From NCBI RefSeq assembly GCF_013466425.1, contig NZ_CP059165.1:3286001-3350000 (forward strand): a DNA stretch of 64,000 bases, read 5' to 3'. Made by a program: the position numbers and the translations under genes. This DNA comes from Mycobacterium vicinigordonae (GTDB lineage: Bacteria > Actinomycetota > Actinomycetes > Mycobacteriales > Mycobacteriaceae). Positions 1 through 64,000 of this stretch are shown in pieces; position 1 is the stretch's first letter, and each line of letters starts with the position of its first letter. Under the pieces are notes generated by a model. The model saw nothing but the letters and a program-made list of their open reading frames with translations, made no database searches and was not told the origin of the DNA.

Positions 1-21
1 GCGGGCTTCGTCAAACCCTGA
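1..21 (+). CDS. modA: 3' end of molybdate-binding protein ModA (partial)
   Basis: The first 21 bases read in frame as AGFVKP followed by TGA. This fits the C-terminus of the periplasmic molybdate-binding lipoprotein that normally precedes modB. The identification rests mainly on position: modB starts 9 bases later. Only six residues are visible, so the call is an inference from context. Confidence 0.55.
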   Translation, partial: AGFVKP

Positions 22-30
22 CGGACTCTC

Positions 31-825
31 GTGCACACGCCGACGGATCTGCCTCGCTGGGTCTACCTGCCCGCCGCGCTGGGGACGACGTTCGTGGGGC
101 TTCCGCTGCTCGCGATCGCCGTGAGGGTCGATTGGCCACGGTTCTGGTCGTTGATCAGCAGCGATTCTTCGGCGGTGGCCTTGCTACTGAGCCTGAAGAC
201 AGCGACCGCCAGCACCGCTATGTGCGTCCTGCTGGGTGTGCCGATGGCACTGATGCTGGCTCGCAGCCGGCTGCGGGTGGTGCGGCTGGTGAGGCCGTTG
301 ATTTTGCTGCCGCTGGTGCTGCCGCCGGTGGTCGGCGGCATCGCCCTGCTCTACGCGTTCGGCCGGCTCGGTCTGCTGGGCCGCTACCTGGAGGCCGCCG
401 GAGTCAGCATTGCCTTCAGCACCACTGCTGTGGTGATGGCGCAGACATTCGTTTCGCTGCCCTTCCTGGTGATCTCGCTGGAAGGCGCCGCGCGCACTGC
501 CGGAGCCGACTACGAGGTGGTGGCAGCGACATTGGGTGCCCGACCCACCCGGATCTGGTGGCGAGTCACTTTGCCGCTGCTCTTGCCGGGGCTGGTGTCG
601 GGGGCGGTGCTGGCCTTCGCCCGTTCGCTGGGAGAGTTTGGGGCCACGTTGACGTTTGCCGGGTCGTTGCAGGGAGTCACCCGCACGTTACCGCTCGAGA
701 TCTATGTGCAGCGCGTTAATGACCCGCAAGCCGCGGTGGCACTGTCGCTTCTACTGGTGGGGGTAGCGGCGCTGGTGGTGCTGGGGCTGGGCGCACGCCG
801 GTTGGCCGGGTCGGTCTCAAAGTAG
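31..825 (+). CDS. modB: Molybdate ABC transporter permease ModB
   Basis: Inner-membrane channel subunit that passes molybdate from the binding protein ModA into the cytoplasm, powered by ModC. The 264-residue protein is a run of hydrophobic helices, starting at about residue 10. It carries the permease EAA loop near residues 150-180 ([13 protein letters not shown]...), which docks on the ATPase. The GTG start lies 9 bases after the modA stop, and modC follows after 6 bases, so modA-modB-modC form one operon. Length and order match Rv1857-Rv1859 of M. tuberculosis. Confidence 0.93.
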
Positions 826-831
826 CTGGCA

Positions 832-1920
832 ATGAGTGATCTGGAGCTGCGCGCGGTAGTGGCCGACCGTATGGTCGACGTCGATTTCGCGGTGGCCGCC
901 GGCGAAGTCCTGGCCGTACTGGGACCCAACGGGGCGGGAAAGTCCACCGCGTTGCACGTCATCGCCGGCCTGATCCGACCCGATGCCGGGCTGGTGCGGT
1001 TGGGGGATCGGGTGCTCACCGACACAGCAGCCAAGGTGGAGGTCGCTACGCACGACCGGAGGGTCGGGCTGCTGCTGCAGGATCCGCTTCTGTTTCCCCA
1101 CCTGAGTGTGGCCGCCAACGTCGCGTTCGGGCCGCGCAGCCGTCGCGGCATGTCGCGATCCGGCAATACTCGAGAATCTGCATTGCGCTGGCTGAGCGAG
1201 GTGGGGGCCGAGTCGCTGGCCAACCGCAAGCCCCGGCAGTTGTCCGGCGGGCAGGCCCAGCGCGTCGCGATCGCGCGGGCGCTCGCCGCCGAACCTCAAG
1301 CTCTGCTGCTCGACGAGCCGTTGACTGGCCTCGATGTGGCGGCGGCCGCCGCGGTTCGTGCGGTCCTGCGGGAGGTGGTCGCCCGCAGCGGTTGCGCAGT
1401 CATCCTGATCACCCACGACCTGCTCGACGTGCTCACGCTGGCCGACCGGGTGCTGGTTCTGGAGTCGGGTCGGGTCTGCGAGGTCGGGCCCGCCGCTGAA
1501 GTGCTGGCCGCACCAACAAGCAATTTCGGGGCCCGGATCGCCGGCGTCAACCTGGTTAGCGGAACGGTGGGCACCGACGGCGCCCTGCACACACCGGCCG
1601 GACAGATCTGGCACGGTTCGGGCTCGGGTGTGACCAGCGGCGATGCCGCGGTAGCAGTTTTCGGGCCATCGAGCGTGGCGGTGTTCCCGTCGCCGCCACA
1701 CGGCAGCCCACGCAACGCCGTCGAGGTGACGGTGTCCGGGCTGGAAACCCGCGGCCCGACCGTCCTGGTACGTGGCGCAGACCAGCCTGACGGCGCGCCC
1801 GGGTTGGCCGCCAGCATCACCGGGCAGGCCGCAGCAGAATTGCAGCTCACGCCGGGTAGGCGGGTGTGGTTCGGCGTCAAGGCCCATGAGGTGGCGCTGC
1901 ACCCCCGCCGCCGAGGATGA
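832..1920 (+). CDS. modC: Molybdate ABC transporter ATP-binding protein ModC
   Basis: ATPase that energises molybdate uptake through ModB. The 362 residues show Walker A GPNGAGKST (31-39), ABC signature LSGGQ (137-141), Walker B LLLDEP (158-163) and an H-loop ITHD near 195. A C-terminal Mop/TOBE-like region (about 290-355) is expected to bind molybdate and provide feedback. The gene starts 6 bases after modB. It is the last gene of the operon; apa follows after 88 bases with its own start region. Confidence 0.95.
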   Translation: MSDLELRAVVADRMVDVDFAVAAGEVLAVLGPNGAGKSTALHVIAGLIRPDAGLVRLGDRVLTDTAAKVEVATHDRRVGLLLQDPLLFPHLSVAANVAFGPRSRRGMSRSGNTRESALRWLSEVGAESLANRKPRQLSGGQAQRVAIARALAAEPQALLLDEPLTGLDVAAAAAVRAVLREVVARSGCAVILITHDLLDVLTLADRVLVLESGRVCEVGPAAEVLAAPTSNFGARIAGVNLVSGTVGTDGALHTPAGQIWHGSGSGVTSGDAAVAVFGPSSVAVFPSPPHGSPRNAVEVTVSGLETRGPTVLVRGADQPDGAPGLAASITGQAAAELQLTPGRRVWFGVKAHEVALHPRRRG

Positions 1921-2008
1921 GCGAATGGTGAATGAACTGGCGAGACATACCTATTCGAATGGGCAGGTCTTCCTTGCTTCACAGCGCTAACACGGTAGGT
2001 TCGTCGCC

Positions 2009-3127
2009 ATGCATCAGGTGGACCCATACCCGACCCGCCGCAAGGGATTGTGGGCGTCGCTGGCGATCGCCGCGGCGACCAGCGCCAGCGTCGTGACCAT
2101 TGCGTTGCCGGCAGCGTCCAGCGCCGATCCGGAGACCCCGACACCCGTACCTGCGCCTGGCGCACCAGCCCCGGCTTCCCCGGCACCGGCCAATCCGGCG
2201 AACCCCGCAAACCCGGCAAATCCGGCGAACCCCGCAAACCCGGCAAATCCGGCGAACCCCGCAAATCCGGCCAACCCCGCCAATCCGGCCAACCCCGCGC
2301 CGAACGCTCAGCCCGGCGATCCAGCTGCGGCACCGCCCCCGGTGGACCCGAACGCGCCACCGCCCGACCCGAACGCGCCGGAACCCGGACGGGTGACCAA
2401 CGCCGTCGGTGGGTTCAGCTTTGTTGTGCCGCCGGGCTGGGTGGAATCCGACGCGTCCCACCTGGACTACGGTTCGGCCCTGCTCAGCAAGACGGCCGGT
2501 GACGCGCCGATGCCCGGTCAGCCTCCCGCGATCGCCAACGACACCCGAATTGTGCTGGGACGACTAGACCAGAAGCTCTATGCCAGCGCCGAAACCACCA
2601 ACCCGAAGGCCGCCGTCCGGCTCGGCTCGGACATGGGCGAGTTCTTCATGCCCTACCCGGGCACGCGAATCAACCAGGAGACGGTTCCGCTCAACGCCAA
2701 TGGCATCTCGGGGAGCGCGTCGTATTACGAGGTGAAGTTCAGCGATGCCAACAAGCCGGTCGGGCAGATCTGGACCGGTGTCGTGGGGACCGCTGCAGGC
2801 GCCACGCCGCCGACCGGCCCGCCGCAGCGCTGGTTCGTGGTATGGCTGGGCACGTCTAACAACCCGATAGACAAGAATGCCGCGAAGGCGCTGGCTGAGT
2901 CGATTCGACCCTGGTCGGCCCCGGCACCAGAAGGGGCTCCGGGTGCGCCCGCAGTGGCTCCCGAACCCGGTGCCCCGGCGGCTCCGGCGCCCGCCGCTCC
3001 CGCGCCGGCGGCTCCCGCCCCTGCCGCTCCGGCGCCGGCGGCTCCCGCCCCTGCCGCTCCGGCGCCAGCTCAGGCTCCGGCCGCCGGAACCTCAACAGAG
3101 GCGCCACAGCGCAGCCAACCAGCCTGA
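2009..3127 (+). CDS. apa: Alanine/proline-rich secreted antigen Apa (fibronectin attachment protein)
   Basis: Secreted mannosylated adhesin that binds fibronectin in pathogenic mycobacteria. The 372-residue protein begins MHQVDP like known Apa proteins. It has an N-terminal signal peptide ending near residue 39 (SSADPE), then a Pro/Ala region with twelve consecutive NPA triplets (about residues 62-97). A globular FAP core follows (about 130-305), then a C-terminal Pro/Ala tail built of AAPAP repeats. The Pro/Ala regions are the usual O-mannosylation sites. It lies directly after modC, as in M. tuberculosis (Rv1860). Confidence 0.95.
2192..2299 (+). repeat. 12 x 9-bp tandem repeat encoding NPA triplets in apa
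   Basis: Twelve in-frame 9-base units encode Asn-Pro-Ala. The first two 27-base blocks (2192-2218 and 2219-2245) are identical at the DNA level, so copy number could change by slippage without breaking the frame. It sits in the mannosylated linker of Apa. Confidence 0.9.
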
Positions 3128-3244
3128 CGATATGAACCCGGGTGTCGGCCGAAACGACACTCGATTCGTTACGCAGAAGGGGTATACCGGGATCACGGTC
3201 CGGCACATGGGCTGGGCTGCCCAGTAATTACAAGGAGACCCCTC

Positions 3245-3544
3245 ATGGACGTTCTGGCAGCTACCGAGTATTTGGCTCGCTCATCAACTCTGACCAGTGT
3301 TGGTGTCGTCGGCTACATCATCATCGGCGCGCTTGCGGGCTGGATCGCCGGCAAGATTGTCAAGGGCGGCGGATCCGGCATTTTGATGAACATCGTGATC
3401 GGTGTCGTCGGAGCGCTGATCGGCGGTTTTCTGCTGAGCTTCGCCTTCGACACCGCTTCGGGCGGCTGGTGGTTCACCTTCTTCACCGCGATCCTGGGTT
3501 CCGTGATCCTGCTGTGGGTCGTCGGGTTGGTGCAACGCCGCTGA
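3245..3544 (+). CDS. Small integral membrane protein, GlsB/YeaQ/YmgE family (Rv1861-like)
   Basis: A 99-residue membrane protein. After a short polar N-terminus there are three hydrophobic segments rich in Gly (about 20-40, 45-65 and 72-95), including [18 protein letters not shown], which is typical of the transglycosylase-associated/GlsB family. Despite the family name, no enzyme function is established; members are stress-linked. A clear AAGGAG lies 9-14 bases before the ATG. It sits between apa and adhA as Rv1861 does. Confidence 0.85.
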
Positions 3545-3572
3545 CCAGGCAGCCTCGTGGCGGCATGATGGG

Positions 3573-4601
3573 ATGATGCCCGAACCGACGCCATCCTCGA
3601 TGACCGCGTGGCAGGTACGCCGGCCCGGCCCGATGCAGACCAAGCCGCTGGAGCAAGTCAGCGTCGAGGTCCCCCGGCCCGGGCCGGCTGACCTGCTGGT
3701 ACGCGTTCTGGCGTGCGGGGTGTGCCGCACCGACCTGCACGTCACTGAGGGAGACCTGGCGGTCCACCGCCAGCGGGTCACACCGGGCCACGAGGTGGTG
3801 GGAGAGGTCGTCGACGTCGGCCCCGACGCCGGTAACGACTTCAAGGTGGGGGACCGGGTCGGCATCGCCTGGTTGCGCCACACCTGCGGGGAATGCAAAT
3901 ACTGCCGCCGAGGGGACGAGAATCTGTGTCCACAGTCCCGCTACACCGGCTGGGATGCCGACGGTGGTTATGCCGAATTCGCCACCGTGCCAGCCAATTT
4001 CGCACATCACCTGCCGGCCGGCTACAGCGACACCGAGCTGGCGCCGTTGCTGTGCGCCGGCATCATCGGCTACCGATCACTGCTGCGCGCGCAGTTACCG
4101 CCCGGCGGGAGGCTTGGGCTATATGGGTTCGGCGGCAGCGCCCACATCACCGCCCAGGTCGCACTGGCGCAAGGGGCTGAGGTCCATGTGATGACACGTG
4201 GGGCCGAGGCGCGCGAGCTAGCACTGGCGCTGGGCGCGGCTTCCGCGCAAGGAGCCGCCGATCCACCGCCGGTGCCACTGGACGCCGCGATCCTGTTCGC
4301 GCCGGTGGGCGATCTGGTGCTGCCGGCGCTCGAGGCACTCGATCGCGGCGGCACGTTGTCGGTGGCCGGTATCCATTTGAGCGACATCCCGTCACTCAAT
4401 TACCAACGGCATCTGTTCCAGGAGCGGCAAATCCGGTCCGTAACCTCGAACACCCGCGCCGACGCGCGCGCGTTCCTGGATTTCGCGGCGCATCATCACA
4501 TCGAGGTCACGACACCGGAGTATCCGCTCGAGAGTGCCGATCGAGCGCTCGAGGATCTCAGTTCCGGCCGAATCGCCGGCGCCGCCGTGCTGCTGGTGTG
4601 A
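3573..4601 (+). CDS. adhA: Zinc-type alcohol dehydrogenase AdhA
   Basis: Medium-chain zinc alcohol dehydrogenase, NAD(P)-dependent, expected to oxidise primary alcohols or reduce aldehydes. The 342 residues show the catalytic-zinc region CGVCRTDLH and GHEVVGE, and the four structural-zinc cysteines in [15 protein letters not shown]. The nucleotide-binding glycine stretch GLYGFGGSA comes near residue 180. The sequence closely resembles Rv1862. Two tandem ATG codons open the frame; either could be used. Its stop lies 3 bases from the stop of the opposing CPBP gene. Confidence 0.93.
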
Positions 4602-4604
4602 TCG

Positions 4605-5366
4605 TCAGCTCGACAAGTGCCAGACCAGCGCGGCGGCCAGCGCGCCCATCCCGTTGAGCGACCAATGCAGCGCGATCGGCGCGATCAGGCTGCCGCTGCG
4701 CCGCCGCAGCCAGCTGAAGATGAAACCTGCTGCACCGGTCGCAAATACCGCCATCGTCACGCCTGCCATCATGCCGAAGACGCCACCACCGAACAGGTGG
4801 GTGAAACCGATGTTGTTGCTGGTCAAGCCCAACGATGTAGCGATGTGCCACAACCCGAACAGCAGCGATCCAGCCAGCGCCACCCCGCGGAATCCCCAGG
4901 CCCGGTCCAGCGCACCGTGCAGCACGCCGCGGAAGGCGAGCTCCTCAGGGATTACGGTCTGCAGCGGGATGATCACCATCGAGGCGATCAGCGCGCCGGA
5001 GACGGTCGCATAGTGGTTGTTCAGGAACATCGGCCGGGTTACGGGCAGCAGCACACCGATCGCGATGACCGACAGCACGAGGGCTACGGCGGCCAGCGCG
5101 TAACCCATGCCGGATTTCCAGTGCTCGCGGCCCAGGCCGAGTTCGGCCCAGCCCAGACCACGCCAGCGGACCAGGACCACCAGGCCCACGGCGGCAGCGG
5201 GGACCGTCGCGATGCCGGCCCAGGGAGTGGTGAAGTGCGCGACTAGGTTGGTGGTCACCAGCACCGCGACGACGACGGCGATGTCCACGTAGAGACGAAG
5301 CCGGTTGCGCTGCGGAACCGCCGGGGCATCGCACTGACCGTCCTGTCCTAACGCCTGACTCCGCAC
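4605..5366 (-). CDS. CPBP-family intramembrane metalloprotease (Rv1863c-like)
   Basis: A 253-residue polytopic membrane protein with about seven hydrophobic segments and the CPBP/Abi signature. EELAFRG gives the glutamate pair and arginine; LWHIATS and a later conserved His (ALHWSLN) complete it. Family members are type II CAAX-prenyl-endopeptidase-like proteases of the membrane; the substrate here is unknown. The start is GTG. It is convergent with adhA, as in M. tuberculosis. Confidence 0.85.
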   Translation of the reverse strand: MRSQALGQDGQCDAPAVPQRNRLRLYVDIAVVVAVLVTTNLVAHFTTPWAGIATVPAAAVGLVVLVRWRGLGWAELGLGREHWKSGMGYALAAVALVLSVIAIGVLLPVTRPMFLNNHYATVSGALIASMVIIPLQTVIPEELAFRGVLHGALDRAWGFRGVALAGSLLFGLWHIATSLGLTSNNIGFTHLFGGGVFGMMAGVTMAVFATGAAGFIFSWLRRRSGSLIAPIALHWSLNGMGALAAALVWHLSS

Positions 5367-5402
5367 CGGGCTGATTCTACCTGCGATGGGCTAGGCGCCC
5401 GC

Positions 5403-6074
5403 TCAGTTCGCTTGCGGCGAACGGCGCCGCGCCAGTGCCTTCAGCTCGGTCGACAACGCATCGGCGACCAGCAATTGGGGGAGCAACTCGGGCGCGGTCA
5501 TCTTCGCGCGAAAAGCCAGAGCAACCGTGACGTCGTGATCAGGCCGGTGGGTGATGCGGATCCGGTCGCCGGCGTGCAGGGTTCCGGGTTCGATAACCCG
5601 AAGGTAGGCACCGGGTTTGCCGGCCTGCGTGAACGTCTTGATCCACTGGTTGACGCTCAGGAACGCCGCGAAAGTGCGGCATGGGGTCCTGGGTGCGCAG
5701 ACTTCCAGCAGCAAGCCGTGCGAGCCGACCTGCCAACGTTCGCCGATCAGCGCGCTGGTCACGTCGACGCCCTGGGTGGTCAGGTTTTCGCCGAACATCC
5801 CGTCGTTGATTTCGCGCTGCAGCTGGGTCTGCCAGCAGTCCAGGTCTTCGCGGGCGTAGGCGTAGACGGCCTGGTCGTCGCCGCCGTGCAGGTTCCGGTT
5901 GCCGATCGTGTCACCGACCAGGCCGCTGCCTAACCCACCCCGCATAGGCCCGGGTGCGCGGACTTCGACAGGACCCGTCGTAGGCAATTTGTCGATTCCG
6001 GTCAGCCGGGAAGACGCGCGTGGATCCGGATTGCGACGGGGCCGCGCCACGTTGACAGACAAGACCTTCGGCAC
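5403..6074 (-). CDS. MOSC-domain protein (YiiM-like; Rv1864c position)
   Basis: A 223-residue protein with a MOSC (molybdenum cofactor sulfurase C-terminal) domain. GRNLHGGDDQAVYAYA and FGENLTTQGVDV are characteristic, and a conserved Cys follows in CAPRTPCRTF. YiiM-type relatives bind molybdenum cofactor and reduce N-hydroxylated compounds; the substrate here is not known. The start is GTG. It lies 36 bases upstream of the CPBP gene on the same strand. Molybdate uptake genes are 4 kb away, which fits but does not prove a cofactor link. Confidence 0.85.
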   Translation of the reverse strand: MPKVLSVNVARPRRNPDPRASSRLTGIDKLPTTGPVEVRAPGPMRGGLGSGLVGDTIGNRNLHGGDDQAVYAYAREDLDCWQTQLQREINDGMFGENLTTQGVDVTSALIGERWQVGSHGLLLEVCAPRTPCRTFAAFLSVNQWIKTFTQAGKPGAYLRVIEPGTLHAGDRIRITHRPDHDVTVALAFRAKMTAPELLPQLLVADALSTELKALARRRSPQAN

Positions 6075-6118
6075 GGGCCCAGGTTAGCGTCGCGCACCCC
6101 ACCCGTCACCCTTACGGG

Positions 6119-8518
6119 CTACTCGCCAGAGCCCCAGGTCCAGCCGCTGATCTGCGGGTCGTCCTCACCGTGCTCGCGGGTGTAGCGGCGGGCAGACAAG
6201 CGCGCGTCGACCATCCGCTGGCGGAGTTCGGCGGCCCGGCTGGCCAGTCCGTCGACCCGGTCGATCACGTCGATCACCAGGTGAAATCGGTCCAGGTCGT
6301 TGAGCATGACCATGTCGAACGGGGTCGTTGTGGTGCCGCGCTCCTTGAAACCACGCACGTGCAGCTCGGCGTGGTTGGTCCGGCGGTAGGTGAGTCGGTG
6401 AATCAGCCACGGATAGCCGTGGTACGCGAAGATGACCGGCTTGTCCGATGTGAACAGGGCGTCGAATTCCTTGTCCGGCAGGCCGTGCGGGTGCTCAGCT
6501 TCTGGCTGGAGGCGCATCAGGTCCACCACGTTGACCACCCGCACCTGCAACTCCGGCAGCTCGTGGCGCAAGATGTCGGCGGCCGCCAAGGTCTCCAAGG
6601 TTGGGATGTCGCCGGCGCAGGCCAGCACCACGTCGGGCTCACCGACAGCCGTACTGGCCCATTGCCAGATCCCCAGGCCCCGCGTGCAGTGCAGGATCGC
6701 CTCGTCCATCGACAGATAGGACAGCGCGGGCTGCTTGCCGGCCACGATCACGTTGATGTAGTCGCGGCTGCGCAGGCAGTGATCGGCCACCGACAGCAGC
6801 GTGTTCCCGTCCGGTGGCAGGTACACCCGCACCACCTCGGCGCGCTTGTTGGCCACCAGATCGATGAACCCCGGGTCCTGGTGCGACGCCCCATTGTGGT
6901 CCTGACGCCACACGTGTGAGCTCAGCAGGTAATTCAGCGACGCAATCGGCCGGCGCCACGGCAGCTCACGGCTGGTGGACAACCACTTAGCGTGCTGGTT
7001 GAACATCGAGTCGACGATGTGCACGAACGCCTCGTAGCAGTTGAACAGCCCGTGCCGGCCCGTCAGCAGATAGCCCTCCAACCAGCCTTGGCACAGGTGC
7101 TCGGACAGCACCTCCATCACCCGGCCGTTGGGCGCGAGGTGGGTTCCCGCATCCTCGTCTGGGTCGGTTCGGGACAGCCACACCTTGTCGGTGGACTCGA
7201 ACACCGCGCCCAGCCGGTTGGAGGCGGTTTCGTCGGGTCCCATCAGCCGGAACCGGTCCAGGTTGCGCGTAATCACGTCGCGCAGGAAGGTGCCCAGCAC
7301 CCGGGTAGCTTCGTGGGTCGCGGTCGCTGGCCGCTCGACGGGCACCGCGTAGTCGCGGAAGTCCGGCAGATCCAGATCGTGCAACAGCAACCCGCCATTG
7401 GCGTGTGGATTGGCACTCATCCGCCGATCACCTTGCGGCGCAATAGCTTTCAAATCCGTACACAGAGCGCCGTCGGCGTCGAACAACTCGGCCGGACGGT
7501 AGCTGCGCAGCCACTCTTCCAGCTGCGCGCGATGCTCGGGGTTTTCGTGGGTGCCTGCCAGCGGCACCTGGTGGGCCCGCCACGTGCCCTCGACCTGCTG
7601 GCCGTCGACGACCTTCGGTCCGGTCCAGCCCTTGGGGGTACGCAGCACGATCATCGGCCAGACCGGCCGCTCGGTCCGCTCACCGGCACGCGCCCGCCGC
7701 TGGATGGCGGCGATGTCATCGAACGCGTCGTCCAGCGCCGCGGCCAGCCGCTGGTGCACATCGGCGGGATCGTCGCCGGCGACCATGATCGGGCGGTAGC
7801 CGTAGCCGCGCATCAGCGCCTCGAGCTCGGCTTCCGGAATGCGGGCCAGCACCGTCGGGTTCGCGATCTTGTAGCCGTTGAGATGCAGGATCGGCAGCAC
7901 CGCGCCGTCGACGGCCGGGTTGAGGAACTTGTTGGAATGCCAGCCGGCGGCCAGCGGCCCCGTCTCGGCCTCTCCGTCACCGACGACGCAGGCCACCACC
8001 AAATCGGGGTTGTCGAAGGCGGCGCCGAAGGCGTGCACCAGCGCGTACCCGAGTTCGCCGCCCTCGTGGATCGATCCCGGCGTCTGGGCCGCAACGTGGC
8101 TGGGGATGCCGCCGGGAAAGGAAAACTGCCGGAATAGCTTGCGCAGCCCCTCGGTGTCTTCCTCGACGCCGGTGTAGACCTCGCTGTAGGTGCCTTCGAG
8201 GTAGGCGTTGGCCACCAGGCCGGGGCCGCCGTGTCCGGGGCCGGTGATGTAGATGACGTTGGCGTCGCGGTTGCGGATGATCCGGTTGAGGTGGACGTAG
8301 AGCAGGTTGAGTCCGGGCGTGGTGCCCCAGTGGCCCAACAGCCGGGGCTTGACGTGCTCGGCGGCCAGTGGTTCGGCTAGCAGTGGGTTGTCCAGCAGGT
8401 AGATCTGGCCCACCGAAAGGTAGTTCGCGGCTCGCCAGTAGGCGTCGATGAGGGCCAGTTCGTCATCGTTGAGGATCGCGGGCGCCGTCTTTGTCTTTGT
8501 TGCGGTTTCTGGGCTCAT
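6119..8518 (-). CDS. xfp: Xylulose-5-phosphate/fructose-6-phosphate phosphoketolase
   Basis: Thiamine-diphosphate enzyme that splits xylulose 5-phosphate or fructose 6-phosphate with phosphate to acetyl phosphate plus glyceraldehyde 3-phosphate or erythrose 4-phosphate. The 799 residues match the family length. They show the N-terminal GPGHGGPG, the ThDP-binding [15 protein letters not shown] and the C-terminal phosphoketolase region. The start is ATG. No acetate kinase or phosphotransacetylase is adjacent. The gene sits between the MOSC protein and an SDR and interrupts M. tuberculosis-like order, so it is probably an accessory insertion. Confidence 0.93.
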
Positions 8519-8553
8519 TGAGCCGATTGTGCGCGAAGTCGGCGAACTCCGCT

Positions 8554-9411
8554 TTACGTGTCCTGCTCTTCGCCGCGGGCGCGGGCCTCGTAGGCGCGGC
8601 GCTTTTCGACGTCGACGTCCTCGGTGAAGACGTGTTCGGCGCCGACCAGCCGGTTAAGCCCCTCGGCCACGCGGCGCGGCCAGAATTTCTGCGATACAAC
8701 CATGGCGCCGGCCGCCTTTGTGACCCGCACCCGCGGCTTAGGGCGGGCCACCAACCCGACGATCGCGCCGGCGATCTCGGTCGGCTCGGCGTTGCGGAAT
8801 CCCTTCATTCCCGGTGTGCCGGCAACCAATTCGGTGTTGACGAAGGTCGGTAGCACCGCCGAGAAGTGCACGCCCGCCGACCGGTACTCCAGCCGCGCCG
8901 AATCGGTGAAGCCCAACACCGCATGCTTGCTGGCCACGTAGCTGGCCAGACCGACGATGTGCAGTTCTCCGGCCAGCGAGGCGACGTTGATGACGTGCCC
9001 GCGCCGGCGGGGCACCATGCGCTGAGCGGCCAGCTTGCTGCCCAGGATCACCCCGTAGACGTTGATATCCAGGATGCGGCGGGTGACGGCGTCCGGCTCG
9101 TCGATGATCCGGCCGACCGGCATGATGCCCGCATTGTTGATCAGCACATCGATCGGTCCGAGCTGGCGTTCCACCTGGTCGAGGAAGTCCGAGAATGAGG
9201 CCGGGTCGGTGACGTCGAGCTTGCCGTAGACCTCGAGGCCGAGCTCGGCGCCGGACTCCTTGACCGCGGTCTCGTCAACGTCGCCGATGGCAACCTTGGC
9301 CCCCAGTTTGTGTAAGGCGGTTGCCGTCGCCAGCCCGATGCCCCGGGCGCCCCCCGTTATGACGATGATTTTGCCGCCAACTTTGGCGGCAACCGATGCC
9401 GTGTCTGCCAT
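8554..9411 (-). CDS. Short-chain dehydrogenase/reductase (Rv1865c-like)
   Basis: A 285-residue classical SDR using NAD(P). The cofactor motif is TGGARGIG, followed by NNAG and the active-site YVASK (Tyr-x-x-x-Lys), with the catalytic Ser in VASLAG. A C-terminal extension of about 50 residues follows the Rossmann core. I start it at the ATG beginning MADTASV, because a longer frame would run into the divergent GNAT start at 9447. The substrate is unknown. Confidence 0.88.
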
Positions 9412-9446
9412 GCCGGATACGTTATGCCGCCGGATACTGGCCAACA

Positions 9447-9842
9447 ATGACCGAGGTGCGACCCGCCGTCCCCGAAGACGCCGACGAGGTGGCCCGCCTG
9501 CATGTGCGGGCGTGGAAATCGGCCTACCGGGGCTTGATCGACCAGGCCTATCTGGACAGCCTCACTCCGGAGGCGCGGGCCCGTCGATACGCCTTCGGCC
9601 AGCCCGGCATTCGGATACCCCTCACCCTGGTTGCCATTCGCGACGCCGCCATCTGCGGCTTTGCCACCGCCGGTCTATGCGGAGACCAGGACGCGGCGAA
9701 TCTCGGTGAGCTGATGGCGATTTATGTCGACCCAACCCTCCTGGGCACCGGGGTCGGGCCATTGCTGATCCGTGCCGTCCGCGACAGGTTGCGGGGCCTC
9801 GGGGTCCCCGGCGCCGTCCTTTGGGTGCTGGCGGTGAACACC
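9447..9842 (+). pseudogene. Truncated GNAT N-acetyltransferase (3' part lost)
   Basis: From ATG 9447 about 130 residues read as a GNAT acetyltransferase: an N-terminal VRPAVPEDADEVARLH, then YRGLIDQAYL, the acetyl-CoA loop region (VDPTLLGTGVGPLLI), and a last beta strand GAVLWVLAVN. The normal continuation (about 25-30 residues) is absent. Beyond about 9842 the same frame runs on to a stop at 10115, but it reads out-of-frame P450 sequence, so the tail is meaningless. The gene is broken by fusion to the P450 fragment. A chimeric 222-residue protein could still be made. Confidence 0.75.
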
Positions 9843-10720
9843 CCCTGGCCGATCAGCAGCTGGACGAGTTCGTCAGCAACGGCAAATGCGAATTCCTCGA
9901 CGCTTATTCCAAACCGTATGCGTTGTTGGCGGTCGCCAATCTACTGGGCGTCCCTGAGAATGATCACAGAGAATTCCGTGCTGCACTGGCGAATTCGCAC
10001 ACCGCCGGCAACCTGGACCACGATCCCGCGGCGATCAATCCGCTCGAATTTCTCGACGAGAAGTTCAACCACTACGTCGAAAGCCGGCGCCGGGAACCAC
10101 GTGAGGACGTACTGAGCGATCTGGCGGCCGCCACCTATCCGGACGGCTCGACGCCACCGGTGGTCGAAGTGGTGCGCGCTGCCACCTTCCTCTTCGGCGC
10201 CGGGCAGGAGACCACCGCCAAATTGCTTGGTGCGGCCTTGCGGATTCTTTGCGAGCAACCGGATCTGCAGCAGGCACTGCGTGACGATCGCAGTCTGATT
10301 CCCTCCTTCGTTGAGGAAACGCTGCGAATGGAGGCCCCGGTGAAGACCGCTTTCCGGTTGGCGCGCAAGTCGACCCGGGTGGGGGACGTCGACATTCCGG
10401 CCGGCACCACGGTCATGGTCTGCCCAGGGGCCATCAACCGAGATCCCGACCGTTTCCCAAAGCCGCACGAATTCCGGCTCGACCGCAACAACGTTCGCGA
10501 GCACATCGCATTCGCCCGTGGTGTACACAGCTGTCCGGGCGCGCCTCTGGCGCGGGTCGAAGGCCGGGTCTCGCTGGAGCGCATCCTGGACCGCATGGGC
10601 GATATCCGCCTCGACGAGGAAAAGCACGGACCGGCCGGTGACCGGCACTACAGCTACGCACCGACCTACATCCTGCGTGGCCTCAACGAGCTACACCTTC
10701 GATTCACACCCATCACTTAG
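9821..10720 (+). pseudogene. 5'-truncated cytochrome P450
   Basis: About 295 residues of a bacterial P450. The I-helix is GAGQETT, the K-helix is EETLR (ExxR) and the heme ligand loop is FARGVHSCPGAPLAR. The first roughly 150 residues of a normal 400-450-residue P450, including the B/C helices, are missing. P450 similarity begins near 9840 (LADQQLDEF), right where GNAT similarity ends and in a different frame. The open frame starts with a TTG inside the GNAT gene. It retains the heme cysteine but is unlikely to fold as a working oxygenase. Confidence 0.8.
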
Positions 10721-10728
10721 GGACCGCG

Positions 10729-11244
10729 ATGCGGCGTATCACATCGGCTTTGATTTCGGGCATGGCACTGGTCATTTCCAGCACAACAACTGCCCCTGCC
10801 GCAGGAGCGTCCGGTGACGGCTGGGGGATCAACGGAACCTTCCAGGCGACGTCGATCGGCGACTGGGCGAAAACGAACGACATATTCCACGACGAACCGA
10901 CAGTGCAGAGCATATGGACGATCAGCACTGCGTGCAGTACGCCGCTCGAGCGCACCGGACGGGTCACCAGTGACATGGGGTGGAGCGCGGACGTCGCGCT
11001 GCACGGTAGCGAGTACGTGGTCAAACGCGACATCGCCAACTGGGAGCCCTGCCCGGACGGCGCCTCGCGCACCGGACATCAGATCTATAGGTTTTATCCG
11101 GTCGATGAAAAGGGTTGGGTAGCATTCAATTCCGGCTCGCGCATTCTTGCCGGCGTGGACCTAACCGCGGGTGATAGCGGCGCCTGCGGCGTCAACAAAG
11201 CGTTGGTGATTACGCTGCCGTTCCGGCTGGAGAAGCTGAGCTGA
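10729..11244 (+). CDS. Secreted protein of unknown function
   Basis: A 171-residue protein with an N-terminal signal peptide (MRRITSALISGMALVISS..., cleavage near AGASG about residue 28). A mostly polar mature domain contains four cysteines (CST, CPD, CGV and others) that may pair outside the cell. The ATG is 9 bases after the P450-fragment stop. I do not recognise an enzymatic motif. It may be translated from whatever promoter served the lost P450, or on its own. Confidence 0.75.
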   Translation: MRRITSALISGMALVISSTTTAPAAGASGDGWGINGTFQATSIGDWAKTNDIFHDEPTVQSIWTISTACSTPLERTGRVTSDMGWSADVALHGSEYVVKRDIANWEPCPDGASRTGHQIYRFYPVDEKGWVAFNSGSRILAGVDLTAGDSGACGVNKALVITLPFRLEKLS

Positions 11245-11314
11245 GACACGGGCTCCCGCGCTGGTCCCACGTGGCGCACGGGACCGGCCGAAACGGTCGC
11301 GATAGGTTCGATCA

Positions 11315-12799
11315 ATGCCCGTGGAGCCCAGAACGCCGGTTTTGATCGGCTACGGCCAGGTCAATCACCGCGAAGACATCGACCTCGATCAGCCCTGTAT
11401 CGAACCCGCCGACCTGATGGTCTCCGCGACCCGGCAGGCGGCCGATTCCCGGGTGATCGAAGCCGTCGACTCCATTCGGGTGGTGCAGATCCTCTCGGCG
11501 CACTACCGCAACCCCGGCCGGCTGCTCGGCCAGCGTCTCGGCCTGGCCGACTTCACCGCGTTGTACAGCCCGGTGGGCGGCAACACCCCACAGTCGCTGG
11601 TCAACCAGGCGTGCCTGGACATTCAGGCCGGCCGCGCGAACGTGGTGCTGATATCCGGCGCCGAAACCTGGCGCACCCGCACCGGCCTGAAGAAGCGGGG
11701 CCGCCGGCTGGTGTGGACCGAGCAGGACAACTCGGTGCCGGTGCCGCCGATTGCCGGTGCGGACGTGCCCATGGCCGGCGACGCCGAGATACGGATCAAG
11801 CTGGACCGGCCAGCCTTCGTGTACCCGATCTTCGAGCAGGCGCTGCGGATCGCCGGCGAGGAATCCATCGAACACCACGCCCAACGCGTCAGCGAGCTGT
11901 GGGCACGATTCAACGCCGTGGCCGTCGACAATCCCAACGCCTGGATACGCCGCCCCCTCAGCGCCGAGGAGATCCGCCGGCCCGGCCCACAGAACCGAAT
12001 GATCAGCTGGCCGTACACCAAGCTGATGAACTCCAACAACATGGTCGACCAGGGTGCATCGCTGATCCTCACTTCGGTCGAGCAGGCCCGGCGGCTGGGG
12101 GTACCGACCGAGCGCTGGGTCTATCCGCAGGCCGGCACCGATGCGCACGACACACCCGCGGTCGCCGAGCGGGCCGAATTGCACCGTTCACCAGCGATCC
12201 GGATCGGCGGGGCGCGGGCCTTGGAACTGGCCGGCATAGGCATCGATGACGTCCACTACGTCGACTTGTACTCCTGCTTCCCGTCCGCGGTCCAGGTCGC
12301 CGCCAACGAACTCGGCCTGGCGATCGACGATCCGGCCCGCCCATTGACCGTCACCGGCGGGCTGACCTTCGCCGGCGGCCCGTGGAACAACTACGTGACG
12401 CATTCCATCGCGACCATGGCCGAACTGCTGACCGCTAACCCCGGTCGGCGCGGCCTGATCACCGCCAACGGCGGCTTCCTGACCAAACACAGCTTTGGCT
12501 TGTACTGCACCGAACCGCCGAAACGATTCGTCTGGGAGGATGTACAGCCGGTGGTGGACCGCAAGCCGACCACCATGGGGCTGGTCGACTGGGAGGGAGT
12601 GGGGACCGTGGAAGCCTGGACGACGCCGTTCGACCGGGACGGGCAGCCCGAGAAAGCGTTCCTGGCGGTGCGCACGCCGGAAGGCGCGCGCGCATTGGCC
12701 GTGATCACCGATCCGGCAGCCGCCGCCGCGACTGTGCAGGAGGACATCGCCGGGGTGAAGGTCGCCGTCGCTGCCGATGGCATCGCGACCCTGCGGTAA
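11315..12799 (+). CDS. Thiolase-superfamily protein (acetyl-CoA acetyltransferase-like, Rv1867-like)
   Basis: A 494-residue protein of the thiolase superfamily. The opening PRTPVLIGYGQVNHRED resembles SCP-x/acetyltransferase-like proteins. GGNTPQSLVNQACLDIQAGRANVVLISGAE covers the region of the thiolase nucleophile loop, and a late ANGGFLTKHSFGLY carries the His/Gly motif. The canonical catalytic Cys of the nucleophile loop is not obvious: Asn/Thr/Pro occupy the site, so classical thiolase activity is doubtful. It is probably part of lipid or sterol side-chain metabolism. Position equals Rv1867. Confidence 0.85.
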   Translation: MPVEPRTPVLIGYGQVNHREDIDLDQPCIEPADLMVSATRQAADSRVIEAVDSIRVVQILSAHYRNPGRLLGQRLGLADFTALYSPVGGNTPQSLVNQACLDIQAGRANVVLISGAETWRTRTGLKKRGRRLVWTEQDNSVPVPPIAGADVPMAGDAEIRIKLDRPAFVYPIFEQALRIAGEESIEHHAQRVSELWARFNAVAVDNPNAWIRRPLSAEEIRRPGPQNRMISWPYTKLMNSNNMVDQGASLILTSVEQARRLGVPTERWVYPQAGTDAHDTPAVAERAELHRSPAIRIGGARALELAGIGIDDVHYVDLYSCFPSAVQVAANELGLAIDDPARPLTVTGGLTFAGGPWNNYVTHSIATMAELLTANPGRRGLITANGGFLTKHSFGLYCTEPPKRFVWEDVQPVVDRKPTTMGLVDWEGVGTVEAWTTPFDRDGQPEKAFLAVRTPEGARALAVITDPAAAAATVQEDIAGVKVAVAADGIATLR

Positions 12800-12912
12800 C
12801 CGTCACGAACGACGTAACCGCAGTTCAAGGGTCACGTTAGAGACTCAAAACTGCGCAACCGGGGCCGTCGTGCCTATTGTCATGGGGTAGACGTTGGGGG
12901 AGGTGAGGCCAC

Positions 12913-15012
12913 GTGCACGTGCTACTTACCGACGCCGCAGGCACTGTCGGGCGGTTGGTCGCACGTCAGCTGATCGCCGCCGGGCACACGGTCAGCGGTA
13001 TCGGCCCGCGCCCGCACCAGTGCCTGGATCCCGACGTCGAGTTCGTCAGCGCTGCGCTGCACAATCCGGTCCTGGTGGATCTGGCTGCCGAAGCCGACGT
13101 GGTGATTCACCTGGCCGCGGTCGACGTCACCGCGCCCGGCGGTGCCGGTTCGACGGGCGTCGCACATGTGGCGAATGCGGCGGCCCGGGCGGGTGCGCGG
13201 CTGCTGTTCGTGTCCCAGGCGGCCGGGCCGGCCGAGCTGTACCGGCCCGCCGAGACGCTGGTGGCCACCGGGTGGGCACCGAGCCTGATCGTTCGGATAG
13301 CGCCACCGGTGGGCCGCCAGCTGGACTGGATGGTGTGCCGCACGGTGGCAACGCTGATGCGCAGCAAGGTCTCGGCCCTGCCGATGCGGGTGCTGCACCT
13401 TGACGACCTGGTTCGCTTCCTGGTGCTCGCGGTCGGCACCGACCGCACCGGCGTGGTAGACCTGGCCACCCCCGACACCACCAACGTGATCACCGCCTGG
13501 CGGTTGATCCGGGCCGTCGAGCCGCGCTTGCGGCTGCACGGAGTGCGTAGCTGGGACAAGCTGATACCAGAGATGGATATTGCTGTTGCACAAGAGGATT
13601 GGAGCTTCGAATACGGTTGGGGCGCGCTGGAGGCGATGGTGGATACCGGGCGCGGGCTCAAAGGCCGCAGGATCGAGCCCGCCGGCGCCATTCCCGGGTC
13701 GGGCCAACTACCGTTACCGGTGGAGGCGCCGCCGCGGGTGGGTCCGGCCGACGGCGCACCGCTGCGCAGCGCCGCCCCCGACGGGTTGGAGGGCGAATTC
13801 GACGACCGGATCGACCCACGGTTCCCGGTGTTCAGCGCGTCCGGCCTGTCCGCAGCGCTGCCGGGCCCCCTGACGCCCATCACGCTGGACGTGCAACTTG
13901 GCGGGCTGCGCGCGGCCGGTCAGGCGATGGGTCGGGTACTCGCGTTGGGTGATGTCGTCGCCGAGGAGTGGGCGAGCAGGGCGATCGCAGTGTTCGGACA
14001 CCGACCCTATGTCGGGGTGTCGGCCAACATCGTCGCCGCAACCCAGCTGCCAGGCTGGGACGAGGACGCCATCACCCAGCACACCCTGCACAACCAGCCG
14101 CAGGTCGGCGACCTGCTGCCGCTAGGCCCACCCCAGCGAACGAGCGGCCCGCGTGGATCCGTGGCCAAGGTGGTAGTGACCGCGCGCTCGCTGGCGCTGC
14201 TGCGTCACCTGCGACCCGACACCCAGGATTACGTCGCCGCGGCTGCCGCCGAGCACCTCGAAGCCGCGGAACTGGAGTCCTTGAGCGACGCGGCCCTGGG
14301 TGTTCGGTTGCAGTTGCTGCGGGATCGGATCCAGCAGGGCTGGATCTTGACCGGGCTGTGGGTCATCGACACCGGCGTCACGGCGGCCACGCTGGGACAC
14401 ACCCGTGCGGGATCAAGCGTCTACGGCGTCGGAGTGATCATGGAAAGCGGTCGCATCGCAGATGAGTGCGCCGGGCTGGCCACCATTCTGCGCGCGGACC
14501 CGCCGCTATGCGCGCTGGCCCGCCAAGGGAATGTCGGCAGCATCCGCGCGCTGTCCCCGCGCGCCGCGACCGCACTCGAGACTGCCGTAACCCACCTCGG
14601 ACACCGCGGCCCCGCCGAAGCCGAATTGGCCAGCCCCACGTTCGCCGACGACCCCGGGCTGCTGCTGGCGGCCGCCGCGGAGATCGCCGAGGCCGGCGCG
14701 GCACCCGAACCGCCTGGCACGTTGTCTCAGCGGTTGGCCGACAGCGCCCGCAGCTCACGCGAACTTGCGCATGACACCACCATCCGGTTCACCCACGAAC
14801 TTCGGATGACGTTGCGAGAACTGGGCTCTCGTCTTGCGCAGGCGGATCTAATCGACGTCGTCGACGACGCCTGCTATCTGCTGTGCGACGAACTCGTCAC
14901 CGTTCCGAGCGACGCGCGGTTGCGGGTCAAGCGCCGGCGCGCCGAGCGGGAACGCCTGCAGGCGCAACACCCGCCCGACGTGATCGACCACACCTGGAAC
15001 CCCGGCGGCTAG
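12913..15012 (+). CDS. NAD-dependent epimerase/dehydratase-like protein, Rv1868-like
   Basis: A 699-residue protein starting at GTG, preceded by a strong GGGGGAGG-type ribosome site. The N-terminal 230 residues form a Rossmann epimerase-like domain (LLTDAAGTVGRLVARQL, then VVIHLAAVDV). The remaining roughly 450 residues have no motif I can assign; they include a helical region with many Arg/Glu near the C-terminus. The same architecture and place are seen for Rv1868. Function is unknown. Confidence 0.85.
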   Translation: MHVLLTDAAGTVGRLVARQLIAAGHTVSGIGPRPHQCLDPDVEFVSAALHNPVLVDLAAEADVVIHLAAVDVTAPGGAGSTGVAHVANAAARAGARLLFVSQAAGPAELYRPAETLVATGWAPSLIVRIAPPVGRQLDWMVCRTVATLMRSKVSALPMRVLHLDDLVRFLVLAVGTDRTGVVDLATPDTTNVITAWRLIRAVEPRLRLHGVRSWDKLIPEMDIAVAQEDWSFEYGWGALEAMVDTGRGLKGRRIEPAGAIPGSGQLPLPVEAPPRVGPADGAPLRSAAPDGLEGEFDDRIDPRFPVFSASGLSAALPGPLTPITLDVQLGGLRAAGQAMGRVLALGDVVAEEWASRAIAVFGHRPYVGVSANIVAATQLPGWDEDAITQHTLHNQPQVGDLLPLGPPQRTSGPRGSVAKVVVTARSLALLRHLRPDTQDYVAAAAAEHLEAAELESLSDAALGVRLQLLRDRIQQGWILTGLWVIDTGVTAATLGHTRAGSSVYGVGVIMESGRIADECAGLATILRADPPLCALARQGNVGSIRALSPRAATALETAVTHLGHRGPAEAELASPTFADDPGLLLAAAAEIAEAGAAPEPPGTLSQRLADSARSSRELAHDTTIRFTHELRMTLRELGSRLAQADLIDVVDDACYLLCDELVTVPSDARLRVKRRRAERERLQAQHPPDVIDHTWNPGG

Positions 15013-15015
15013 CGG

Positions 15016-15741
15016 TTAGCCCAGAATCTCGCGCAGCGACAGCGCATTTCGCACCGCATGACCGCCTAGGTCGTTGTTGAAGTAGATCCACACATCCCGG
15101 CCCTCACCGTCCCACACGGTGATGCGTTCAGCCCAGTCGCGCAACTCGGCGTCGCTGTAACAGGCGGTGTACATTGTGGCGGCTTCGGGACCGTGCAGCC
15201 GGACGTAGACCAGGTCGGTGGTGGCCCGCGGCAGGCATGCCAGACCCGCACCGCTCATCACGACGTAGCCGGCTCGGTGCTGTTCTAGCAACGCGAACAC
15301 ATTCGGGTCGTTCCAGGTGGGGTGGCGGAGTTCGACAGCCACCCTGATAACGGGCGGCACGCCGGCGAGGAACCCCGCCAGGCGTTCGTCGTCGCGCTGT
15401 TGCTCAGGATGCAGTTGGACCAGCAGCACACCGCGACGATCGCCCAGGATTTGCCAACAGCGCACGAACCGCTCGATCCATGGTTCGGGAGCGGACAGCC
15501 GACGGTAGTGGGAAAGACCGCGGTGCGCCTTGACCGACATCGCGAATCCGCTCGGCAATTGATCCCGCCAGCCGGCGAAGGTCGAATCCCTGGGCCAGCG
15601 ATAGAAACTCGCGTTCAACTCGACGGTGTCGAACACTTCGGCGTAGTGGCACAGCCGGCGGGCACTGGGCAATCCCGGCGGATACAACACAGCGGTCCAG
15701 TGGTCGTAGGACCACCCGGAGGTACCTATCCGCACTGTCAT
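15016..15741 (-). CDS. DUF72 family protein
   Basis: A 241-residue TIM-barrel-like DUF72 protein. It starts MTVRIGTSGWSYDHW, the family hallmark, and continues with NASFYRWP and the late WIYFNNDLGGHAVRNA motif. Biochemical function is unknown in the family. I use the ATG at 15741 because homology begins there; the open frame extends further upstream but overlaps the HhH-GPD gene. Its start is 5 bases from the stop of that gene, so the two are co-transcribed. Confidence 0.88.
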   Translation of the reverse strand: MTVRIGTSGWSYDHWTAVLYPPGLPSARRLCHYAEVFDTVELNASFYRWPRDSTFAGWRDQLPSGFAMSVKAHRGLSHYRRLSAPEPWIERFVRCWQILGDRRGVLLVQLHPEQQRDDERLAGFLAGVPPVIRVAVELRHPTWNDPNVFALLEQHRAGYVVMSGAGLACLPRATTDLVYVRLHGPEAATMYTACYSDAELRDWAERITVWDGEGRDVWIYFNNDLGGHAVRNALSLREILG

Positions 15742-15746
15742 CGGAC

Positions 15747-16382
15747 TCAGTCCAGCACCCGCCCACGCAGGTCGTCGTCCAGCGATACTCGCACCAGCGC
15801 TGCCGCCAGTCGTGCGCAGCTGCGCGGCGCGAATCCGGCGAGCTCGGCGGGGTCGGACGGCAGCCGCAGCGCCTTGGCCCCAGCCGTGGCACGCTCGTCG
15901 AAGTACGGCCGCACCCACGTCCACACGTCTTGGACCTCACGCAGGAATATGTCCGCACCAGTGCTGCCGATCCCCTTGAAGCCCTGGATAATTCGAGTGG
16001 CTTCGGCGACATCGTGATTACTGCTGCGAGCTAGCTCCCGCAGGTCGCCGGAGAATTCGTCGCGGACCCGGGTCGCCATGACGGTGAGCCGGGTCGCCGA
16101 ACTTTCGTCGTACCGCACGTAATGGGCGCGCCCGAACGCGTCGATCACGGTGCGCCGATCGGATGCGAGTACGGCCTTGGGCGTACGCAGGCCGGATTTG
16201 AACAGCTCTCGCGTGGCACGCATGGCGGTCCCGGCGTCGATCGGTTTACTGGCCAGCATGCACAGCACCAGCAGCTGAAACAGCGGCATCGGCTTGTCGG
16301 CGATCCGGATTCCCGCCTCAGCGGCGTAGGTGGTGCCGGCCATATTGAGCAGGCGGCGCACTCGGCGTTCGGGCGTGTTCAT
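15747..16382 (-). CDS. HhH-GPD-type endonuclease III-like protein
   Basis: A 211-residue protein resembling the helix-hairpin-helix glycosylase fold. FKGIGSTGADIFLREVQ reads as the hairpin GxG loop followed by the position of the catalytic aspartate region (VWTWVRPYFDERA). It has no C-terminal iron-sulphur cysteines. Likely a DNA-repair-type or nucleic-acid-binding protein; the lesion is unknown. The ATG at 16382 is preferred over an upstream TTG. It lies 39 bases downstream of the TfoX-N gene, in the same leftward run. Confidence 0.75.
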   Translation of the reverse strand: MNTPERRVRRLLNMAGTTYAAEAGIRIADKPMPLFQLLVLCMLASKPIDAGTAMRATRELFKSGLRTPKAVLASDRRTVIDAFGRAHYVRYDESSATRLTVMATRVRDEFSGDLRELARSSNHDVAEATRIIQGFKGIGSTGADIFLREVQDVWTWVRPYFDERATAGAKALRLPSDPAELAGFAPRSCARLAAALVRVSLDDDLRGRVLD

Positions 16383-16421
16383 ACGGCGCGGCGTACCCGG
16401 CACACCGCCTGGCAAACGCGA

Positions 16422-16754
16422 TCACTTAGGCGGCAAAGCACCCGCATAGTCGGCGCCGCGGTCGACCCAGCTCTGCAGTTGACGTTTTGTTTTCACACCG
16501 TCGGCGGCGACGCGCAGCCAACCGCGAGTTTGCCTGCCAGCCATCACCATCGGGCTGACGTGCGCACGTTCGAGCAGCCGATCGGTGTCCTCCCGCGGCA
16601 CCCGCACCATCAGCCCACCCTGCCCGCTGGCACAGACCGCCAGGTGCCCACCAATCAGAAACGCGAGACCGCCGAACATCTGCTTCTCGTCCACGTCGGG
16701 GCGCCGCGCCAACAGTTCGCGGATCCGGTTGGCCAGGTCTTCGTCGTAGGCCAT
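16422..16754 (-). CDS. TfoX N-terminal domain protein
   Basis: A 110-residue protein consisting only of a TfoX/Sxy N-terminal domain: ...VDEKQMFGGLAFLIGGHLAVCASGQGGLMVRV is typical. In Gammaproteobacteria TfoX controls competence, but stand-alone actinobacterial domains have no assigned role. The ATG overlaps the stop of the upstream deazaflavin-type gene by one base (TGATG), showing translational coupling. Confidence 0.88.
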   Translation of the reverse strand: MAYDEDLANRIRELLARRPDVDEKQMFGGLAFLIGGHLAVCASGQGGLMVRVPREDTDRLLERAHVSPMVMAGRQTRGWLRVAADGVKTKRQLQSWVDRGADYAGALPPK

Positions 16755-17137
16755 CAGTCCAGGTCGACTCGAATGGTGAGCATGTCGCTGGCCATCACGC
16801 GCACCACCGAGCTGTTGAGTCTCGGCAGTTTGCGCAGCCGCGCCTGTACGTCATCGTCGGGCAGCAGGTGAGCGGTTCCGTTACGCCACTGCCCACGAAT
16901 GCGCACCCGAACGGCCGGGTTCGCTTTGATGTTGCGAACGTAGTCGGAGTGCTCGCCGTGTTCGGAGACCATCCAGAACTGGTTGTCGATCTCTTTGCCG
17001 CCGACTGCGGTGTGGCGCGGCTGCCCCGACTTACGGCCCGTCGTTTCCAGCATGGTGACCGGCAGTTTGCGACCGAGCGGATTGACCACGAACCGTTGCA
17101 CGCGATGCACGAACTGCCGTTTCAGATCCTGAGCCAT
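16754..17137 (-). CDS. Nitroreductase/deazaflavin (F420)-dependent oxidoreductase family, Ddn-like
   Basis: A 127-residue split-beta-barrel protein of the Ddn family, which uses coenzyme F420 or related deazaflavins. The signature TGRKSGQPRHTAVGG comes near residues 31-45, followed by DYVRNIKANPAVRVRIRG. Substrate is unknown. It is the first gene of a leftward set (Ddn-like, TfoX-N, HhH-GPD, DUF72). Its start is 20 bases beyond the lon stop. Confidence 0.88.
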   Translation of the reverse strand: MAQDLKRQFVHRVQRFVVNPLGRKLPVTMLETTGRKSGQPRHTAVGGKEIDNQFWMVSEHGEHSDYVRNIKANPAVRVRIRGQWRNGTAHLLPDDDVQARLRKLPRLNSSVVRVMASDMLTIRVDLD

Positions 17138-17156
17138 GCCCGCGATTCTGCCAGGA

Positions 17157-19478
17157 TCAGGCAGCGGAGGCCGCGCTCACCTCGAATTCCAGGGCTTGCG
17201 CGACAATTTCGGCCACGTCCGTCATCGGCAGCACGGTCAGTGACGCGAGAACTTCCGCGGGCACGTCGTCCAGATCCGGCTCGTTGCGGGCCGGAATGAA
17301 AACCGTTGACAGGCCGGCACGTTGCGCCGCCAACAGCTTCTGCTTGACGCCACCGATCGGCAGCACGCGACCGTTCAACGTAACCTCACCGGTCATGCCC
17401 ACGTCGGAGCGGACCTGCCGCCCCGTCGCCATTGAGACCAGCGCCGTCACCATCGTCACCCCCGCGGACGGGCCGTCTTTGGGCACCGCGCCGGCGGGCA
17501 CGTGGACGTGGATACGCCGGTCCAGGGCCTTGGGGTCAAGGCCGAGCGCGTCGGCGTGCGAGCGGACGTAGGAAAGCGCGATCTGAGCGGATTCCTTCAT
17601 CACGTCGCCGAGTTGGCCGGTGAGCTGCAAACCGGCCTCACCCTCGGTAGAACCTGCCTCGATGTAGAGCACGTCGCCACCCAGGCCGGTGACGGCCAGC
17701 CCGGTGGCCACACCCGGCACCGCGGTGCGTTCGGCCGACTCCGGCGTGAAGCGCGGTCGGCCCAGGTAGCCGACCAGATCAGGCTCGTCGACCGTAACCG
17801 GCCCGGAATCGCTGGCGAGCTTGGTGGTGATCTTGCGCAGTGTCTTGGCCAGCAGCCGCTCGAACTGTCGCACCCCGGGCTCACGGGTGTAGTCGGCCGC
17901 GATCTTGCGCAGCGCGGTGTCGGTGACGGTGACCTCGTCGTCGGTCAGCGCCGCCCGGTCCCGCTGCCGAGGCAGCAGATAATCCCGCGCAATGGCGACC
18001 TTGTCGTCTTCGGTGTAGCCGTCGATCTGGACCAGCTCCATCCGGTCCAGGAGCGCCGACGGGATGTTCTCGATCACGTTGGCGGTGGCCAGGAACACCA
18101 CGTCGGACAGGTCCAGATCCAGGTCCAGGTAGTGGTCGCGGAAGGTGTGGTTTTGGGCCGGGTCCAGGACTTCCAGCAGTGCAGCACTCGGATCGCCGCG
18201 ATAGTCGGAACCGACCTTGTCGATTTCATCAAGCAGCACCACGGGATTCATCGTTCCCGCCTCACCAATGGCACGCACGATGCGGCCCGGCAGCGCACCG
18301 ACGTAGGTACGCCGGTGCCCGCGGATCTCGGCCTCGTCGCGCACTCCGCCCAAGGCGACGCGCACGAACTTGCGGCCAAGCGCCCGGGCCACGCTCTCGC
18401 CCAGTGACGTCTTGCCGACGCCAGGCGGGCCGGCCAGCGCCATCACGGCACCCGACCCGCGGCCGCCGACCACCTGCAGACCGCGCTGCGCCCGGCGGGT
18501 GCGCACCGCGAGGTATTCCACGATGCGGTCTTTGACGTCGTCCAGTCCGTGGTGGTCGGCATCCAAGATTTGCCGCGCCGCCGCCAGGTCGGTGGAGTCC
18601 TCGGTCCGCACGTTCCACGGCAGGTCCAGCACGGTGTCCAGCCAGGTGCGGATCCAACCGCTCTCCGGGCTCTGGTCGCTGGCGCGTTCCAGCTTGGCGA
18701 CCTCGCGCAGCGCGGCGTCACGCACCTTTTCCGGCAGGTCAGCCGCCTCCACCCGGGAGCGGTAGTCCTCCGACCCGTCCGGCTCACCCTCGCCGAGCTC
18801 TTTGCGGATGGCGGCCAGTTGCTGGCGTAACAGGAACTCCTTCTGCGTCTTCTCCATGCCGTCGCGCACATCCTCGGCGATCTTGTCGTTGACCTCGACC
18901 TCGGCCAGGTGCTCGCCCGTCCAGTCGATCAGGACGCGCAGCCGCTCTGCCACATCCACCGTTTCCAGTAACTGACGCTTCTGCACGTTGGACAGGTACG
19001 ACGCGTAGCCCGATGTGTCGGCCAGCGCCGACGGGTCGGTCAGGCTGTTGACATAGTCGATGATCTGCCAGGCGTCACGCCGCTGCAGCATCGCCAGCAG
19101 CAATTTCTTGTACTCGGCGGCCAATCCCTTGACCTCGTCGGTCACCTCGGCGTCGGGGATCTCGGCCACCTCGACCCATAGCGCGGTGCCCGATCCCGTG
19201 ACGCCGGCACCGATGTGCGCGCGCCGTTCGCCCCGCACCACGGCGGCGATCCCGCCGCCGCCGGGGATGCGCCCCACCTGCAGGATCTTTGCCACCACAC
19301 CGTGTGTGGGGTAGCGGTCGTCCAACCGCGGTGCGATCAGTAGCTCCCGAGATTCACTGCCCTGAGCAGCGTCGACTGCGGTGCGTGCGGCGTCGTCGAG
19401 TGCGATCGGCACCACCATCCCGGGCAGCACGATCGGGTCCGTCACGAACAAAACCGGCACTGATTTGGCCTCAGCCAT
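17157..19478 (-). CDS. lon: ATP-dependent protease Lon
   Basis: Cytoplasmic AAA+ serine protease that degrades misfolded and selected regulatory proteins. The 773 residues carry an N-terminal LON substrate domain (1-200) and a coiled region. Walker A GPPGVGKTS is near 350-358 and Walker B VVLLDEIDK follows. The catalytic Ser is in DGPSAGVT and the Lys in GGVKQKLLAA. ATG 19478 has GGAGGA just upstream. An inverted repeat like the HspR operator lies 15-35 bases before the start. M. tuberculosis has no lon. Confidence 0.96.
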   Translation of the reverse strand: MAEAKSVPVLFVTDPIVLPGMVVPIALDDAARTAVDAAQGSESRELLIAPRLDDRYPTHGVVAKILQVGRIPGGGGIAAVVRGERRAHIGAGVTGSGTALWVEVAEIPDAEVTDEVKGLAAEYKKLLLAMLQRRDAWQIIDYVNSLTDPSALADTSGYASYLSNVQKRQLLETVDVAERLRVLIDWTGEHLAEVEVNDKIAEDVRDGMEKTQKEFLLRQQLAAIRKELGEGEPDGSEDYRSRVEAADLPEKVRDAALREVAKLERASDQSPESGWIRTWLDTVLDLPWNVRTEDSTDLAAARQILDADHHGLDDVKDRIVEYLAVRTRRAQRGLQVVGGRGSGAVMALAGPPGVGKTSLGESVARALGRKFVRVALGGVRDEAEIRGHRRTYVGALPGRIVRAIGEAGTMNPVVLLDEIDKVGSDYRGDPSAALLEVLDPAQNHTFRDHYLDLDLDLSDVVFLATANVIENIPSALLDRMELVQIDGYTEDDKVAIARDYLLPRQRDRAALTDDEVTVTDTALRKIAADYTREPGVRQFERLLAKTLRKITTKLASDSGPVTVDEPDLVGYLGRPRFTPESAERTAVPGVATGLAVTGLGGDVLYIEAGSTEGEAGLQLTGQLGDVMKESAQIALSYVRSHADALGLDPKALDRRIHVHVPAGAVPKDGPSAGVTMVTALVSMATGRQVRSDVGMTGEVTLNGRVLPIGGVKQKLLAAQRAGLSTVFIPARNEPDLDDVPAEVLASLTVLPMTDVAEIVAQALEFEVSAASAA

Positions 19479-19492
19479 CAATTCCTCCCAAA

Positions 19493-19513
19493 GTTAAGTC
19501 TGCCCGACTCAAC
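19493..19513. promoter_or_regulatory. HAIR-like HspR operator upstream of lon
   Basis: TTAAGT at 19494-19499 and ACTCAA at 19507-19512 form an inverted repeat separated by exactly 7 bases. The HAIR element bound by HspR is CTTGAGT-N7-ACTCAAG. The match is 11 of 14 arm positions with the right spacing. It lies 15-35 bases before the lon ATG. HspR control of lon is established in Streptomyces; here it is inferred from sequence. Confidence 0.65.
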
Positions 19514-19660
19514 CCAGGCCCCGGGCAGTTTGTTCCCGGGCACCGCTCAATACCGCGACGCGCACATGAAAATTGTTAGGAAACGTTAGATGAACGAAAG
19601 TTGAACGTACACTGGACGGGCGCATCTACCGGAACACCGACAGCGAAGGGACGCCCGCAC

Positions 19661-19891
19661 GTGATCACTAGGATGACCGTCGCCGTCATCGGTGTACTGA
19701 GTTCGTTCGCGCTCGGCGTGGTGCCAGCATCAGCCGAGCCCTCCGAGCCCCATCCCAACCCTTTCGGCGGTCTTGGCTGCGACTGCACGACCGTCCCCAG
19801 TGGAAAGCGGCCCGGCCTGACCACAGAATTCGATCGCGGAATCGGGTCGGGCCTGGCGGCCAGCCGCGTCAACCAGGGTCAGCAGCACTAG
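19661..19891 (+). CDS. Small secreted protein
   Basis: A 76-residue protein with a signal peptide ([27 protein letters not shown], cleavage after ASA). The short mature part holds a CDC pair and ends [21 protein letters not shown] choose GTG 19661 because it places the hydrophobic stretch at the N-terminus. Function is unknown. Its TAG stop shares the palindrome CTAG with the stop of the convergent lldD2 gene. Confidence 0.7.
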
Positions 19892-21120
19892 AGGGGCCCC
19901 AGCCGCCGCAGTTGGGTCACGTGTTTGGGCGATAGCTCCTCGAGGCAGGTCACGCCCAACAACGCCATAGTCCGGTATATGCCGCTTTCCAGGATCTCGA
20001 TGGCGCGGGTAACGCCCGCTTCGCCGCCGGCCATCAACCCATATAGGTAAGCCCGCCCGATCAGCGTGCAGCGCGCGCCGAGCGCGACTGCCGCCACGAT
20101 GTCGGCGCCGGACATGATGCCGGTATCCACCAGGATTTCGGTGTCCTTGCCCAATTCCCGTGCCACCGACGGCAGCAAATGGAACGGAACCGGCGCTCGA
20201 TCGAGTTGGCGGCCACCGTGATTGGACAACACGATCCCGTCGACACCACGGTCGACCACCGCGCGCGCGTCCTCGACGGTCTGAATGCCCTTGACGACGA
20301 ACTTGCCCGGCCACTGTTGCTTGATCCAGGTCAAGTCGTCGAAGGTGACGCTGGCGTCGAACATGGTGTTGAGGTATTCGCCCACTGTGCCCGGCCAACG
20401 GTCCAGCGATGCAAAGGCCAACGGCTCGGTGGTCAACAGGTCGAGCCACCAGTGCGGATGCGGTATCGCGTCGAGAACCGTACGCAGAGTCAGCGCCGGC
20501 GGGATGGCCATACCATTGCGCAGGTCGCGAAAGCGAGCTCCCGACACCGGGACGTCGACGGTGACCAGGATGGTGTCGAATCCGGCGTCGGCTGCGCGCC
20601 GCACCAACTGCATCGAGCGTTCGCGGTCCTTCCACATGTATAGCTGAAACCACTTGCGAGCCTGCGGGACAGCGCTCGCCACGTCTTCGATGGAAGCGGT
20701 GGCCAGGGTGGACATGGAGAACGGGATGCCCGCGGCGGCCGCGGCCCTTGCTCCGGCGATCTCGCCTTCGGTGTGCATCAGGCGGGTGAAACCGGTCGGC
20801 GCGATGCCGAACGGCAACACCACCGGCTGGCCCAGCACATCCCATCCGGCGGTCACCGCGCTGACATCGCGCAGGATCGTCGGATGAAACTCGATGTCGC
20901 GGAAGGCTTGACGGGCACGTGCGATGGACAGCTCGTCCTCGGCGGCGCCGTCGGTGTAGTCGAACGCTGCCTTAGGAGTGCGCCTCTTGGCGATTCGCCG
21001 CAGGTCCTCGATGGTCAACGCGGCATCCAGGCGGCGTTTGGTGCGGTTGAACTCAGGCCGTTTGAACTGCAGCAGGGGCGCCAGGTCGCGGACTCTGGGC
21101 ACCCGTCGTTGGACCGCCAT
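19888..21120 (-). CDS. lldD2: FMN-dependent L-lactate dehydrogenase LldD2
   Basis: Membrane-associated flavoenzyme that oxidises L-lactate to pyruvate and feeds electrons to the respiratory chain. The 410 residues show the alpha-hydroxy-acid oxidase layout: [18 protein letters not shown] (FMN site), LYMWKDR, the active-site [11 protein letters not shown] with the catalytic His, and [13 protein letters not shown] for phosphate binding. It corresponds to Rv1872c, the main lactate-utilisation enzyme in M. tuberculosis. Confidence 0.93.
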
Positions 21121-21153
21121 CAGCTCATCTAAGCAGTGTGCGACGGTGGTGTG

Positions 21154-21591
21154 ATGGACTCCGCAACCGACCCCTACAACTTAAAGCGGTTCGTAGACGC
21201 GCAGGACCGGGTCTATGCCAACGTGACCGCCGAACTGCGCGCCGGACGGAAACGCAGTCACTGGATGTGGTTCGTGTTCCCCCAGTTACGCGGGCTGGGC
21301 CGCAGCCCGACCGCCGAGCGGTACGGCATCGCCTCGCTTCAGGAGGCCAGTGCCTATCTGGCACACCCCGTGCTGGGACCGCGGCTGCACGAGTGCGTAG
21401 CGCTGGTCAATGAGGTCCAGGGACGCTCGGCCGGGCAGATCTTCGGCTCGCCCGACGATCTCAAGCTGCGGTCGTCGATGACCCTGTTCGCACAGGCCGA
21501 TGATGCCAATCAAGACTTCGTAGCGTTGCTGGACAAATACTTCAACGGAGATCAGGACCAGCTGACGCTGCAGCGGCTGAAGGTCAGTTAG
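21154..21591 (+). CDS. DUF1810 protein (Rv1873-like)
   Basis: A 145-residue helical protein starting [17 protein letters not shown], with the DUF1810 core [14 protein letters not shown] and a late [12 protein letters not shown]. No enzymatic role is known. ATG 21154 is preferred to GTG 21136 because conservation starts there. Its 3' end overlaps the convergent GH13 gene by 8 bases. Confidence 0.88.
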
Positions 21592-22858
21592 GTTGCAGGA
21601 TCCGCCAACCGTGGCCTTCGATCGTCACCTCGCCGACCACCTGTTCGGCGGGTGCCGTCGATCCGGCGATCAACCGCGCCTGCGGCATGCCGAGGTCCGG
21701 CAGGGTCAAGTGCAGCGCACGGTCATCGATGTTGAGTGCAACCAGTAGCGAGTCGTCACCGCGCTGGACGCGGTACACGTAGTGCCGGTTGTCCAGTCGT
21801 AGCGCGCTGGTGCTCGCCGAGTGCAGCCAGGGGTGGCGGCGGCGCAGCCCGATCAGGTATCGGTGCAGCTCCCAGGCCTGGGCGCCGGATTCGTCGAGTT
21901 GAATAGGGGGAGTGCCGAACTCGGGTCGTACGGCGTCGTCGCCGCCGAAGCGCTCCTCTTTGACGCCACGGAAGCCGAACTCGTCGCCGGCGTAGATGCT
22001 GGGGATACCGCCCACTGTCAGCAGGATCACCAGTGCGTGCGGCAGGTGTTCGGGACGTTGCAGCCTGCTCGCGATCCGGGTGACGTCGTGGTTGCCGATG
22101 AACGTCAGCGGCGCGAACGTCTCCTGGAAGGTGTTGTGGCGTGCCAGCGCGTGGTCCAGCTCGAAGAAGTTGCCGTCGTTGAGACTGCTCCAGATGGCCT
22201 TCCACAATTCGTACTGGGTGGCCGAGTCGAATCGCGCCGCCTTGACCACCGCGGCGTAGTCGCCGTGGATGAGCTCGCCGACAAACCAGGCGTCGGCGAA
22301 GCTGGCCCGGACCCTGGGCAGCACATCGGCCCAGAACCGTTGCGGCACTGTGTAAGCCGCGTCCAGGCGCCATCCGTCGGCGCCCCGCCCTAGCCAATGC
22401 TTCATGACATCGACTACGTAGTCGGCGACCTCGGGGTGGTCATGGTTGAGACCGATCAGACCCTCATGACCCTCGAAGGTGTCGCCGCTGAACCAGTCCC
22501 GCGACGCGGGATCCCGGTAGCGGGGAAAGTCGACACCGACGTGGTTGAATACGCCGTCGAGCAGCACCCGCAAACCCCGGCGGTGCGCCTCGCCGACGAG
22601 ATGGTCGAAGTCGGCGTCGTCACCGAGGCGCGGGTCGATTCGGAGGTGATCGGTGGTGTCGTAACCGTGTGTGCGCGAGGCGAATATCGGGCCCAGTGCC
22701 ATACCTGAGGCGCCCAGTTCGATGGCGTGGTCCAGCCAGCCGGCCAGCCGCCGAAGCCGGTGTTGATCCGGGTCCGGCGGCCGGCTGGCGGGAAACGCGC
22801 CGACGAAGCCGAGCGGGTAGACCTGCCACCAGATCGCGTGCTCGGTCCAGGATGGCAT
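21584..22858 (-). CDS. Glycoside hydrolase family 13 alpha-amylase-type enzyme
   Basis: A 424-residue GH13 enzyme acting on alpha-glucans. All four conserved regions are visible: DGVFNHVG (I), GWRLDAAYTV with the nucleophile Asp (II), VGELIHGD with the acid/base Glu (III) and FIGNHDVTR (IV). No signal peptide is seen, so it is probably cytoplasmic, acting on glycogen- or trehalose-derived glucans. Start ATG 22858 gives MPSWTEHAIWWQVYP, a typical GH13 opening. It lies 16 bases downstream of ahpD on the same strand and may share its transcript. Confidence 0.9.
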   Translation of the reverse strand: MPSWTEHAIWWQVYPLGFVGAFPASRPPDPDQHRLRRLAGWLDHAIELGASGMALGPIFASRTHGYDTTDHLRIDPRLGDDADFDHLVGEAHRRGLRVLLDGVFNHVGVDFPRYRDPASRDWFSGDTFEGHEGLIGLNHDHPEVADYVVDVMKHWLGRGADGWRLDAAYTVPQRFWADVLPRVRASFADAWFVGELIHGDYAAVVKAARFDSATQYELWKAIWSSLNDGNFFELDHALARHNTFQETFAPLTFIGNHDVTRIASRLQRPEHLPHALVILLTVGGIPSIYAGDEFGFRGVKEERFGGDDAVRPEFGTPPIQLDESGAQAWELHRYLIGLRRRHPWLHSASTSALRLDNRHYVYRVQRGDDSLLVALNIDDRALHLTLPDLGMPQARLIAGSTAPAEQVVGEVTIEGHGWRILQPN

Positions 22859-22874
22859 GTCTACGACACTACGG

Positions 22875-23411
22875 TCAGCCGACCGCCGCCAGGGTCTCCG
22901 CGGCCACGATCGCCTGCGCAACACCGGCGACGATCGCCGCCACCTTCAGCGCCTCCAGCACCTCTTCGCGGCTCACTCCCACCTCCCGCAGGGTGTGCTC
23001 GTGGGCAACCACGCAGTGCGAGCAGCCGTTGATCGAGGACACTGCGAACGACCACAGCTCGAAATTCGCCTTGGCTACGCCGGGGTTGCCAATGATGTTC
23101 ATCCGCAGCCCCGGGCGCAGGTCGTCGTATTGCCCGTCGAGGAAACCGCGTCCCCGATAGAAGACGTTATTCATGCCCATGATCGAGGCAGCCCCCAAGG
23201 CGGCCTGATAGGCGTCCGCCGACAGGTTGTCCGCGGCCTCGGCGCCGATCTCCGCCAGTACCCGGGCATTTCGCGTCGCTGCGGCGCTGGCCAGCAGCGT
23301 GCCCCACAACCGCTCGTCGTCGAGCACCGTGCTGCGAGCGATCGAACCGAGGTTCAGTTTGAGGTCCTTGGCGTAGTCCGGCAGGGCCGCCTTGAGGTTC
23401 TCGATACTCAT
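22875..23411 (-). CDS. ahpD: Alkyl hydroperoxide reductase subunit D
   Basis: Thiol reductase that passes electrons from the dihydrolipoamide system to AhpC; it also has weak peroxidase activity. The 178 residues match AhpD length and carry the redox CSHC followed by VAHEH (Cys-x-x-Cys and His). A proton-relay Glu is present in NFELWSF. Two tandem ATGs occur; the second gives MSIENLKA like known AhpD. It follows ahpC by under 20 bases, forming ahpC-ahpD. Confidence 0.94.
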
Positions 23412-23429
23412 CATGTCTCCGTTCGGGCG

Positions 23430-24017
23430 TCAGGCCGAGGCCTTCAGCAGTTCACCGGCGTCCAGCGTCGGGTCGCCCTTGCGCCAGTTGCAGGCACACA
23501 GTTCGTCGGACTGCAGTGCGTCGAGCACTCGCAGCACCTCGTCGACGTTGCGGCCGACGGAGCCGGCAGTCACCGAGACGAACTGGATCTCGTTGTTGGG
23601 ATCGACGATGAACGTCACCCGGTCCGCGACCCCGTCGGCGTTCAGGGCGCCGGTGGCCGTGACGAGTTCCCGCTTGATGTCCGAGAGCATCGGGAACGGC
23701 AGCTTCTTGAGGTCGTCGTGCTGTGCGCGCCACTGGAAGTGAACGAACTCGCTGTCGACCGATACGCCGAGCACCTGGGCGTCGCGGTCGGCGAACTCGT
23801 CGTTCAGCTTGCCGAACGCCGCAATCTCGGTGGGGCACACGAACGTGAAGTCCTTGGGCCAGAAGAAGATCACACGCCACTTACCCGGGTGGTCGTCGCT
23901 GGTGACGGTGGTGAAGTAGTCGCCGGGCTGCTGCGCGTCGACCTTGGACAGGTCTCCGCCGATCAGCGCGGTCAGCTGGTAGGAGGGAAACTGGTCGCCG
24001 ATGGTCAGCAGGGACAT
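23430..24017 (-). CDS. ahpC: Alkyl hydroperoxide reductase subunit C (peroxiredoxin)
   Basis: Peroxiredoxin that reduces organic peroxides and peroxynitrite in the cytoplasm. The 195 residues show the peroxidatic Cys in FTFVCPTEIAAFG and further cysteines near the C-terminus (DELCACNWRKG), the mycobacterial three-cysteine pattern. It is divergent from oxyR across 104 bases and is followed by ahpD. An OxyR site in the gap is expected. Confidence 0.95.
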   Translation of the reverse strand: MSLLTIGDQFPSYQLTALIGGDLSKVDAQQPGDYFTTVTSDDHPGKWRVIFFWPKDFTFVCPTEIAAFGKLNDEFADRDAQVLGVSVDSEFVHFQWRAQHDDLKKLPFPMLSDIKRELVTATGALNADGVADRVTFIVDPNNEIQFVSVTAGSVGRNVDEVLRVLDALQSDELCACNWRKGDPTLDAGELLKASA

Positions 24018-24099
24018 GAGAGCTCCTTATTTGGATTGAATCAAGATTAGGTCGGCCACTACCCATGTTGCCCAACGCGCGACCTGAAGTAAAGGTGAT

Positions 24100-24113
24100 A
24101 TATAGCACTATAT
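24100..24113. promoter_or_regulatory. Inverted repeat in the ahpC-oxyR intergenic region (candidate OxyR site)
   Basis: ATATA-GCAC-TATAT is a perfect 5-base inverted repeat ending 8 bases before the oxyR ATG, in the 104-base gap between divergent ahpC and oxyR. LysR-type regulators bind such AT-rich dyads and autoregulate. The assignment is by position only. Confidence 0.45.
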
Positions 24114-24121
24114 TGATAGGT

Positions 24122-25078
24122 ATGACCGATAAGAGTTTTCAGCCCACCCTGGCCGGAATGCGGGCCTTCGTCGCCATCGCGGAGCGACAGCATTTCGGCA
24201 GCGCGGCAACGCTTCTCGGGGTCAGTCAGTCGACATTGTCGCAGGGCCTGGCGGCATTGGAAGCAGGGCTGGACATCCGCCTGGTGGAGCGATCAACGCG
24301 ACGCGTCACCGTCACTGCCGAGGGTGCACAACTGCTGCCGTACGCGCGTGCGGTGATCAACGCAGCGGACGCCTTCACCGGCGTTGCCACCGCCAGCTCG
24401 GATCCGCTGTGCGGCCGCTTGCGGTTGGGGTTGATCCCCACCGTCGCACCGTATGTACTCCCAACGATCCTGACCGGACTGTCGGGCGAGTTGCCGGAGT
24501 TGACGCTGCAGATAGTCGAGGACCAGACTGCCCGGTTGCTGCGACTGTTGGGAGATGCGGCGTTGGACGCGGCGCTGATCGCGCTACCCGCCCAGACCGC
24601 TGGCATCGCCGAGATCCCGATTTATGACGAAGATTTCGTGCTAGTGCTGCCACCCGGACACCGATTGTCAGGCAAGCGCAGGGTGCCGACGACCGTGCTG
24701 CCGGACCTGCCCCTGCTGCTGCTGGACGAGGGTCACTGCCTGCGCGATCAGACCCTCGATGTCTGCCGACAGGCCGGGGCGCGGGTACAACCGGCCGACA
24801 CCCGGGCAGCATCGCTGGCCACCGCGGTGCAATGCGTGGCCGGGGGATTGGGTGTGACGCTGATCCCGCACACCGCTGTCGCGGTCGAAACGGCGCGCAC
24901 CAAGTTGAGCCTGGCCCACTTCGCGGCGCCGCGCCCGGGCCGGCGGATCGGGCTGGTCTACCGCGCCACCAGCGGTCGCGAGGAGCCCTACCGCCGGCTG
25001 GCCGGGATCATCGGCACAATGATCGCCGACGAGCACCAGGTGCGCCTGGCCGTCGAGCGGCCTGCCGGGCGCTTGTAG
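24122..25078 (+). CDS. oxyR: Hydrogen-peroxide sensing regulator OxyR, intact
   Basis: LysR-type regulator. The 318 residues hold an N-terminal winged helix ([23 protein letters not shown]) and a sensing domain with both redox cysteines in [12 protein letters not shown], equivalent to Cys199 and Cys208 of E. coli OxyR. No frameshift or stop interrupts it. Start ATG 24122 aligns the helix-turn-helix near residue 20. It is divergent from ahpC. In the M. tuberculosis complex oxyR is a pseudogene, so peroxide induction should still work here. Confidence 0.95.
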
Positions 25079-25089
25079 GTTCGTCCGCT

Positions 25090-25791
25090 ATGGAGAAGGT
25101 GATTGCGGTATTGCGCCGGGCCGAGGCCGACGACGAGTGGTGCGCCCGGCTACGGGGGCCGGTTGCCGACCAGCTGGCGGAGCTGGGCCTGCCCGGCATC
25201 ACGGTGAATGTCCGGGACAGTGCGGTGCGGGAGTCGTTGATAACGCTGACGACGCTGGATCCACCCGTTGCCGCGGTGGTGAACCTGTGGACCCAGCAGT
25301 GCTACGGCCAACAGGTAGCCGACGCGCTCAGGTTGCTTGCCGGCGAATGCGAGCAGCTGGCCGCCTATCTGGTCACCGAATCGGTGCCGTTGCCTGGCCC
25401 GAAGTTCGAACCCGGCTTGCGCACAACCGGTTTGGCGAATATCGCGCTGCTGCGCCGGCCCGCCGGCGTGGACCAGGCGACCTGGCTGAACCGCTGGCAA
25501 CTCGACCACACCCCGGTCGCCATCGAGACCCAGTCGACGTTCGGCTACACCCAGAACTGGGTGGTTCGCGCCCTCACCCCCGACGCGCCGGGAATCGACG
25601 CCATCGTCGAGGAGTTGTTCCCGGCGGAGGCGGTCACCGATCTGAAGGCGTTCTTCGGGGCGGCCGACGACGCTGACTTGCAGCAGCGGGTGGGCCGGAT
25701 GGTGGCCAGCACCAGTGCATTCGGTGCCAACGAAAACATCGACACCGTGCCCACCAGCCGTTATGTGATCAAGACGCCGTTCGGGGATTGA
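25090..25791 (+). CDS. EthD-domain protein (Rv1874-like)
   Basis: A 233-residue protein. The C-terminal half carries an EthD-like ferredoxin-fold domain (ANIALLRRPAGVDQATWLNRWQ, then DHTPVAIETQSTFGYTQN). The N-terminal part may be a second, degenerate copy of the same fold. EthD-like proteins are dimeric alpha-beta barrels; the ligand is unknown. The ATG is 11 bases after oxyR, but length and order match Rv1874, so co-transcription with oxyR may be incidental. Confidence 0.8.
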   Translation: MEKVIAVLRRAEADDEWCARLRGPVADQLAELGLPGITVNVRDSAVRESLITLTTLDPPVAAVVNLWTQQCYGQQVADALRLLAGECEQLAAYLVTESVPLPGPKFEPGLRTTGLANIALLRRPAGVDQATWLNRWQLDHTPVAIETQSTFGYTQNWVVRALTPDAPGIDAIVEELFPAEAVTDLKAFFGAADDADLQQRVGRMVASTSAFGANENIDTVPTSRYVIKTPFGD

Positions 25792-25810
25792 GCGAGACAG
25801 GGAGGCCCCA

Positions 25811-26251
25811 GTGACCACAATCGAGGACGCGGCGGCGCTGGCTGCCCCCGAACACGGCCTGGCCGTGGTGTCCACCGTCCGCGCCGACGGCACCGTCCAG
25901 GCATCTCTGGTCAACGTCGGTCTCCTGTCACACCCGGCCAGCAAAACCCCAGTGCTGGGATTTACCACCTATGGCAAGGTCAAACTGGCCAACCTGCGGG
26001 TCCGCCCGCAGCTGGCGGTCACCTTCCGCAATGGGTGGCAGTGGGCGACCGTCGAGGGCCGGGCCGAACTCGTCGGTCCCGACGACCCGCCATCGTGGCT
26101 GAAAGAGGACCAGCTGCGGTTGCTGCTACGTGACGTGTTCACCGCCGCAGGCGGTACCCACGACGATTGGGACCAATACGACGCGACCATGGCCAAGGAG
26201 CGTCGAGCGGTGGTGCTGATCGAACCCACTCGCGTCTACAGCAACGGATAA
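25811..26251 (+). CDS. PPOX-class F420-dependent oxidoreductase/FMN-binding split barrel (Rv1875-like)
   Basis: A 146-residue pyridoxamine-phosphate-oxidase-fold protein. The motifs LAVVSTVRADGTVQASLVNVG and FTTYGKVKLANLRVRPQLAVTF are typical, followed by WATVEGRAELVGPDD. Many mycobacterial members use F420. Start GTG 25811 has GGAGG just upstream. It sits 19 bases after the EthD gene and 10 before the enoyl-CoA hydratase gene, suggesting one transcript. Confidence 0.87.
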   Translation: MTTIEDAAALAAPEHGLAVVSTVRADGTVQASLVNVGLLSHPASKTPVLGFTTYGKVKLANLRVRPQLAVTFRNGWQWATVEGRAELVGPDDPPSWLKEDQLRLLLRDVFTAAGGTHDDWDQYDATMAKERRAVVLIEPTRVYSNG

Positions 26252-26261
26252 TGTCTTTCGC

Positions 26262-27020
26262 GTGACGCTGCTCATCGACGACGACAACCGGGTACGCACC
26301 CTCACTCTCAACCGGCCGGAGGCGTTGAACGCCTTCAACGAGGCCCTCTACGACGCCACTACGCAAGCGCTCTACGATGCCGCCGACGACCCCGAGGTGG
26401 CCGTCGTACTGCTGACCGGCGCAGGCCGCGGCTTCAGCGCCGGTACCGACCTGGCCGAGATGCAGGCCCGAATCACCGACCCGGACTTCCAGGAGGGCAA
26501 GTACGGCTTCCGCGGGCTCATAGAGGCGCTCGCCGCGTTTCCCAAGCCGTTTATCTGCGCGGTCAACGGAGTGGGGCTGGGCATCGGAACCACCATCCTG
26601 GGCTATGCCGACCTGGTTTTCATGTCGTCCTCCGCGCGGTTGAAGTGCCCCTTCACCAGCCTGGGCGTGGCACCCGAAGCAGCGTCGTCCTACCTGCTGC
26701 CGCTGCTGCTCGGTCGGCAGAACGCGGCCTGGCTGTTGATGTCGTCGGAATGGGTCGACGCGACCGAAGCGTTGCGGATGGGACTGGCCTGGCGAGTCTG
26801 CGAGCCACAGGACCTGCTGCCCGATGCCCGGCGGCACGCGAACATACTGGCCAGCCGCCCGATTCCGAGCCTGCTGGCGGTCAAACACACCATGATGGAG
26901 CCGCTGCGCGCCGAGATAGCGGCCGCGACAGCCCGGGAGAACGCGCACTTCGCGGAGTTGATGGGCGCACAGGCCAACGCCGCAGCCCTTGCCGATTTCA
27001 GCGGACGAAAGCGGGACTAA
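26262..27020 (+). CDS. Enoyl-CoA hydratase/isomerase family protein
   Basis: A 252-residue crotonase-fold enzyme acting on CoA thioesters. The two oxyanion-hole segments are GRGFSAGTDLAEM and NGVGLGIGTTILGYADLVF. The Glu expected near TSLGVAPEAAS is present. The N-terminus begins VTLLIDDDNRVRTLTLNRPEALNAFN from GTG. The substrate is unknown. The 3' end overlaps the bfd stop by 4 bases, convergent. Confidence 0.9.
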   Translation: MTLLIDDDNRVRTLTLNRPEALNAFNEALYDATTQALYDAADDPEVAVVLLTGAGRGFSAGTDLAEMQARITDPDFQEGKYGFRGLIEALAAFPKPFICAVNGVGLGIGTTILGYADLVFMSSSARLKCPFTSLGVAPEAASSYLLPLLLGRQNAAWLLMSSEWVDATEALRMGLAWRVCEPQDLLPDARRHANILASRPIPSLLAVKHTMMEPLRAEIAAATARENAHFAELMGAQANAAALADFSGRKRD

Positions 27021-27205
27021 CCGACCGCGGCGGCGGAATCGAGTTGGGCGGCGGCGGCAAGTATCGCGCGCAACGTCCGCCGGCAGCGCCCACAGTCAGC
27101 GCCTGCCCCGCACGCGGCAGCGATCTCCTTGGAAGTGGACGCACCCCGTGCGACAGCCTCGCAAACAGTCTGATTGGTGGCTCCGACGCACAGGCATACG
27201 TACAT
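27017..27205 (-). CDS. bfd: Bacterioferritin-associated ferredoxin Bfd
   Basis: A 62-residue [2Fe-2S] protein starting MYVCLCVGATNQTVCEAV, with the later pair CGRC. The CxC...CxxC spacing is that of Bfd, which reduces the iron core of bacterioferritin to release iron. ATG 27205 puts the cluster motif at the N-terminus as in known Bfd; the longer frame has no homology. It is divergent from bfrA, with two IdeR-type boxes between, so low iron should derepress it while bfrA is switched off. Confidence 0.92.
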   Translation of the reverse strand: MYVCLCVGATNQTVCEAVARGASTSKEIAAACGAGADCGRCRRTLRAILAAAAQLDSAAAVG

Positions 27206-27290
27206 CAGCAAACACCCGCCACACAGACGCGCAGCCGCCCAGGTGGGGCCGGGAAGCCCGGCGACAATGCCGATATCAAGCGCCACATAA

Positions 27291-27309
27291 TTAGTAGAGT
27301 CTAACCTAA
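27291..27309. promoter_or_regulatory. IdeR iron box 1 (bfd-bfrA)
   Basis: TTAGTAGAGTCTAACCTAA matches the IdeR consensus (TTAGGTTAGGCTAACCTAA) at 15 of 19 positions. It is the copy nearer bfd, 86 bases upstream of the bfd start. Confidence 0.85.
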
Positions 27310-27314
27310 GTCGA

Positions 27315-27333
27315 TTAGTGGAGTCTAACCTAA
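27315..27333. promoter_or_regulatory. IdeR iron box 2 (bfd-bfrA)
   Basis: TTAGTGGAGTCTAACCTAA matches the IdeR consensus at 15 of 19 positions and repeats box 1 with a 24-base period. Tandem boxes upstream of bfrA, acting as activator sites, are known from M. tuberculosis. Confidence 0.85.
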
Positions 27334-27356
27334 CTCACTGATACGCTGTCGAACAT

Positions 27357-27390
27357 CATCGCGCCCGCCGGACACGCCGACGGCGCGATG
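27357..27390. other. Inverted repeat in the bfrA leader region
   Basis: CATCGCGCC (27357-27365) pairs perfectly with GGCGCGATG (27382-27390) across a 16-base loop. It lies between the iron boxes and bfrA. It may be an RNA hairpin or a further operator; no known family fits. Confidence 0.45.
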
Positions 27391-27522
27391 AAGGCTGTCC
27401 TGACTCGCCAAAACTGCACTAGATTCATAAGCGGCACGCAAAGGTGCTGCTAGATCCCGCAGGCGCGCTCCAGCCCAGCCTGCCTGCGGTCTGACCCGAC
27501 AGCCTTCACCGTAGGAGTGATC

Positions 27523-28002
27523 ATGCAAAGTGATCCAGACGTTCTACGGCTGCTCAACGAGCAGTTGACCAGCGAACTGACTGCCATCAACCAGTACTTC
27601 CTGCACTCCAAGATGCAGGACAACTGGGGATTCACCGAACTCGCCGAGCACACCCGCGCGGAATCGTTCGACGAGATGCGGCACGCGGAGTCAATCACCG
27701 ACCGCATTCTGCTGCTTGACGGCCTGCCGAACTATCAGCGCATCTTCTCGCTGCGCATCGGCCAGACGCTACGCGAGCAGTTCGAGGCCGACCTGGCAAT
27801 CGAGTACGAGGTGCTGGCCCGGCTCAAGCCCGGCATCATCATGTGCCGCGAGAAGCAGGACAGCACCAGTGCCACCTTGCTGGAGAAGATCGTCGCCGAC
27901 GAGGAGTCGCACATCGACTACCTCGAGACGCAACTCGAGCTGATGGACAAGCTAGGCGAGGAGCTCTACTCCGCACAGTGCGTCTCCCGTCCGCCGAGCT
28001 GA
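27523..28002 (+). CDS. bfrA: Bacterioferritin BfrA
   Basis: Heme-containing iron-storage protein that assembles into a 24-subunit shell and oxidises ferrous iron. The 159 residues match BfrA. Ferroxidase ligands lie in NEQLTSELTAINQYFLH, ESFDEMRHAE and DEESHIDYLE, and the heme-ligating Met is in KMQDNW or in the nearby helix. ATG 27523 is chosen over the in-frame GTG two codons earlier, because BfrA proteins begin MQxDPDVL. Two iron boxes upstream indicate IdeR-dependent activation under high iron. Confidence 0.96.
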   Translation: MQSDPDVLRLLNEQLTSELTAINQYFLHSKMQDNWGFTELAEHTRAESFDEMRHAESITDRILLLDGLPNYQRIFSLRIGQTLREQFEADLAIEYEVLARLKPGIIMCREKQDSTSATLLEKIVADEESHIDYLETQLELMDKLGEELYSAQCVSRPPS

Positions 28003-28016
28003 CGCGGTCGTTGTAA

Positions 28017-28041
28017 CCTTCCGAGCCGTAACATCGGAAGG
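28017..28041. promoter_or_regulatory. Inverted repeat overlapping the ribosome site of the MFS gene
   Basis: CCTTCCGA (28017-28024) and TCGGAAGG (28034-28041) are perfect complements across 9 bases. The right arm contains GGAAGG, the ribosome-binding site, 5 bases before ATG 28047. It could be a repressor operator, a bfrA terminator, or an RNA hairpin hiding the ribosome site. Confidence 0.65.
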
Positions 28042-28046
28042 CGACC

Positions 28047-30113
28047 ATGACGACAACCGCAAGCGGCACGGCGACCTCTCCATCAATCGCCCCGGAAATA
28101 ACACCGCAGCGGCGCAACTTCATCTTCCTTGCCGTCGTGCTGGGAATGCTGTTGGCGGCGCTGGACCAAACCATCGTCGCGACGGCATTGCCCACCATCG
28201 TCGCCGACCTGGGCGATGCGGGCCGCCAGTCGTGGGTGGTCACCAGCTACCTGCTGGCATCCACGATCGTCACCGCGCTCGTTGGCAAGCTCGGCGACCT
28301 GTTCGGCCGCAAGCGGGTGTTCGTCGTCGCGGTGCTGTTTTTCGTCGCTGGATCGGTGCTGTGTGGTCTGGCGTCCTCCATGACGATGCTGGTGGGATCG
28401 CGAGCCCTGCAGGGCATCGGCGGCGGCGCTATCACCGTCACCGCCAGCGCCCTCATCGGCGAGGTGGTCCCGTTGCGAGATCGTGGCCGCTACCAAGGGA
28501 TTCTGGGCGCGGTGTTCGGGGTGACGACGGTGGTGGGCCCCCTGTTGGGCGGCTACTTCACCGACTACTTGACCTGGCGGTGGGCCTTCTGGATAAATTT
28601 GCCGGTCTCGGTGGTGGTGATCTGCGTGGCGAGCGCGGCGATCCCGGCGCTGACCAGCACGGCCAAGCCGGTCGTGGATTACGCCGGGATCGCCTTCATC
28701 GGTCTCGGTGCGGCTGGCCTGACCCTGGCGACCAGTTGGGGTGGCACTGTCTACCCATGGGGTTCGGCGACCATCATCGGGCTGTTCGCCGCATCTGTGC
28801 TGGCCCTTGCGGTGTTCGTGTGGGTGGAACTCCATGTTGCACAACCGATTCTGCCGATCCGGCTATTCGCCAGTCCGGTCTTCACAGTCTGCTGCGTGCT
28901 GTCGTTCGTGGTGGGCTTCGCGATGCTGGGCGCCATGACGTTCCTGCCGACGTTCATGCAGTACGTCAACGGCGTCTCGGCGACCACCTCGGGCCTTCGT
29001 ACACTCCCGATGGTGGTCGGCATGCTGATCACTTCCACCGGCAGCGGCACCCTGGTGGGCCGGACGGGCCGCTACAAGGTCTTCCCGGTCGCCGGCACCG
29101 CGCTGATGACGATCGCGTTCGTGCTGATGTCGCGCATGGACGGCTCGACGCCTGCGCTGTTGCAGTCGGTCTATCTGCTGACACTGGGCGCCGGGATCGG
29201 CCTGTCCATGCAGGTGTTGGTGCTCATCGTGCAGAACACCTCGAACTTCGAGGATCTCGGCGTGGCCACCTCCGGGGTGAGCTTCTTTCGCACTATCGGC
29301 AGCTCGTTCGGGGCGGCGGTGTTCGGCTCGTTATTCGTCAACTTCCTCCATGGCAGGCTCGGCCCGGCGCTGGCATCCAGCGGCGTCTCGGCCGAGGCTG
29401 CCAGCTCGCCGGGTGCCCTGCACCGCCAACCTCCCGCCGTGATCGCCCCAATTGTGCATGCCTATGCCGAGTCGCTGTCCCAGGTGTTCCTGTGCGCGGC
29501 ACCGGTCGCAGCGGTGGGGTTCGTGTTGGCGTTGTTCCTGCGCGAAGTCCCGTTGCGCGACATCCACGCCAGCACCGTCGACCTCGGTGACGGCTTCGCG
29601 ATGCCCACCACCGAAACCCCCGAACAGATGCTGGAGAACGCAATCTCCCGGGTACTGCGCGCGGAACCCGGCATGCGGCTGCGCAGCATCGCGATGCGGC
29701 CGGATTGTCGACTCGACGTCGCGGGACTGTGGGCAGTGTTGCGCGTCAACCGCTACCAGCAGTTCTTCGGCGCGGCCCGGCTCACAGACATGGGCGAACA
29801 CCTGAATATTCCCTTCGAACTGCTCGAGCCGACCTTCGCGCGGCTGGCCGCCGCCGGCTACGTGGTTCGTGACGGCGACCGGGTCCGGCTCACTCCCGCC
29901 GGGGTGGCGCAGGTCGACTGGGTGTACTCGCTGCTGGTCGCCTGGCTCACCGACAAACTTTCCCGCTCGGCCGGATTTGGCGCCCGACCGGACCACGAGG
30001 CCGTCCAGGCGGCGCTCGGACGTGTCGCATATCGCGTGATCGCCCAACGGGATTGGCACGAAGAGACGCCCACCCTCGCGATGTCTGCTGCAGGCGCCCG
30101 GGCCGAGGGCTAA
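28047..30113 (+). CDS. MFS drug-efflux-type transporter (EmrB/QacA, DHA2) with C-terminal winged-helix-like domain (Rv1877-like)
   Basis: Proton-driven exporter of the 14-helix DHA2 family. The 688 residues begin with a polar tail. Helix 1 carries LDQTIVATALPTIVADLG and motif A is GKLGDLFGRKRVF; motif C lies in GAVFGVTTVVGPLLGGYFTD. Membrane helices fill about residues 30-505. The last roughly 160 residues are soluble and look like a MarR-type winged helix (LNIPFELLEPTFARLAAAGYVVRDGDRVRLTPAG). Rv1877 has a similar length. Substrates are unknown. Confidence 0.9.
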   Translation: MTTTASGTATSPSIAPEITPQRRNFIFLAVVLGMLLAALDQTIVATALPTIVADLGDAGRQSWVVTSYLLASTIVTALVGKLGDLFGRKRVFVVAVLFFVAGSVLCGLASSMTMLVGSRALQGIGGGAITVTASALIGEVVPLRDRGRYQGILGAVFGVTTVVGPLLGGYFTDYLTWRWAFWINLPVSVVVICVASAAIPALTSTAKPVVDYAGIAFIGLGAAGLTLATSWGGTVYPWGSATIIGLFAASVLALAVFVWVELHVAQPILPIRLFASPVFTVCCVLSFVVGFAMLGAMTFLPTFMQYVNGVSATTSGLRTLPMVVGMLITSTGSGTLVGRTGRYKVFPVAGTALMTIAFVLMSRMDGSTPALLQSVYLLTLGAGIGLSMQVLVLIVQNTSNFEDLGVATSGVSFFRTIGSSFGAAVFGSLFVNFLHGRLGPALASSGVSAEAASSPGALHRQPPAVIAPIVHAYAESLSQVFLCAAPVAAVGFVLALFLREVPLRDIHASTVDLGDGFAMPTTETPEQMLENAISRVLRAEPGMRLRSIAMRPDCRLDVAGLWAVLRVNRYQQFFGAARLTDMGEHLNIPFELLEPTFARLAAAGYVVRDGDRVRLTPAGVAQVDWVYSLLVAWLTDKLSRSAGFGARPDHEAVQAALGRVAYRVIAQRDWHEETPTLAMSAAGARAEG

Positions 30114-30144
30114 CGGTCGACGGGCGCGAGCGTACGATCTCGCC

Positions 30145-30639
30145 ATGAGCCGAATCGGAACTTTCGCCGACGACGACATAGCCGGCTGGGTCCTCAAATC
30201 TCCTGAACTCGGTAGCGCGATGGCCAATTTGAGCCACGCGGTCTACACCAGCAATCGGCTGCCGTTGCGCACCCGCGAAATCGCGCGCGCGGTGATCGCC
30301 AATAACAACGAGTGCATCGTGTGCGTCAATACCCGCGATGCCGACGGCCCGGCGGCCGGTGTGGACGAAGATCTCTATGATCACGCCACGGAATGGCACA
30401 CCTGGCCCGGCTACAGCGAGCAGGAGCGCCTGGCAGCCGAATTCGCCCACCGTTTCTCCACCGACCACACCGCGCTGCGCGACGACGAGGATTTTTGGGA
30501 CCGGGCTAAGGAACACTTCTCCGAGGAACTGCTGGCCGACCTCGCCCTCTCCTGCGCGCTGTGGGTGGGTATGGGACGGATGCTGCGGACCCTGGACATT
30601 GGTCAGGCGTGCAGGCTGACCTTGCCCAGTCGGGCCTGA
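30145..30639 (+). CDS. Carboxymuconolactone decarboxylase/AhpD-like family protein
   Basis: A 164-residue all-helical protein of the AhpD/CMD family. The redox pair is NNECIVCVNTR: the Cys-x-x-Cys is kept, but the usual His four residues later is Arg, so peroxidase relay chemistry may be altered. It is 31 bases downstream of the MFS gene and 19 upstream of glnA3. Function is unknown; a thiol-reductase role is an inference. Confidence 0.8.
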   Translation: MSRIGTFADDDIAGWVLKSPELGSAMANLSHAVYTSNRLPLRTREIARAVIANNNECIVCVNTRDADGPAAGVDEDLYDHATEWHTWPGYSEQERLAAEFAHRFSTDHTALRDDEDFWDRAKEHFSEELLADLALSCALWVGMGRMLRTLDIGQACRLTLPSRA

Positions 30640-30658
30640 GCCCGATCTGGCGGCTGGT

Positions 30659-32011
30659 GTGACGGCCACTCCGCTCGCCGCCGCGGCCATCGCTCAGCTC
30701 GAGGGCGAGGGCGTAGATACGGTCATCGGCACCGTGGTGAACCCCGCCGGCCTCACCCAGGCCAAAGCGGTTCCGATCCGACGCACCAACACTTTCGCCG
30801 ATCCCGGATTAGGCGCGAGCCCGTCGTGGCATGCCTTCGCCATCGACCAGACCGGCATCGCTTTCACCGATGACGTCGGGGTGGTCGGTGATCAGCGGGT
30901 GCGCATCGACCTCTCCGGGCTGCGCCTGATTGGCGATGGCCTGGCCTGGGCGCCGGCCGGCTTCTTCGAGCAGGACGGCACCCCCGTTTCGGTGTGCGGA
31001 CGCGGGACACTGCTGCGCGTCGAAGCCGCCCTTGCCGAGGCCGGTATCGAGGCCGCGGTGGGTCACGAAGTCGAATTTCTCTTGGTCGATCCCAACGGCG
31101 GGCGACTGCCCGCAGCAGTATGGGCCCAATACGGCCTGGCCGGCATTCTCGAACACGAGGGATTCGTCCGCGATGTCACCGCCGGAGCCACCCTCGCCGG
31201 TGTGGCGATCGAGCAGTTCCATCCCGAGTACGGGCCGAACCAGTTTGAAATCTCGTTGGCCCCGCAATCGCCGGTGGCCGCCGCCGACCAGTTGGTGCTG
31301 TTGCGTATCGTCGTCGGACGCGCCGCCCGTCGGCATGGGCTGCGGGTCAGCCTGTCACCCGCGCCCTTTGCCGACAGTGCTGGATCTGGTGCACATCAAC
31401 ACTTTTCGTTGCATACACCAGAAGGCCCGGCATTCTCCGGCGGCACCGGTCCCGGCGGCATGACCGCCACCGGGCAGGCGGCGGTGGCCGGCGTGCTGCG
31501 GGGCCTACCGCAGGCGCAGGCCATCCTGTGCGGATCAATCGTGTCAGGACTACGGATGCGGCCCGGCAACTGGGCCGGTGCCTACGCCTGCTGGGGAATC
31601 GAGAACCGCGAAGCCGCTGTGCGTTTCGTGGTCGCCGGGCCCGCGAACCCGCAGGGCGGCAACGTCGAGGTGAAGATCGTCGACCCGTCGGCCAACCCGT
31701 ATCTGGCCTCCGCGGCAGTCCTCGGGCTGGCACTCGATGGCATCGAGACCGACGCCGCGTTGCCGCTGGAGACAACCGTCGACCCAGCGAAGCTGTCCGA
31801 ATCGGACCGGGCCAGCGCCGGCATCCAGCTGCTGCCTCAAGCTCAACTAGCAGCTCTTGCAGCCCTGGATGGTTCGGAATTGCTCCGGAGAATTCTGGGC
31901 GATCAGGTAGTGAATATGGTGCTCGCAGTCCGCCGCATGGAATATGACCGGTACGGCAACCTTGCCGCCGAGCAGTTGGCAGATAAGTTCCGAATGGCGT
32001 GGAGCCTGTGA
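30659..32011 (+). CDS. glnA3: Glutamine synthetase-like protein GlnA3
   Basis: A 450-residue protein of the glutamine synthetase fold, same length as Rv1878. Visible motifs are the Glu-rich metal site in GHEVEFLLVDPNGG, NQFEISLAPQ, and the ATP/His region SAGSGAHQHFSLH. GlnA3 is not the main ammonia-assimilating enzyme; actinobacterial relatives glutamylate polyamines or other amines, so gamma-glutamylation of an unknown amine is plausible. Start GTG. Its stop overlaps the next start (GTGA), so the amidohydrolase is translationally coupled. Confidence 0.92.
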   Translation: MTATPLAAAAIAQLEGEGVDTVIGTVVNPAGLTQAKAVPIRRTNTFADPGLGASPSWHAFAIDQTGIAFTDDVGVVGDQRVRIDLSGLRLIGDGLAWAPAGFFEQDGTPVSVCGRGTLLRVEAALAEAGIEAAVGHEVEFLLVDPNGGRLPAAVWAQYGLAGILEHEGFVRDVTAGATLAGVAIEQFHPEYGPNQFEISLAPQSPVAAADQLVLLRIVVGRAARRHGLRVSLSPAPFADSAGSGAHQHFSLHTPEGPAFSGGTGPGGMTATGQAAVAGVLRGLPQAQAILCGSIVSGLRMRPGNWAGAYACWGIENREAAVRFVVAGPANPQGGNVEVKIVDPSANPYLASAAVLGLALDGIETDAALPLETTVDPAKLSESDRASAGIQLLPQAQLAALAALDGSELLRRILGDQVVNMVLAVRRMEYDRYGNLAAEQLADKFRMAWSL

Positions 32012-33174
32012 ATACCGACTTGAGCACAACGGAATCCGACTTGGCGCAACATATTCGCTACGTGGCGCTGATAGACCAGCACGTACACGGGTGCTGGCTG
32101 ACACCGGGGGACCGGAGGCGTTTCGAGAACGCACTCAACGAAGCCAACACCGAACCGCTGGCCGACTTCGACTCCGGATTCGACACCCAACTGGGCTTTG
32201 CCGTGCGCAACCATTGCGCTCCGATCCTCGGATTGCCTAAACATGTTGGACCACAACGTTATTGGGAAGCGCGCAGCCGACTCACCGAGATCGAATTGGC
32301 CCGACTGTTCCTGCCTGCCGCCGGGGTGAGCAACTGGCTAATGGACACCGGATTCGGCGACGAGGTCACCGGCGTTGAGCAATTGGCCCAACTCTCCGGT
32401 CGCCCCGGCTATGAAGTGGTCAGACTCGAACAGATCGCAGTCGAGGCAGCACGGGCCGCCGGCGATTACGCGTCGGCATTCGAGGAGATCCTGCGGCGGC
32501 GCGCGGCGAGGGCAGTGGGCACCAAATCCGTGCTGGCCTATCGGGGCGGGTTCGACAGGGATTTGAGCGAACCATCAACGGCCCAGGTCGCCGAGGCGGC
32601 GCAGCGGTGGCGCGACGAAGGCGCCACCCGCTTGACCGACCCGGTACTGCTGCGCTTCGGATTGCATCAGGGCCTGCGGATCGGCAAGCCACTGCAGCTG
32701 CATGTCGGCCTCGGCGACCGCGACTGCGACCTGGACAAGACCAACCCGCTGCTGCTGTTGGACTTCCTGCGCGAATCCGGCAGCGCCCCGATCGTGCTGC
32801 TGCATTGCTATCCGTACGAACGCGAGGCCGGATATCTGGCACAGGCTTTCAACAATGTCTATGTCGACGGCGGCTTGAGCGTGAACCACCTGGGCGCCCG
32901 CGCTCCGGCATTCCTCGCCCGATTGTTGGAACTGGCGCCGTTTCGCAAGATTCTGTATTCGTCAGATGGGTACGGTCCCGCCGAGCTGCATTTCCTGGGT
33001 GCCATGCTGTGGCGCAACGGGATTCACCGGGTGTTGGCCGGATTCGTGGCGGCCGGCGATTGGAGTGAAGCCGAGGCAATCAGGGTGGTGGATCTGATCG
33101 GCCATCTCAACGCGGCCCGCCTGTACCGGCTGGCCAGTGGCGACCCCCGGGGTCCGGTTACCGCGGGAGGATGA
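32008..33174 (+). CDS. Amidohydrolase family protein (Rv1879-like)
   Basis: A 388-residue TIM-barrel amidohydrolase. The metal-binding HxH is DQHVHGCW; further His/Asp candidates are LQLHVGLGD, LLHCYPYEREAG and YSSDGYGPAELH. The GTG at 32008 overlaps the glnA3 stop by 4 bases; an in-frame GTG 9 bases earlier is also possible. Pairing with glnA3 suggests it removes the acyl group that the GlnA3 reaction adds, or handles the same gamma-glutamyl amine. This is inference. Confidence 0.85.
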   Translation: MNTDLSTTESDLAQHIRYVALIDQHVHGCWLTPGDRRRFENALNEANTEPLADFDSGFDTQLGFAVRNHCAPILGLPKHVGPQRYWEARSRLTEIELARLFLPAAGVSNWLMDTGFGDEVTGVEQLAQLSGRPGYEVVRLEQIAVEAARAAGDYASAFEEILRRRAARAVGTKSVLAYRGGFDRDLSEPSTAQVAEAAQRWRDEGATRLTDPVLLRFGLHQGLRIGKPLQLHVGLGDRDCDLDKTNPLLLLDFLRESGSAPIVLLHCYPYEREAGYLAQAFNNVYVDGGLSVNHLGARAPAFLARLLELAPFRKILYSSDGYGPAELHFLGAMLWRNGIHRVLAGFVAAGDWSEAEAIRVVDLIGHLNAARLYRLASGDPRGPVTAGG

Positions 33175-33337
33175 ATCGGCGCGCCCAGCCCGTCGCCGAG
33201 CACCTTCGGCACCCATTGGAAGGGTCTTAATCCCCTGGTCAGTGGCTAAATTTCCGGGGTAGTCTCCAAAATGCCGCCAGGTCGGGAGTGTTGGCCGCCC
33301 GGGCCAGACGGAGCCAACCTCGCCAAGGAGTGCACAG

Positions 33338-33655
33338 ATGTTAGAAAGCGTAACGGTCCGCAATAACGGGGTTTCACAGCAGCGCGAGCAGGATGCACGT
33401 TTGTTGAAGGAGTCGGGCGCACACAAGCTCATCGTCGCCGACCGCGATGGAAACTGCCTGGCGTTCGTCCTGGCCTGGGACCGCTTCGACTACGACCCCG
33501 AGACAGACACCTACGTCTGCGTGGTGGACTCCGACGGCAGAGAACTCATGAACATATACACCGCCGGGGAGATCAAGGCAGCACCCGGAACGAACATGTA
33601 TGTCATCACCGCGCCCGAAGAACACCCCCGCCGCAAGCCGTTGCAGGCTCTCTAA
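33338..33655 (+). CDS. Hypothetical protein at the left edge of the mce island
   Basis: A 105-residue soluble protein with a good AAGGAG site 8 bases before its ATG. The sequence is acidic and beta-rich (HKLIVADRDGNCLAFVLAWDRFDYDPETDTYVCVVD) and ends with a basic proline-containing tail. I recognise no family. It is followed by a hairpin terminator and precedes the tetR gene. It does not belong to the conserved Rv1879-cyp140 order. Confidence 0.65.
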   Translation: MLESVTVRNNGVSQQREQDARLLKESGAHKLIVADRDGNCLAFVLAWDRFDYDPETDTYVCVVDSDGRELMNIYTAGEIKAAPGTNMYVITAPEEHPRRKPLQAL

Positions 33656-33665
33656 AAGCAGCGCG

Positions 33666-33690
33666 AGGCACTCTGACTCCCTGAGTGCCT
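33666..33690 (+). terminator. Hairpin terminator after the small hypothetical gene
   Basis: AGGCACTC and GAGTGCCT form a perfect 8-base stem with a 9-base loop, starting 11 bases after the stop codon. There is no strong T-tract, as is usual in mycobacteria. Confidence 0.6.
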
Positions 33691-33899
33691 GCCCGTTCTG
33701 CAAGACTCCCGGAAGTCCCGGGTGGTTATAAGGCGCTTCGCCGGCGGCTACGTCGTGCCATGACGCAAATTCATGGGCCCTGGCCGATTTCGGGCGGGCA
33801 GCATAGTGGCGTCGACCGGCGGCGGTTCGCGACAACTAGAATCAACGATCGAGTCCGCGGGTGTCGGTTCAAGCCTTTCCCGCCACGCGCAGTTATGAT

Positions 33900-33917
33900 A
33901 GACCGTTCGTACGGTTA
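33900..33917. promoter_or_regulatory. Mce-island operator O1 (tetR promoter)
   Basis: AGACCGTTCGTACGGTTA contains the perfect inverted repeat ACCGT-N4-ACGGT. It ends 20 bases before the tetR ATG, so TetR probably represses its own gene. It shares GAC-N4-CGTAC-N-GT with O2, O3 and O4. Confidence 0.75.
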
Positions 33918-33937
33918 GTCGACTCCAAAGGTTCCAC

Positions 33938-34609
33938 ATGCCCAGATCGCCCGGCCGACGCGGCGAGATTCTCGACGCGTTTGTCCGTTATGTGGCCGAA
34001 CGCGGCTATGACAGAACGAATATCGGCGATATCGCCGACGAGCTCGGTATGTCCAAGGGCACCATCGTGCATCACTTTGGGACCAAGGCGCAGATGCTGC
34101 GGGAGTTGGAGGAAACCCACCTGGCCCGTCAGCTCGATGTGCTGCGGATGGCGTGGGATCGACTGAGCGCGCCTCACGAACGAATTGCGGCGATCATCTA
34201 CACCTCCGCACTGCTGCAGGTGATCGCCCACCATTCCACGGTGGCGAGCCAGCGTGAAGTGGTCCAATTGTTCGATGATCCCGCGATGGAGCAGGTGCGA
34301 AAGCTGCGCGAGCAGCTGCAGTCGCTCACCGTTGACGAGATTCGTACCGGGGTGCAGGCCGGCGTATTCCGCGGCGTGGACGTCGAATTGGCCGCCCTGC
34401 AGTTGTGGGGGTCACTGGAGTGGATGTGGGTCTGGTTCGATCCCGCAGATTCGCGACCTCCCGAGCAGGTGGGGGCCGCGTTCGTCGATGTGTATCTCGG
34501 GGGACTGCTGCTCGACCGCCTAGGACTGAACAAGTGGGCGGATCCAGCAGCGGACGTCCTCTCGGTAGTGCGCGACTGCCTCACCGCGGTAATAGGCGCG
34601 CCGACCTGA
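33938..34609 (+). CDS. TetR-family regulator of the mce island
   Basis: A 223-residue TetR repressor. The N-terminal helix-turn-helix (TNIGDIADELGMSKGTIVHHFGTK, near residues 28-51) is followed by a helical ligand domain. It is half the size of Mce3R, which is a fused double TetR, so it is not that protein. It precedes the yrbE-mce operon on the same strand, and a conserved palindrome lies at both promoters. A lipid or acyl-CoA ligand would fit the family and the neighbours, but that is inferred. Confidence 0.9.
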   Translation: MPRSPGRRGEILDAFVRYVAERGYDRTNIGDIADELGMSKGTIVHHFGTKAQMLRELEETHLARQLDVLRMAWDRLSAPHERIAAIIYTSALLQVIAHHSTVASQREVVQLFDDPAMEQVRKLREQLQSLTVDEIRTGVQAGVFRGVDVELAALQLWGSLEWMWVWFDPADSRPPEQVGAAFVDVYLGGLLLDRLGLNKWADPAADVLSVVRDCLTAVIGAPT

Positions 34610-34661
34610 AATCAGAGGCGCCACAATGAGGTTCGGTCATTACTGCCATCCACGACTGAAC

Positions 34662-34679
34662 TGACTCAGCGTACGGTAA
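34662..34679. promoter_or_regulatory. Mce-island operator O2
   Basis: TGACTCAGCGTACGGTAA shares GAC-N4-CGTAC-N-GT with the other three copies. It lies 53 bases after the tetR stop and 155 bases before O3. Confidence 0.65.
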
Positions 34680-34816
34680 ATGCGCCCGCTTGCAGCCTTG
34701 CCGACTGGAGCCCGTCGATTGCCCGGCGCTAATGAAGCACCAGGCCAGATAATACAACCGGGGTAATGGCCGACGAGCAACGTCAATTTCACCACTGTCA
34801 AAACCGTCCATATAAT

Positions 34817-34834
34817 TGACTGAACGTACGGTCT
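34817..34834. promoter_or_regulatory. Mce-island operator O3 (mce promoter)
   Basis: TGACTGAACGTACGGTCT overlaps a TTGAC element, so bound repressor would block polymerase. It is the copy nearest yrbEA, 196 bases upstream of its start. Confidence 0.7.
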
Positions 34835-35030
34835 AATGCGATAGTTGCCCCGTGGCGCAAACACGAGCGGCAGAGAGCCGGCGGGCGCCGACAGCAACCG
34901 TCGGCCGCGAAGCCCGCATGGTTCACCTCGCGCTTAGCAACCCGGTTCCCGCGCGATCGCAGGCCATCGCCCGAACACCGAAATATGTTTTGAATCAATA
35001 TGTTTCCGGTAGCCATCCGGGGGCACGCCG

Positions 35031-35825
35031 ATGAGCGCCCCCAGCACCATCGTCGGCAGAGTAGGCGACAAGATCAGACCGGGCACGGAGGTAGCCGGCG
35101 GATTCTTCCGGATGTGCGTACTGACCGCCAAAGCCCTCAAGCAGCCGTTCGAATGGCGTGAATTCATCTGGACCGGCTGGTTTCTCATGCGGGTGTCGCT
35201 GTTGCCCACCATCGCGGTTTCCATCCCAGAAACCGTGCTGCTCATCTTCACACTCAACGTCCTGCTGGCCGAGTTCGGCGCCGCCGACGTCTCGGGTGCC
35301 GGTGCCGGCATCGGAGCGGTCACCCAGCTCGGCCCGATCGTGACGGTGCTGGTGGTGGCCGGAGCCGGCGGCACCGCCATCTGCGCCGACCTCGGAGCCC
35401 GAACCATCCGCGAAGAGATCGACGCGCTCGAAGTGCTCGGCATCGACCCGATCCACCGCCTGGTCGTCCCCCGCGTCGTCGCCTCCACCATGGTCGCGGT
35501 GCTGCTCAACGGCCTGGTGATCGCCGTGGGATTGGGCGGCGGCTACCTGTTCAGCGTCTACCTGCAAAACGTTTCGAGCGGCGCATACCTGTCCACGTTG
35601 ACCGCGCTCACCGGCCTGCCCGAGGTAGTGATCGCCAACATCAAGGCCGCCAGCTTCGGCCTCATCGCCGGTTTGGTCGGTTGTTACCGCGGATTGATCG
35701 TCCGAGGCGGGTCCAAAGGCCTGGGCACTGCGGTCAACGAGACCGTGGTCCTGTGCTTCATCGCGCTGTTCGCCGTCAATGCGGCGCTGACCACCATCGG
35801 CGTCCGGTTCGGCACAGGACGCTGA
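35031..35825 (+). CDS. yrbEA: YrbE-type permease, subunit A of the mce operon
   Basis: Integral membrane permease of the Mce lipid importer, related to MlaE. The 264 residues have five or six membrane helices and the family motif EEIDALEVLGIDPIHRLVVPR near residue 125, which contacts the ATPase. Mce systems import lipids such as cholesterol or fatty acids, powered by the distant Mkl ATPase. The start ATG follows a GGGGG-type site. First gene of an eight-gene operon; 1 base separates it from the next gene. Confidence 0.93.
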   Translation: MSAPSTIVGRVGDKIRPGTEVAGGFFRMCVLTAKALKQPFEWREFIWTGWFLMRVSLLPTIAVSIPETVLLIFTLNVLLAEFGAADVSGAGAGIGAVTQLGPIVTVLVVAGAGGTAICADLGARTIREEIDALEVLGIDPIHRLVVPRVVASTMVAVLLNGLVIAVGLGGGYLFSVYLQNVSSGAYLSTLTALTGLPEVVIANIKAASFGLIAGLVGCYRGLIVRGGSKGLGTAVNETVVLCFIALFAVNAALTTIGVRFGTGR

Positions 35826-35826
35826 G

Positions 35827-36699
35827 ATGGCCGGTTCCACAGCAGTCGCCAACGCCCGCATTCGCTGGCCGCGAGCCAACTTAGCTCGGTACGGCGGCGC
35901 GCCTGCCCGGCTGCTACTCGAGATCGGCCAGTTGATCTGGTTTGCGGTCACCGCCATTGGGCAGATCCCGTTTGCCCTGCATCGCTACCGCAGAGAACTG
36001 GTGCGCATGGTCGCCCAGATGGGGATGGGCACCGGAGCGATGGCCGTGGCCGGTGGCACCGCCGCCATTGTCGGATTCATCACCCTGTCCGCAGGTTCGC
36101 TGGTCGCCATCCAGGGATTCGCGTCGCTGGGCAACATCGGTGTCGAGGCATTCACCGGCTTCCTCGCCGCGATGGTCAACGTGCGATTCGTGGCGCCAGT
36201 AGCCGCCGGACAGGCGTTGGCCGCCACCGTCGGAGCTGGCGCCACCGCCGAACTCGGCGCCATGCGCATCAGCGAGGAGATCGACGCGCTGGAAGTGATG
36301 AGTATCAGGTCGATCGCCTTCCTGGTGTCCACTCGGGTGGTGGCCGGCCTGATCGTCATCATCCCGCTCTACGGGCTGGCGATCACCCTGGCCTTCCTCT
36401 CCGCGCAGCTGACCACCGTGTTTCTCTACGGGCAGTCCGCGGGCACCTACAACCACTACTTCCACACCTTTCTGCGCCTTAACGACGTGGGCTGGTCCTT
36501 CGCGGAGGTCATCCTGGTTGCGGTGGTCGTGATGACGACCCATTCCTACTACGGCTATACCGCCCACGGCGGCCCGGTCGGCGTGGGCGAAGCGGTCGGC
36601 CGGTCGATGCGGCTGTCATTGATCACAATCGTCGTAGTCGTCGTCCTGACTGCCATGGCGGTGTACGGCAAGAACCCGAACTTCAACCTGACCGGATAG
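35827..36699 (+). CDS. yrbEB: YrbE-type permease, subunit B of the mce operon
   Basis: Second MlaE-like membrane subunit of the Mce transporter, 290 residues. It carries the coupling motif EEIDALEVMSIRSIAFLVSTR near residue 150. The start is one base after yrbEA and the stop is 5 bases before mceA, so expression is coupled. It pairs with YrbEA as the heterodimeric membrane core. Confidence 0.93.
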   Translation: MAGSTAVANARIRWPRANLARYGGAPARLLLEIGQLIWFAVTAIGQIPFALHRYRRELVRMVAQMGMGTGAMAVAGGTAAIVGFITLSAGSLVAIQGFASLGNIGVEAFTGFLAAMVNVRFVAPVAAGQALAATVGAGATAELGAMRISEEIDALEVMSIRSIAFLVSTRVVAGLIVIIPLYGLAITLAFLSAQLTTVFLYGQSAGTYNHYFHTFLRLNDVGWSFAEVILVAVVVMTTHSYYGYTAHGGPVGVGEAVGRSMRLSLITIVVVVVLTAMAVYGKNPNFNLTG

Positions 36700-36704
36700 C
36701 CGAC

Positions 36705-38012
36705 ATGACCAATCCGGTGAAGGAAAATCCGCCTCGAATACCGCCTTACAAGACGGCTGCCGTGGTGTTCCTGTTGGTCTTCGCGGCGGTGCTGGGGTTC
36801 GTATGGTTCCAGTTCCGCGGCCGGCTCACTTCGAAAACGCCCTTGACGCTGCTGGCTCCGCGGGCAGGCCTGGTGATGGATCCGGGGTCGAAGGTCACCT
36901 ATAACGGCGTGGAAATCGGTCGGGTGGCCAGCATTTCGGAGGTGCAGCGGGACGGCGTGCCGGTCGCAAAGTTCGTGTTGGACGTGAATCCGGACTACAT
37001 CAGGTTGATCCCGGCCAATGTGGACGCGAACATCCGGGCCACCACCGTGTTTGGCAACAAATACGTGTCCCTGACCTCGCCGAGAGACCCTATGCCGCAG
37101 CGCATCACACCGGAACACGTGATCGACGCCCGATCGGTAACGACCGAGTTCAACACGTTGTTCGAGACACTCACGTCGATCGCGGAGAAGGTGGATCCGG
37201 TCAAACTGAACCTGACGTTGGCGGCGGCCGCGCAGGCACTGACCGGACTGGGGGAGAAGTTCGGCCAGTCGATCGTCAACGCCAACGCCATCCTCGACGA
37301 CGTCAATCCGCGAATGCCGCGGATCCGCCGTGACATTCAGCAATTCGCAATGCTGGCCGACACCTACGCTGATGCCGCTCCGCATCTGCTCGAGGCGCTG
37401 AACCACGCGGTTGTCACGGCGCGCACGCTGCACCGCCAAGAAGCCGAACTCGATGCCGCGTTGCTGTCGGCCGCCGGGTTAGGCAACACCGGCGAAGACA
37501 TCTTCGCCCGCGGCGGGCCCTATCTGCAGCGGGGACTGGCGGATCTCGTGCCAACTGCGCAGCTCCTAAACACCTACAGTCCCGAATTCTTTTGCACCAT
37601 ACGCAATTACCACGATGCCGAACCCGCGGCCTACCAGACGACCGGCGGTGGCAACGGTTACGGGCTGAAGACCATGACCGAACTGACGTCGGGGCTGGGC
37701 GGCATCCTGACGCTGCCGGGACTGACCGGAGCGGTCCTCAGCCAGGGGCTGCTTGGACTTGCTGGCGTGGTGGGCGGCGCGCCCAATCCTTATGTGTACC
37801 CGGACAATCTGCCACGGGTGAACGCTCGCGGCGGCCCGGGCGGAGCGCCGGGATGTTGGCAACCCATCACGCACGATCTGTGGCCGGCGCCAAGTCTGGT
37901 GGTCGACACCGGCGCCAGCCTCGCACCATACAACCACTTGGACACCGGATCCCCGTACGCACTCGAGTACGTCTGGGGCCGTCAGGTCGGGGACAACACG
38001 ATCAACCCATGA
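36705..38012 (+). CDS. mceA: Mce family protein MceA
   Basis: Exported substrate-channel subunit. The 435 residues have one N-terminal membrane helix (about 15-35) and the MCE domain (SKVTYNGVEIGRVASISEV, about 65-85). A long helical region with a Mce4-CUP1-like part follows, then a C-terminal region with CxxxH-type cysteines (FFCTIRNYHD, GGAPGCWQPI). Its stop overlaps the mceB start (ATGA). Six Mce proteins are thought to form a hetero-hexameric tube across the periplasm. Confidence 0.93.
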   Translation: MTNPVKENPPRIPPYKTAAVVFLLVFAAVLGFVWFQFRGRLTSKTPLTLLAPRAGLVMDPGSKVTYNGVEIGRVASISEVQRDGVPVAKFVLDVNPDYIRLIPANVDANIRATTVFGNKYVSLTSPRDPMPQRITPEHVIDARSVTTEFNTLFETLTSIAEKVDPVKLNLTLAAAAQALTGLGEKFGQSIVNANAILDDVNPRMPRIRRDIQQFAMLADTYADAAPHLLEALNHAVVTARTLHRQEAELDAALLSAAGLGNTGEDIFARGGPYLQRGLADLVPTAQLLNTYSPEFFCTIRNYHDAEPAAYQTTGGGNGYGLKTMTELTSGLGGILTLPGLTGAVLSQGLLGLAGVVGGAPNPYVYPDNLPRVNARGGPGGAPGCWQPITHDLWPAPSLVVDTGASLAPYNHLDTGSPYALEYVWGRQVGDNTINP

Positions 38013-39049
38013 AGATAACCGCCAGCGCGATCAAGCTCAGCATCGTCTCACTGGTGCTGTTCCTCATCACGGCGTCAATTGTCGTGGTGTTCGGGCAGAT
38101 GCGCTTCAACAGTACCAACAGCTATACCGCGGAGTTCAGCAATGGCAGCGGCCTGCGCGACGGGCAGTTCGTGCGCGCGTCCGGGGTGGAGGTCGGCAAG
38201 GTCAAGGCCGTCCGCCTCATCGACGGCGGCAGCCGCGTCCTGGTGGATTTCGATGTCAACCGCTCAATATCGCTGTATCAGTCGACCACCGCGCAGATCC
38301 GCTATCTGGATCTGCTCGGAAACCGGTTCGTGGAGCTCAAGCGCGGCGAGGGCGACGGCGCTGACCGGGTGCTGCCGGCCGGCGGTTTCATCCCGCTGTC
38401 CCGGACCTCTCCGGCACTGGACCTCGACGCCTTGATCGGCGGATTCAAACCGCTGTTCCGGGCGCTCGAACCGAACAAGGTCAATACGATCGCGACGGCG
38501 ATTATTACCGTGTTCCAGGGGCAGGGCGGCACTATCAACGACGTCCTCGACCAGACCGCACGATTGACCGCGCACATCGCCGAACGTGATCAAGCGATCG
38601 GCGAGGTGGTCAAGAATCTGAACATCGTGCTGGACACCACGGTTCGGCATCGCCAGGAGTTCGACGGCGTCATCGACAATTTCGAAAGATTGATCACCGG
38701 CTTGAGCAATCACGCCGACCCACTGTCCACCGGCGTAGCGCAGCTCAGCGAGGCCGTTGGCACGGTCGCCGACCTGCTCTCGGACAATCGAGCGTTGCTG
38801 CACAAGGAGATCGGCTACCTGCAGGCGCTGCAGCAGCCGATCCTCGATCAGCGCGAACAGCTCAACGATCTGATCCACAAGACCCCCACTGCCCTCAACC
38901 TGATCGGTCGCAGCATCGGCCTCTACGGAGACTGGGTCAACTTCTATCTCTGCGACCTGCAGATCAGGTGGAACGGATTGCAGGCGGGTGGCCCGGTCCG
39001 CACCGTCAAGATTTGGCAGCAGCCCACCGGCAGGTGCACGCCGCAATGA
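38009..39049 (+). CDS. mceB: Mce family protein MceB
   Basis: A 346-residue Mce subunit beginning MKITASAIKLSIVSLVLFLI, an N-terminal membrane helix. The MCE domain is GLRDGQFVRASGVEVGKVKAV, followed by a long coiled helical region. The C-terminus is short, with one Cys in YLCDLQIRW and one in GRCTPQ. The ATG overlaps the mceA stop and the TGA overlaps the mceC start (ATGA). Confidence 0.93.
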   Translation: MKITASAIKLSIVSLVLFLITASIVVVFGQMRFNSTNSYTAEFSNGSGLRDGQFVRASGVEVGKVKAVRLIDGGSRVLVDFDVNRSISLYQSTTAQIRYLDLLGNRFVELKRGEGDGADRVLPAGGFIPLSRTSPALDLDALIGGFKPLFRALEPNKVNTIATAIITVFQGQGGTINDVLDQTARLTAHIAERDQAIGEVVKNLNIVLDTTVRHRQEFDGVIDNFERLITGLSNHADPLSTGVAQLSEAVGTVADLLSDNRALLHKEIGYLQALQQPILDQREQLNDLIHKTPTALNLIGRSIGLYGDWVNFYLCDLQIRWNGLQAGGPVRTVKIWQQPTGRCTPQ

Positions 39050-40485
39050 GAACCCTCAAAGAGTTCAACCGCTACCGCGTCGGCCTGATGGGCATCGCCG
39101 TGCTGGTGCTGGTTGTTGCCGTCGGCCAGAGCTTCACCAGCGTCCCAATGATGTTCGCCACGCCCGCCTACTATGGACAGTTCACCGACACCGGCCAGCT
39201 GAGCAAGAACGACAAGGTACGTATCACCGGAGTCAATGTGGGCACCGTGCAGGGACTCGACATCGACGGCGACCTCGTCCGGATCAAGTTTTCGATCGGC
39301 GCCAACACCATCGGCACCGAGAGCCGGCTCACCATCAAGACCGACACCATCCTGGGTAAGAAGGTGCTTGAGATCGAGCCCCGGGGAAAGCGGACGTTGC
39401 AGCCGGGGGGAGTGTTGCCCTTGGGCCAAACCACCACTCCCTATCAGCTCTACGACGCGGCCTTCGATGTCACCAACGCCGCCACCGGCTGGGACATCGA
39501 CGCTGTCAAGCAATCGCTGAACGTGTTGTCGGAGACCATCAATCAGACCTACCCGCATCTCAGCGCCGCCCTGGACGGGGTGGCCCGGTTCTCCGACACG
39601 GTCGGCCAGCGCGACGAACAGATCAAGCACCTGCTCGCTCAGGCCAACCAGGTCGCCAGCGTGCTAGGTGACCGCAGCCAGCAGGTCGAACGGTTGTTGG
39701 TCAACACCAAGACGCTGCTGGCGGCGTTCAACGAACGCGGACGGGCGATCGACGCCCTGCTGCACAACATCACCGCATTCTCGGCTCAGGTGCAGGGGTT
39801 CATCAACGACAACCCAAACCTGAATTCCGTGCTGGAGCAGTTGCACGGGATCAGCGACCTGCTGGTGGCACGCAAGGACGACCTGGCCCTAACCCTCACG
39901 TACGTAAGCCAATTCGCTGCATCGCTGGGGGAATCTGTCGCGTCGGGACCGTACTTCAAGATCGTCCTGTCCAACTTGCTGCCGCACTGGATGCTGCAGC
40001 CGTTCGTCGACGCCGCGTTCAAGAAGCGGGGAGTCGACCCCGAAGAGTTCTGGCGCGACGCTGGGCTGCCGGCATTCCGCTTCCCGGACCCGAACGGCAC
40101 CCGGTTCCCCAACGGCGCACCGCCGCCCGCGCCTGCGGTGTTGGAAGGCACCCCCGAGCATCCGGGACCGGCCGTCCCCCCCGGGACACCCTGTTCCTAC
40201 ACCCCGGCCGCGGACTCACTGCCCAGGCCCTGGAACCCGCTACCCTGCGCGGGCACCGACCTCGGCCCCTTCGGTGGCAATTTCCCAGCGCCGCTGGACG
40301 TTCAAACGTCACCGGCGGTCCCCAACGGCGTGCCACCCACGCCGGGAATCTCGATCGCCGGGCGACCTGGCGAGCCGCCGCCCGATGTCCCCGGTACGCC
40401 GGTACCGCTGCCGCCGAACGCGCCGCCGGGAGCCCGGGTCGAGGCGCCCCAACCCGTCGGCCCAACGAGAGGTGACCAGAATTGA
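39046..40485 (+). CDS. mceC: Mce family protein MceC with proline-rich tail
   Basis: A 479-residue Mce subunit. It has an N-terminal membrane helix (GLMGIAVLVLVVAVGQSF), an MCE domain (NDKVRITGVNVGTVQGLDIDG) and a long helical channel region. A proline-rich C-terminal tail of about 110 residues follows (from EGTPEHPGPAVPPGTPC). ATG 39046 is coupled to the mceB stop. The tail is probably extracellular and disordered, reaching into the cell wall. Confidence 0.93.
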   Translation: MRTLKEFNRYRVGLMGIAVLVLVVAVGQSFTSVPMMFATPAYYGQFTDTGQLSKNDKVRITGVNVGTVQGLDIDGDLVRIKFSIGANTIGTESRLTIKTDTILGKKVLEIEPRGKRTLQPGGVLPLGQTTTPYQLYDAAFDVTNAATGWDIDAVKQSLNVLSETINQTYPHLSAALDGVARFSDTVGQRDEQIKHLLAQANQVASVLGDRSQQVERLLVNTKTLLAAFNERGRAIDALLHNITAFSAQVQGFINDNPNLNSVLEQLHGISDLLVARKDDLALTLTYVSQFAASLGESVASGPYFKIVLSNLLPHWMLQPFVDAAFKKRGVDPEEFWRDAGLPAFRFPDPNGTRFPNGAPPPAPAVLEGTPEHPGPAVPPGTPCSYTPAADSLPRPWNPLPCAGTDLGPFGGNFPAPLDVQTSPAVPNGVPPTPGISIAGRPGEPPPDVPGTPVPLPPNAPPGARVEAPQPVGPTRGDQN

Positions 40486-42062
40486 GCGCCTTCGGTTTTC
40501 GCAACCTGTGGCTGCGCAGGTCCGTCGCGACGCTGGTCGCCGCGCTGGCCCTGGTCGCCGGATTCTTCGGCTGGCAGACCTACCAGCAGTTGACGAACAA
40601 CACCGTCGTCGCCTACCTGCCGTCGGCGATCGGGCTGTACTCGGGCGACAAGGTCCAGATCATGGGCGTGCGGGTCGGATCGATCGACACCATCGAGCCG
40701 GCCGGCGACAAGATGAAAGTCACCTTCCACTACAAGAACAAGTACAAGGTCCCCGCCAACGCGTCCGCCGTGGTGGTGAACCCCACCCTGGTGGCGTCAC
40801 GAAGCATCCAGCTGGAGCCGCCTTACAAAGGCGGCCCGGTGCTGGCCGATCACGCGGTCATCCCGCTCTCGCGCACCCAGGTGCCCACCGAGTGGGACCA
40901 GCTTCGTGAGAGCGTCGCGCACATCATCGACAAACTCGGTCCGACGCCCCAGCAGCCCACCGGCCCATTCGGTGAACTCATCGAGTCGTTCGCCAACGGG
41001 CTAGCCGGTAAAGGCGAACAGATCAACACCACGCTGAACAGCCTGTCGCAAGCGCTGACCGCGCTCAACGAAGGCCGCGGCGACTTTTTCGCGGTAGTGC
41101 GCAGCCTGGCACGTTTCGTCAACGCCCTGCATAAGGACGACCAGCAGTTCGTCGCGTTAAATACCAGCCTGGCTCGCTTCACCGACAAGTTGACCGGATC
41201 TGATCACGACCTCGCCAACGCGATCCAGCAATTCGACGGCCTGCTCGCCACGCTGCGCCCATTCCTGGCCAAGAACCGCGAAGTCCTGGCACGTGATATC
41301 GGCAACCTCGACACCCTGACCACCACCTTGGTCCAACCCGAGCCGCTCAATGGGCTAGAAACCGCCCTGCACGTGCTGCCGACCCTGGAGACCAATCTCA
41401 GCCAGATCTACCACCCGTCGCACGGCGCAGTCATGTCCATCCCGGCGATTCCGAATTTCGCGAACCCAATGCAGTTCATGTGCAGCATGATTCAGGCAGG
41501 CAGCCGGTTGGGCTATCAAGACTCCGCCGAGCTTTGTGCGCAATATCTGGCGCCGATTCTCGACGCGATCAAGTTCAACTATCTTCCGTTCGGACTGAAC
41601 CTGTTCAGCACCGCCGAGGTGCTACCGAAACACGTTGCGTACTCCGAGCCCCGCCTGCAACCGCCAAACGGTTATAAGGACACGACGGTGCCGGGCATCT
41701 GGGTGCCGGATGGCCCGCTGTCCCACCGCAACACCAGCCCGGGCTGGGTGGTTGCCCCGGGCATGCAGGGTGTGCAGGTGGGTCCGGTCACCGCGGGACT
41801 GCTCACTCCAGAATCGCTGGCCGAACTGATGGGCGCGGCGGATATCGCACCACCGGCTTCGGGTCTGCAGACGCCACCCGGCCCGCCCAATGCCTACGAC
41901 GAGTACCCTGCTTCGCCTCCGATCGGCCTGCAAGCGGCGGCGCCGATTCCGCCGCCGCCACCGGCGTCGGGTGTGCTGCCGGGACCCGTTGCGCCGACAC
42001 CCGCCCCGGTTGGACCGGCACTGCCCGCGGAGGCGGTCACATCGAACGGACCGGCCTCGTGA
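40482..42062 (+). CDS. mceD: Mce family protein MceD with proline-rich tail
   Basis: A 526-residue Mce subunit starting at a rare TTG overlapping the mceC stop (TTGA). The membrane helix is ATLVAALALVAGFFGWQTY and the MCE domain is SGDKVQIMGVRVGSIDTIEP. Helical repeats follow, then a C-terminal proline-rich tail (PPPPPASGVLPGPVAPTPAP). The stop overlaps the mceE GTG. Confidence 0.92.
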   Translation: MSAFGFRNLWLRRSVATLVAALALVAGFFGWQTYQQLTNNTVVAYLPSAIGLYSGDKVQIMGVRVGSIDTIEPAGDKMKVTFHYKNKYKVPANASAVVVNPTLVASRSIQLEPPYKGGPVLADHAVIPLSRTQVPTEWDQLRESVAHIIDKLGPTPQQPTGPFGELIESFANGLAGKGEQINTTLNSLSQALTALNEGRGDFFAVVRSLARFVNALHKDDQQFVALNTSLARFTDKLTGSDHDLANAIQQFDGLLATLRPFLAKNREVLARDIGNLDTLTTTLVQPEPLNGLETALHVLPTLETNLSQIYHPSHGAVMSIPAIPNFANPMQFMCSMIQAGSRLGYQDSAELCAQYLAPILDAIKFNYLPFGLNLFSTAEVLPKHVAYSEPRLQPPNGYKDTTVPGIWVPDGPLSHRNTSPGWVVAPGMQGVQVGPVTAGLLTPESLAELMGAADIAPPASGLQTPPGPPNAYDEYPASPPIGLQAAAPIPPPPPASGVLPGPVAPTPAPVGPALPAEAVTSNGPAS

Positions 42063-43207
42063 GAGGCGCACGGGCCGTGCGGAAGCTGGCGTGGATCGGG
42101 ATGGCGATGGCGCTCACGTCGTGCGCGAATTGGCAGGGCATCGCGAACGTGGCAATGCCCGGCGGCCCCGGCAGCGGGCCCGGCTCCTACTCCGTCTATG
42201 TGCAACTGGCCGACACGCTTGCCCTTAACACAAACAGCCGGGTGCGGGTGGCCGACGTCTTCGTCGGAACGGTGCGCTCGATCGACCTGAAGAACTGGGT
42301 CGCCACGCTGACCCTTCAGCTGGACGGAAATGTGAAGTTGCCCAGGAACGCCACCGCCAAGATCGGGCAGACCAGCCTGCTGGGATCTCAGCATCTGGAG
42401 TTGGCGGCGCCACTGGACCCCTCTCCGGAGCCGTTGCGGCCGAACGACACTATCCCGCTGAGGAACTCGTCGACGTACCCCACCACCGAGCAGACCCTGG
42501 CCAGTCTGGCGATGATCCTGCGCGGCGGCGGTGTCCCCAACGTCGAGGTGGTGCAGAATGAGGTCTACAACGTCCTGAACGGCCGGGCTGGTCAGATTCG
42601 AGACTTCCTCGGCAAGCTGGACACATTCACCGCCCGACTGGACGAACAACGCGAAGACATCACCCGTGCAATCGATTCCACCAATCGACTGCTGGGCTAC
42701 GTGGGTCGTCGGGCGGCCGTCGTGGATCACGTTCTCACCGAGTTCCCACCGTTGCTCAAGCATTTCGCCGAAAAGCAGAACCTGTTGATCAATGCGGTCG
42801 ACGCGACGGGACGACTCGGGCGGGTCGCCAACCAGCACCTGTCCGCCGCGCAGAGCGACTTCCACCAGGATCTGCTGTCGATGCAGTGTCCGCTACGCGA
42901 ACTTGGCCGCGCCGCACCGTATTTGATTCGGGCCCTGAAGTTGATGCTGGTCCGGCCGTTCGACGTCGACGCCGTGCTCAAGTCGTTCCGCGGCGACTAC
43001 TTCAATCTGTCGTTGACGCTCGACTTGACCTTGAGCGCCGTGGACAACGCCGTGCTGACCGGCACTGGCTTCTCCGGGGCGCTGCGCGCCCTCGAACAAT
43101 CGTGGGGCCGCGACCCAGAAACGATGATTCCCGATGTCCGATACACGCCCAATCCCAACGATGTTCCTGGCGGACCGCTGGTCGAGCGGGCGGACATGCA
43201 ATGCTGA
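42059..43207 (+). CDS. mceE: Mce family lipoprotein MceE (Lpr-type)
   Basis: A 382-residue Mce subunit with a lipoprotein signal: MALTSC puts the lipid-modified Cys at residue 22. The MCE domain follows (NTNSRVRVADVFVGTVRSI), then the helical region. The fifth mce gene is the lipoprotein in all mce operons. Start GTG overlaps the mceD stop; the 3' end overlaps mceF by 7 bases. Confidence 0.93.
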   Translation: MRGARAVRKLAWIGMAMALTSCANWQGIANVAMPGGPGSGPGSYSVYVQLADTLALNTNSRVRVADVFVGTVRSIDLKNWVATLTLQLDGNVKLPRNATAKIGQTSLLGSQHLELAAPLDPSPEPLRPNDTIPLRNSSTYPTTEQTLASLAMILRGGGVPNVEVVQNEVYNVLNGRAGQIRDFLGKLDTFTARLDEQREDITRAIDSTNRLLGYVGRRAAVVDHVLTEFPPLLKHFAEKQNLLINAVDATGRLGRVANQHLSAAQSDFHQDLLSMQCPLRELGRAAPYLIRALKLMLVRPFDVDAVLKSFRGDYFNLSLTLDLTLSAVDNAVLTGTGFSGALRALEQSWGRDPETMIPDVRYTPNPNDVPGGPLVERADMQC

Positions 43208-44751
43208 CCCGCTTCATCTGGCGCCAGTTGTTCATGTTCACGATGCTGAGCGCGATCACCGCGGTGGCGCTGGGCTGGTACTACCTCCAGATTCCCACCG
43301 CGGTCGGGATCGGCCAGTACACGCTCAAGGCGAACCTGCCGATCTCGGGCGGGCTGTACCGGACGTCCAACGTGACGTATCGCGGTGAAACCATCGGCAA
43401 GGTGACCTCCGTCGAGCCGACCGAACGGGGTGCGCTGGTGACCATGAGCATCTCCGACCGCTACCGGATCCCGATCGACGCGTCGGCGAACGTGCATTCG
43501 GTATCGGCAGTCGGCGAGCAGTATCTGGATCTGGTGTCGGAAACCGGTGTGCACGAATACTTCTCACCCGGACAGACCATCAGCAAGGGCACCGTACCCA
43601 CCGAGATCGGACCCGCGCTGGATGCCGCCAATCGCGGGCTGGCTGCGCTACCCAAAGAAAAGATTGCGCTGCTCCTCGACGAGACAGCGCAGGCCGTCGG
43701 CGGGCTGGGTCCCGCGCTGCAACGCCTGGTCGACGCCACCCAGGCCATCGCTAGCGACTTGCAGGCCAACCTCTCCGACGTCGATGACATCATCGAGAAC
43801 TCCGCGCCCATCATCGACAGCCAGGTCACGTCCCGCGATGCGATCGATCGGTGGGCGGACAACCTGGACGTCCTGGCCGCGCAGAGTGCGGAAAACGATC
43901 AACACGTGCAGAGCATCCTGGCCCAGGCGGCGCCGACGGCCGATCAGGTCAACGCGGTGTTCGACGACGTTCGCGAGTCGCTACCGCGGACGCTGGCCAA
44001 CCTTGAGATCGTGCTGGACATGCTCAAGCGCTACCACAAAGGCGTCGAGCAACTGCTGGTGTCTTATCCGCAGGGCGCCGCCGAAGGGCAGACGGTCACG
44101 TCGGCTTTCCCTGGCTACGCCGCGCTGGGCACCTCGCTGACAATCAACCAACCCCCACCCTGTCTGACCGGCTTTCTGCCGGCGTCCCAGTGGCGGTCTC
44201 CGGCGGACACCAGCCTGGCGCCGATGCCGTCCGGAATCTATTGCAAGATCCCGCAAGACACTCCGGCCAACGCAGTGCGGGGCGCGCGCAACCTGCCGTG
44301 TGTCGACGTCCCCGGCAAGCGCGCCGCCACGCCGCGGGAGTGCCGCGACCCTAATCCGTATGTCCCGGCAGGAACCAATCCCTGGTACGGCGACCCGAAC
44401 CAGATCCTGACCTGCCCGGCACCGGCGGCGCGGTGCGACCAACCAGTGAAGCCTGGTCAGGTGGTGCCGGCGCCGTCGGTCAACAACGGGCTCAACCCGG
44501 CGCCGGCCGACCGCGTACCTGGCACGCCTCCGCCGGTCAGTGACCCGTTGACTCGACCCGGGACGGGCAGCGTGGCCTGCAATGGGCAGCAACCCAACCC
44601 GTGTGCCTACACGCCCGGTGGGCTTCCGGCGTCGGTGTACCTCCCGCAGAGCGGTGAGCTGATCGGCCCGGATGGGGTCCGATACTCCGTCGGCGACTCG
44701 ATCGGAATTGGCGACGACGGTTGGAAATTCATGTTGGCACCGCGACCATGA
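43201..44751 (+). CDS. mceF: Mce family protein MceF
   Basis: A 516-residue final Mce subunit. It has an N-terminal membrane helix (FMFTMLSAITAVALGWYYL) and an MCE domain (LYRTSNVTYRGETIGKVTSVEP). A helical region is followed by a long Cys/Pro-rich C-terminal domain with about ten cysteines, likely disulphide-bonded outside the cell. It is the last gene of the operon; no mas (Mce-associated) genes follow, unlike mce1, mce3 and mce4 of M. tuberculosis. Confidence 0.93.
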   Translation: MLTRFIWRQLFMFTMLSAITAVALGWYYLQIPTAVGIGQYTLKANLPISGGLYRTSNVTYRGETIGKVTSVEPTERGALVTMSISDRYRIPIDASANVHSVSAVGEQYLDLVSETGVHEYFSPGQTISKGTVPTEIGPALDAANRGLAALPKEKIALLLDETAQAVGGLGPALQRLVDATQAIASDLQANLSDVDDIIENSAPIIDSQVTSRDAIDRWADNLDVLAAQSAENDQHVQSILAQAAPTADQVNAVFDDVRESLPRTLANLEIVLDMLKRYHKGVEQLLVSYPQGAAEGQTVTSAFPGYAALGTSLTINQPPPCLTGFLPASQWRSPADTSLAPMPSGIYCKIPQDTPANAVRGARNLPCVDVPGKRAATPRECRDPNPYVPAGTNPWYGDPNQILTCPAPAARCDQPVKPGQVVPAPSVNNGLNPAPADRVPGTPPPVSDPLTRPGTGSVACNGQQPNPCAYTPGGLPASVYLPQSGELIGPDGVRYSVGDSIGIGDDGWKFMLAPRP

Positions 44752-44873
44752 ACCACGCGGTACCGCACTGACGGCGTGATGACTGCGCGGCGGCATGCAC
44801 CTGTGCAGCTTCCCGACATGCGGGTCTTGGTCCGCGCGCCACAAAACACGCCCCGCGAAACCTCTGCCACACT

Positions 44874-44904
44874 TTGACACTGACCGCACGTACAGTCATA
44901 TAAT
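44874..44904 (+). promoter_or_regulatory. Promoter of the triple-Phd gene
   Basis: TTGACA (44874-44879) and TATAAT (44899-44904) are perfect consensus -35 and -10 elements, 19 bases apart. Operator O4 fills the spacer. Such a strong sigma-A promoter is unusual in mycobacteria. An in-frame ATG at 44903 falls inside the -10 box, which supports the later start at 44954. Confidence 0.7.
44881..44898. promoter_or_regulatory. Mce-island operator O4 (triple-Phd promoter)
   Basis: TGACCGCACGTACAGTCA is an 18-base near-palindrome (7 of 9 pairs match) and shares GAC-N4-CGTAC-N-GT with O1-O3. It exactly fills the space between the -35 and -10 elements, the classic position for repression. Confidence 0.78.
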
Positions 44905-44953
44905 GGTCCTGCTGCGGATGGTGTGGCGGACGTCACCGCAGGAACGGAGCGAA

Positions 44954-45421
44954 ATGCCGGAAGTGATTGGCCTGGGCCAACTTCGGAGTGATGCGTGCAC
45001 CTATCTCGACCGAGTCCGGGCCGGTGAAGCATTTGACGTCATCCGCCGCGGCAGGCTGGTGGCCAGCATCGTGCCGGTCGGAGAGCGGAGAGTAGCTCCG
45101 ATCCCGACGCAAAGCACCGCAGCAGCGAACCGAGGTGGGTGGGTCCGGCTGGCCGAATTGCGGACCCGCGCCGGGCAGTGCTTCGATCGTGTCGCAGGCG
45201 GGGAGACCCTCTACGTCGTTCGCGGCGGCAAGATCCTGGCGCAGATCAAGCCAGCCGGCGATGCACCGCAGCAACCCGTCCCGGCGGATGCCGGAGGGCG
45301 GGTTGCGCTGCACGAGCTGAGAAGTCGGCCCGGACGCTACTTGGACCAGGTGGCCGCGGGGCAGAGCATCGAGGTCAGCCGCGGCGGCAAGGTAGTCGCA
45401 CGAATCGTGTCAGTGGCGTAG
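44954..45421 (+). CDS. Orphan protein of three tandem Phd/YefM-like antitoxin units
   Basis: A 155-residue protein made of three copies of a 36-residue unit at residues 7-42, 66-101 and 119-154, joined by Ala/Pro/Gly linkers. The shared pattern is LxxLR[ST]xxxxYLD[RQ]V..GExxxVxRxG[KR]xVAxI, the DNA-binding N-terminal half of Phd/YefM antitoxins. The toxin-binding C-terminal halves are missing and no toxin gene is adjacent. ATG 44954 has GGAG and GGAA sites upstream. It likely acts as a DNA-binding regulator, possibly of the mce operon or itself; that role is inferred. Confidence 0.82.
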   Translation: MPEVIGLGQLRSDACTYLDRVRAGEAFDVIRRGRLVASIVPVGERRVAPIPTQSTAAANRGGWVRLAELRTRAGQCFDRVAGGETLYVVRGGKILAQIKPAGDAPQQPVPADAGGRVALHELRSRPGRYLDQVAAGQSIEVSRGGKVVARIVSVA

Positions 45422-45426
45422 CCGGG

Positions 45427-45897
45427 TCAGACCAACTCGGATGCGTCGAAAATCCACGAGTTGTCGCCGCCGGCCAGCCTTTCGAAGTGCTGTGGTGGCG
45501 CGAAACCGACCAGACTATTCATGTCCCAATAGTCCTTCCAGACGGTGATCTTGCCGTCGACCACCTTGTGCACTGTGACAAAGCGCAGCACACCTTGCTC
45601 ACCACTCTTGAAAGTCCAGGTCTCCGAGTGCTCGTAGATGACATCAGCGCCGTTGGACACCAGCACCCCGTCGTGGTTCTCATAACCCGCGAGGTCTTCC
45701 AGACCGAGTTTGAGCCGCGTCACGATGTCCTGCGGGCCGCGCGCCGATGCAGCTGGTATGGGCATGTCGACATAAAGGCAGTCCTCGGACAGGAACGTCT
45801 TGATCGCATCCCAGTCCCGCCGGGAGAGTGCCCGCCACATCCCGGTGACGACATCTGCTTCGGAGCTGGACACTGTCGGCGCGGAAACCTCTGTCAT
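45427..45897 (-). CDS. Limonene-1,2-epoxide hydrolase/SnoaL-like protein
   Basis: A 156-residue alpha+beta-cone protein. The run VDMPIPAASARGPQDIVTRL, EHSETWTFKSG and DGKITVWKDYWDMNS resembles limonene-epoxide hydrolase-type proteins (EphG-like), with Asp/Arg/Asp candidates for the catalytic triad. The substrate is unknown; sterol or fatty-acid epoxides are plausible next to an mce operon. Start ATG 45897. It converges on the triple-Phd gene, 5 bases apart. Confidence 0.8.
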   Translation of the reverse strand: MTEVSAPTVSSSEADVVTGMWRALSRRDWDAIKTFLSEDCLYVDMPIPAASARGPQDIVTRLKLGLEDLAGYENHDGVLVSNGADVIYEHSETWTFKSGEQGVLRFVTVHKVVDGKITVWKDYWDMNSLVGFAPPQHFERLAGGDNSWIFDASELV

Positions 45898-45925
45898 GGG
45901 GCCAATTAACCGGGCCGGCGGTCGA

Positions 45926-46162
45926 GTGTCAACCACAGCTCGGCGGCGCATACTCGCCAGACTGCCCGGTTTGCGACACTTCCTCGCCGAGGAGATCGCC
46001 ACCGATCACGTCGACGGCCCGCTGACCAGGCGCGAGGCACTTTGTCGACTGACGTTGCTGGCGGGTCCGAGCGAACAGTTGCAGCACACCACCCTTGGAG
46101 CTAGCTGCCGCATAAATCTACGAAGAAATCAGCGAGTACGCCGGTCGAAGAGTCACCGGTAG
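45926..46162 (+). pseudogene. Remnant of a Tat-exported protein gene (dienelactone-hydrolase-type N-terminus)
   Basis: From GTG 45926, 78 codons read HFLAEEIATDHVDGPLTRREALCRL, a pattern I know from the N-termini of Tat-exported dienelactone-hydrolase-like proteins (twin arginine TRREAL). After about 40 residues the similarity stops and the frame ends within the 3' end of cyp140. No enzyme domain is left. Probably a decayed gene end; confidence is limited because only the leader is visible. Confidence 0.4.
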
Positions 46163-47434
46163 CGTCGACCAGCCGCGCAGCACCCGCGTGCTGCGGCGGG
46201 TCCCCGACCCGGCGGCGGTTGCCTCGGGGAAGCGGTCGAAGAAGGTCCGTAGCCCGACCTCGCCTTCGGCACGAGCAAGTGCCGCTCCCAAACAGAAGTG
46301 GCGCCCGTTGGAGAAGGCGAGATGCTTTCCCGCATTGCGGCGTTCGATGTCGAAACGGTGCGGATCGGCGAACACCGACGGGTCGTGGTTGGCGGCAGCC
46401 AGGTAGACCAGAACCACGTCACCGCGCTCGATCTGCCGGCCTGCCAACTCGATGTCCCGGCGGGCGATCCGCGCGGTGAGCTGAACCGGTGAGTCCAGCC
46501 GCAGGATCTCCTCGACCGCGTTTGGCCACAACTCCGGACGAGCCCGCAGCTTCGCCAGCTGCGGCGGGTGGTCCAGCAGCATCCGGATTCCGTTGCTGAG
46601 CAGATTCACCGTGGTCTCGAAACCGGCTACCAAGACCAGCCCGGCCACCGCCTGGAGTTCAGTTTCGTCAAGATAGGTGTCCGGGCTGCCGCTTTCGGCG
46701 GTGCGGATCAACTGACTCATCAGGTCGTCGCCAGGGGCGCGCCGCAGTTGGCCGAGGTGTTGCACAAGCCACGCGTTGAAGCCCGCGATGCCGCGCTGCA
46801 CCTGCTGGTACTGCCGCCAGGGCAACCCAACATCCAAACTGGGGGCGGCCAACTCACCGAACTCCAGCACGCGCCGGCGGTCGTACTCGGGCACGCCAAG
46901 GATGTCGCTGATGACGGTGATGGGCAGCTGCGAGCAATACCGCCCCACCACATCGACCGCGTCGAATCCCTCGCTGAGTTGGTCCAGCAGACCGGTCGCG
47001 GTGTGCTCGACCCGATCGCGCAACGCGGCCACCGCCCGGGAGGTGAACACCGCCGAGACGGTCTTGCGGTAGCGCGTGTGATCGGGCGGCTCGACAGCCA
47101 ACAAGGACGGCGGTCGCAACGGATGCAACATGTCGTCGCGGGCGCGCTTTTCGAGCCAGCGCAACGGCGCCGGCAAACTGTCGCCGAACGAGATCACCTG
47201 GAAGTCGTCCGACCGCAGCAGCTCGTGGCAGAGGCGATGGTCGACCGTCATGTAACTCGCGCGGCTACGCACCAACGGGCCGCGGCTGCGGATTTCGTCG
47301 TAGAACGGCACCGGGTCCTCGTACACCGCCGGATCGGCGATCAACCGTGCCTGGAAGTCGCCGCGTCGGGCAGCGTACTTGGCGAACCCACGGACAACGC
47401 CGTGCATTGCGAACCAGTGCAGTCTGGCCTTCAC
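46118..47434 (-). CDS. cyp140: Cytochrome P450 CYP140
   Basis: Heme monooxygenase of 438 residues, the length of M. tuberculosis CYP140 (Rv1880c). I-helix AGFETTVNLL, K-helix EEILR (ExxR) and heme loop FSNGRHFCLGAALARAE are intact. GTG 47434 is chosen so that the protein begins VKARLHWFAMHG, matching the known N-terminus; GGGAG lies just upstream. The substrate is unknown. It is downstream of lppE on the same strand. Confidence 0.93.
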   Translation of the reverse strand: MKARLHWFAMHGVVRGFAKYAARRGDFQARLIADPAVYEDPVPFYDEIRSRGPLVRSRASYMTVDHRLCHELLRSDDFQVISFGDSLPAPLRWLEKRARDDMLHPLRPPSLLAVEPPDHTRYRKTVSAVFTSRAVAALRDRVEHTATGLLDQLSEGFDAVDVVGRYCSQLPITVISDILGVPEYDRRRVLEFGELAAPSLDVGLPWRQYQQVQRGIAGFNAWLVQHLGQLRRAPGDDLMSQLIRTAESGSPDTYLDETELQAVAGLVLVAGFETTVNLLSNGIRMLLDHPPQLAKLRARPELWPNAVEEILRLDSPVQLTARIARRDIELAGRQIERGDVVLVYLAAANHDPSVFADPHRFDIERRNAGKHLAFSNGRHFCLGAALARAEGEVGLRTFFDRFPEATAAGSGTRRSTRVLRGWSTLPVTLRPAYSLISS

Positions 47435-47486
47435 CTTCACTCCCGAGATCGATCCGAGTGTGTCGTCGCCTAGCGTAGGCGCCTTA

Positions 47487-47909
47487 TCAGCACTCGGCAC
47501 TGATCTTGAAGTCGGTAGTCACCACCTTGTTGGGGTTGGCGCTATTGATCCCGGACGCACTGCCGGCGATGGTGTAGGCACCGTTGGCGAGGTCGACGTG
47601 TGCATCGCCGACCCCGCCCTCGTAGTAGCTGCCGGTGAAACCGTCGACGTCGCGGATTTTCACGAACTGGGGCATGACTCGGTCGCCGCTCATCAGTACC
47701 ACCGCCTGGATCTGGCCGTCGTGGTCTCGGATGTCGATCGTGCGGTAACCCTGGATCTGGCTGCATGCGGGCGGGCGCGCAGTGTGCGTGCTTCCGTCGA
47801 TGGTCACGTGTGCGCCCTTTCGGGGCACCGTCTGGGTATCGGCACACCCGGAAACAGCGCCGGCAAAAGTCAAGATGAGTCCCGCCGTCGCGACCAACCG
47901 CTTCTGCAC
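47487..47909 (-). CDS. lppE: Lipoprotein LppE
   Basis: A 140-residue lipoprotein: a signal peptide with VSGC places the lipidated Cys at residue 22. The mature part resembles the LpqH (19-kDa antigen) family, with VTIDGSTHTARPPACSQIQGY and a final DFKISAEC, and likely has two disulphides. Start GTG. Position matches Rv1881c. Function is unknown; LpqH relatives are surface immunogens. Confidence 0.9.
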   Translation of the reverse strand: MQKRLVATAGLILTFAGAVSGCADTQTVPRKGAHVTIDGSTHTARPPACSQIQGYRTIDIRDHDGQIQAVVLMSGDRVMPQFVKIRDVDGFTGSYYEGGVGDAHVDLANGAYTIAGSASGINSANPNKVVTTDFKISAEC

Positions 47910-47967
47910 CAGCCACCTCCGTGTCAGACCTGAGCGCCGCCCGCAGCAGGACTCATTGCAGGGAACA

Positions 47968-48813
47968 TTATTGCCGCTTCGCGTCGGGCCCCGGCAGTGC
48001 TTTCCGGATCAGACCTCGAACCAGTTCGGGGCTGACAGCCTTGAGCCGGTCAATCCAGACGATGCTGCCGGGCACGTACCAATGCAGCCGTCGCGGGTGG
48101 TGATAGGCCCGCCAGGCCACCTCGGCGACGCTGGATGCGGGCATCAGCCGGAACATCCCCTTCTTTGGCGCGTTGGCACGAAGCTCGTCGCGCGACATCG
48201 GTGGTGCTGCGTTATCGGAGCCGCCGTCGCCGGAGTGCTGGGGCGTCGAGGTCAGGATCGCGGTGTCGATCAACCCGGGCAGCACGTCGGCGACCCGAAC
48301 GTCGTGGCGCTGCCATTCCGCGCTCAGCGCCTCGGTCAGGCCCTTTACTGCGTGCTTGGTCGCCGAGTAGACGGCTATACGCGGCATGCCGTAAGTGCCC
48401 GAGGACGACGACGTCGAGAACATCAGGCTGCCCGGAACCTTCTTCAGATAGGGGAGTGCCCCGTAGGCTCCCGTCAGCACTGCCTTGAAGTTCACGTCGA
48501 CGACGCGCATCGCGGCTTCGTAGGGAACGTCCTCGAACCAGCCGCCCTCACCGATGCCGGCGTTGTTCCACATCATGTCGAGTCCGCCGCCGGCGTTTCC
48601 GGAACAGAAGTCGGCTAACGCCGCGTCGAGCGCGGGCTTGTCCGTGACGTCGACGACCCGAGTCCACAGTCCCGGACCCAGCTCGAGGCTCAACGCGGCC
48701 AGCCCCTCGTCGTTGCGATCCACGGCGCCGACGCGCCAGCCTTTTGCGTGGAACAGCTTGACGCCTTCACGGCCCATCCCGCTGCCTGCGCCCGTAATGA
48801 ATATCGACTTCAT
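47968..48813 (-). CDS. Short-chain dehydrogenase/reductase (Rv1882c-like)
   Basis: A 281-residue SDR. Cofactor motif TGAGSGMG, NNAG, and the catalytic Ser and Tyr-x-x-x-Lys in STSSSSGTYGMP and YSATK. A C-terminal extension of about 60 residues after the core is typical of this group. ATG 48813 is preferred to the TTG one codon earlier. Substrate is unknown. Its stop is about 60 bases from the lppE start. Confidence 0.88.
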   Translation of the reverse strand: MKSIFITGAGSGMGREGVKLFHAKGWRVGAVDRNDEGLAALSLELGPGLWTRVVDVTDKPALDAALADFCSGNAGGGLDMMWNNAGIGEGGWFEDVPYEAAMRVVDVNFKAVLTGAYGALPYLKKVPGSLMFSTSSSSGTYGMPRIAVYSATKHAVKGLTEALSAEWQRHDVRVADVLPGLIDTAILTSTPQHSGDGGSDNAAPPMSRDELRANAPKKGMFRLMPASSVAEVAWRAYHHPRRLHWYVPGSIVWIDRLKAVSPELVRGLIRKALPGPDAKRQ

Positions 48814-48834
48814 CAATCTGATCTCCGCTGTCCC

Positions 48835-49299
48835 TTAACCGGTTTCGACAACGCCTTTGATGCGCTGCAGCGTCTTCGTCATGTCACGGATGTTCCGGCG
48901 CTTACGCAAAAAGCCTCCGAACACCATGTAGACGTTGTTCAACGGCGACGCCGCGAGCCGAAAGGACTCGGTCACGTCCGTGCCGCTGCCATCCGGGCCG
49001 GTTGGCAGCAGTCGGTAGTGCCAGTTGTTGACCGCCCGGTCGCCGATCAACACAGCAAATCCGAATTCCCGGCCCGGCTCGCACGCCGTCACCTTGCAGG
49101 TGGTCCAGTAGACCGGGCCGATCTCGTTGCGCCGAACGTGGCCACGGAATCTCGCGCCGAGTTCCGGGCCGGCCGCTCCATCAAGCCATTCGGCTTCGAA
49201 GGTCTCCGGGGAGAAGCGTCCGGTATTTCTGATATCGGCGATTAATTCCCAGATCTTGTCCGCCGGTGCGGCCATATGCACCGTTACTGAACCCTCCAT
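48835..49299 (-). CDS. SRPBCC/polyketide cyclase family protein (Rv1883c-like)
   Basis: A 154-residue START-like protein: MEGSVTVHMAAPADKIWELIADI, then FRGHVRRN and YRLLPTGPDGSGTDVTESF. The helix-grip fold binds hydrophobic ligands; the ligand is unknown. ATG 49299 is preferred over an upstream TTG. It is 22 bases upstream of the SDR gene and probably co-transcribed. Confidence 0.85.
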   Translation of the reverse strand: MEGSVTVHMAAPADKIWELIADIRNTGRFSPETFEAEWLDGAAGPELGARFRGHVRRNEIGPVYWTTCKVTACEPGREFGFAVLIGDRAVNNWHYRLLPTGPDGSGTDVTESFRLAASPLNNVYMVFGGFLRKRRNIRDMTKTLQRIKGVVETG

Positions 49300-49353
49300 A
49301 CGGGGATCCAATCACGTTACGTGTAACGAAACGAGGCTAGCCCTCGATAATAA

Positions 49354-49767
49354 TTATCTGGGTGTGAAAATCCCGATGATCGAAGTCAGCGTCTGCTGCA
49401 GTTGCAGGGCCGGGTTGGGGACTCCCCCGTTCGCCGGGGTCATCCCGCCCGCTCGGGAACACTTGGGCCAGGCGCCCGGGCCCTGGCCGGCCAGCACCCG
49501 GTTGGCGACGGCTATTTGTTGCTGCTTAGAGGCTTGCGCCGGATTTCCGACGCCACCATATTCCTCCCAAGTCGCTTGCTTGAATTGCAGTCCGCCATAG
49601 GCGCCGTTGCCGGTGTTAGCTGCCCAGTTGCCACCGGATTCACATTGCGCGACGGCTTCCCAGTTCATGGAGTCGGCGCTGGCCACTGCGGTTCCCAGTG
49701 ACATCCATGCGGCGCAGAAACCCGCGGCCACGACCGCCTTGAGGGGGGGCTTCACGATGTGCGTCAT
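49354..49767 (-). CDS. rpfC: Resuscitation-promoting factor (RpfC-type)
   Basis: Secreted muralytic enzyme that cleaves peptidoglycan and promotes regrowth from dormancy. The protein has a signal peptide ([18 protein letters not shown]..., cleavage near VASA/DS) and a lysozyme-like Rpf domain. The catalytic Glu is in [25 protein letters not shown] and the disulphide partner in PKCS follow. Position next to the Rv1883c- and Rv1885c-like genes gives the RpfC assignment. An ATG three codons upstream is an alternative. Confidence 0.92.
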
Positions 49768-49874
49768 GACCGGCATTTCGCCGGGCGTGTTCAATCCGTT
49801 ACCCGCCGGAAAAAATTATGAGATCAGTTATCCACCACTTTGAGATTGGCGCAAACGGCGGTTGTGCGGCTCGG

Positions 49875-50441
49875 TCAGGCTGGCTGTGCGGGCTGGCAGT
49901 AGGACCGGGTGGCGGCCGTCAGAGCACGTCGATAGAGGTCGTCGAAGTGGCGTTGCTGCATCACCAGCATGCTGGCGAGGGCGAGTTCGGTGGCACATGC
50001 GGGGGAGTGCAGCAAACTCCAGTTGAGAGATATGTGAGACAAAATCTTAGTGTTCAGGTCGTCGATCGCCGCCCTTGAGGTGGCCAAGTCTGCCGGTGGC
50101 GGCGGCGCGCTCGCGGGCATGAATTTCCAGGCGGCGAACCGGGTGTACTCGATGGCCTCCGTCGCGCTGATCTGGTCGGCGAAGGCCGCGGCGACGTAGT
50201 CCGGGTCGATCTGCTCGGACGCGGCCTCCTGGCGCAGGGTGGCGAGTTCGTGCTCGACACGCGCCGGATCCTCGACCGCGCCGTGGGTGTTCCATTTGAA
50301 CGCGGCCACCGGTTCGGCAATCTGTAGCCGCTGTGCAGCCGCGTCGACCAGCGGCAGCAACGGCCCACCTGGCTCAGCCCGCGCCGGTGGCGCCGCCACC
50401 GTTGCCAACAACAGGGCTAGGGTCGCCAACCGGAATTTCAA
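49875..50441 (-). CDS. Secreted chorismate mutase
   Basis: AroQ-gamma-type chorismate mutase, exported from the cell, converting chorismate to prephenate (Rv1885c-like). The 188 residues carry a signal peptide (cleavage near ARAEPGG). Residues matching the known active site are visible: Arg in AQRLQ, Lys in AAFKW, Arg in EDPARVE, Thr and Glu in SATEAIEY, and Arg in SRAAID. The start is TTG, decided by a GGGAG site 8 bases upstream. Its biological role outside the cell is unclear. Confidence 0.93.
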   Translation of the reverse strand: MKFRLATLALLLATVAAPPARAEPGGPLLPLVDAAAQRLQIAEPVAAFKWNTHGAVEDPARVEHELATLRQEAASEQIDPDYVAAAFADQISATEAIEYTRFAAWKFMPASAPPPPADLATSRAAIDDLNTKILSHISLNWSLLHSPACATELALASMLVMQQRHFDDLYRRALTAATRSYCQPAQPA

Positions 50442-50603
50442 CGGCTCAGCTCCCGTCCAGCCAGATGTTCCGCGCGGTGTCCGCGGCAGCTACCGCCAGT
50501 CCACGCAGCAATTCTGGCATCTCGCCGACGCTCGCCGAAGACCCAGCGTCCGGACGCCGGGGCGCCAGTCGGCGTGCATGGTCACTGAGAGAAAGATGGT
50601 GTC

Positions 50604-51176
50604 ATGCGGACAGATTGGCTGCGCTCGCGCCAGGCCCGGCTGCTGATCGCGGCCTCGCTGGTGGTCTCGCTGTTGCTGGGCGGAGCATTCCTGGCGTTCG
50701 ACCAACTCCACTCCACACCGGCCGACGCAATCCGGCCGTCCGACAACCCCGCGACCGACCAACAGAGCCGTGATCAAGCCGTCGGCGCCGCCAGGAACAT
50801 CGTCGCTGTCGCCAGCCTGCATCCGACGACCGCCGGTTATCTACTCATGTCGTGCCGGGACAGCCACAGCGCTCCGTACCAGGGGGCCGTCTATCTAACG
50901 TTCGCGGTGCCCGCCGAGACCCGAGCCGATACCTACCTGCCGGTTGTCGCGGCTCAGCTAGCCGCCGACGGATGGGCCGAGGGCCTGCCGCCGGCCAACC
51001 ATGCCTTCGGCCGGACCCTCACCAAGAACGCCGTCACCGCGGTTATCTACCGCCACGACGACGACACCCGGCTGGGCGTGCTGCGCCTCTACGGGGAGTG
51101 CCGCAACATGAGCGACCATCGCGCTGACGCGACGGCCTGGATTGACATCACCGACCAGTTCGGCTCTACCGGCTGA
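50604..51176 (+). CDS. Membrane-anchored hypothetical protein
   Basis: A 190-residue protein with one N-terminal membrane helix (LLIAASLVVSLLLGGAFLAF) and an extracytoplasmic domain with two cysteines (MSCRDSH, GECRNMS) probably bridged. I recognise no family. It is convergent with fbpB, with a shared terminator between them. Confidence 0.72.
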   Translation: MRTDWLRSRQARLLIAASLVVSLLLGGAFLAFDQLHSTPADAIRPSDNPATDQQSRDQAVGAARNIVAVASLHPTTAGYLLMSCRDSHSAPYQGAVYLTFAVPAETRADTYLPVVAAQLAADGWAEGLPPANHAFGRTLTKNAVTAVIYRHDDDTRLGVLRLYGECRNMSDHRADATAWIDITDQFGSTG

Positions 51177-51202
51177 AACCAGCGATGGCTGCCCCCAAAC
51201 AG

Positions 51203-51243
51203 CGCTACTGCGCTTGACAGGAAGCCCGTCAAGCGCAGTAGCG
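51203..51243. terminator. Bidirectional hairpin terminator between convergent genes
   Basis: The arms 51203-51218 and 51228-51243 are perfectly complementary (16 base pairs, loop 9): CGCTACTGCGCTTGAC pairs with GTCAAGCGCAGTAGCG. It lies between the stop of the membrane protein gene and the stop of fbpB. Confidence 0.85.
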
Positions 51244-51260
51244 GCTTGTTGCGAGGTCGG

Positions 51261-52804
<1,544 letters not shown>

Positions 52805-53926
52805 TTGGATACGGTACTTGGGCTGTCAGTGACTCCGACCACCTTCGGGTGGGTCCTTGCTGAAGGGCATGACGCCGACGGCGCAATTCTTGGCCACCGC
52901 GAGCTGCAAGTACAAGACGGCCGGCACGAAGGCCACGGCGTGCGGGCAATCAGCACCGCCGAGCAGGTGGCGGCCGAAGTGCTGCGTGCCCGGGACATCG
53001 CGACCGCTAGTGACCACCGGTTGCACGTGGTCGGCGTGACGTGGACCGACGAGGCGGCGGCCCAGGCCGCATTACTGCAGGAGGCGCTAGCCGATGCCGG
53101 TTTCGACAACGTAGTGCCGGTCCGCCTGCTGGACGCAGTCGAGACGTTGGCCAAAGCCATCGCACCGGTAATCGGATACCAGCAGACCGCGGTCTGCATT
53201 CTCGAGCACGAGTGGGCGACCGTTGTAATGGTCGACACCCACGATGGAGAGACGCAGACCGCCGTCAAGCATGTCCGCGGCGGCTTCGACGGCTTGTCGT
53301 CCTGGCTGTCTGGCATGTTCGACCGCAACACCTGGCGGCCGGCGGGCGTGGTCGTGGTCGGCGCCGAGGAAGACGTCAGCGACTTCTCCTGGCAGCTGGA
53401 GAAGGTGCTGCCGGTTCCTGTTTTCGCACAGACCATGGCGCAGGTGACAGTGGCGCGGGGCGCCGCGCTGACAGCGGCGCAGAGCACCGAATTCACCGAC
53501 GCCGAATTGGTGGCCCTGGTGGACGGGGATGAGGAGCCAGTCGCTGCCGCGCCCGCGCGCTCGCGCCGCCAGTATGCCGGTGCGGCCACCACGCTGACTG
53601 CGGCCGCAGTGGCTTTCGTTGCGTCGGTCTCCGCGGCCGTGGGTCTTGCGCTGTCGCCGGGCAACGGGTCCGGCGCCGGACAGCACGTCGGGCACGAGCC
53701 CAAGCCGCCGGTCGCCGAAGCCGTGGCGTCACCCGCCGCGCCGACGTCCCGCCCTCCGGCGCCGGTGCATCTCACCGGCGGTGCACAGGTCGACGAATCC
53801 GTGCCAGGCGGACAGCCGAACCGCGCTGCGCCTGTCCCGGAACCCGCCGCCGGTCCGTATCAGCTCAGCGGAGCGATCGAGCAGCTTCCCGATGCGATCG
53901 CAGAACCCAGCCGTCCGCCCGAATAA
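52805..53926 (+). CDS. DUF7159-type mycobacterial membrane protein
   Basis: A 373-residue protein. TTG 52805 is chosen because mycobacterial members begin with MDTVLGLSVTPT and homology starts there. The N-terminal 230 residues look like an ASKHA-fold ATPase remnant (LDTVLGLSVTPTTFGWVLAEG, then VVVVGAEEDVSD). One membrane helix follows near 260-280 (TLTAAAVAFVASVSAAVGLAL), and the C-terminus is Pro-rich. The partner and function are unknown. Confidence 0.8.
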   Translation: MDTVLGLSVTPTTFGWVLAEGHDADGAILGHRELQVQDGRHEGHGVRAISTAEQVAAEVLRARDIATASDHRLHVVGVTWTDEAAAQAALLQEALADAGFDNVVPVRLLDAVETLAKAIAPVIGYQQTAVCILEHEWATVVMVDTHDGETQTAVKHVRGGFDGLSSWLSGMFDRNTWRPAGVVVVGAEEDVSDFSWQLEKVLPVPVFAQTMAQVTVARGAALTAAQSTEFTDAELVALVDGDEEPVAAAPARSRRQYAGAATTLTAAAVAFVASVSAAVGLALSPGNGSGAGQHVGHEPKPPVAEAVASPAAPTSRPPAPVHLTGGAQVDESVPGGQPNRAAPVPEPAAGPYQLSGAIEQLPDAIAEPSRPPE

Positions 53927-53943
53927 CGGCCGTCAGCGCGTGA

Positions 53944-54504
53944 TCACCGGCCTTTTTGCCGGACAGCGTGGAACGACACCGTGACCTCGTCGGTGACCTG
54001 TAGGGAGCCCATGAACATCGAATACGGTTTGACGCCGTAATCTGTTTGGCGCACTACGGATTCGGCGTACAGTCGCCACGAGTCGCCGAGATCCTCGGTG
54101 CGCAGGTCGACTTGGTGGGCACGGGATTTTCCGGCTATCTGCAGTGTTCCGGTCAGGCGATAGCCCAGGTCGGTCGACTCGATGGCGTCGGAGGCGAAAT
54201 GGATCCGAGGAAATCGATTGGCGGCCAACGATTTCAATGCATTGGTACGCACAATGGCTTTTTCTGGACCGGACAGGCTCTTGACGCCACCCTCGCCGCG
54301 AAGCACCTCGAACGAGTCGACCTCGACCAGCAACTCAGCCGCATCGGGTTGGTCATCAACCCAGTCCACCTCCGCCCGCCACTTCGTCATTGCGATGGTG
54401 AGGCGGTGACCCATCCGCGCTGCGCGCCCCGTGACTCCGGTGCGCAGGAGCAACTCGCCGTCGGCGGCATCGAACAGCCAGGACCCATTGTTGTTAGCAG
54501 CCAC
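53944..54504 (-). CDS. YceI-family protein
   Basis: A 186-residue YceI-like lipocalin-fold protein that probably binds polyisoprenoid or another hydrophobic chain: GSWLFDAADGELLLRTGVTG, then FPRIHFASDAIES, DLGYRLTGTLQIAG and a final VTDEVTVSFHA. No signal peptide is seen, so it may be cytoplasmic. Start GTG. It is convergent with the DUF7159-type gene. Confidence 0.85.
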   Translation of the reverse strand: MAANNNGSWLFDAADGELLLRTGVTGRAARMGHRLTIAMTKWRAEVDWVDDQPDAAELLVEVDSFEVLRGEGGVKSLSGPEKAIVRTNALKSLAANRFPRIHFASDAIESTDLGYRLTGTLQIAGKSRAHQVDLRTEDLGDSWRLYAESVVRQTDYGVKPYSMFMGSLQVTDEVTVSFHAVRQKGR

Positions 54505-54613
54505 GGCCGAACTGTACTCGGGCCGCTGTCACATCGTCAGGACGGCGCGAGAGCGCGCTACGCCCTGATCCCGCTCCGCGGCTGAGCCGGGTTAAACCAA
54601 TTGGATGCGGATA

Positions 54614-55906
54614 TTAGTGCGCCACAGGGCATTTCGCCCCACTCTCGGTATGGTAGTCGACCTGCCAGTGCTTGATTCCGTTGAGCCATCCCGAGCGCAA
54701 CCGCTCGGGTGTCCCTACCGATTCCAGGTTGGGCATAGCGTCGGCAATCGCGTTGAACATGAGGTCGATCGTCATTCGCGCCAGATTGGCCCCGATGCAG
54801 TAGTGCGCACCAGTGCCGCCGAATCCGACGTGCGGGTTGGGGTCCCGCAGAATGTTGAAGCTGAACGGGTCGTCGAACACCTCTTCGTCGAAGTTCGCCG
54901 ATCGGTAGACCATCACCACCCGCTGACCCTTCTTGATCTGCACCCCGGAGAGTTCGTAGTCCTGTAGCGCGGTGCGCTGGAACGAGGTCACCGGCGTAGC
55001 CCAACGGACTATTTCGTCGGCCGTCGTCGCCGGACGCTCCCGCTTGTACAGCTCCCACTGGTCAGGAAAATCGGTGAAGGCCATCATGCCCTGGGTGATC
55101 GAGTTGCGGGTGGTCTCGTTGCCGGCGACTGCGAGCAGGATGACAAAGAAGCCGAACTCGTCGTCGGACAGCTTGTGGCCGTCGACGTCGGCCTGGACCA
55201 GTTTGGTGACGATGTCTTCGCCGGGGTTCTGAGCCCGATCGGCGGCCATCTGCATGGCGTACATGATCAGCTCCATTGACGCCGTGATGGCGTCGTTGCT
55301 TTCGAACTCCGGGTCCTGGTCGCCGACCATTTGATTGGACCAGTGGAAGAGCTTCATCCGATCTTCTTGGGGGACCCCGAGCAACCCGGCGATGGCCTGC
55401 AGCGGAAGCTCACAGGACACCTGCTCAACGAAGTCGCCGGCGCCTTGCGCTGCGGCCTGTTCGACGATGCGGCGGGCCCGCTCGTTGAGGTCGTCGCGCA
55501 ACCGCTCGACGGCCCGGGGCGTGAAGCCGCGCGAGATGATCTTTCGCAGCCGAGTGTGGTGCGGGGCGTCCTGATTGAGCAGAACGAACTTTCCCCGATC
55601 GACCTGCTCTTGAACGGTGCCGTCTTTGTACCGGGGCAGCGCCGTTTTCTCGAGGCTGGAGAATACGTCGCTGCGCCGGGAAATCTCTTTGACGTCCTTG
55701 TGTTTGGTGACGACCCAGAAGCCGCCGTCATCGAAGCCACCGACTCCATAGGGCTGTTCGTTCCACCAGATCGGGGCGGTGCGACGCAGCTCGGCGAGTT
55801 CTTCGACGGGCAAGCGCTGGGCGTGGATATCGGGGTCGGTGAAATCGAATCCGGGCGGCAGGTTCGGCGTGACTTGCACTGCGGCTGCTGGCTGCGTCGT
55901 TGACAA
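54614..55906 (-). CDS. Cytochrome P450 of the CYP125 family (paralogue)
   Basis: A 430-residue P450 closely resembling CYP125A1 (steroid C26/27 monooxygenase; the Mtb protein is 433 aa). PNLPPGFDFTDPDI, FVLLNQDAPHHTRLRKIISRG, I-helix AGNETTRNSITQG, ExxR in EIVRW and heme loop FGGTGAHYCIGANLAR are all intact; it ends CPVAH as CYP125 does. The TTG start has AAAGGAG 8 bases upstream; an ATG 15 codons earlier is possible. It is outside the usual cholesterol cluster, so it is probably a second copy with another substrate. Confidence 0.9.
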   Translation of the reverse strand: MSTTQPAAAVQVTPNLPPGFDFTDPDIHAQRLPVEELAELRRTAPIWWNEQPYGVGGFDDGGFWVVTKHKDVKEISRRSDVFSSLEKTALPRYKDGTVQEQVDRGKFVLLNQDAPHHTRLRKIISRGFTPRAVERLRDDLNERARRIVEQAAAQGAGDFVEQVSCELPLQAIAGLLGVPQEDRMKLFHWSNQMVGDQDPEFESNDAITASMELIMYAMQMAADRAQNPGEDIVTKLVQADVDGHKLSDDEFGFFVILLAVAGNETTRNSITQGMMAFTDFPDQWELYKRERPATTADEIVRWATPVTSFQRTALQDYELSGVQIKKGQRVVMVYRSANFDEEVFDDPFSFNILRDPNPHVGFGGTGAHYCIGANLARMTIDLMFNAIADAMPNLESVGTPERLRSGWLNGIKHWQVDYHTESGAKCPVAH

Positions 55907-56338
55907 GGCCCACTCCTTTGTAGTCCCAGGGGTTGTCTGGTGCCAATACTCCATTGCTACACCGCCATTGGGAAGCACCGGAGCAAAAACGGGGCCACGC
56001 CAAATTAAAGCCAAATTTAAGACGTGCAGTTCAGCGCCACTGGCGGCGGCAGCGGCCACGGCGGCGCCGTGCAACGACACCCAACCCGTCACACTCTCGC
56101 GCAGCAAACTCCAATCCTCTCCCCTGGGGAGGCACCGGCCGGCCGTCGACGACCTCGAACTGTTCGACGTACCCGCTTGCATCTGCACTTAACGGGGTCT
56201 CTGATCGCCGCAACGAGATGTCCCGCTTTCTCGCTGGCGCAGATTGGCAAAGTGAACCGCGCGGCAAGATGCGACCTTGTGGCGTCCGCGGCAATCGTTA
56301 TGCTCTTTCATGAAGACCGGTGCCGAGAAGGGAACTTG
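55907..56338. other. 432-base gap between the CYP125 paralogue and a secreted-protein gene
   Basis: No gene I can support. It holds divergent promoters for the CYP125-like gene (left) and the secreted-protein gene (right). I looked for a KstR box (TNNAACNNGTTNNA) near the P450 start and found none. Confidence 0.5.
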
Positions 56339-56746
56339 ATGATTCGCGAACTGCTCACCGCCACCGCGGTCACGGGTGCGGCGGTCGGACTGGCACCGCT
56401 GGCCGGTGCCGACAACGGACGCTGGGAAGGCGACGTGCCGGGAATGAACTACGACGCGTCGTTGGGCGCACCGTGCGACAACTACGAGCGCTTCATCTTC
56501 GGGCGCGGCCCCAGCGGTCAAGCCGAAGCTTGCCACTTCCCGCCGCCGAACCAGTTCCCTGCGGCCGAGACGGGGTACTGGGTGATCTCCTACCCGTTGC
56601 GCGGTGTCCAGCAGATCGGCGCGCCGTGCCCGGGGCCGAAGGTCGCGGCGCAGTCGCCGGCCGGCCTGCCCATGCTGTGCCTCGGCGCTCAGGGCTGGCA
56701 GGAGGGCTGGTTCACCGGGGCAGGATTCTTCCCGCCCGAGCCCTGA
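56339..56746 (+). CDS. Secreted protein (Rv1891-like)
   Basis: A 135-residue protein with a signal peptide (MIRELLTATAVTGAAVGLAPLAGA, cleavage before DNGRW) and a mature part rich in Pro, Gly and aromatic residues with four cysteines. AAGGGA lies upstream of the ATG. Length and position agree with Rv1891. Function is unknown. The next gene starts 19 bases after its stop. Confidence 0.82.
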   Translation: MIRELLTATAVTGAAVGLAPLAGADNGRWEGDVPGMNYDASLGAPCDNYERFIFGRGPSGQAEACHFPPPNQFPAAETGYWVISYPLRGVQQIGAPCPGPKVAAQSPAGLPMLCLGAQGWQEGWFTGAGFFPPEP

Positions 56747-56765
56747 CCGTTCCCGCCTGGCGACG

Positions 56766-57053
56766 ATGAGCACCGCACCCGAGAGGACCCCAGTCCCGCG
56801 GTGGCTGCGCTTCGTCCTGGCTTCGGATCGCGCCGGCTCCGCGTGGTACATCGGGTGCGGTTTCTTCTTCGCACCCGCGCTGGCCGTAGTGTCGCCGTGG
56901 CCGACGGTCACCACGGTGCTGTGGTGGTTGATCGGGCTGGCAGGATTGTGGCTCGGTCTGCTTGGAATTGCGATGGCCGCAGGGCTCGCGCGAATCTTGC
57001 GGTCCGGCGCCGAGATTCCGGAGGATTACTGGCGAACTCTGGTCGACTACTGA
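56766..57053 (+). CDS. Small membrane protein (Rv1892-like)
   Basis: A 95-residue protein with two hydrophobic segments (WYIGCGFFFAPALAVVSPW and TVLWWLIGLAGLWLGLLGIAMAAG) and a polar C-terminus (EIPEDYWRTLVDY). Function is unknown. It follows the secreted protein by 19 bases on the same strand. Confidence 0.8.
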   Translation: MSTAPERTPVPRWLRFVLASDRAGSAWYIGCGFFFAPALAVVSPWPTVTTVLWWLIGLAGLWLGLLGIAMAAGLARILRSGAEIPEDYWRTLVDY

Positions 57054-57122
57054 CCTTCGTCACTCGTCAGGCGAATTCTCCGGCTCTACAGTCAGATCAT
57101 CCTCAACGAATAGGAGATTCCC

Positions 57123-57341
57123 ATGGCTTTCGACCCCAAGGATGCCGTCGACGCGGTTCGCGACATTGCCGTGAATGCGGTCGAAAAATCCGCGGACATC
57201 GTCGAGAACGTCACCGCGATCATCAAAGGTGATGTTGCCGGTGGCGCCAGCGGCATCGTTCAGAGCTCAGTGGACATCGCCACCGACGCGGTCGACCGGG
57301 TGAAAGAGGTTTTCACCGACAAGGACGACGAACTCGATTGA
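57123..57341 (+). CDS. Small acidic helical protein (Rv1893-like)
   Basis: A 72-residue amphipathic, Asp/Val/Ala-rich protein (AFDPKDAVDAVRDIAVNAVEKSADIVENV...), the same length as Rv1893. AGGAG lies just before the ATG. It has no membrane segment and no cysteines. The heptad-like pattern suggests a coiled coil. Function is unknown. Confidence 0.85.
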   Translation: MAFDPKDAVDAVRDIAVNAVEKSADIVENVTAIIKGDVAGGASGIVQSSVDIATDAVDRVKEVFTDKDDELD

Positions 57342-57363
57342 CGCGTGGCGAACCGCGCCGCCG

Positions 57364-58494
57364 TCAGGCGCCGGCGGCGGCGTTGAGTTCGTCGAGCTTG
57401 GTTGTCGCCTCGAGGTACTCCTGAACCCAGCGCTCGATCACGGCCGAGGTCTTCTCCACCTTGGTGAACTGGCCGACGACCTGCCCGACCGGATTGAAGG
57501 CCACGTCGACGGACTCGTTCGGATACCGGTTGGTGGCACGCACCGCCATGCCGGAGACCATGTACTGCAGCGGCATTCCGAGCGGCTTCGGGTTGTCCGG
57601 CTGTTCCCAAGCCTCGGTCCAGTCGTTGCGCAGCATGCGCGCCGGCTTGCCGGTGAATGACCGACTGCGCACGGTGTCGCGGCTACCCGCCTTGACGTAG
57701 GCCGCCTGCTGGACCGGGGTGTTGGAGGATTCTTCGACCATCAGCCACTGCGAGCCGGTCCAGGCGCCCTGGCAACCCAGCGCCAGCGCCGCCGCGATCT
57801 GTTGGCCGCTGCCGATGCCGCCCGCGCCGAGCACGGGCACCGGTGCGACTTCCTTGACGACCTGCGGCCACAGCACGATCGAGCCGACCTCGCCGCAGTG
57901 CCCCCCGGCCTCGCCGCCCTGCGCGATGATGATGTCCACGCCGGCGTCGGCATGCTTGCGCGCTTGCGAGGGAGAACCGCACAGGGCGGCGACCTTGAGG
58001 CCCGCGTCGTGGATGTGCTTGATCATCTCAGCCGGCGGGGTACCGAGTGCGTTGGCGATCATCTTCACCTTCGGGTGCTTCAACGCGACCTCGACCTGCG
58101 GGGTGGCGGTCGCCTCGGTCCATCCGAGCAGCTGCAGGCTGTCGCCGTCGCTGTCCTCTACCGGGACCCCGTGGTCGGCGAGGATCTTCTTGCCGAAGTC
58201 CAGGTGTTCCTGGGGCACCATCTTGCGCAACGTGTCGGCCAGCTCCTCGGCCGACAGGTGCGAATCCATACCCTCGTATTTGTTCGGGATGACGATGTCG
58301 ACGCCGTAAGGATGGTCGCCGATGTTCTCGTCGATCCAGTTGAGTTCGATCTCGAGCTGCTCGGGTGTGAAGCCGACCGCTCCCAGCACGCCGAAGCCAC
58401 CGGCCCTACTGACCGCGACCACGACATCGCGGCAGTGAGTGAAGGCGAAGATCGGGAACTCGATGCCGAGTTCATCGCAAATCGCGGTATGCAT
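57364..58494 (-). CDS. Nitronate monooxygenase family protein (Rv1894c-like)
   Basis: FMN-dependent TIM-barrel oxygenase of the nitronate monooxygenase/2-nitropropane dioxygenase family, 376 residues. It begins MHTAICDELGIEFPIF; the phosphate-binding region is AQGGEAGGHCGEVGS and VLGAGGIGSGQQIAAAL. Start ATG 58494 has AGGAG upstream. A perfect KstR box 37-50 bases before the start places it in the sterol-responsive regulon. The substrate is unknown. Confidence 0.9.
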   Translation of the reverse strand: MHTAICDELGIEFPIFAFTHCRDVVVAVSRAGGFGVLGAVGFTPEQLEIELNWIDENIGDHPYGVDIVIPNKYEGMDSHLSAEELADTLRKMVPQEHLDFGKKILADHGVPVEDSDGDSLQLLGWTEATATPQVEVALKHPKVKMIANALGTPPAEMIKHIHDAGLKVAALCGSPSQARKHADAGVDIIIAQGGEAGGHCGEVGSIVLWPQVVKEVAPVPVLGAGGIGSGQQIAAALALGCQGAWTGSQWLMVEESSNTPVQQAAYVKAGSRDTVRSRSFTGKPARMLRNDWTEAWEQPDNPKPLGMPLQYMVSGMAVRATNRYPNESVDVAFNPVGQVVGQFTKVEKTSAVIERWVQEYLEATTKLDELNAAAGA

Positions 58495-58530
58495 GCCTGC
58501 TCCTAGAAAGCTTGACCGAAGCTGAGGAAT

Positions 58531-58544
58531 TGGAACGTGTTCTA
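58531..58544. promoter_or_regulatory. KstR operator
   Basis: TGGAACGTGTTCTA matches TNNAACNNGTTNNA, the KstR site of cholesterol-catabolism genes, at every fixed position. It is 37 bases upstream of the nitronate monooxygenase start and 188 bases before the BVMO start, so it could serve one or both divergent genes. Confidence 0.85.
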
Positions 58545-58667
58545 GTTTAATACGGCTGGATGCGGCGAGGCCAGCCAGGTCTCGCGCCTGCCAACTAACG
58601 CCCTTCACCAGATGACCCTGCGGCCACCGCCATGCTGCTCTTGATCCGTTACAGGGCCGCGAGGTAG

Positions 58668-58704
58668 CGTAATCCCGCAATTACGAAACGTAGAGTAGCG
58701 TAAT
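58668..58704. promoter_or_regulatory. CGTAAT repeat cluster upstream of the monooxygenase gene
   Basis: CGTAAT-N6-ATTACG (58668-58685) is a perfect inverted repeat; a third CGTAAT lies at 58699-58704. It ends 27 bases before the monooxygenase ATG. It resembles a regulator site in a promoter, distinct from the KstR box. The regulator is unknown. Confidence 0.6.
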
Positions 58705-58731
58705 TTGAATCCACGGAAAGGACCCGCCTCG

Positions 58732-60684
58732 ATGCGCAGCCGCTACGCCGGGAAGCCCTTCACCACCTCCACCACGGAGATCGCCGCCGCACTCGAAGAC
58801 GTCAGCATCCCGACGCTACTGCTGTCGCTAGTACACATCACCGGAGATCCGCGCTTCATTCGCGACTTCAAGCAGCTCGGCGTGTTTCTAAACGAGGTCC
58901 AGGGATTCATGTCCGAGGAGGACAAGGCCCGTGCCCGCGCCGAGGCGCTGCCGGTGATTGTCGACTACCGCGATCGCGGTTGCCCAGAGCCCGAGCCGCT
59001 GAGCGATGACCTGATCCGGGAAATGATGGACTGGACGGCGTGCGAGCACGTTCCCGACGACTATCTGCTGCTGGCCCGCGAAGAGATGGACCTCGAGGGC
59101 GTTGACCCGCGCCACCCTGTCGCCCTGCCGCCGGATAGCATGGCCGAATTCCCGGTCGTCGTGATCGGGTGCGGCGAATCGGGCATTTTGGCCGGAATCC
59201 GGTTGAGACAAGCCAACATTCCATTCACAATTGTCGAGAAGAACGCCGGACCCGGCGGAACCTGGTGGGAAAACAGCTATCCTGGCGCCCGGGTCGACGT
59301 GGCAAATCACTTCTACTGCTACAGCTTCGAACCCAACAACGACTGGACGCACTACTTCGCCGAACAGCCTGAGCTTCGGGACTACTTCACCAAGGTGATG
59401 CAGAAGCACGACCTGGCGCCGCACACAAGGTGGAAGACCGAGGTCCTCGGGGCCGAGTGGGACGACGAATCCGACAGCTGGACAGTTCGATTGCGCACGG
59501 CCGACGGCGCGGACGACACGTTACGGGCACGCGCGGTGATCACCGCGGTAGGCCAGTTGAACCGGCCGCTGCTTCCCGACATCGAGGGCGCCGATACCTT
59601 CGAGGGGCCGTCGTTCCACTCAGCGGCCTGGGACCATTCCGTCGACTTGGCCGGCAAGCGCGTCGCGCTTGTTGGCGCCGGCGCCAGCGGGTTCCAAATC
59701 GCACCGGCGATCGCCAACCAGGTCGAGCATCTGACGGTGTTCCAGCGCACCGCACAGTGGATGTTCCCCAACACGATGTACCACGACGAGGTTCCCGCCG
59801 GCGTGCGCTGGGCGATGGACCACCTACCTTGCTACGGAAGGTGGTACCGGTTCCTGCTGCTATGGCCGGGCGCCGACAAAGGTCTGGACGCCGCCCAAGG
59901 CGACCCGCACTATATAGATCCCGATGGCCGGCAGGACTATGCGGTCAGCGACATCAATGCCGCCGCCCGGATGATGTTCAGCCAGTGGATCACTAGTCAG
60001 GTACCGGAAGGCCCGAACTCCGATGAGCTGCTGGCCAAGGTGCTGCCCAACTATCCGGCTACCGGTAAGCGCACTCTGCAGGACAACGGCAGCTGGCTGA
60101 AGACGTTGCAACGGGACGACGTCGAACTGGTGCGCACACCGATCCAGCGGATGACTCCGCGCGGCATCGTCACCGAGGACGGCGTTACACACGAGGTGGA
60201 CATCATCGTCTACGCCACCGGATTCCGCCACACCGATGTACTGTGGCCGCTGAAGATAAAGGGCCGCAACGGAATCGACCTGCGCAAACTGTGGGGTAGC
60301 CGGCCATACGCTTACCTGGGCATCACCGTCCCGGGCTTTCCGAACCTGTTCCTGCTCTACGGGCCAGGCACCCACCTGGCCCACGGCGGCAGCCTGATCT
60401 TTCAATCCGAACTTCAGATGCGCTACGTCAACCTGTGCCTGCAGCACATGGCCGAACGAAACATCGCCGCCGTAGAGCCCACCGCTGAGGCCGCCACCGA
60501 TTGGCATCGGCGCACCCAGACCGAGATCAAGAAGATGGTGTGGTCGCACCCCGCGGTCGAGCACTCCTACTTCAAGAACGCCGACGGCGAGATCCACACC
60601 GTCAGCCCGTGGCGCCTCAACCAGTACTGGGCCGCGGTACGCGAACCAGATTGGTCCAATTTCGTTGTGACAAAAGGAAAGTGA
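58732..60684 (+). CDS. FAD-containing Baeyer-Villiger-type monooxygenase
   Basis: A 650-residue flavoprotein that inserts oxygen into ketones or related substrates using NADPH. FAD site VVVIGCGESG (146-151 for the GxGxxG), GPGGTWWENSYPGARVD, second Rossmann VALVGAGASG and the BVMO fingerprint FEGPSFHSAAWDHS (FxGxxxHxxxW) are intact. An extra N-terminal helical region of about 140 residues precedes the FAD site. ATG 58732 follows GGAAAGGA. The zinc dehydrogenase 5 bases downstream could supply the ketone substrate. Confidence 0.9.
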   Translation: MRSRYAGKPFTTSTTEIAAALEDVSIPTLLLSLVHITGDPRFIRDFKQLGVFLNEVQGFMSEEDKARARAEALPVIVDYRDRGCPEPEPLSDDLIREMMDWTACEHVPDDYLLLAREEMDLEGVDPRHPVALPPDSMAEFPVVVIGCGESGILAGIRLRQANIPFTIVEKNAGPGGTWWENSYPGARVDVANHFYCYSFEPNNDWTHYFAEQPELRDYFTKVMQKHDLAPHTRWKTEVLGAEWDDESDSWTVRLRTADGADDTLRARAVITAVGQLNRPLLPDIEGADTFEGPSFHSAAWDHSVDLAGKRVALVGAGASGFQIAPAIANQVEHLTVFQRTAQWMFPNTMYHDEVPAGVRWAMDHLPCYGRWYRFLLLWPGADKGLDAAQGDPHYIDPDGRQDYAVSDINAAARMMFSQWITSQVPEGPNSDELLAKVLPNYPATGKRTLQDNGSWLKTLQRDDVELVRTPIQRMTPRGIVTEDGVTHEVDIIVYATGFRHTDVLWPLKIKGRNGIDLRKLWGSRPYAYLGITVPGFPNLFLLYGPGTHLAHGGSLIFQSELQMRYVNLCLQHMAERNIAAVEPTAEAATDWHRRTQTEIKKMVWSHPAVEHSYFKNADGEIHTVSPWRLNQYWAAVREPDWSNFVVTKGK

Positions 60685-60689
60685 GCGCA

Positions 60690-61715
60690 ATGCGTACGGT
60701 AGTCGTGGAAGGCCCGGCCAACATCCGGGTGGACACCCGGCCAGATCCCGTGCTGACCGGCCCGGACGGGGTGATCATCGCAGTGAGCGCCGCCGGCATC
60801 TGCGGCTCCGACCTGCACTTCTACGAGGGCGACTATCCGATGGCCGAGCCGATCGCCTTGGGCCACGAAGCCGTCGGCACGGTGGTTGAAGCCGGTCCCG
60901 ATGTCCGCACCGTCAAGGTCGGTGACGAGGTGATGGTGTCGTCAGTTGCCGGTTGCGGATCATGCCCGGGGTGCGCCACCAACGACCCGGTGATGTGCCA
61001 CTCGGGCTTGAACATCTTCGGCGGCGGGGTACTGCCCGGCGCTCAGACCGACCTGCTCGCCGTGCACGCAGCCGATTTCCAGGCCCGCAAGATTCCCGAG
61101 GGCATCACCACCGAACAAGCGCTGTTGCTCACCGACAACCTGGCCACCGGCTGGGCCGCCGCACAACGCGCCCACATCCCCTACGGTGGCACCGTCGCAG
61201 TGATCGGCTTGGGCGCGGTCGGCCTCTGTGCGTTACGCAGCGCGTTCGCACACGGTGCGGCAACGGTTTTCGCAGTGGACCGGGTACCGGGCCGACTGCA
61301 GCGGGCCGCCGACTGGGGCGCCACCCCGATCGAGCCGCCAGCCGTCGAGGCAATCTTGTCCGCCACCGGCGGCCGCGGCGCCGACGCGGTCATCGACGCC
61401 GTCGCCACCGATGCCTCGCTGACCGACGCGCTGTTCGCGGTGCGGCCGGGCGGTACCGTCTCCGTAGTCGGTGTGCATGACCTGCAACCGTTTCCGTTCC
61501 CGGCACTTGGCTGCCTGATCCGCAGCATCACGGTGCGCTGGACCACCGCGCCGGTGCAGCGCACCTGGCCCGAACTCATCCCGCTGCTGCAGTCGGGCCG
61601 GTTGGACGTCGACGGCATCTTCACCCGCACACTGCCGCTAGCCGATGCGGCGGCAGCCTATGCGACGGCCGCGTCACGTTCTGGCGAAGACGTCAAGATC
61701 CTCTTGCGGCCTTAA
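60690..61715 (+). CDS. Zinc-dependent alcohol dehydrogenase (Rv1895-like)
   Basis: A 341-residue medium-chain dehydrogenase. Catalytic zinc ligands [11 protein letters not shown] and GHEAVG; structural cysteines [15 protein letters not shown]; nucleotide fold [12 protein letters not shown]. Start ATG 60690 lies 5 bases after the BVMO stop with AAAGGAAA upstream, so the two form a pair that could oxidise an alcohol to a ketone and then to an ester. The 3' end overlaps the next gene by 4 bases, convergent. Confidence 0.9.
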
Positions 61716-62623
61716 CTTTTCGTCGCGGTGACGTATTGCGAGTGCATGAAAGCGTCGAGCTGGACATCGGTTTGCGACGGGGTCAGCCCGTAGCGCTGCT
61801 GTAGCTCCGGGTTGGTGCGCGTCGGTTCGACGGCCCAGCCGTGCCGGCTCAGCCATGCGGCGGGGTCGACGGGGTCGGCATAGGTGAGAGCGGAGAAGTC
61901 GACCTCACCGGACATGGTGACACCCGGGTGGGTCTTTTCCAATTCCGCCAGCCGATCCCGGTCCAGGCAAGACCCTAGCGCGCCAGTTGAAATCCGGCTG
62001 CCCGCTGCGCACAATTCGTCGATTCGCGTGAACAGCGCCTGTTGGGCACCACCGTTGAGATAGGGCAGCAGACCCTCCACCGACCAGGCGCTGGGCTGCC
62101 GCGGATCGAAGCCGGCCGCGCTCAACGCGGCCGCCCAATCGGCGCGCAAATCGGCGGCCACCTCGATTCGCCTGGCGGCCGGCACCACCCCCCGATCGGA
62201 AAGCACCCGCGTTTTGAACTCCAGCACTTTCGGTAGGTCGACCTCGAAAACTGTTGTGCCAGAGATCCATTGCAGCCGATATGCGCGTGAGTCCAGGCCT
62301 GCGGCGACGATTACCGCCTGTCGGATTCCGGCGTTGCCGGCGGCGGCGAAGAACTCGTCGAAGAATCGGGTCTGTACGCCGTAGAGCCGGGGAAAGGTCG
62401 TCTCGTCGTGCGAGGTCCCCGGGTTGGCCAACAAACCGGTGAGATAGGGGTCGGCGGACGCCTCGATGAACAGGGCGGCGAAGTCGTCGGCAACCAGCGG
62501 TTGCGCGCTTAGCGCGTGCAGCGCACGCCAGCCCGCCACCAACAGGGCGGTGTAGCCGACACCGCTGGCGATGTCCCACTGGTCGTCGTCGGAACGTAGC
62601 GAGCCGAATTTGGGTGACGTCAT
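61712..62623 (-). CDS. Class I SAM-dependent methyltransferase, TIGR00027 family (Rv1896c-like)
   Basis: A 303-residue mycobacterial methyltransferase-like protein. SAM-binding motif [14 protein letters not shown], then [13 protein letters not shown], and a middle [19 protein letters not shown], all diagnostic of the family. Many copies exist in each mycobacterial genome; substrates are unknown. It is separated from dtd by 16 bases on the same strand. Confidence 0.92.
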
Positions 62624-62639
62624 AGGGGCGAAGGTACTT

Positions 62640-63071
62640 TCACAGCTCGAGCAATACCGTCACCGGCCCGTCATTAACCAGCTCAACCTGCATGTGGGCC
62701 CCGAACACCCCGGTTTCCACAATTGCGCCCAGCTGCACAAGAGCGTCGGCGAAGCTCGCCACCAACGGCTCTGCAACCGTACCGGGGGCCGCGGCGTTCC
62801 ACGACGGGCGCCGGCCCTTTGCAGTGTCGGCGTAGAGAGTGAATTGACTGATCACCAGAATAGGTGCGTCAACGTCGGCTGCGGATTTCTCGTCGGACAG
62901 GATGCGCAGGTTCCAGAGCTTCTCGGCCAGCCGCCGCGCCTGGTCGGGTCCGTCGTTGTGGGTGACACCGACCAGAGCCAGCAGGCCCTGCCGGCCGGGT
63001 TGGATCGCACCAACGACCTTGCCGTCCACCGAGACCGACGCCGATGTGACTCGCTGCACCAGAACCCGCAT
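62640..63071 (-). CDS. dtd: D-aminoacyl-tRNA deacylase Dtd
   Basis: A 143-residue enzyme that removes D-amino acids (such as D-Tyr) from tRNA. N-terminal [17 protein letters not shown], active-site [17 protein letters not shown], and the cross-subunit GxP-like VNDGPVT near the C-terminus. ATG 63071 gives the standard length. It is convergent to nothing and upstream of the methyltransferase gene, divergent from the Rv1898-like gene. Confidence 0.94.
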
Positions 63072-63126
63072 GGGCTCCGATGGTGCCATCTGGACCGTTG
63101 AGACCGATGCTGGGTACCCTCCCCAG

Positions 63127-63432
63127 ATGTCTGTCTTGGTCGCTTTTTCGGTAACTCCGCTGGGCGTGGGGGAGGGTGTTGGCGAGATCGTCGCCGAAGC
63201 GGTTCGGGTAGTCCGTGCTTCGGGGCTACCCAACAAGACGGACTCGATGTTTACCGTGATCGAAGGCGACAGCTGGGACGAGGTGATGTCGGTGGTGCAG
63301 CGTGCGGTGGGGGCTGTCGCCGCCCGGGCACCGCGAGTCAGCACCGTTATCAAGGCGGACTGGCGAACCGGGGTCAACGACGCGATGACACGGAAGGTCG
63401 AGTCCGTCGAGCGGTATCTCGCCGACGATTAG
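63127..63432 (+). CDS. Thiamine-binding-like MTH1187 family protein (Rv1898-like)
   Basis: A 101-residue ferredoxin-fold protein of the MTH1187/YkoF-like group: [44 protein letters not shown] and a C-terminal [11 protein letters not shown]. Homologues bind thiamine or related ligands; function is unproven. ATG 63127 is 55 bases from the divergent dtd start. Confidence 0.88.
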
Positions 63433-63503
63433 CGCCGATTGAACTCGGGCCTGCGCGTAGCGTGGTGCGAGTTGACTCCCACCAGGCACAAGGAGGCCGT
63501 CCA

Positions 63504-63536
63504 ATGACCGCTCATCGATCCGTTCCGGCGTCATGA
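63504..63536 (+). CDS. 10-codon leader ORF overlapping the collagen-like gene start
   Basis: AAGGAGG (63490-63496) lies 7 bases before an ATG that opens MTAHRSVPAS followed by TGA. The TGA overlaps the ATG of the collagen-like gene (ATGA). This is the standard layout of a leader peptide that couples translation. Alternatively a frameshift or sequence error splits one gene. A 10-residue ORF is too short to judge alone. Confidence 0.5.
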   Translation: MTAHRSVPAS

Positions 63537-63910
63537 CCGACTACGAAGGCGGCGGCGCTGGCGGCCAAGGCGGCGCGGGCGGGCAAGGCGGTGCCGGCGG
63601 ACGAGGCGGCGCGGGTGGAGCCGGCGGCCGCGGCGGCGACGGCGGCCGTGGAGGTCGCGGCGGAGACGGTGGACGCGGCGGCGACGGCGGCGGTGGAGGC
63701 CGCGGCGGAGACGGTGGGCGCGGCGGGGACGGCGGTCAGGGTGGTCAGCCAGGCCGGGGCGGTCCCGGCGGTGCCGGTGGATTGCCCGGCCAGCCCGGCG
63801 AACCAGGCCAACCGGGACAGCCAGGGCAACCGGGAGAGCCAGGCCAACCAGGCCGACCGGGGCAGCCCGGCCAACCAGGAGAGCCAGGTCAGCCCAGCGC
63901 CACCCGTTGA
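63533..63910 (+). CDS. Glycine-rich collagen-like protein
   Basis: A 125-residue low-complexity protein. After MTDYE it has a Gly-Gly-X region (about residues 6-80, X mainly Ala, Arg, Asp or Gln), then twelve consecutive X-Pro-Gly triplets (LPG, QPG, EPG, RPG), ending SATR. The XPG part is collagen-like and could form a triple helix. No signal peptide, membrane helix or PE domain is seen. The ATG has no own ribosome site; it overlaps the stop of the 10-codon leader ORF. Confidence 0.65.
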   Translation: MTDYEGGGAGGQGGAGGQGGAGGRGGAGGAGGRGGDGGRGGRGGDGGRGGDGGGGGRGGDGGRGGDGGQGGQPGRGGPGGAGGLPGQPGEPGQPGQPGQPGEPGQPGRPGQPGQPGEPGQPSATR

Positions 63911-63985
63911 GCCCGGGCGTTCGCACCCGCCCGAACCTAGGGCGCTGCTTCGGGTTCACTCGCGACACTGCGTAGGCTCACGACG

Positions 63986-64000
63986 GTGAGCGCACGCGCA
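63986..64000 (+). CDS. Possible 5' end of the next gene (cut by the window edge)
   Basis: GTG at 63986 opens the last five codons of the window (V-S-A-R-A). An upstream purine-rich stretch is weak. This could be the start of a gene, but nothing beyond five codons is visible. Confidence 0.25.

Follow-up and report, generated by a model that had tools for sequence, protein, structure and literature searches.

A three-unit Phd/YefM-type protein behind a TetR-linked mce operon in Mycobacterium: a putative transporter regulator built from antitoxin domains

The locus and its three-unit protein

The window, a 64,000-nucleotide stretch of the Mycobacterium vicinigordonae genome, carries a TetR regulator gene (33938..34609, forward strand; TetR_N and TetR_C_24 by Pfam), an mce operon on the same strand (35031..44751; yrbEA, yrbEB and mceA-F) and, behind it, a gene for a 155-residue protein composed of three units of the Phd/YefM fold (P0001; 44954..45421, forward strand). 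The operon was delineated from open reading frames, with Pfam matches for yrbEA, mceA, mceE and mceF and with MlaE found at both yrbE genes; mceB-D are labelled by order and size only. The 6.27-Mb genome (G000) has 34 MlaE permease genes, corresponding to about 17 mce operons. The three-unit gene was called as an open reading frame, has GGAGCG ahead of its ATG, and lies between mceF (MlaD/Mce4_CUP1 by Pfam) and a convergent SnoaL/LEH-like (limonene-epoxide-hydrolase-like) gene identified by Pfam (45427..45897, reverse strand). The latter was matched only in the window and in L020 among the compared loci, and we do not take it as part of the putative system. A small open frame of ~105 codons, read by eye, lies just 5′ of the TetR gene (33340-33656, forward strand).

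The three units occupy residues 5-42 (44966..45079), 63-101 (45140..45256) and 116-154 (45299..45415), all on the forward strand, as delimited by profile and alignment and, for unit 3, also by fold comparison. A reading made from the letters and reading frames of the window (hereafter the sequence-only reading) had described this gene as three Phd/YefM-like units in one chain, and profile searches bear this out. Against Pfam PF02604 (PhdYeFM_antitox) the whole protein scores 50 bits (E 2.6e-13; cut-off 29.8), with three matching stretches, each of them past E 1, and against TIGR01552 (phd_fam) it scores 35.6 bits (cut-off 20.8), in a single stretch over unit 3. When the units were scanned singly, unit 3 scored E 1.1e-6, unit 1 E 0.017 and unit 2 E 0.035; all are Phd-like, each alone falls below the Pfam cut-off, the curated cut-off is passed by the whole protein only, and units 1 and 2 are weak when taken singly. 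The same three units in the same register are seen again in the full-length orthologues, using an HMM built from the family and hence partly circular, and by this comparison the recurrence of three units is far above chance.

Fold searches place the Phd-type structures 6jqy, 4zlx, 3hs2 and 4zm2 near the top, as expected of the N-terminal domain of Phd/YefM antitoxins. The VIA rows of these searches span mainly residues 111-155, that is, unit 3, and for units 1 and 2 the support comes from predicted secondary structure. Foldseek returned nothing at E <= 0.001 (best E 0.01), which is perhaps expected because the units are 43 residues long, and no match in the fold searches spanned two or three units. 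The chain stops at residue 155, directly after unit 3, and the PF02604 profile is matched only up to position 42 of 74; the C-terminal toxin-neutralising tail is absent, as the sequence-only reading had it. Some orthologues extend 10 to 45 residues beyond the window copy.

The protein thus shares the beta-alpha-alpha-beta-beta unit fold of Phd/YefM antitoxins such as P1 Phd, Escherichia coli YefM and Mycobacterium tuberculosis VapB46, together with their LR and VxRxG motifs and operator-contact arginines. Unlike them, it has three units per chain, no tail and no toxin partner seen, and belongs to a TetR-mce set.

Distribution and operator sites

Matches at E <= 1e-3 occur in 112 of 297 sampled Mycobacterium genomes. 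A full-length three-unit orthologue (>180 bits, counted from the match table) is present in 39 of the 297; the remaining matches are smaller, divergent or single-unit. The full-length orthologue stands 3′ of mceF in all 39 genomes, and also in 15 loci from named genomes. A TetR orthologue (>390 bits) is found in 45 of the 297 genomes, and these include every one of the 39. The term 'orphan' used in the sequence-only reading is therefore misleading: the gene shows a conserved association with one mce operon and with the TetR gene of that operon. In an order-wide sample, 28 of 397 genomes match at E <= 1e-6, and the 12 full-length matches, among them the divergent G246, all belong to the window's genus. 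In a phylum sample, 6 of 396 genomes match, 4 at full length. The out-of-genus matches inspected (G650, G438 and G428) are single-unit, and in the samples searched the three-unit form is confined to the window's genus.

Six genomes carry the TetR gene and no full-length three-unit orthologue. G071, G117 and G191 hold no significant trace of it (unit scores of E 0.22 and 0.82 at best), and the frame behind mceF in L140 does not read as a Phd unit; the contig of G015 ends within mceF; and the gene is a two-unit version in G272 and a broken copy in G274. The three-unit gene is dispensable, given that TetR and mce persist in its absence in G071, G117 and G191. Elsewhere, G030, G246 and G276 have divergent three-unit genes, and the G076 copy is split over two frames. 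The divergent gene of G276 (L215; 15001-15480) lies on the 615 kb plasmid of Mycolicibacterium chubuense NBB4 (NC_018022.1), where it stands behind an mce operon and mce-associated genes; the gene table of PLSDB, an incomplete one, does not include it.

Four palindromic sites, found by pattern match, accompany these genes. O1 (33901..33916), 5′ of the TetR gene, has one mismatch to the strict pattern GACYGNNCGTNCRGTC, itself drawn up from the sites in the window; O2 (34663..34678), between TetR and yrbEA, is a weaker copy with two mismatches; O3 (34818..34833), in the mce operon promoter region, is perfect; and O4 (GACCGCACGTACAGTC; 44882..44897) lies 5′ of the three-unit gene. Across the window's own genome, O3 and O4 are the only places where the strict pattern matches on both strands; three further matches are single-strand, and a reversed control pattern matches once. 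A loose pattern allowing up to two mismatches is not enriched over the window (21 matches versus 13.8 expected, with 8 of 100 shuffles reaching 21), so only strict matches are informative.

O4 lies within the conserved block TTGACACTGACCGCACGTACAGTCATATAcT and inside a putative promoter (44874..44904, forward strand) whose hexamers, TTGACA and TATAAT, were assigned by eye and are separated by 19 nt containing O4. Among 33 different upstream regions, chosen for holding O4, TTGACA is present in 30 and TATAAT or TATACT in 31, with the same 19-nt spacing. Counted by genome, and including the two-unit version of G272, O4 lies between −35 and −10 in 27 of 28 genomes in which the gap between mceF and the gene exceeds 75 nt, and in none of the 12 in which the gap is 11-75 nt. 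The sole long-gap genome lacking O4 is G029; there, as in G038, ACG aligns to the window's ATG, which makes the start and the mceF gap unsure. The three-unit gene has either a candidate operator in its own promoter or a place in the putative mce transcript, as would be expected of a TetR regulon member, and by its arrangement it is tied to the transporter through its own operator copy or its close placement behind mceF.

O1-O3 are kept in the three genomes with TetR and mce but without the three-unit gene, and for this reason they most likely serve TetR. We consider that O1-O4 are best read as candidate operators of the TetR protein encoded at 33938-34609, their presumed owner. The sequence-only reading had instead put the three-unit protein itself on O1-O4, gripping them as repeated half-sites. 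The sites do have a GTAC core, and YefM operators have TGTACA in common, according to the available text of PMC7730913; however, O1-O3 persist where the gene is missing, and O4 is absent from the 12 genomes in which the gene closely follows mceF. This assignment is accordingly quite improbable. The related proposal of a pure regulator stands in part: a regulator-like role without tail or toxin fits the protein, but the O sites are most probably those of TetR.

Directly behind O3, in the mce promoter, a conserved block around ATAGTTGC.GCGTGG.GCAAACG occupies 34834-34870 of the window. TTGC-N8-GCAA occurs here in 12 of 20 loci with the three-unit gene and in 0 of 3 without it; it is also present in L142, where the state of the gene is undecided, and absent from L146, where the gene is broken. 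The right arm of the block is altered in the three genomes from which the gene is missing, but also in 8 of 20 with it. TTGC-N8-GCAA is the sole candidate target of the three-unit protein and, drawn from few lineages, is only a lead.

Selection, toxin search and smaller relatives

A simple Nei-Gojobori estimate over 45 different coding sequences from 54 loci (omitting the divergent or short L066-L069) gave dN/dS values of 0.12, 0.11 and 0.13 for units 1, 2 and 3, and of 0.19 and 0.46 for the linkers. On this estimate every unit is under purifying selection, with dN/dS of about 0.12. The arginines equivalent to YefM R10 and R31, which contact the operator according to the available text of PMC3303803, are invariant in all three units in 45 of 45 coding sequences (Arg11 and Arg31/32, Arg70 and Arg90, and Arg123 and Arg143 in the window protein); motif positions and an alignment with Phd and VapB46 define the equivalence. 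This invariance suggests continuing selection for DNA contact. The shortened or broken copies in G272, G274 and G076 might be taken to mark a decaying antitoxin remnant, an idea that is hardly credible given purifying selection over the 45 coding sequences and the conserved promoter block.

The sequence-only reading had found no toxin on either side of the gene, and its neighbours in the window, mceF and the SnoaL/LEH-like gene, indeed include no toxin family by Pfam. The same holds in relatives: Pfam at E <= 1e-4 matched no toxin family among the 108 ORFs that follow eight three-unit loci, nor, among the families listed, in 251 ORFs of at least 60 aa at 15 two- or one-unit loci (147 + 104 ORFs, with 25 of 26 families listed for the 147). 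PADLOC gave one weak match on the 147 ORFs (PDC-M63B, E 6.6e-6). No toxin partner beside three-, two- or one-unit genes was thus found by Pfam at the loci examined, in a search that could miss a very divergent toxin. Toxin-type genes occur further off on the NC_018022.1 plasmid: a PIN nuclease gene at 11 kb from the three-unit gene, with a small ORF ahead of it that may encode its antitoxin, and, at 14 kb, a RES-domain gene that has an antitoxin-type partner.

The units fall in the Phd/YefM antitoxin family, so an orphan antitoxin directed at a toxin from another part of the genome has to be weighed. Against it stand the lack of a tail after the last unit of the window copy, the absence of toxin families from the 8 and 15 loci above, and expression signals linked to mce by O4 or by position; the plasmid PIN and RES genes each have a small partner gene of their own. 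We regard an orphan antitoxin as improbable. Overall, the gene probably encodes a dedicated regulator of an Mce (lipid-import type) transporter rather than a member of a toxin-antitoxin pair.

Smaller forms of the protein are also found in the sampled genomes. Two-unit genes include, for example, L049, L053, L055-L060 and L065, and one-unit genes (L070-L073, at about 3.1-4.7 kb of their loci) lie a few hundred bases 5′ of yrbEA in four genomes, lack a long tail and, in L070, have a TetR_C_24 gene nearby. By hand count, an mce or yrbE gene lies within 5 kb of the smaller or divergent forms in 16 of 23 loci (L049-L051, L053, L056, L057, L059, L060, L062, L065, L066, L068 and L070-L073), against an expectation of ~6% calculated for the window's genome from its 17 operons; some of these mce/yrbE matches are weak (46-85 bits), and several loci are orthologous, leaving about nine separate placements. 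Such a gene is missing within 5 kb at L052, L054, L055, L058, L063, L064 and L067, several of which are near contig ends. The count omits L061 and L069 (both at the locus of the three-unit gene itself), L074 (a fusion), and L075-L077, L087 and L088 (ordinary antitoxins or weak matches); the last five have no mce gene in their ~4 kb flanks, and the ordinary Phd antitoxins of the survey (L075, L076, L087 and L088) are accordingly without an mce neighbour.

TetR genes immediately adjoin at least seven two- or one-unit loci. That TetR stands beside every smaller form was rejected, as it accounts for four of ten neighbours in one Pfam set and two of four in another. In G028 and G205 a two-unit gene directly adjoins a double-TetR (Mce3R-like) gene (L060:4156-5845 and L065:4270-6223); in L065 the two genes are divergent, and yrbEA follows the two-unit gene. 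A general Mce3R linkage was also rejected: 182 of the 297 genomes encode Mce3R-like double-TetR proteins, yet a two-unit gene was beside only 2 of 30 such loci examined.

In five genomes (G195, G134, G201, G249 and G272) one Phd-like unit is found at the C-terminus of a TetR protein. The TetR part was identified by Pfam in L074:4031-4906, L176:3993-4799 and L179:4043-4951 (all reverse strand); L177:2853-3659 (reverse) and L178:3267-4073 (forward) are near-copies of L176, recognised by eye. The Phd matches in these proteins lie below the Pfam cut-off (14.7, 16.3 and 14.3 bits). The idea that the fused forms also lie near mce was rejected, with an mce gene in none of the five regions of 7-8.5 kb examined.

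In a unit tree of 40 columns and 68 rows, in which 24 of 65 inner branches are open, the first units of all forms cluster with the one-unit and TetR-fused units, and the second and third units cluster together (support 89/70); the ordinary antitoxin L087 forms a long branch among the second units. The tree leans, short of proof, towards two units first and a third formed by copying the second.

A putative two-layer circuit for one Mce transporter

We propose, with somewhat better than even confidence, that the N-domains of an antitoxin have been reused as a TetR-controlled, dedicated regulator of one Mce transporter that would act by binding DNA. In this model the DNA-binding N-domain of a Phd/YefM antitoxin was multiplied and the toxin-binding tail discarded. 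The TetR protein would own the O sites and release them on a lipid-type ligand. Given its own O4 promoter or its close placement behind mceF, production of the three-unit protein probably coincides with that of the transporter. Its units would bind DNA as Phd/YefM proteins do, both contact arginines being kept in each, and the odd number of units suggests that two may form a pair inside one chain and that the third may pair with another chain. Acting as an additional repressor or as a partner of TetR, the protein may in turn adjust the mce operon, and such feedback would set the amount or duration of transporter production.

The Phd fold could also serve another role, such as protein binding. 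The units might form an adaptor that no longer touches DNA and binds instead to TetR, as a co-repressor or anti-repressor, or to a cytosolic part of the transporter. The TetR genes immediately beside seven two- or one-unit loci and the fusion of one unit to a TetR protein in five genomes are consistent with such an adaptor, and no conserved second operator was found with confidence; the fusion, however, is equally compatible with a DNA-binding extension, and the invariance of the R10/R31 equivalents in every unit points to selected DNA contact. We consider the adaptor rather unlikely and retain the DNA-binding regulator as the preferred reading.

This reading may extend to a mycobacterial family of toxin-free Phd-unit regulators, with one, two or three units or fused to TetR, specialised on Mce transporters. 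Each would form a two-layer circuit with a TetR sensor, and in the three-unit form the third unit would derive from the second and one chain would sit on an odd array of half-sites. We hold this broader proposal tentatively, at somewhat less than even confidence, and the TetR-fused forms without mce neighbours slightly lower the odds that the whole family regulates Mce transporters.

Comparison with known systems helps to place the protein. Mce3R, a double TetR protein, is an mce operon regulator of the TetR family. Mce3R-type regulators are likewise small regulators beside mce operons, but they differ in fold, and the window's Phd protein looks like a target of a TetR circuit rather than a primary sensor. 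MraZ consists of tandem AbrB/MazE-type units in one chain and acts on repeated sites. It is likewise an antitoxin-like fold repeated within a chain and a regulator without a toxin, but it has two units of the AbrB fold, whereas the window protein has three of the Phd fold and, in the samples searched, is restricted to the window's genus. The Mas genes likewise occupy a conserved place 3′ of mce operons; according to the available text of PMC1810536 they encode exported proteins, in contrast to the small Phd-fold protein described here, and the words antitoxin and TetR are absent from its main text. Literature searches on mce with antitoxin or Phd, and on orphan or duplicated Phd regulators, recognised no such protein in the portions of open-licence PMC articles covered, including PMC3388012 and PMC1810536, in keeping with the sequence-only reading, to which no described protein of this design was known.

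If the proposed model is correct, the three-unit protein would show clearly that the DNA-binding domains of antitoxins can leave toxin-antitoxin systems and, once multiplied, become a transporter regulator, and it would add an extra layer to the control of Mce importers. The label 'antitoxin' on such genes is then misleading. Together, TetR and the multi-Phd protein would make a simple two-gene circuit that is directly testable.
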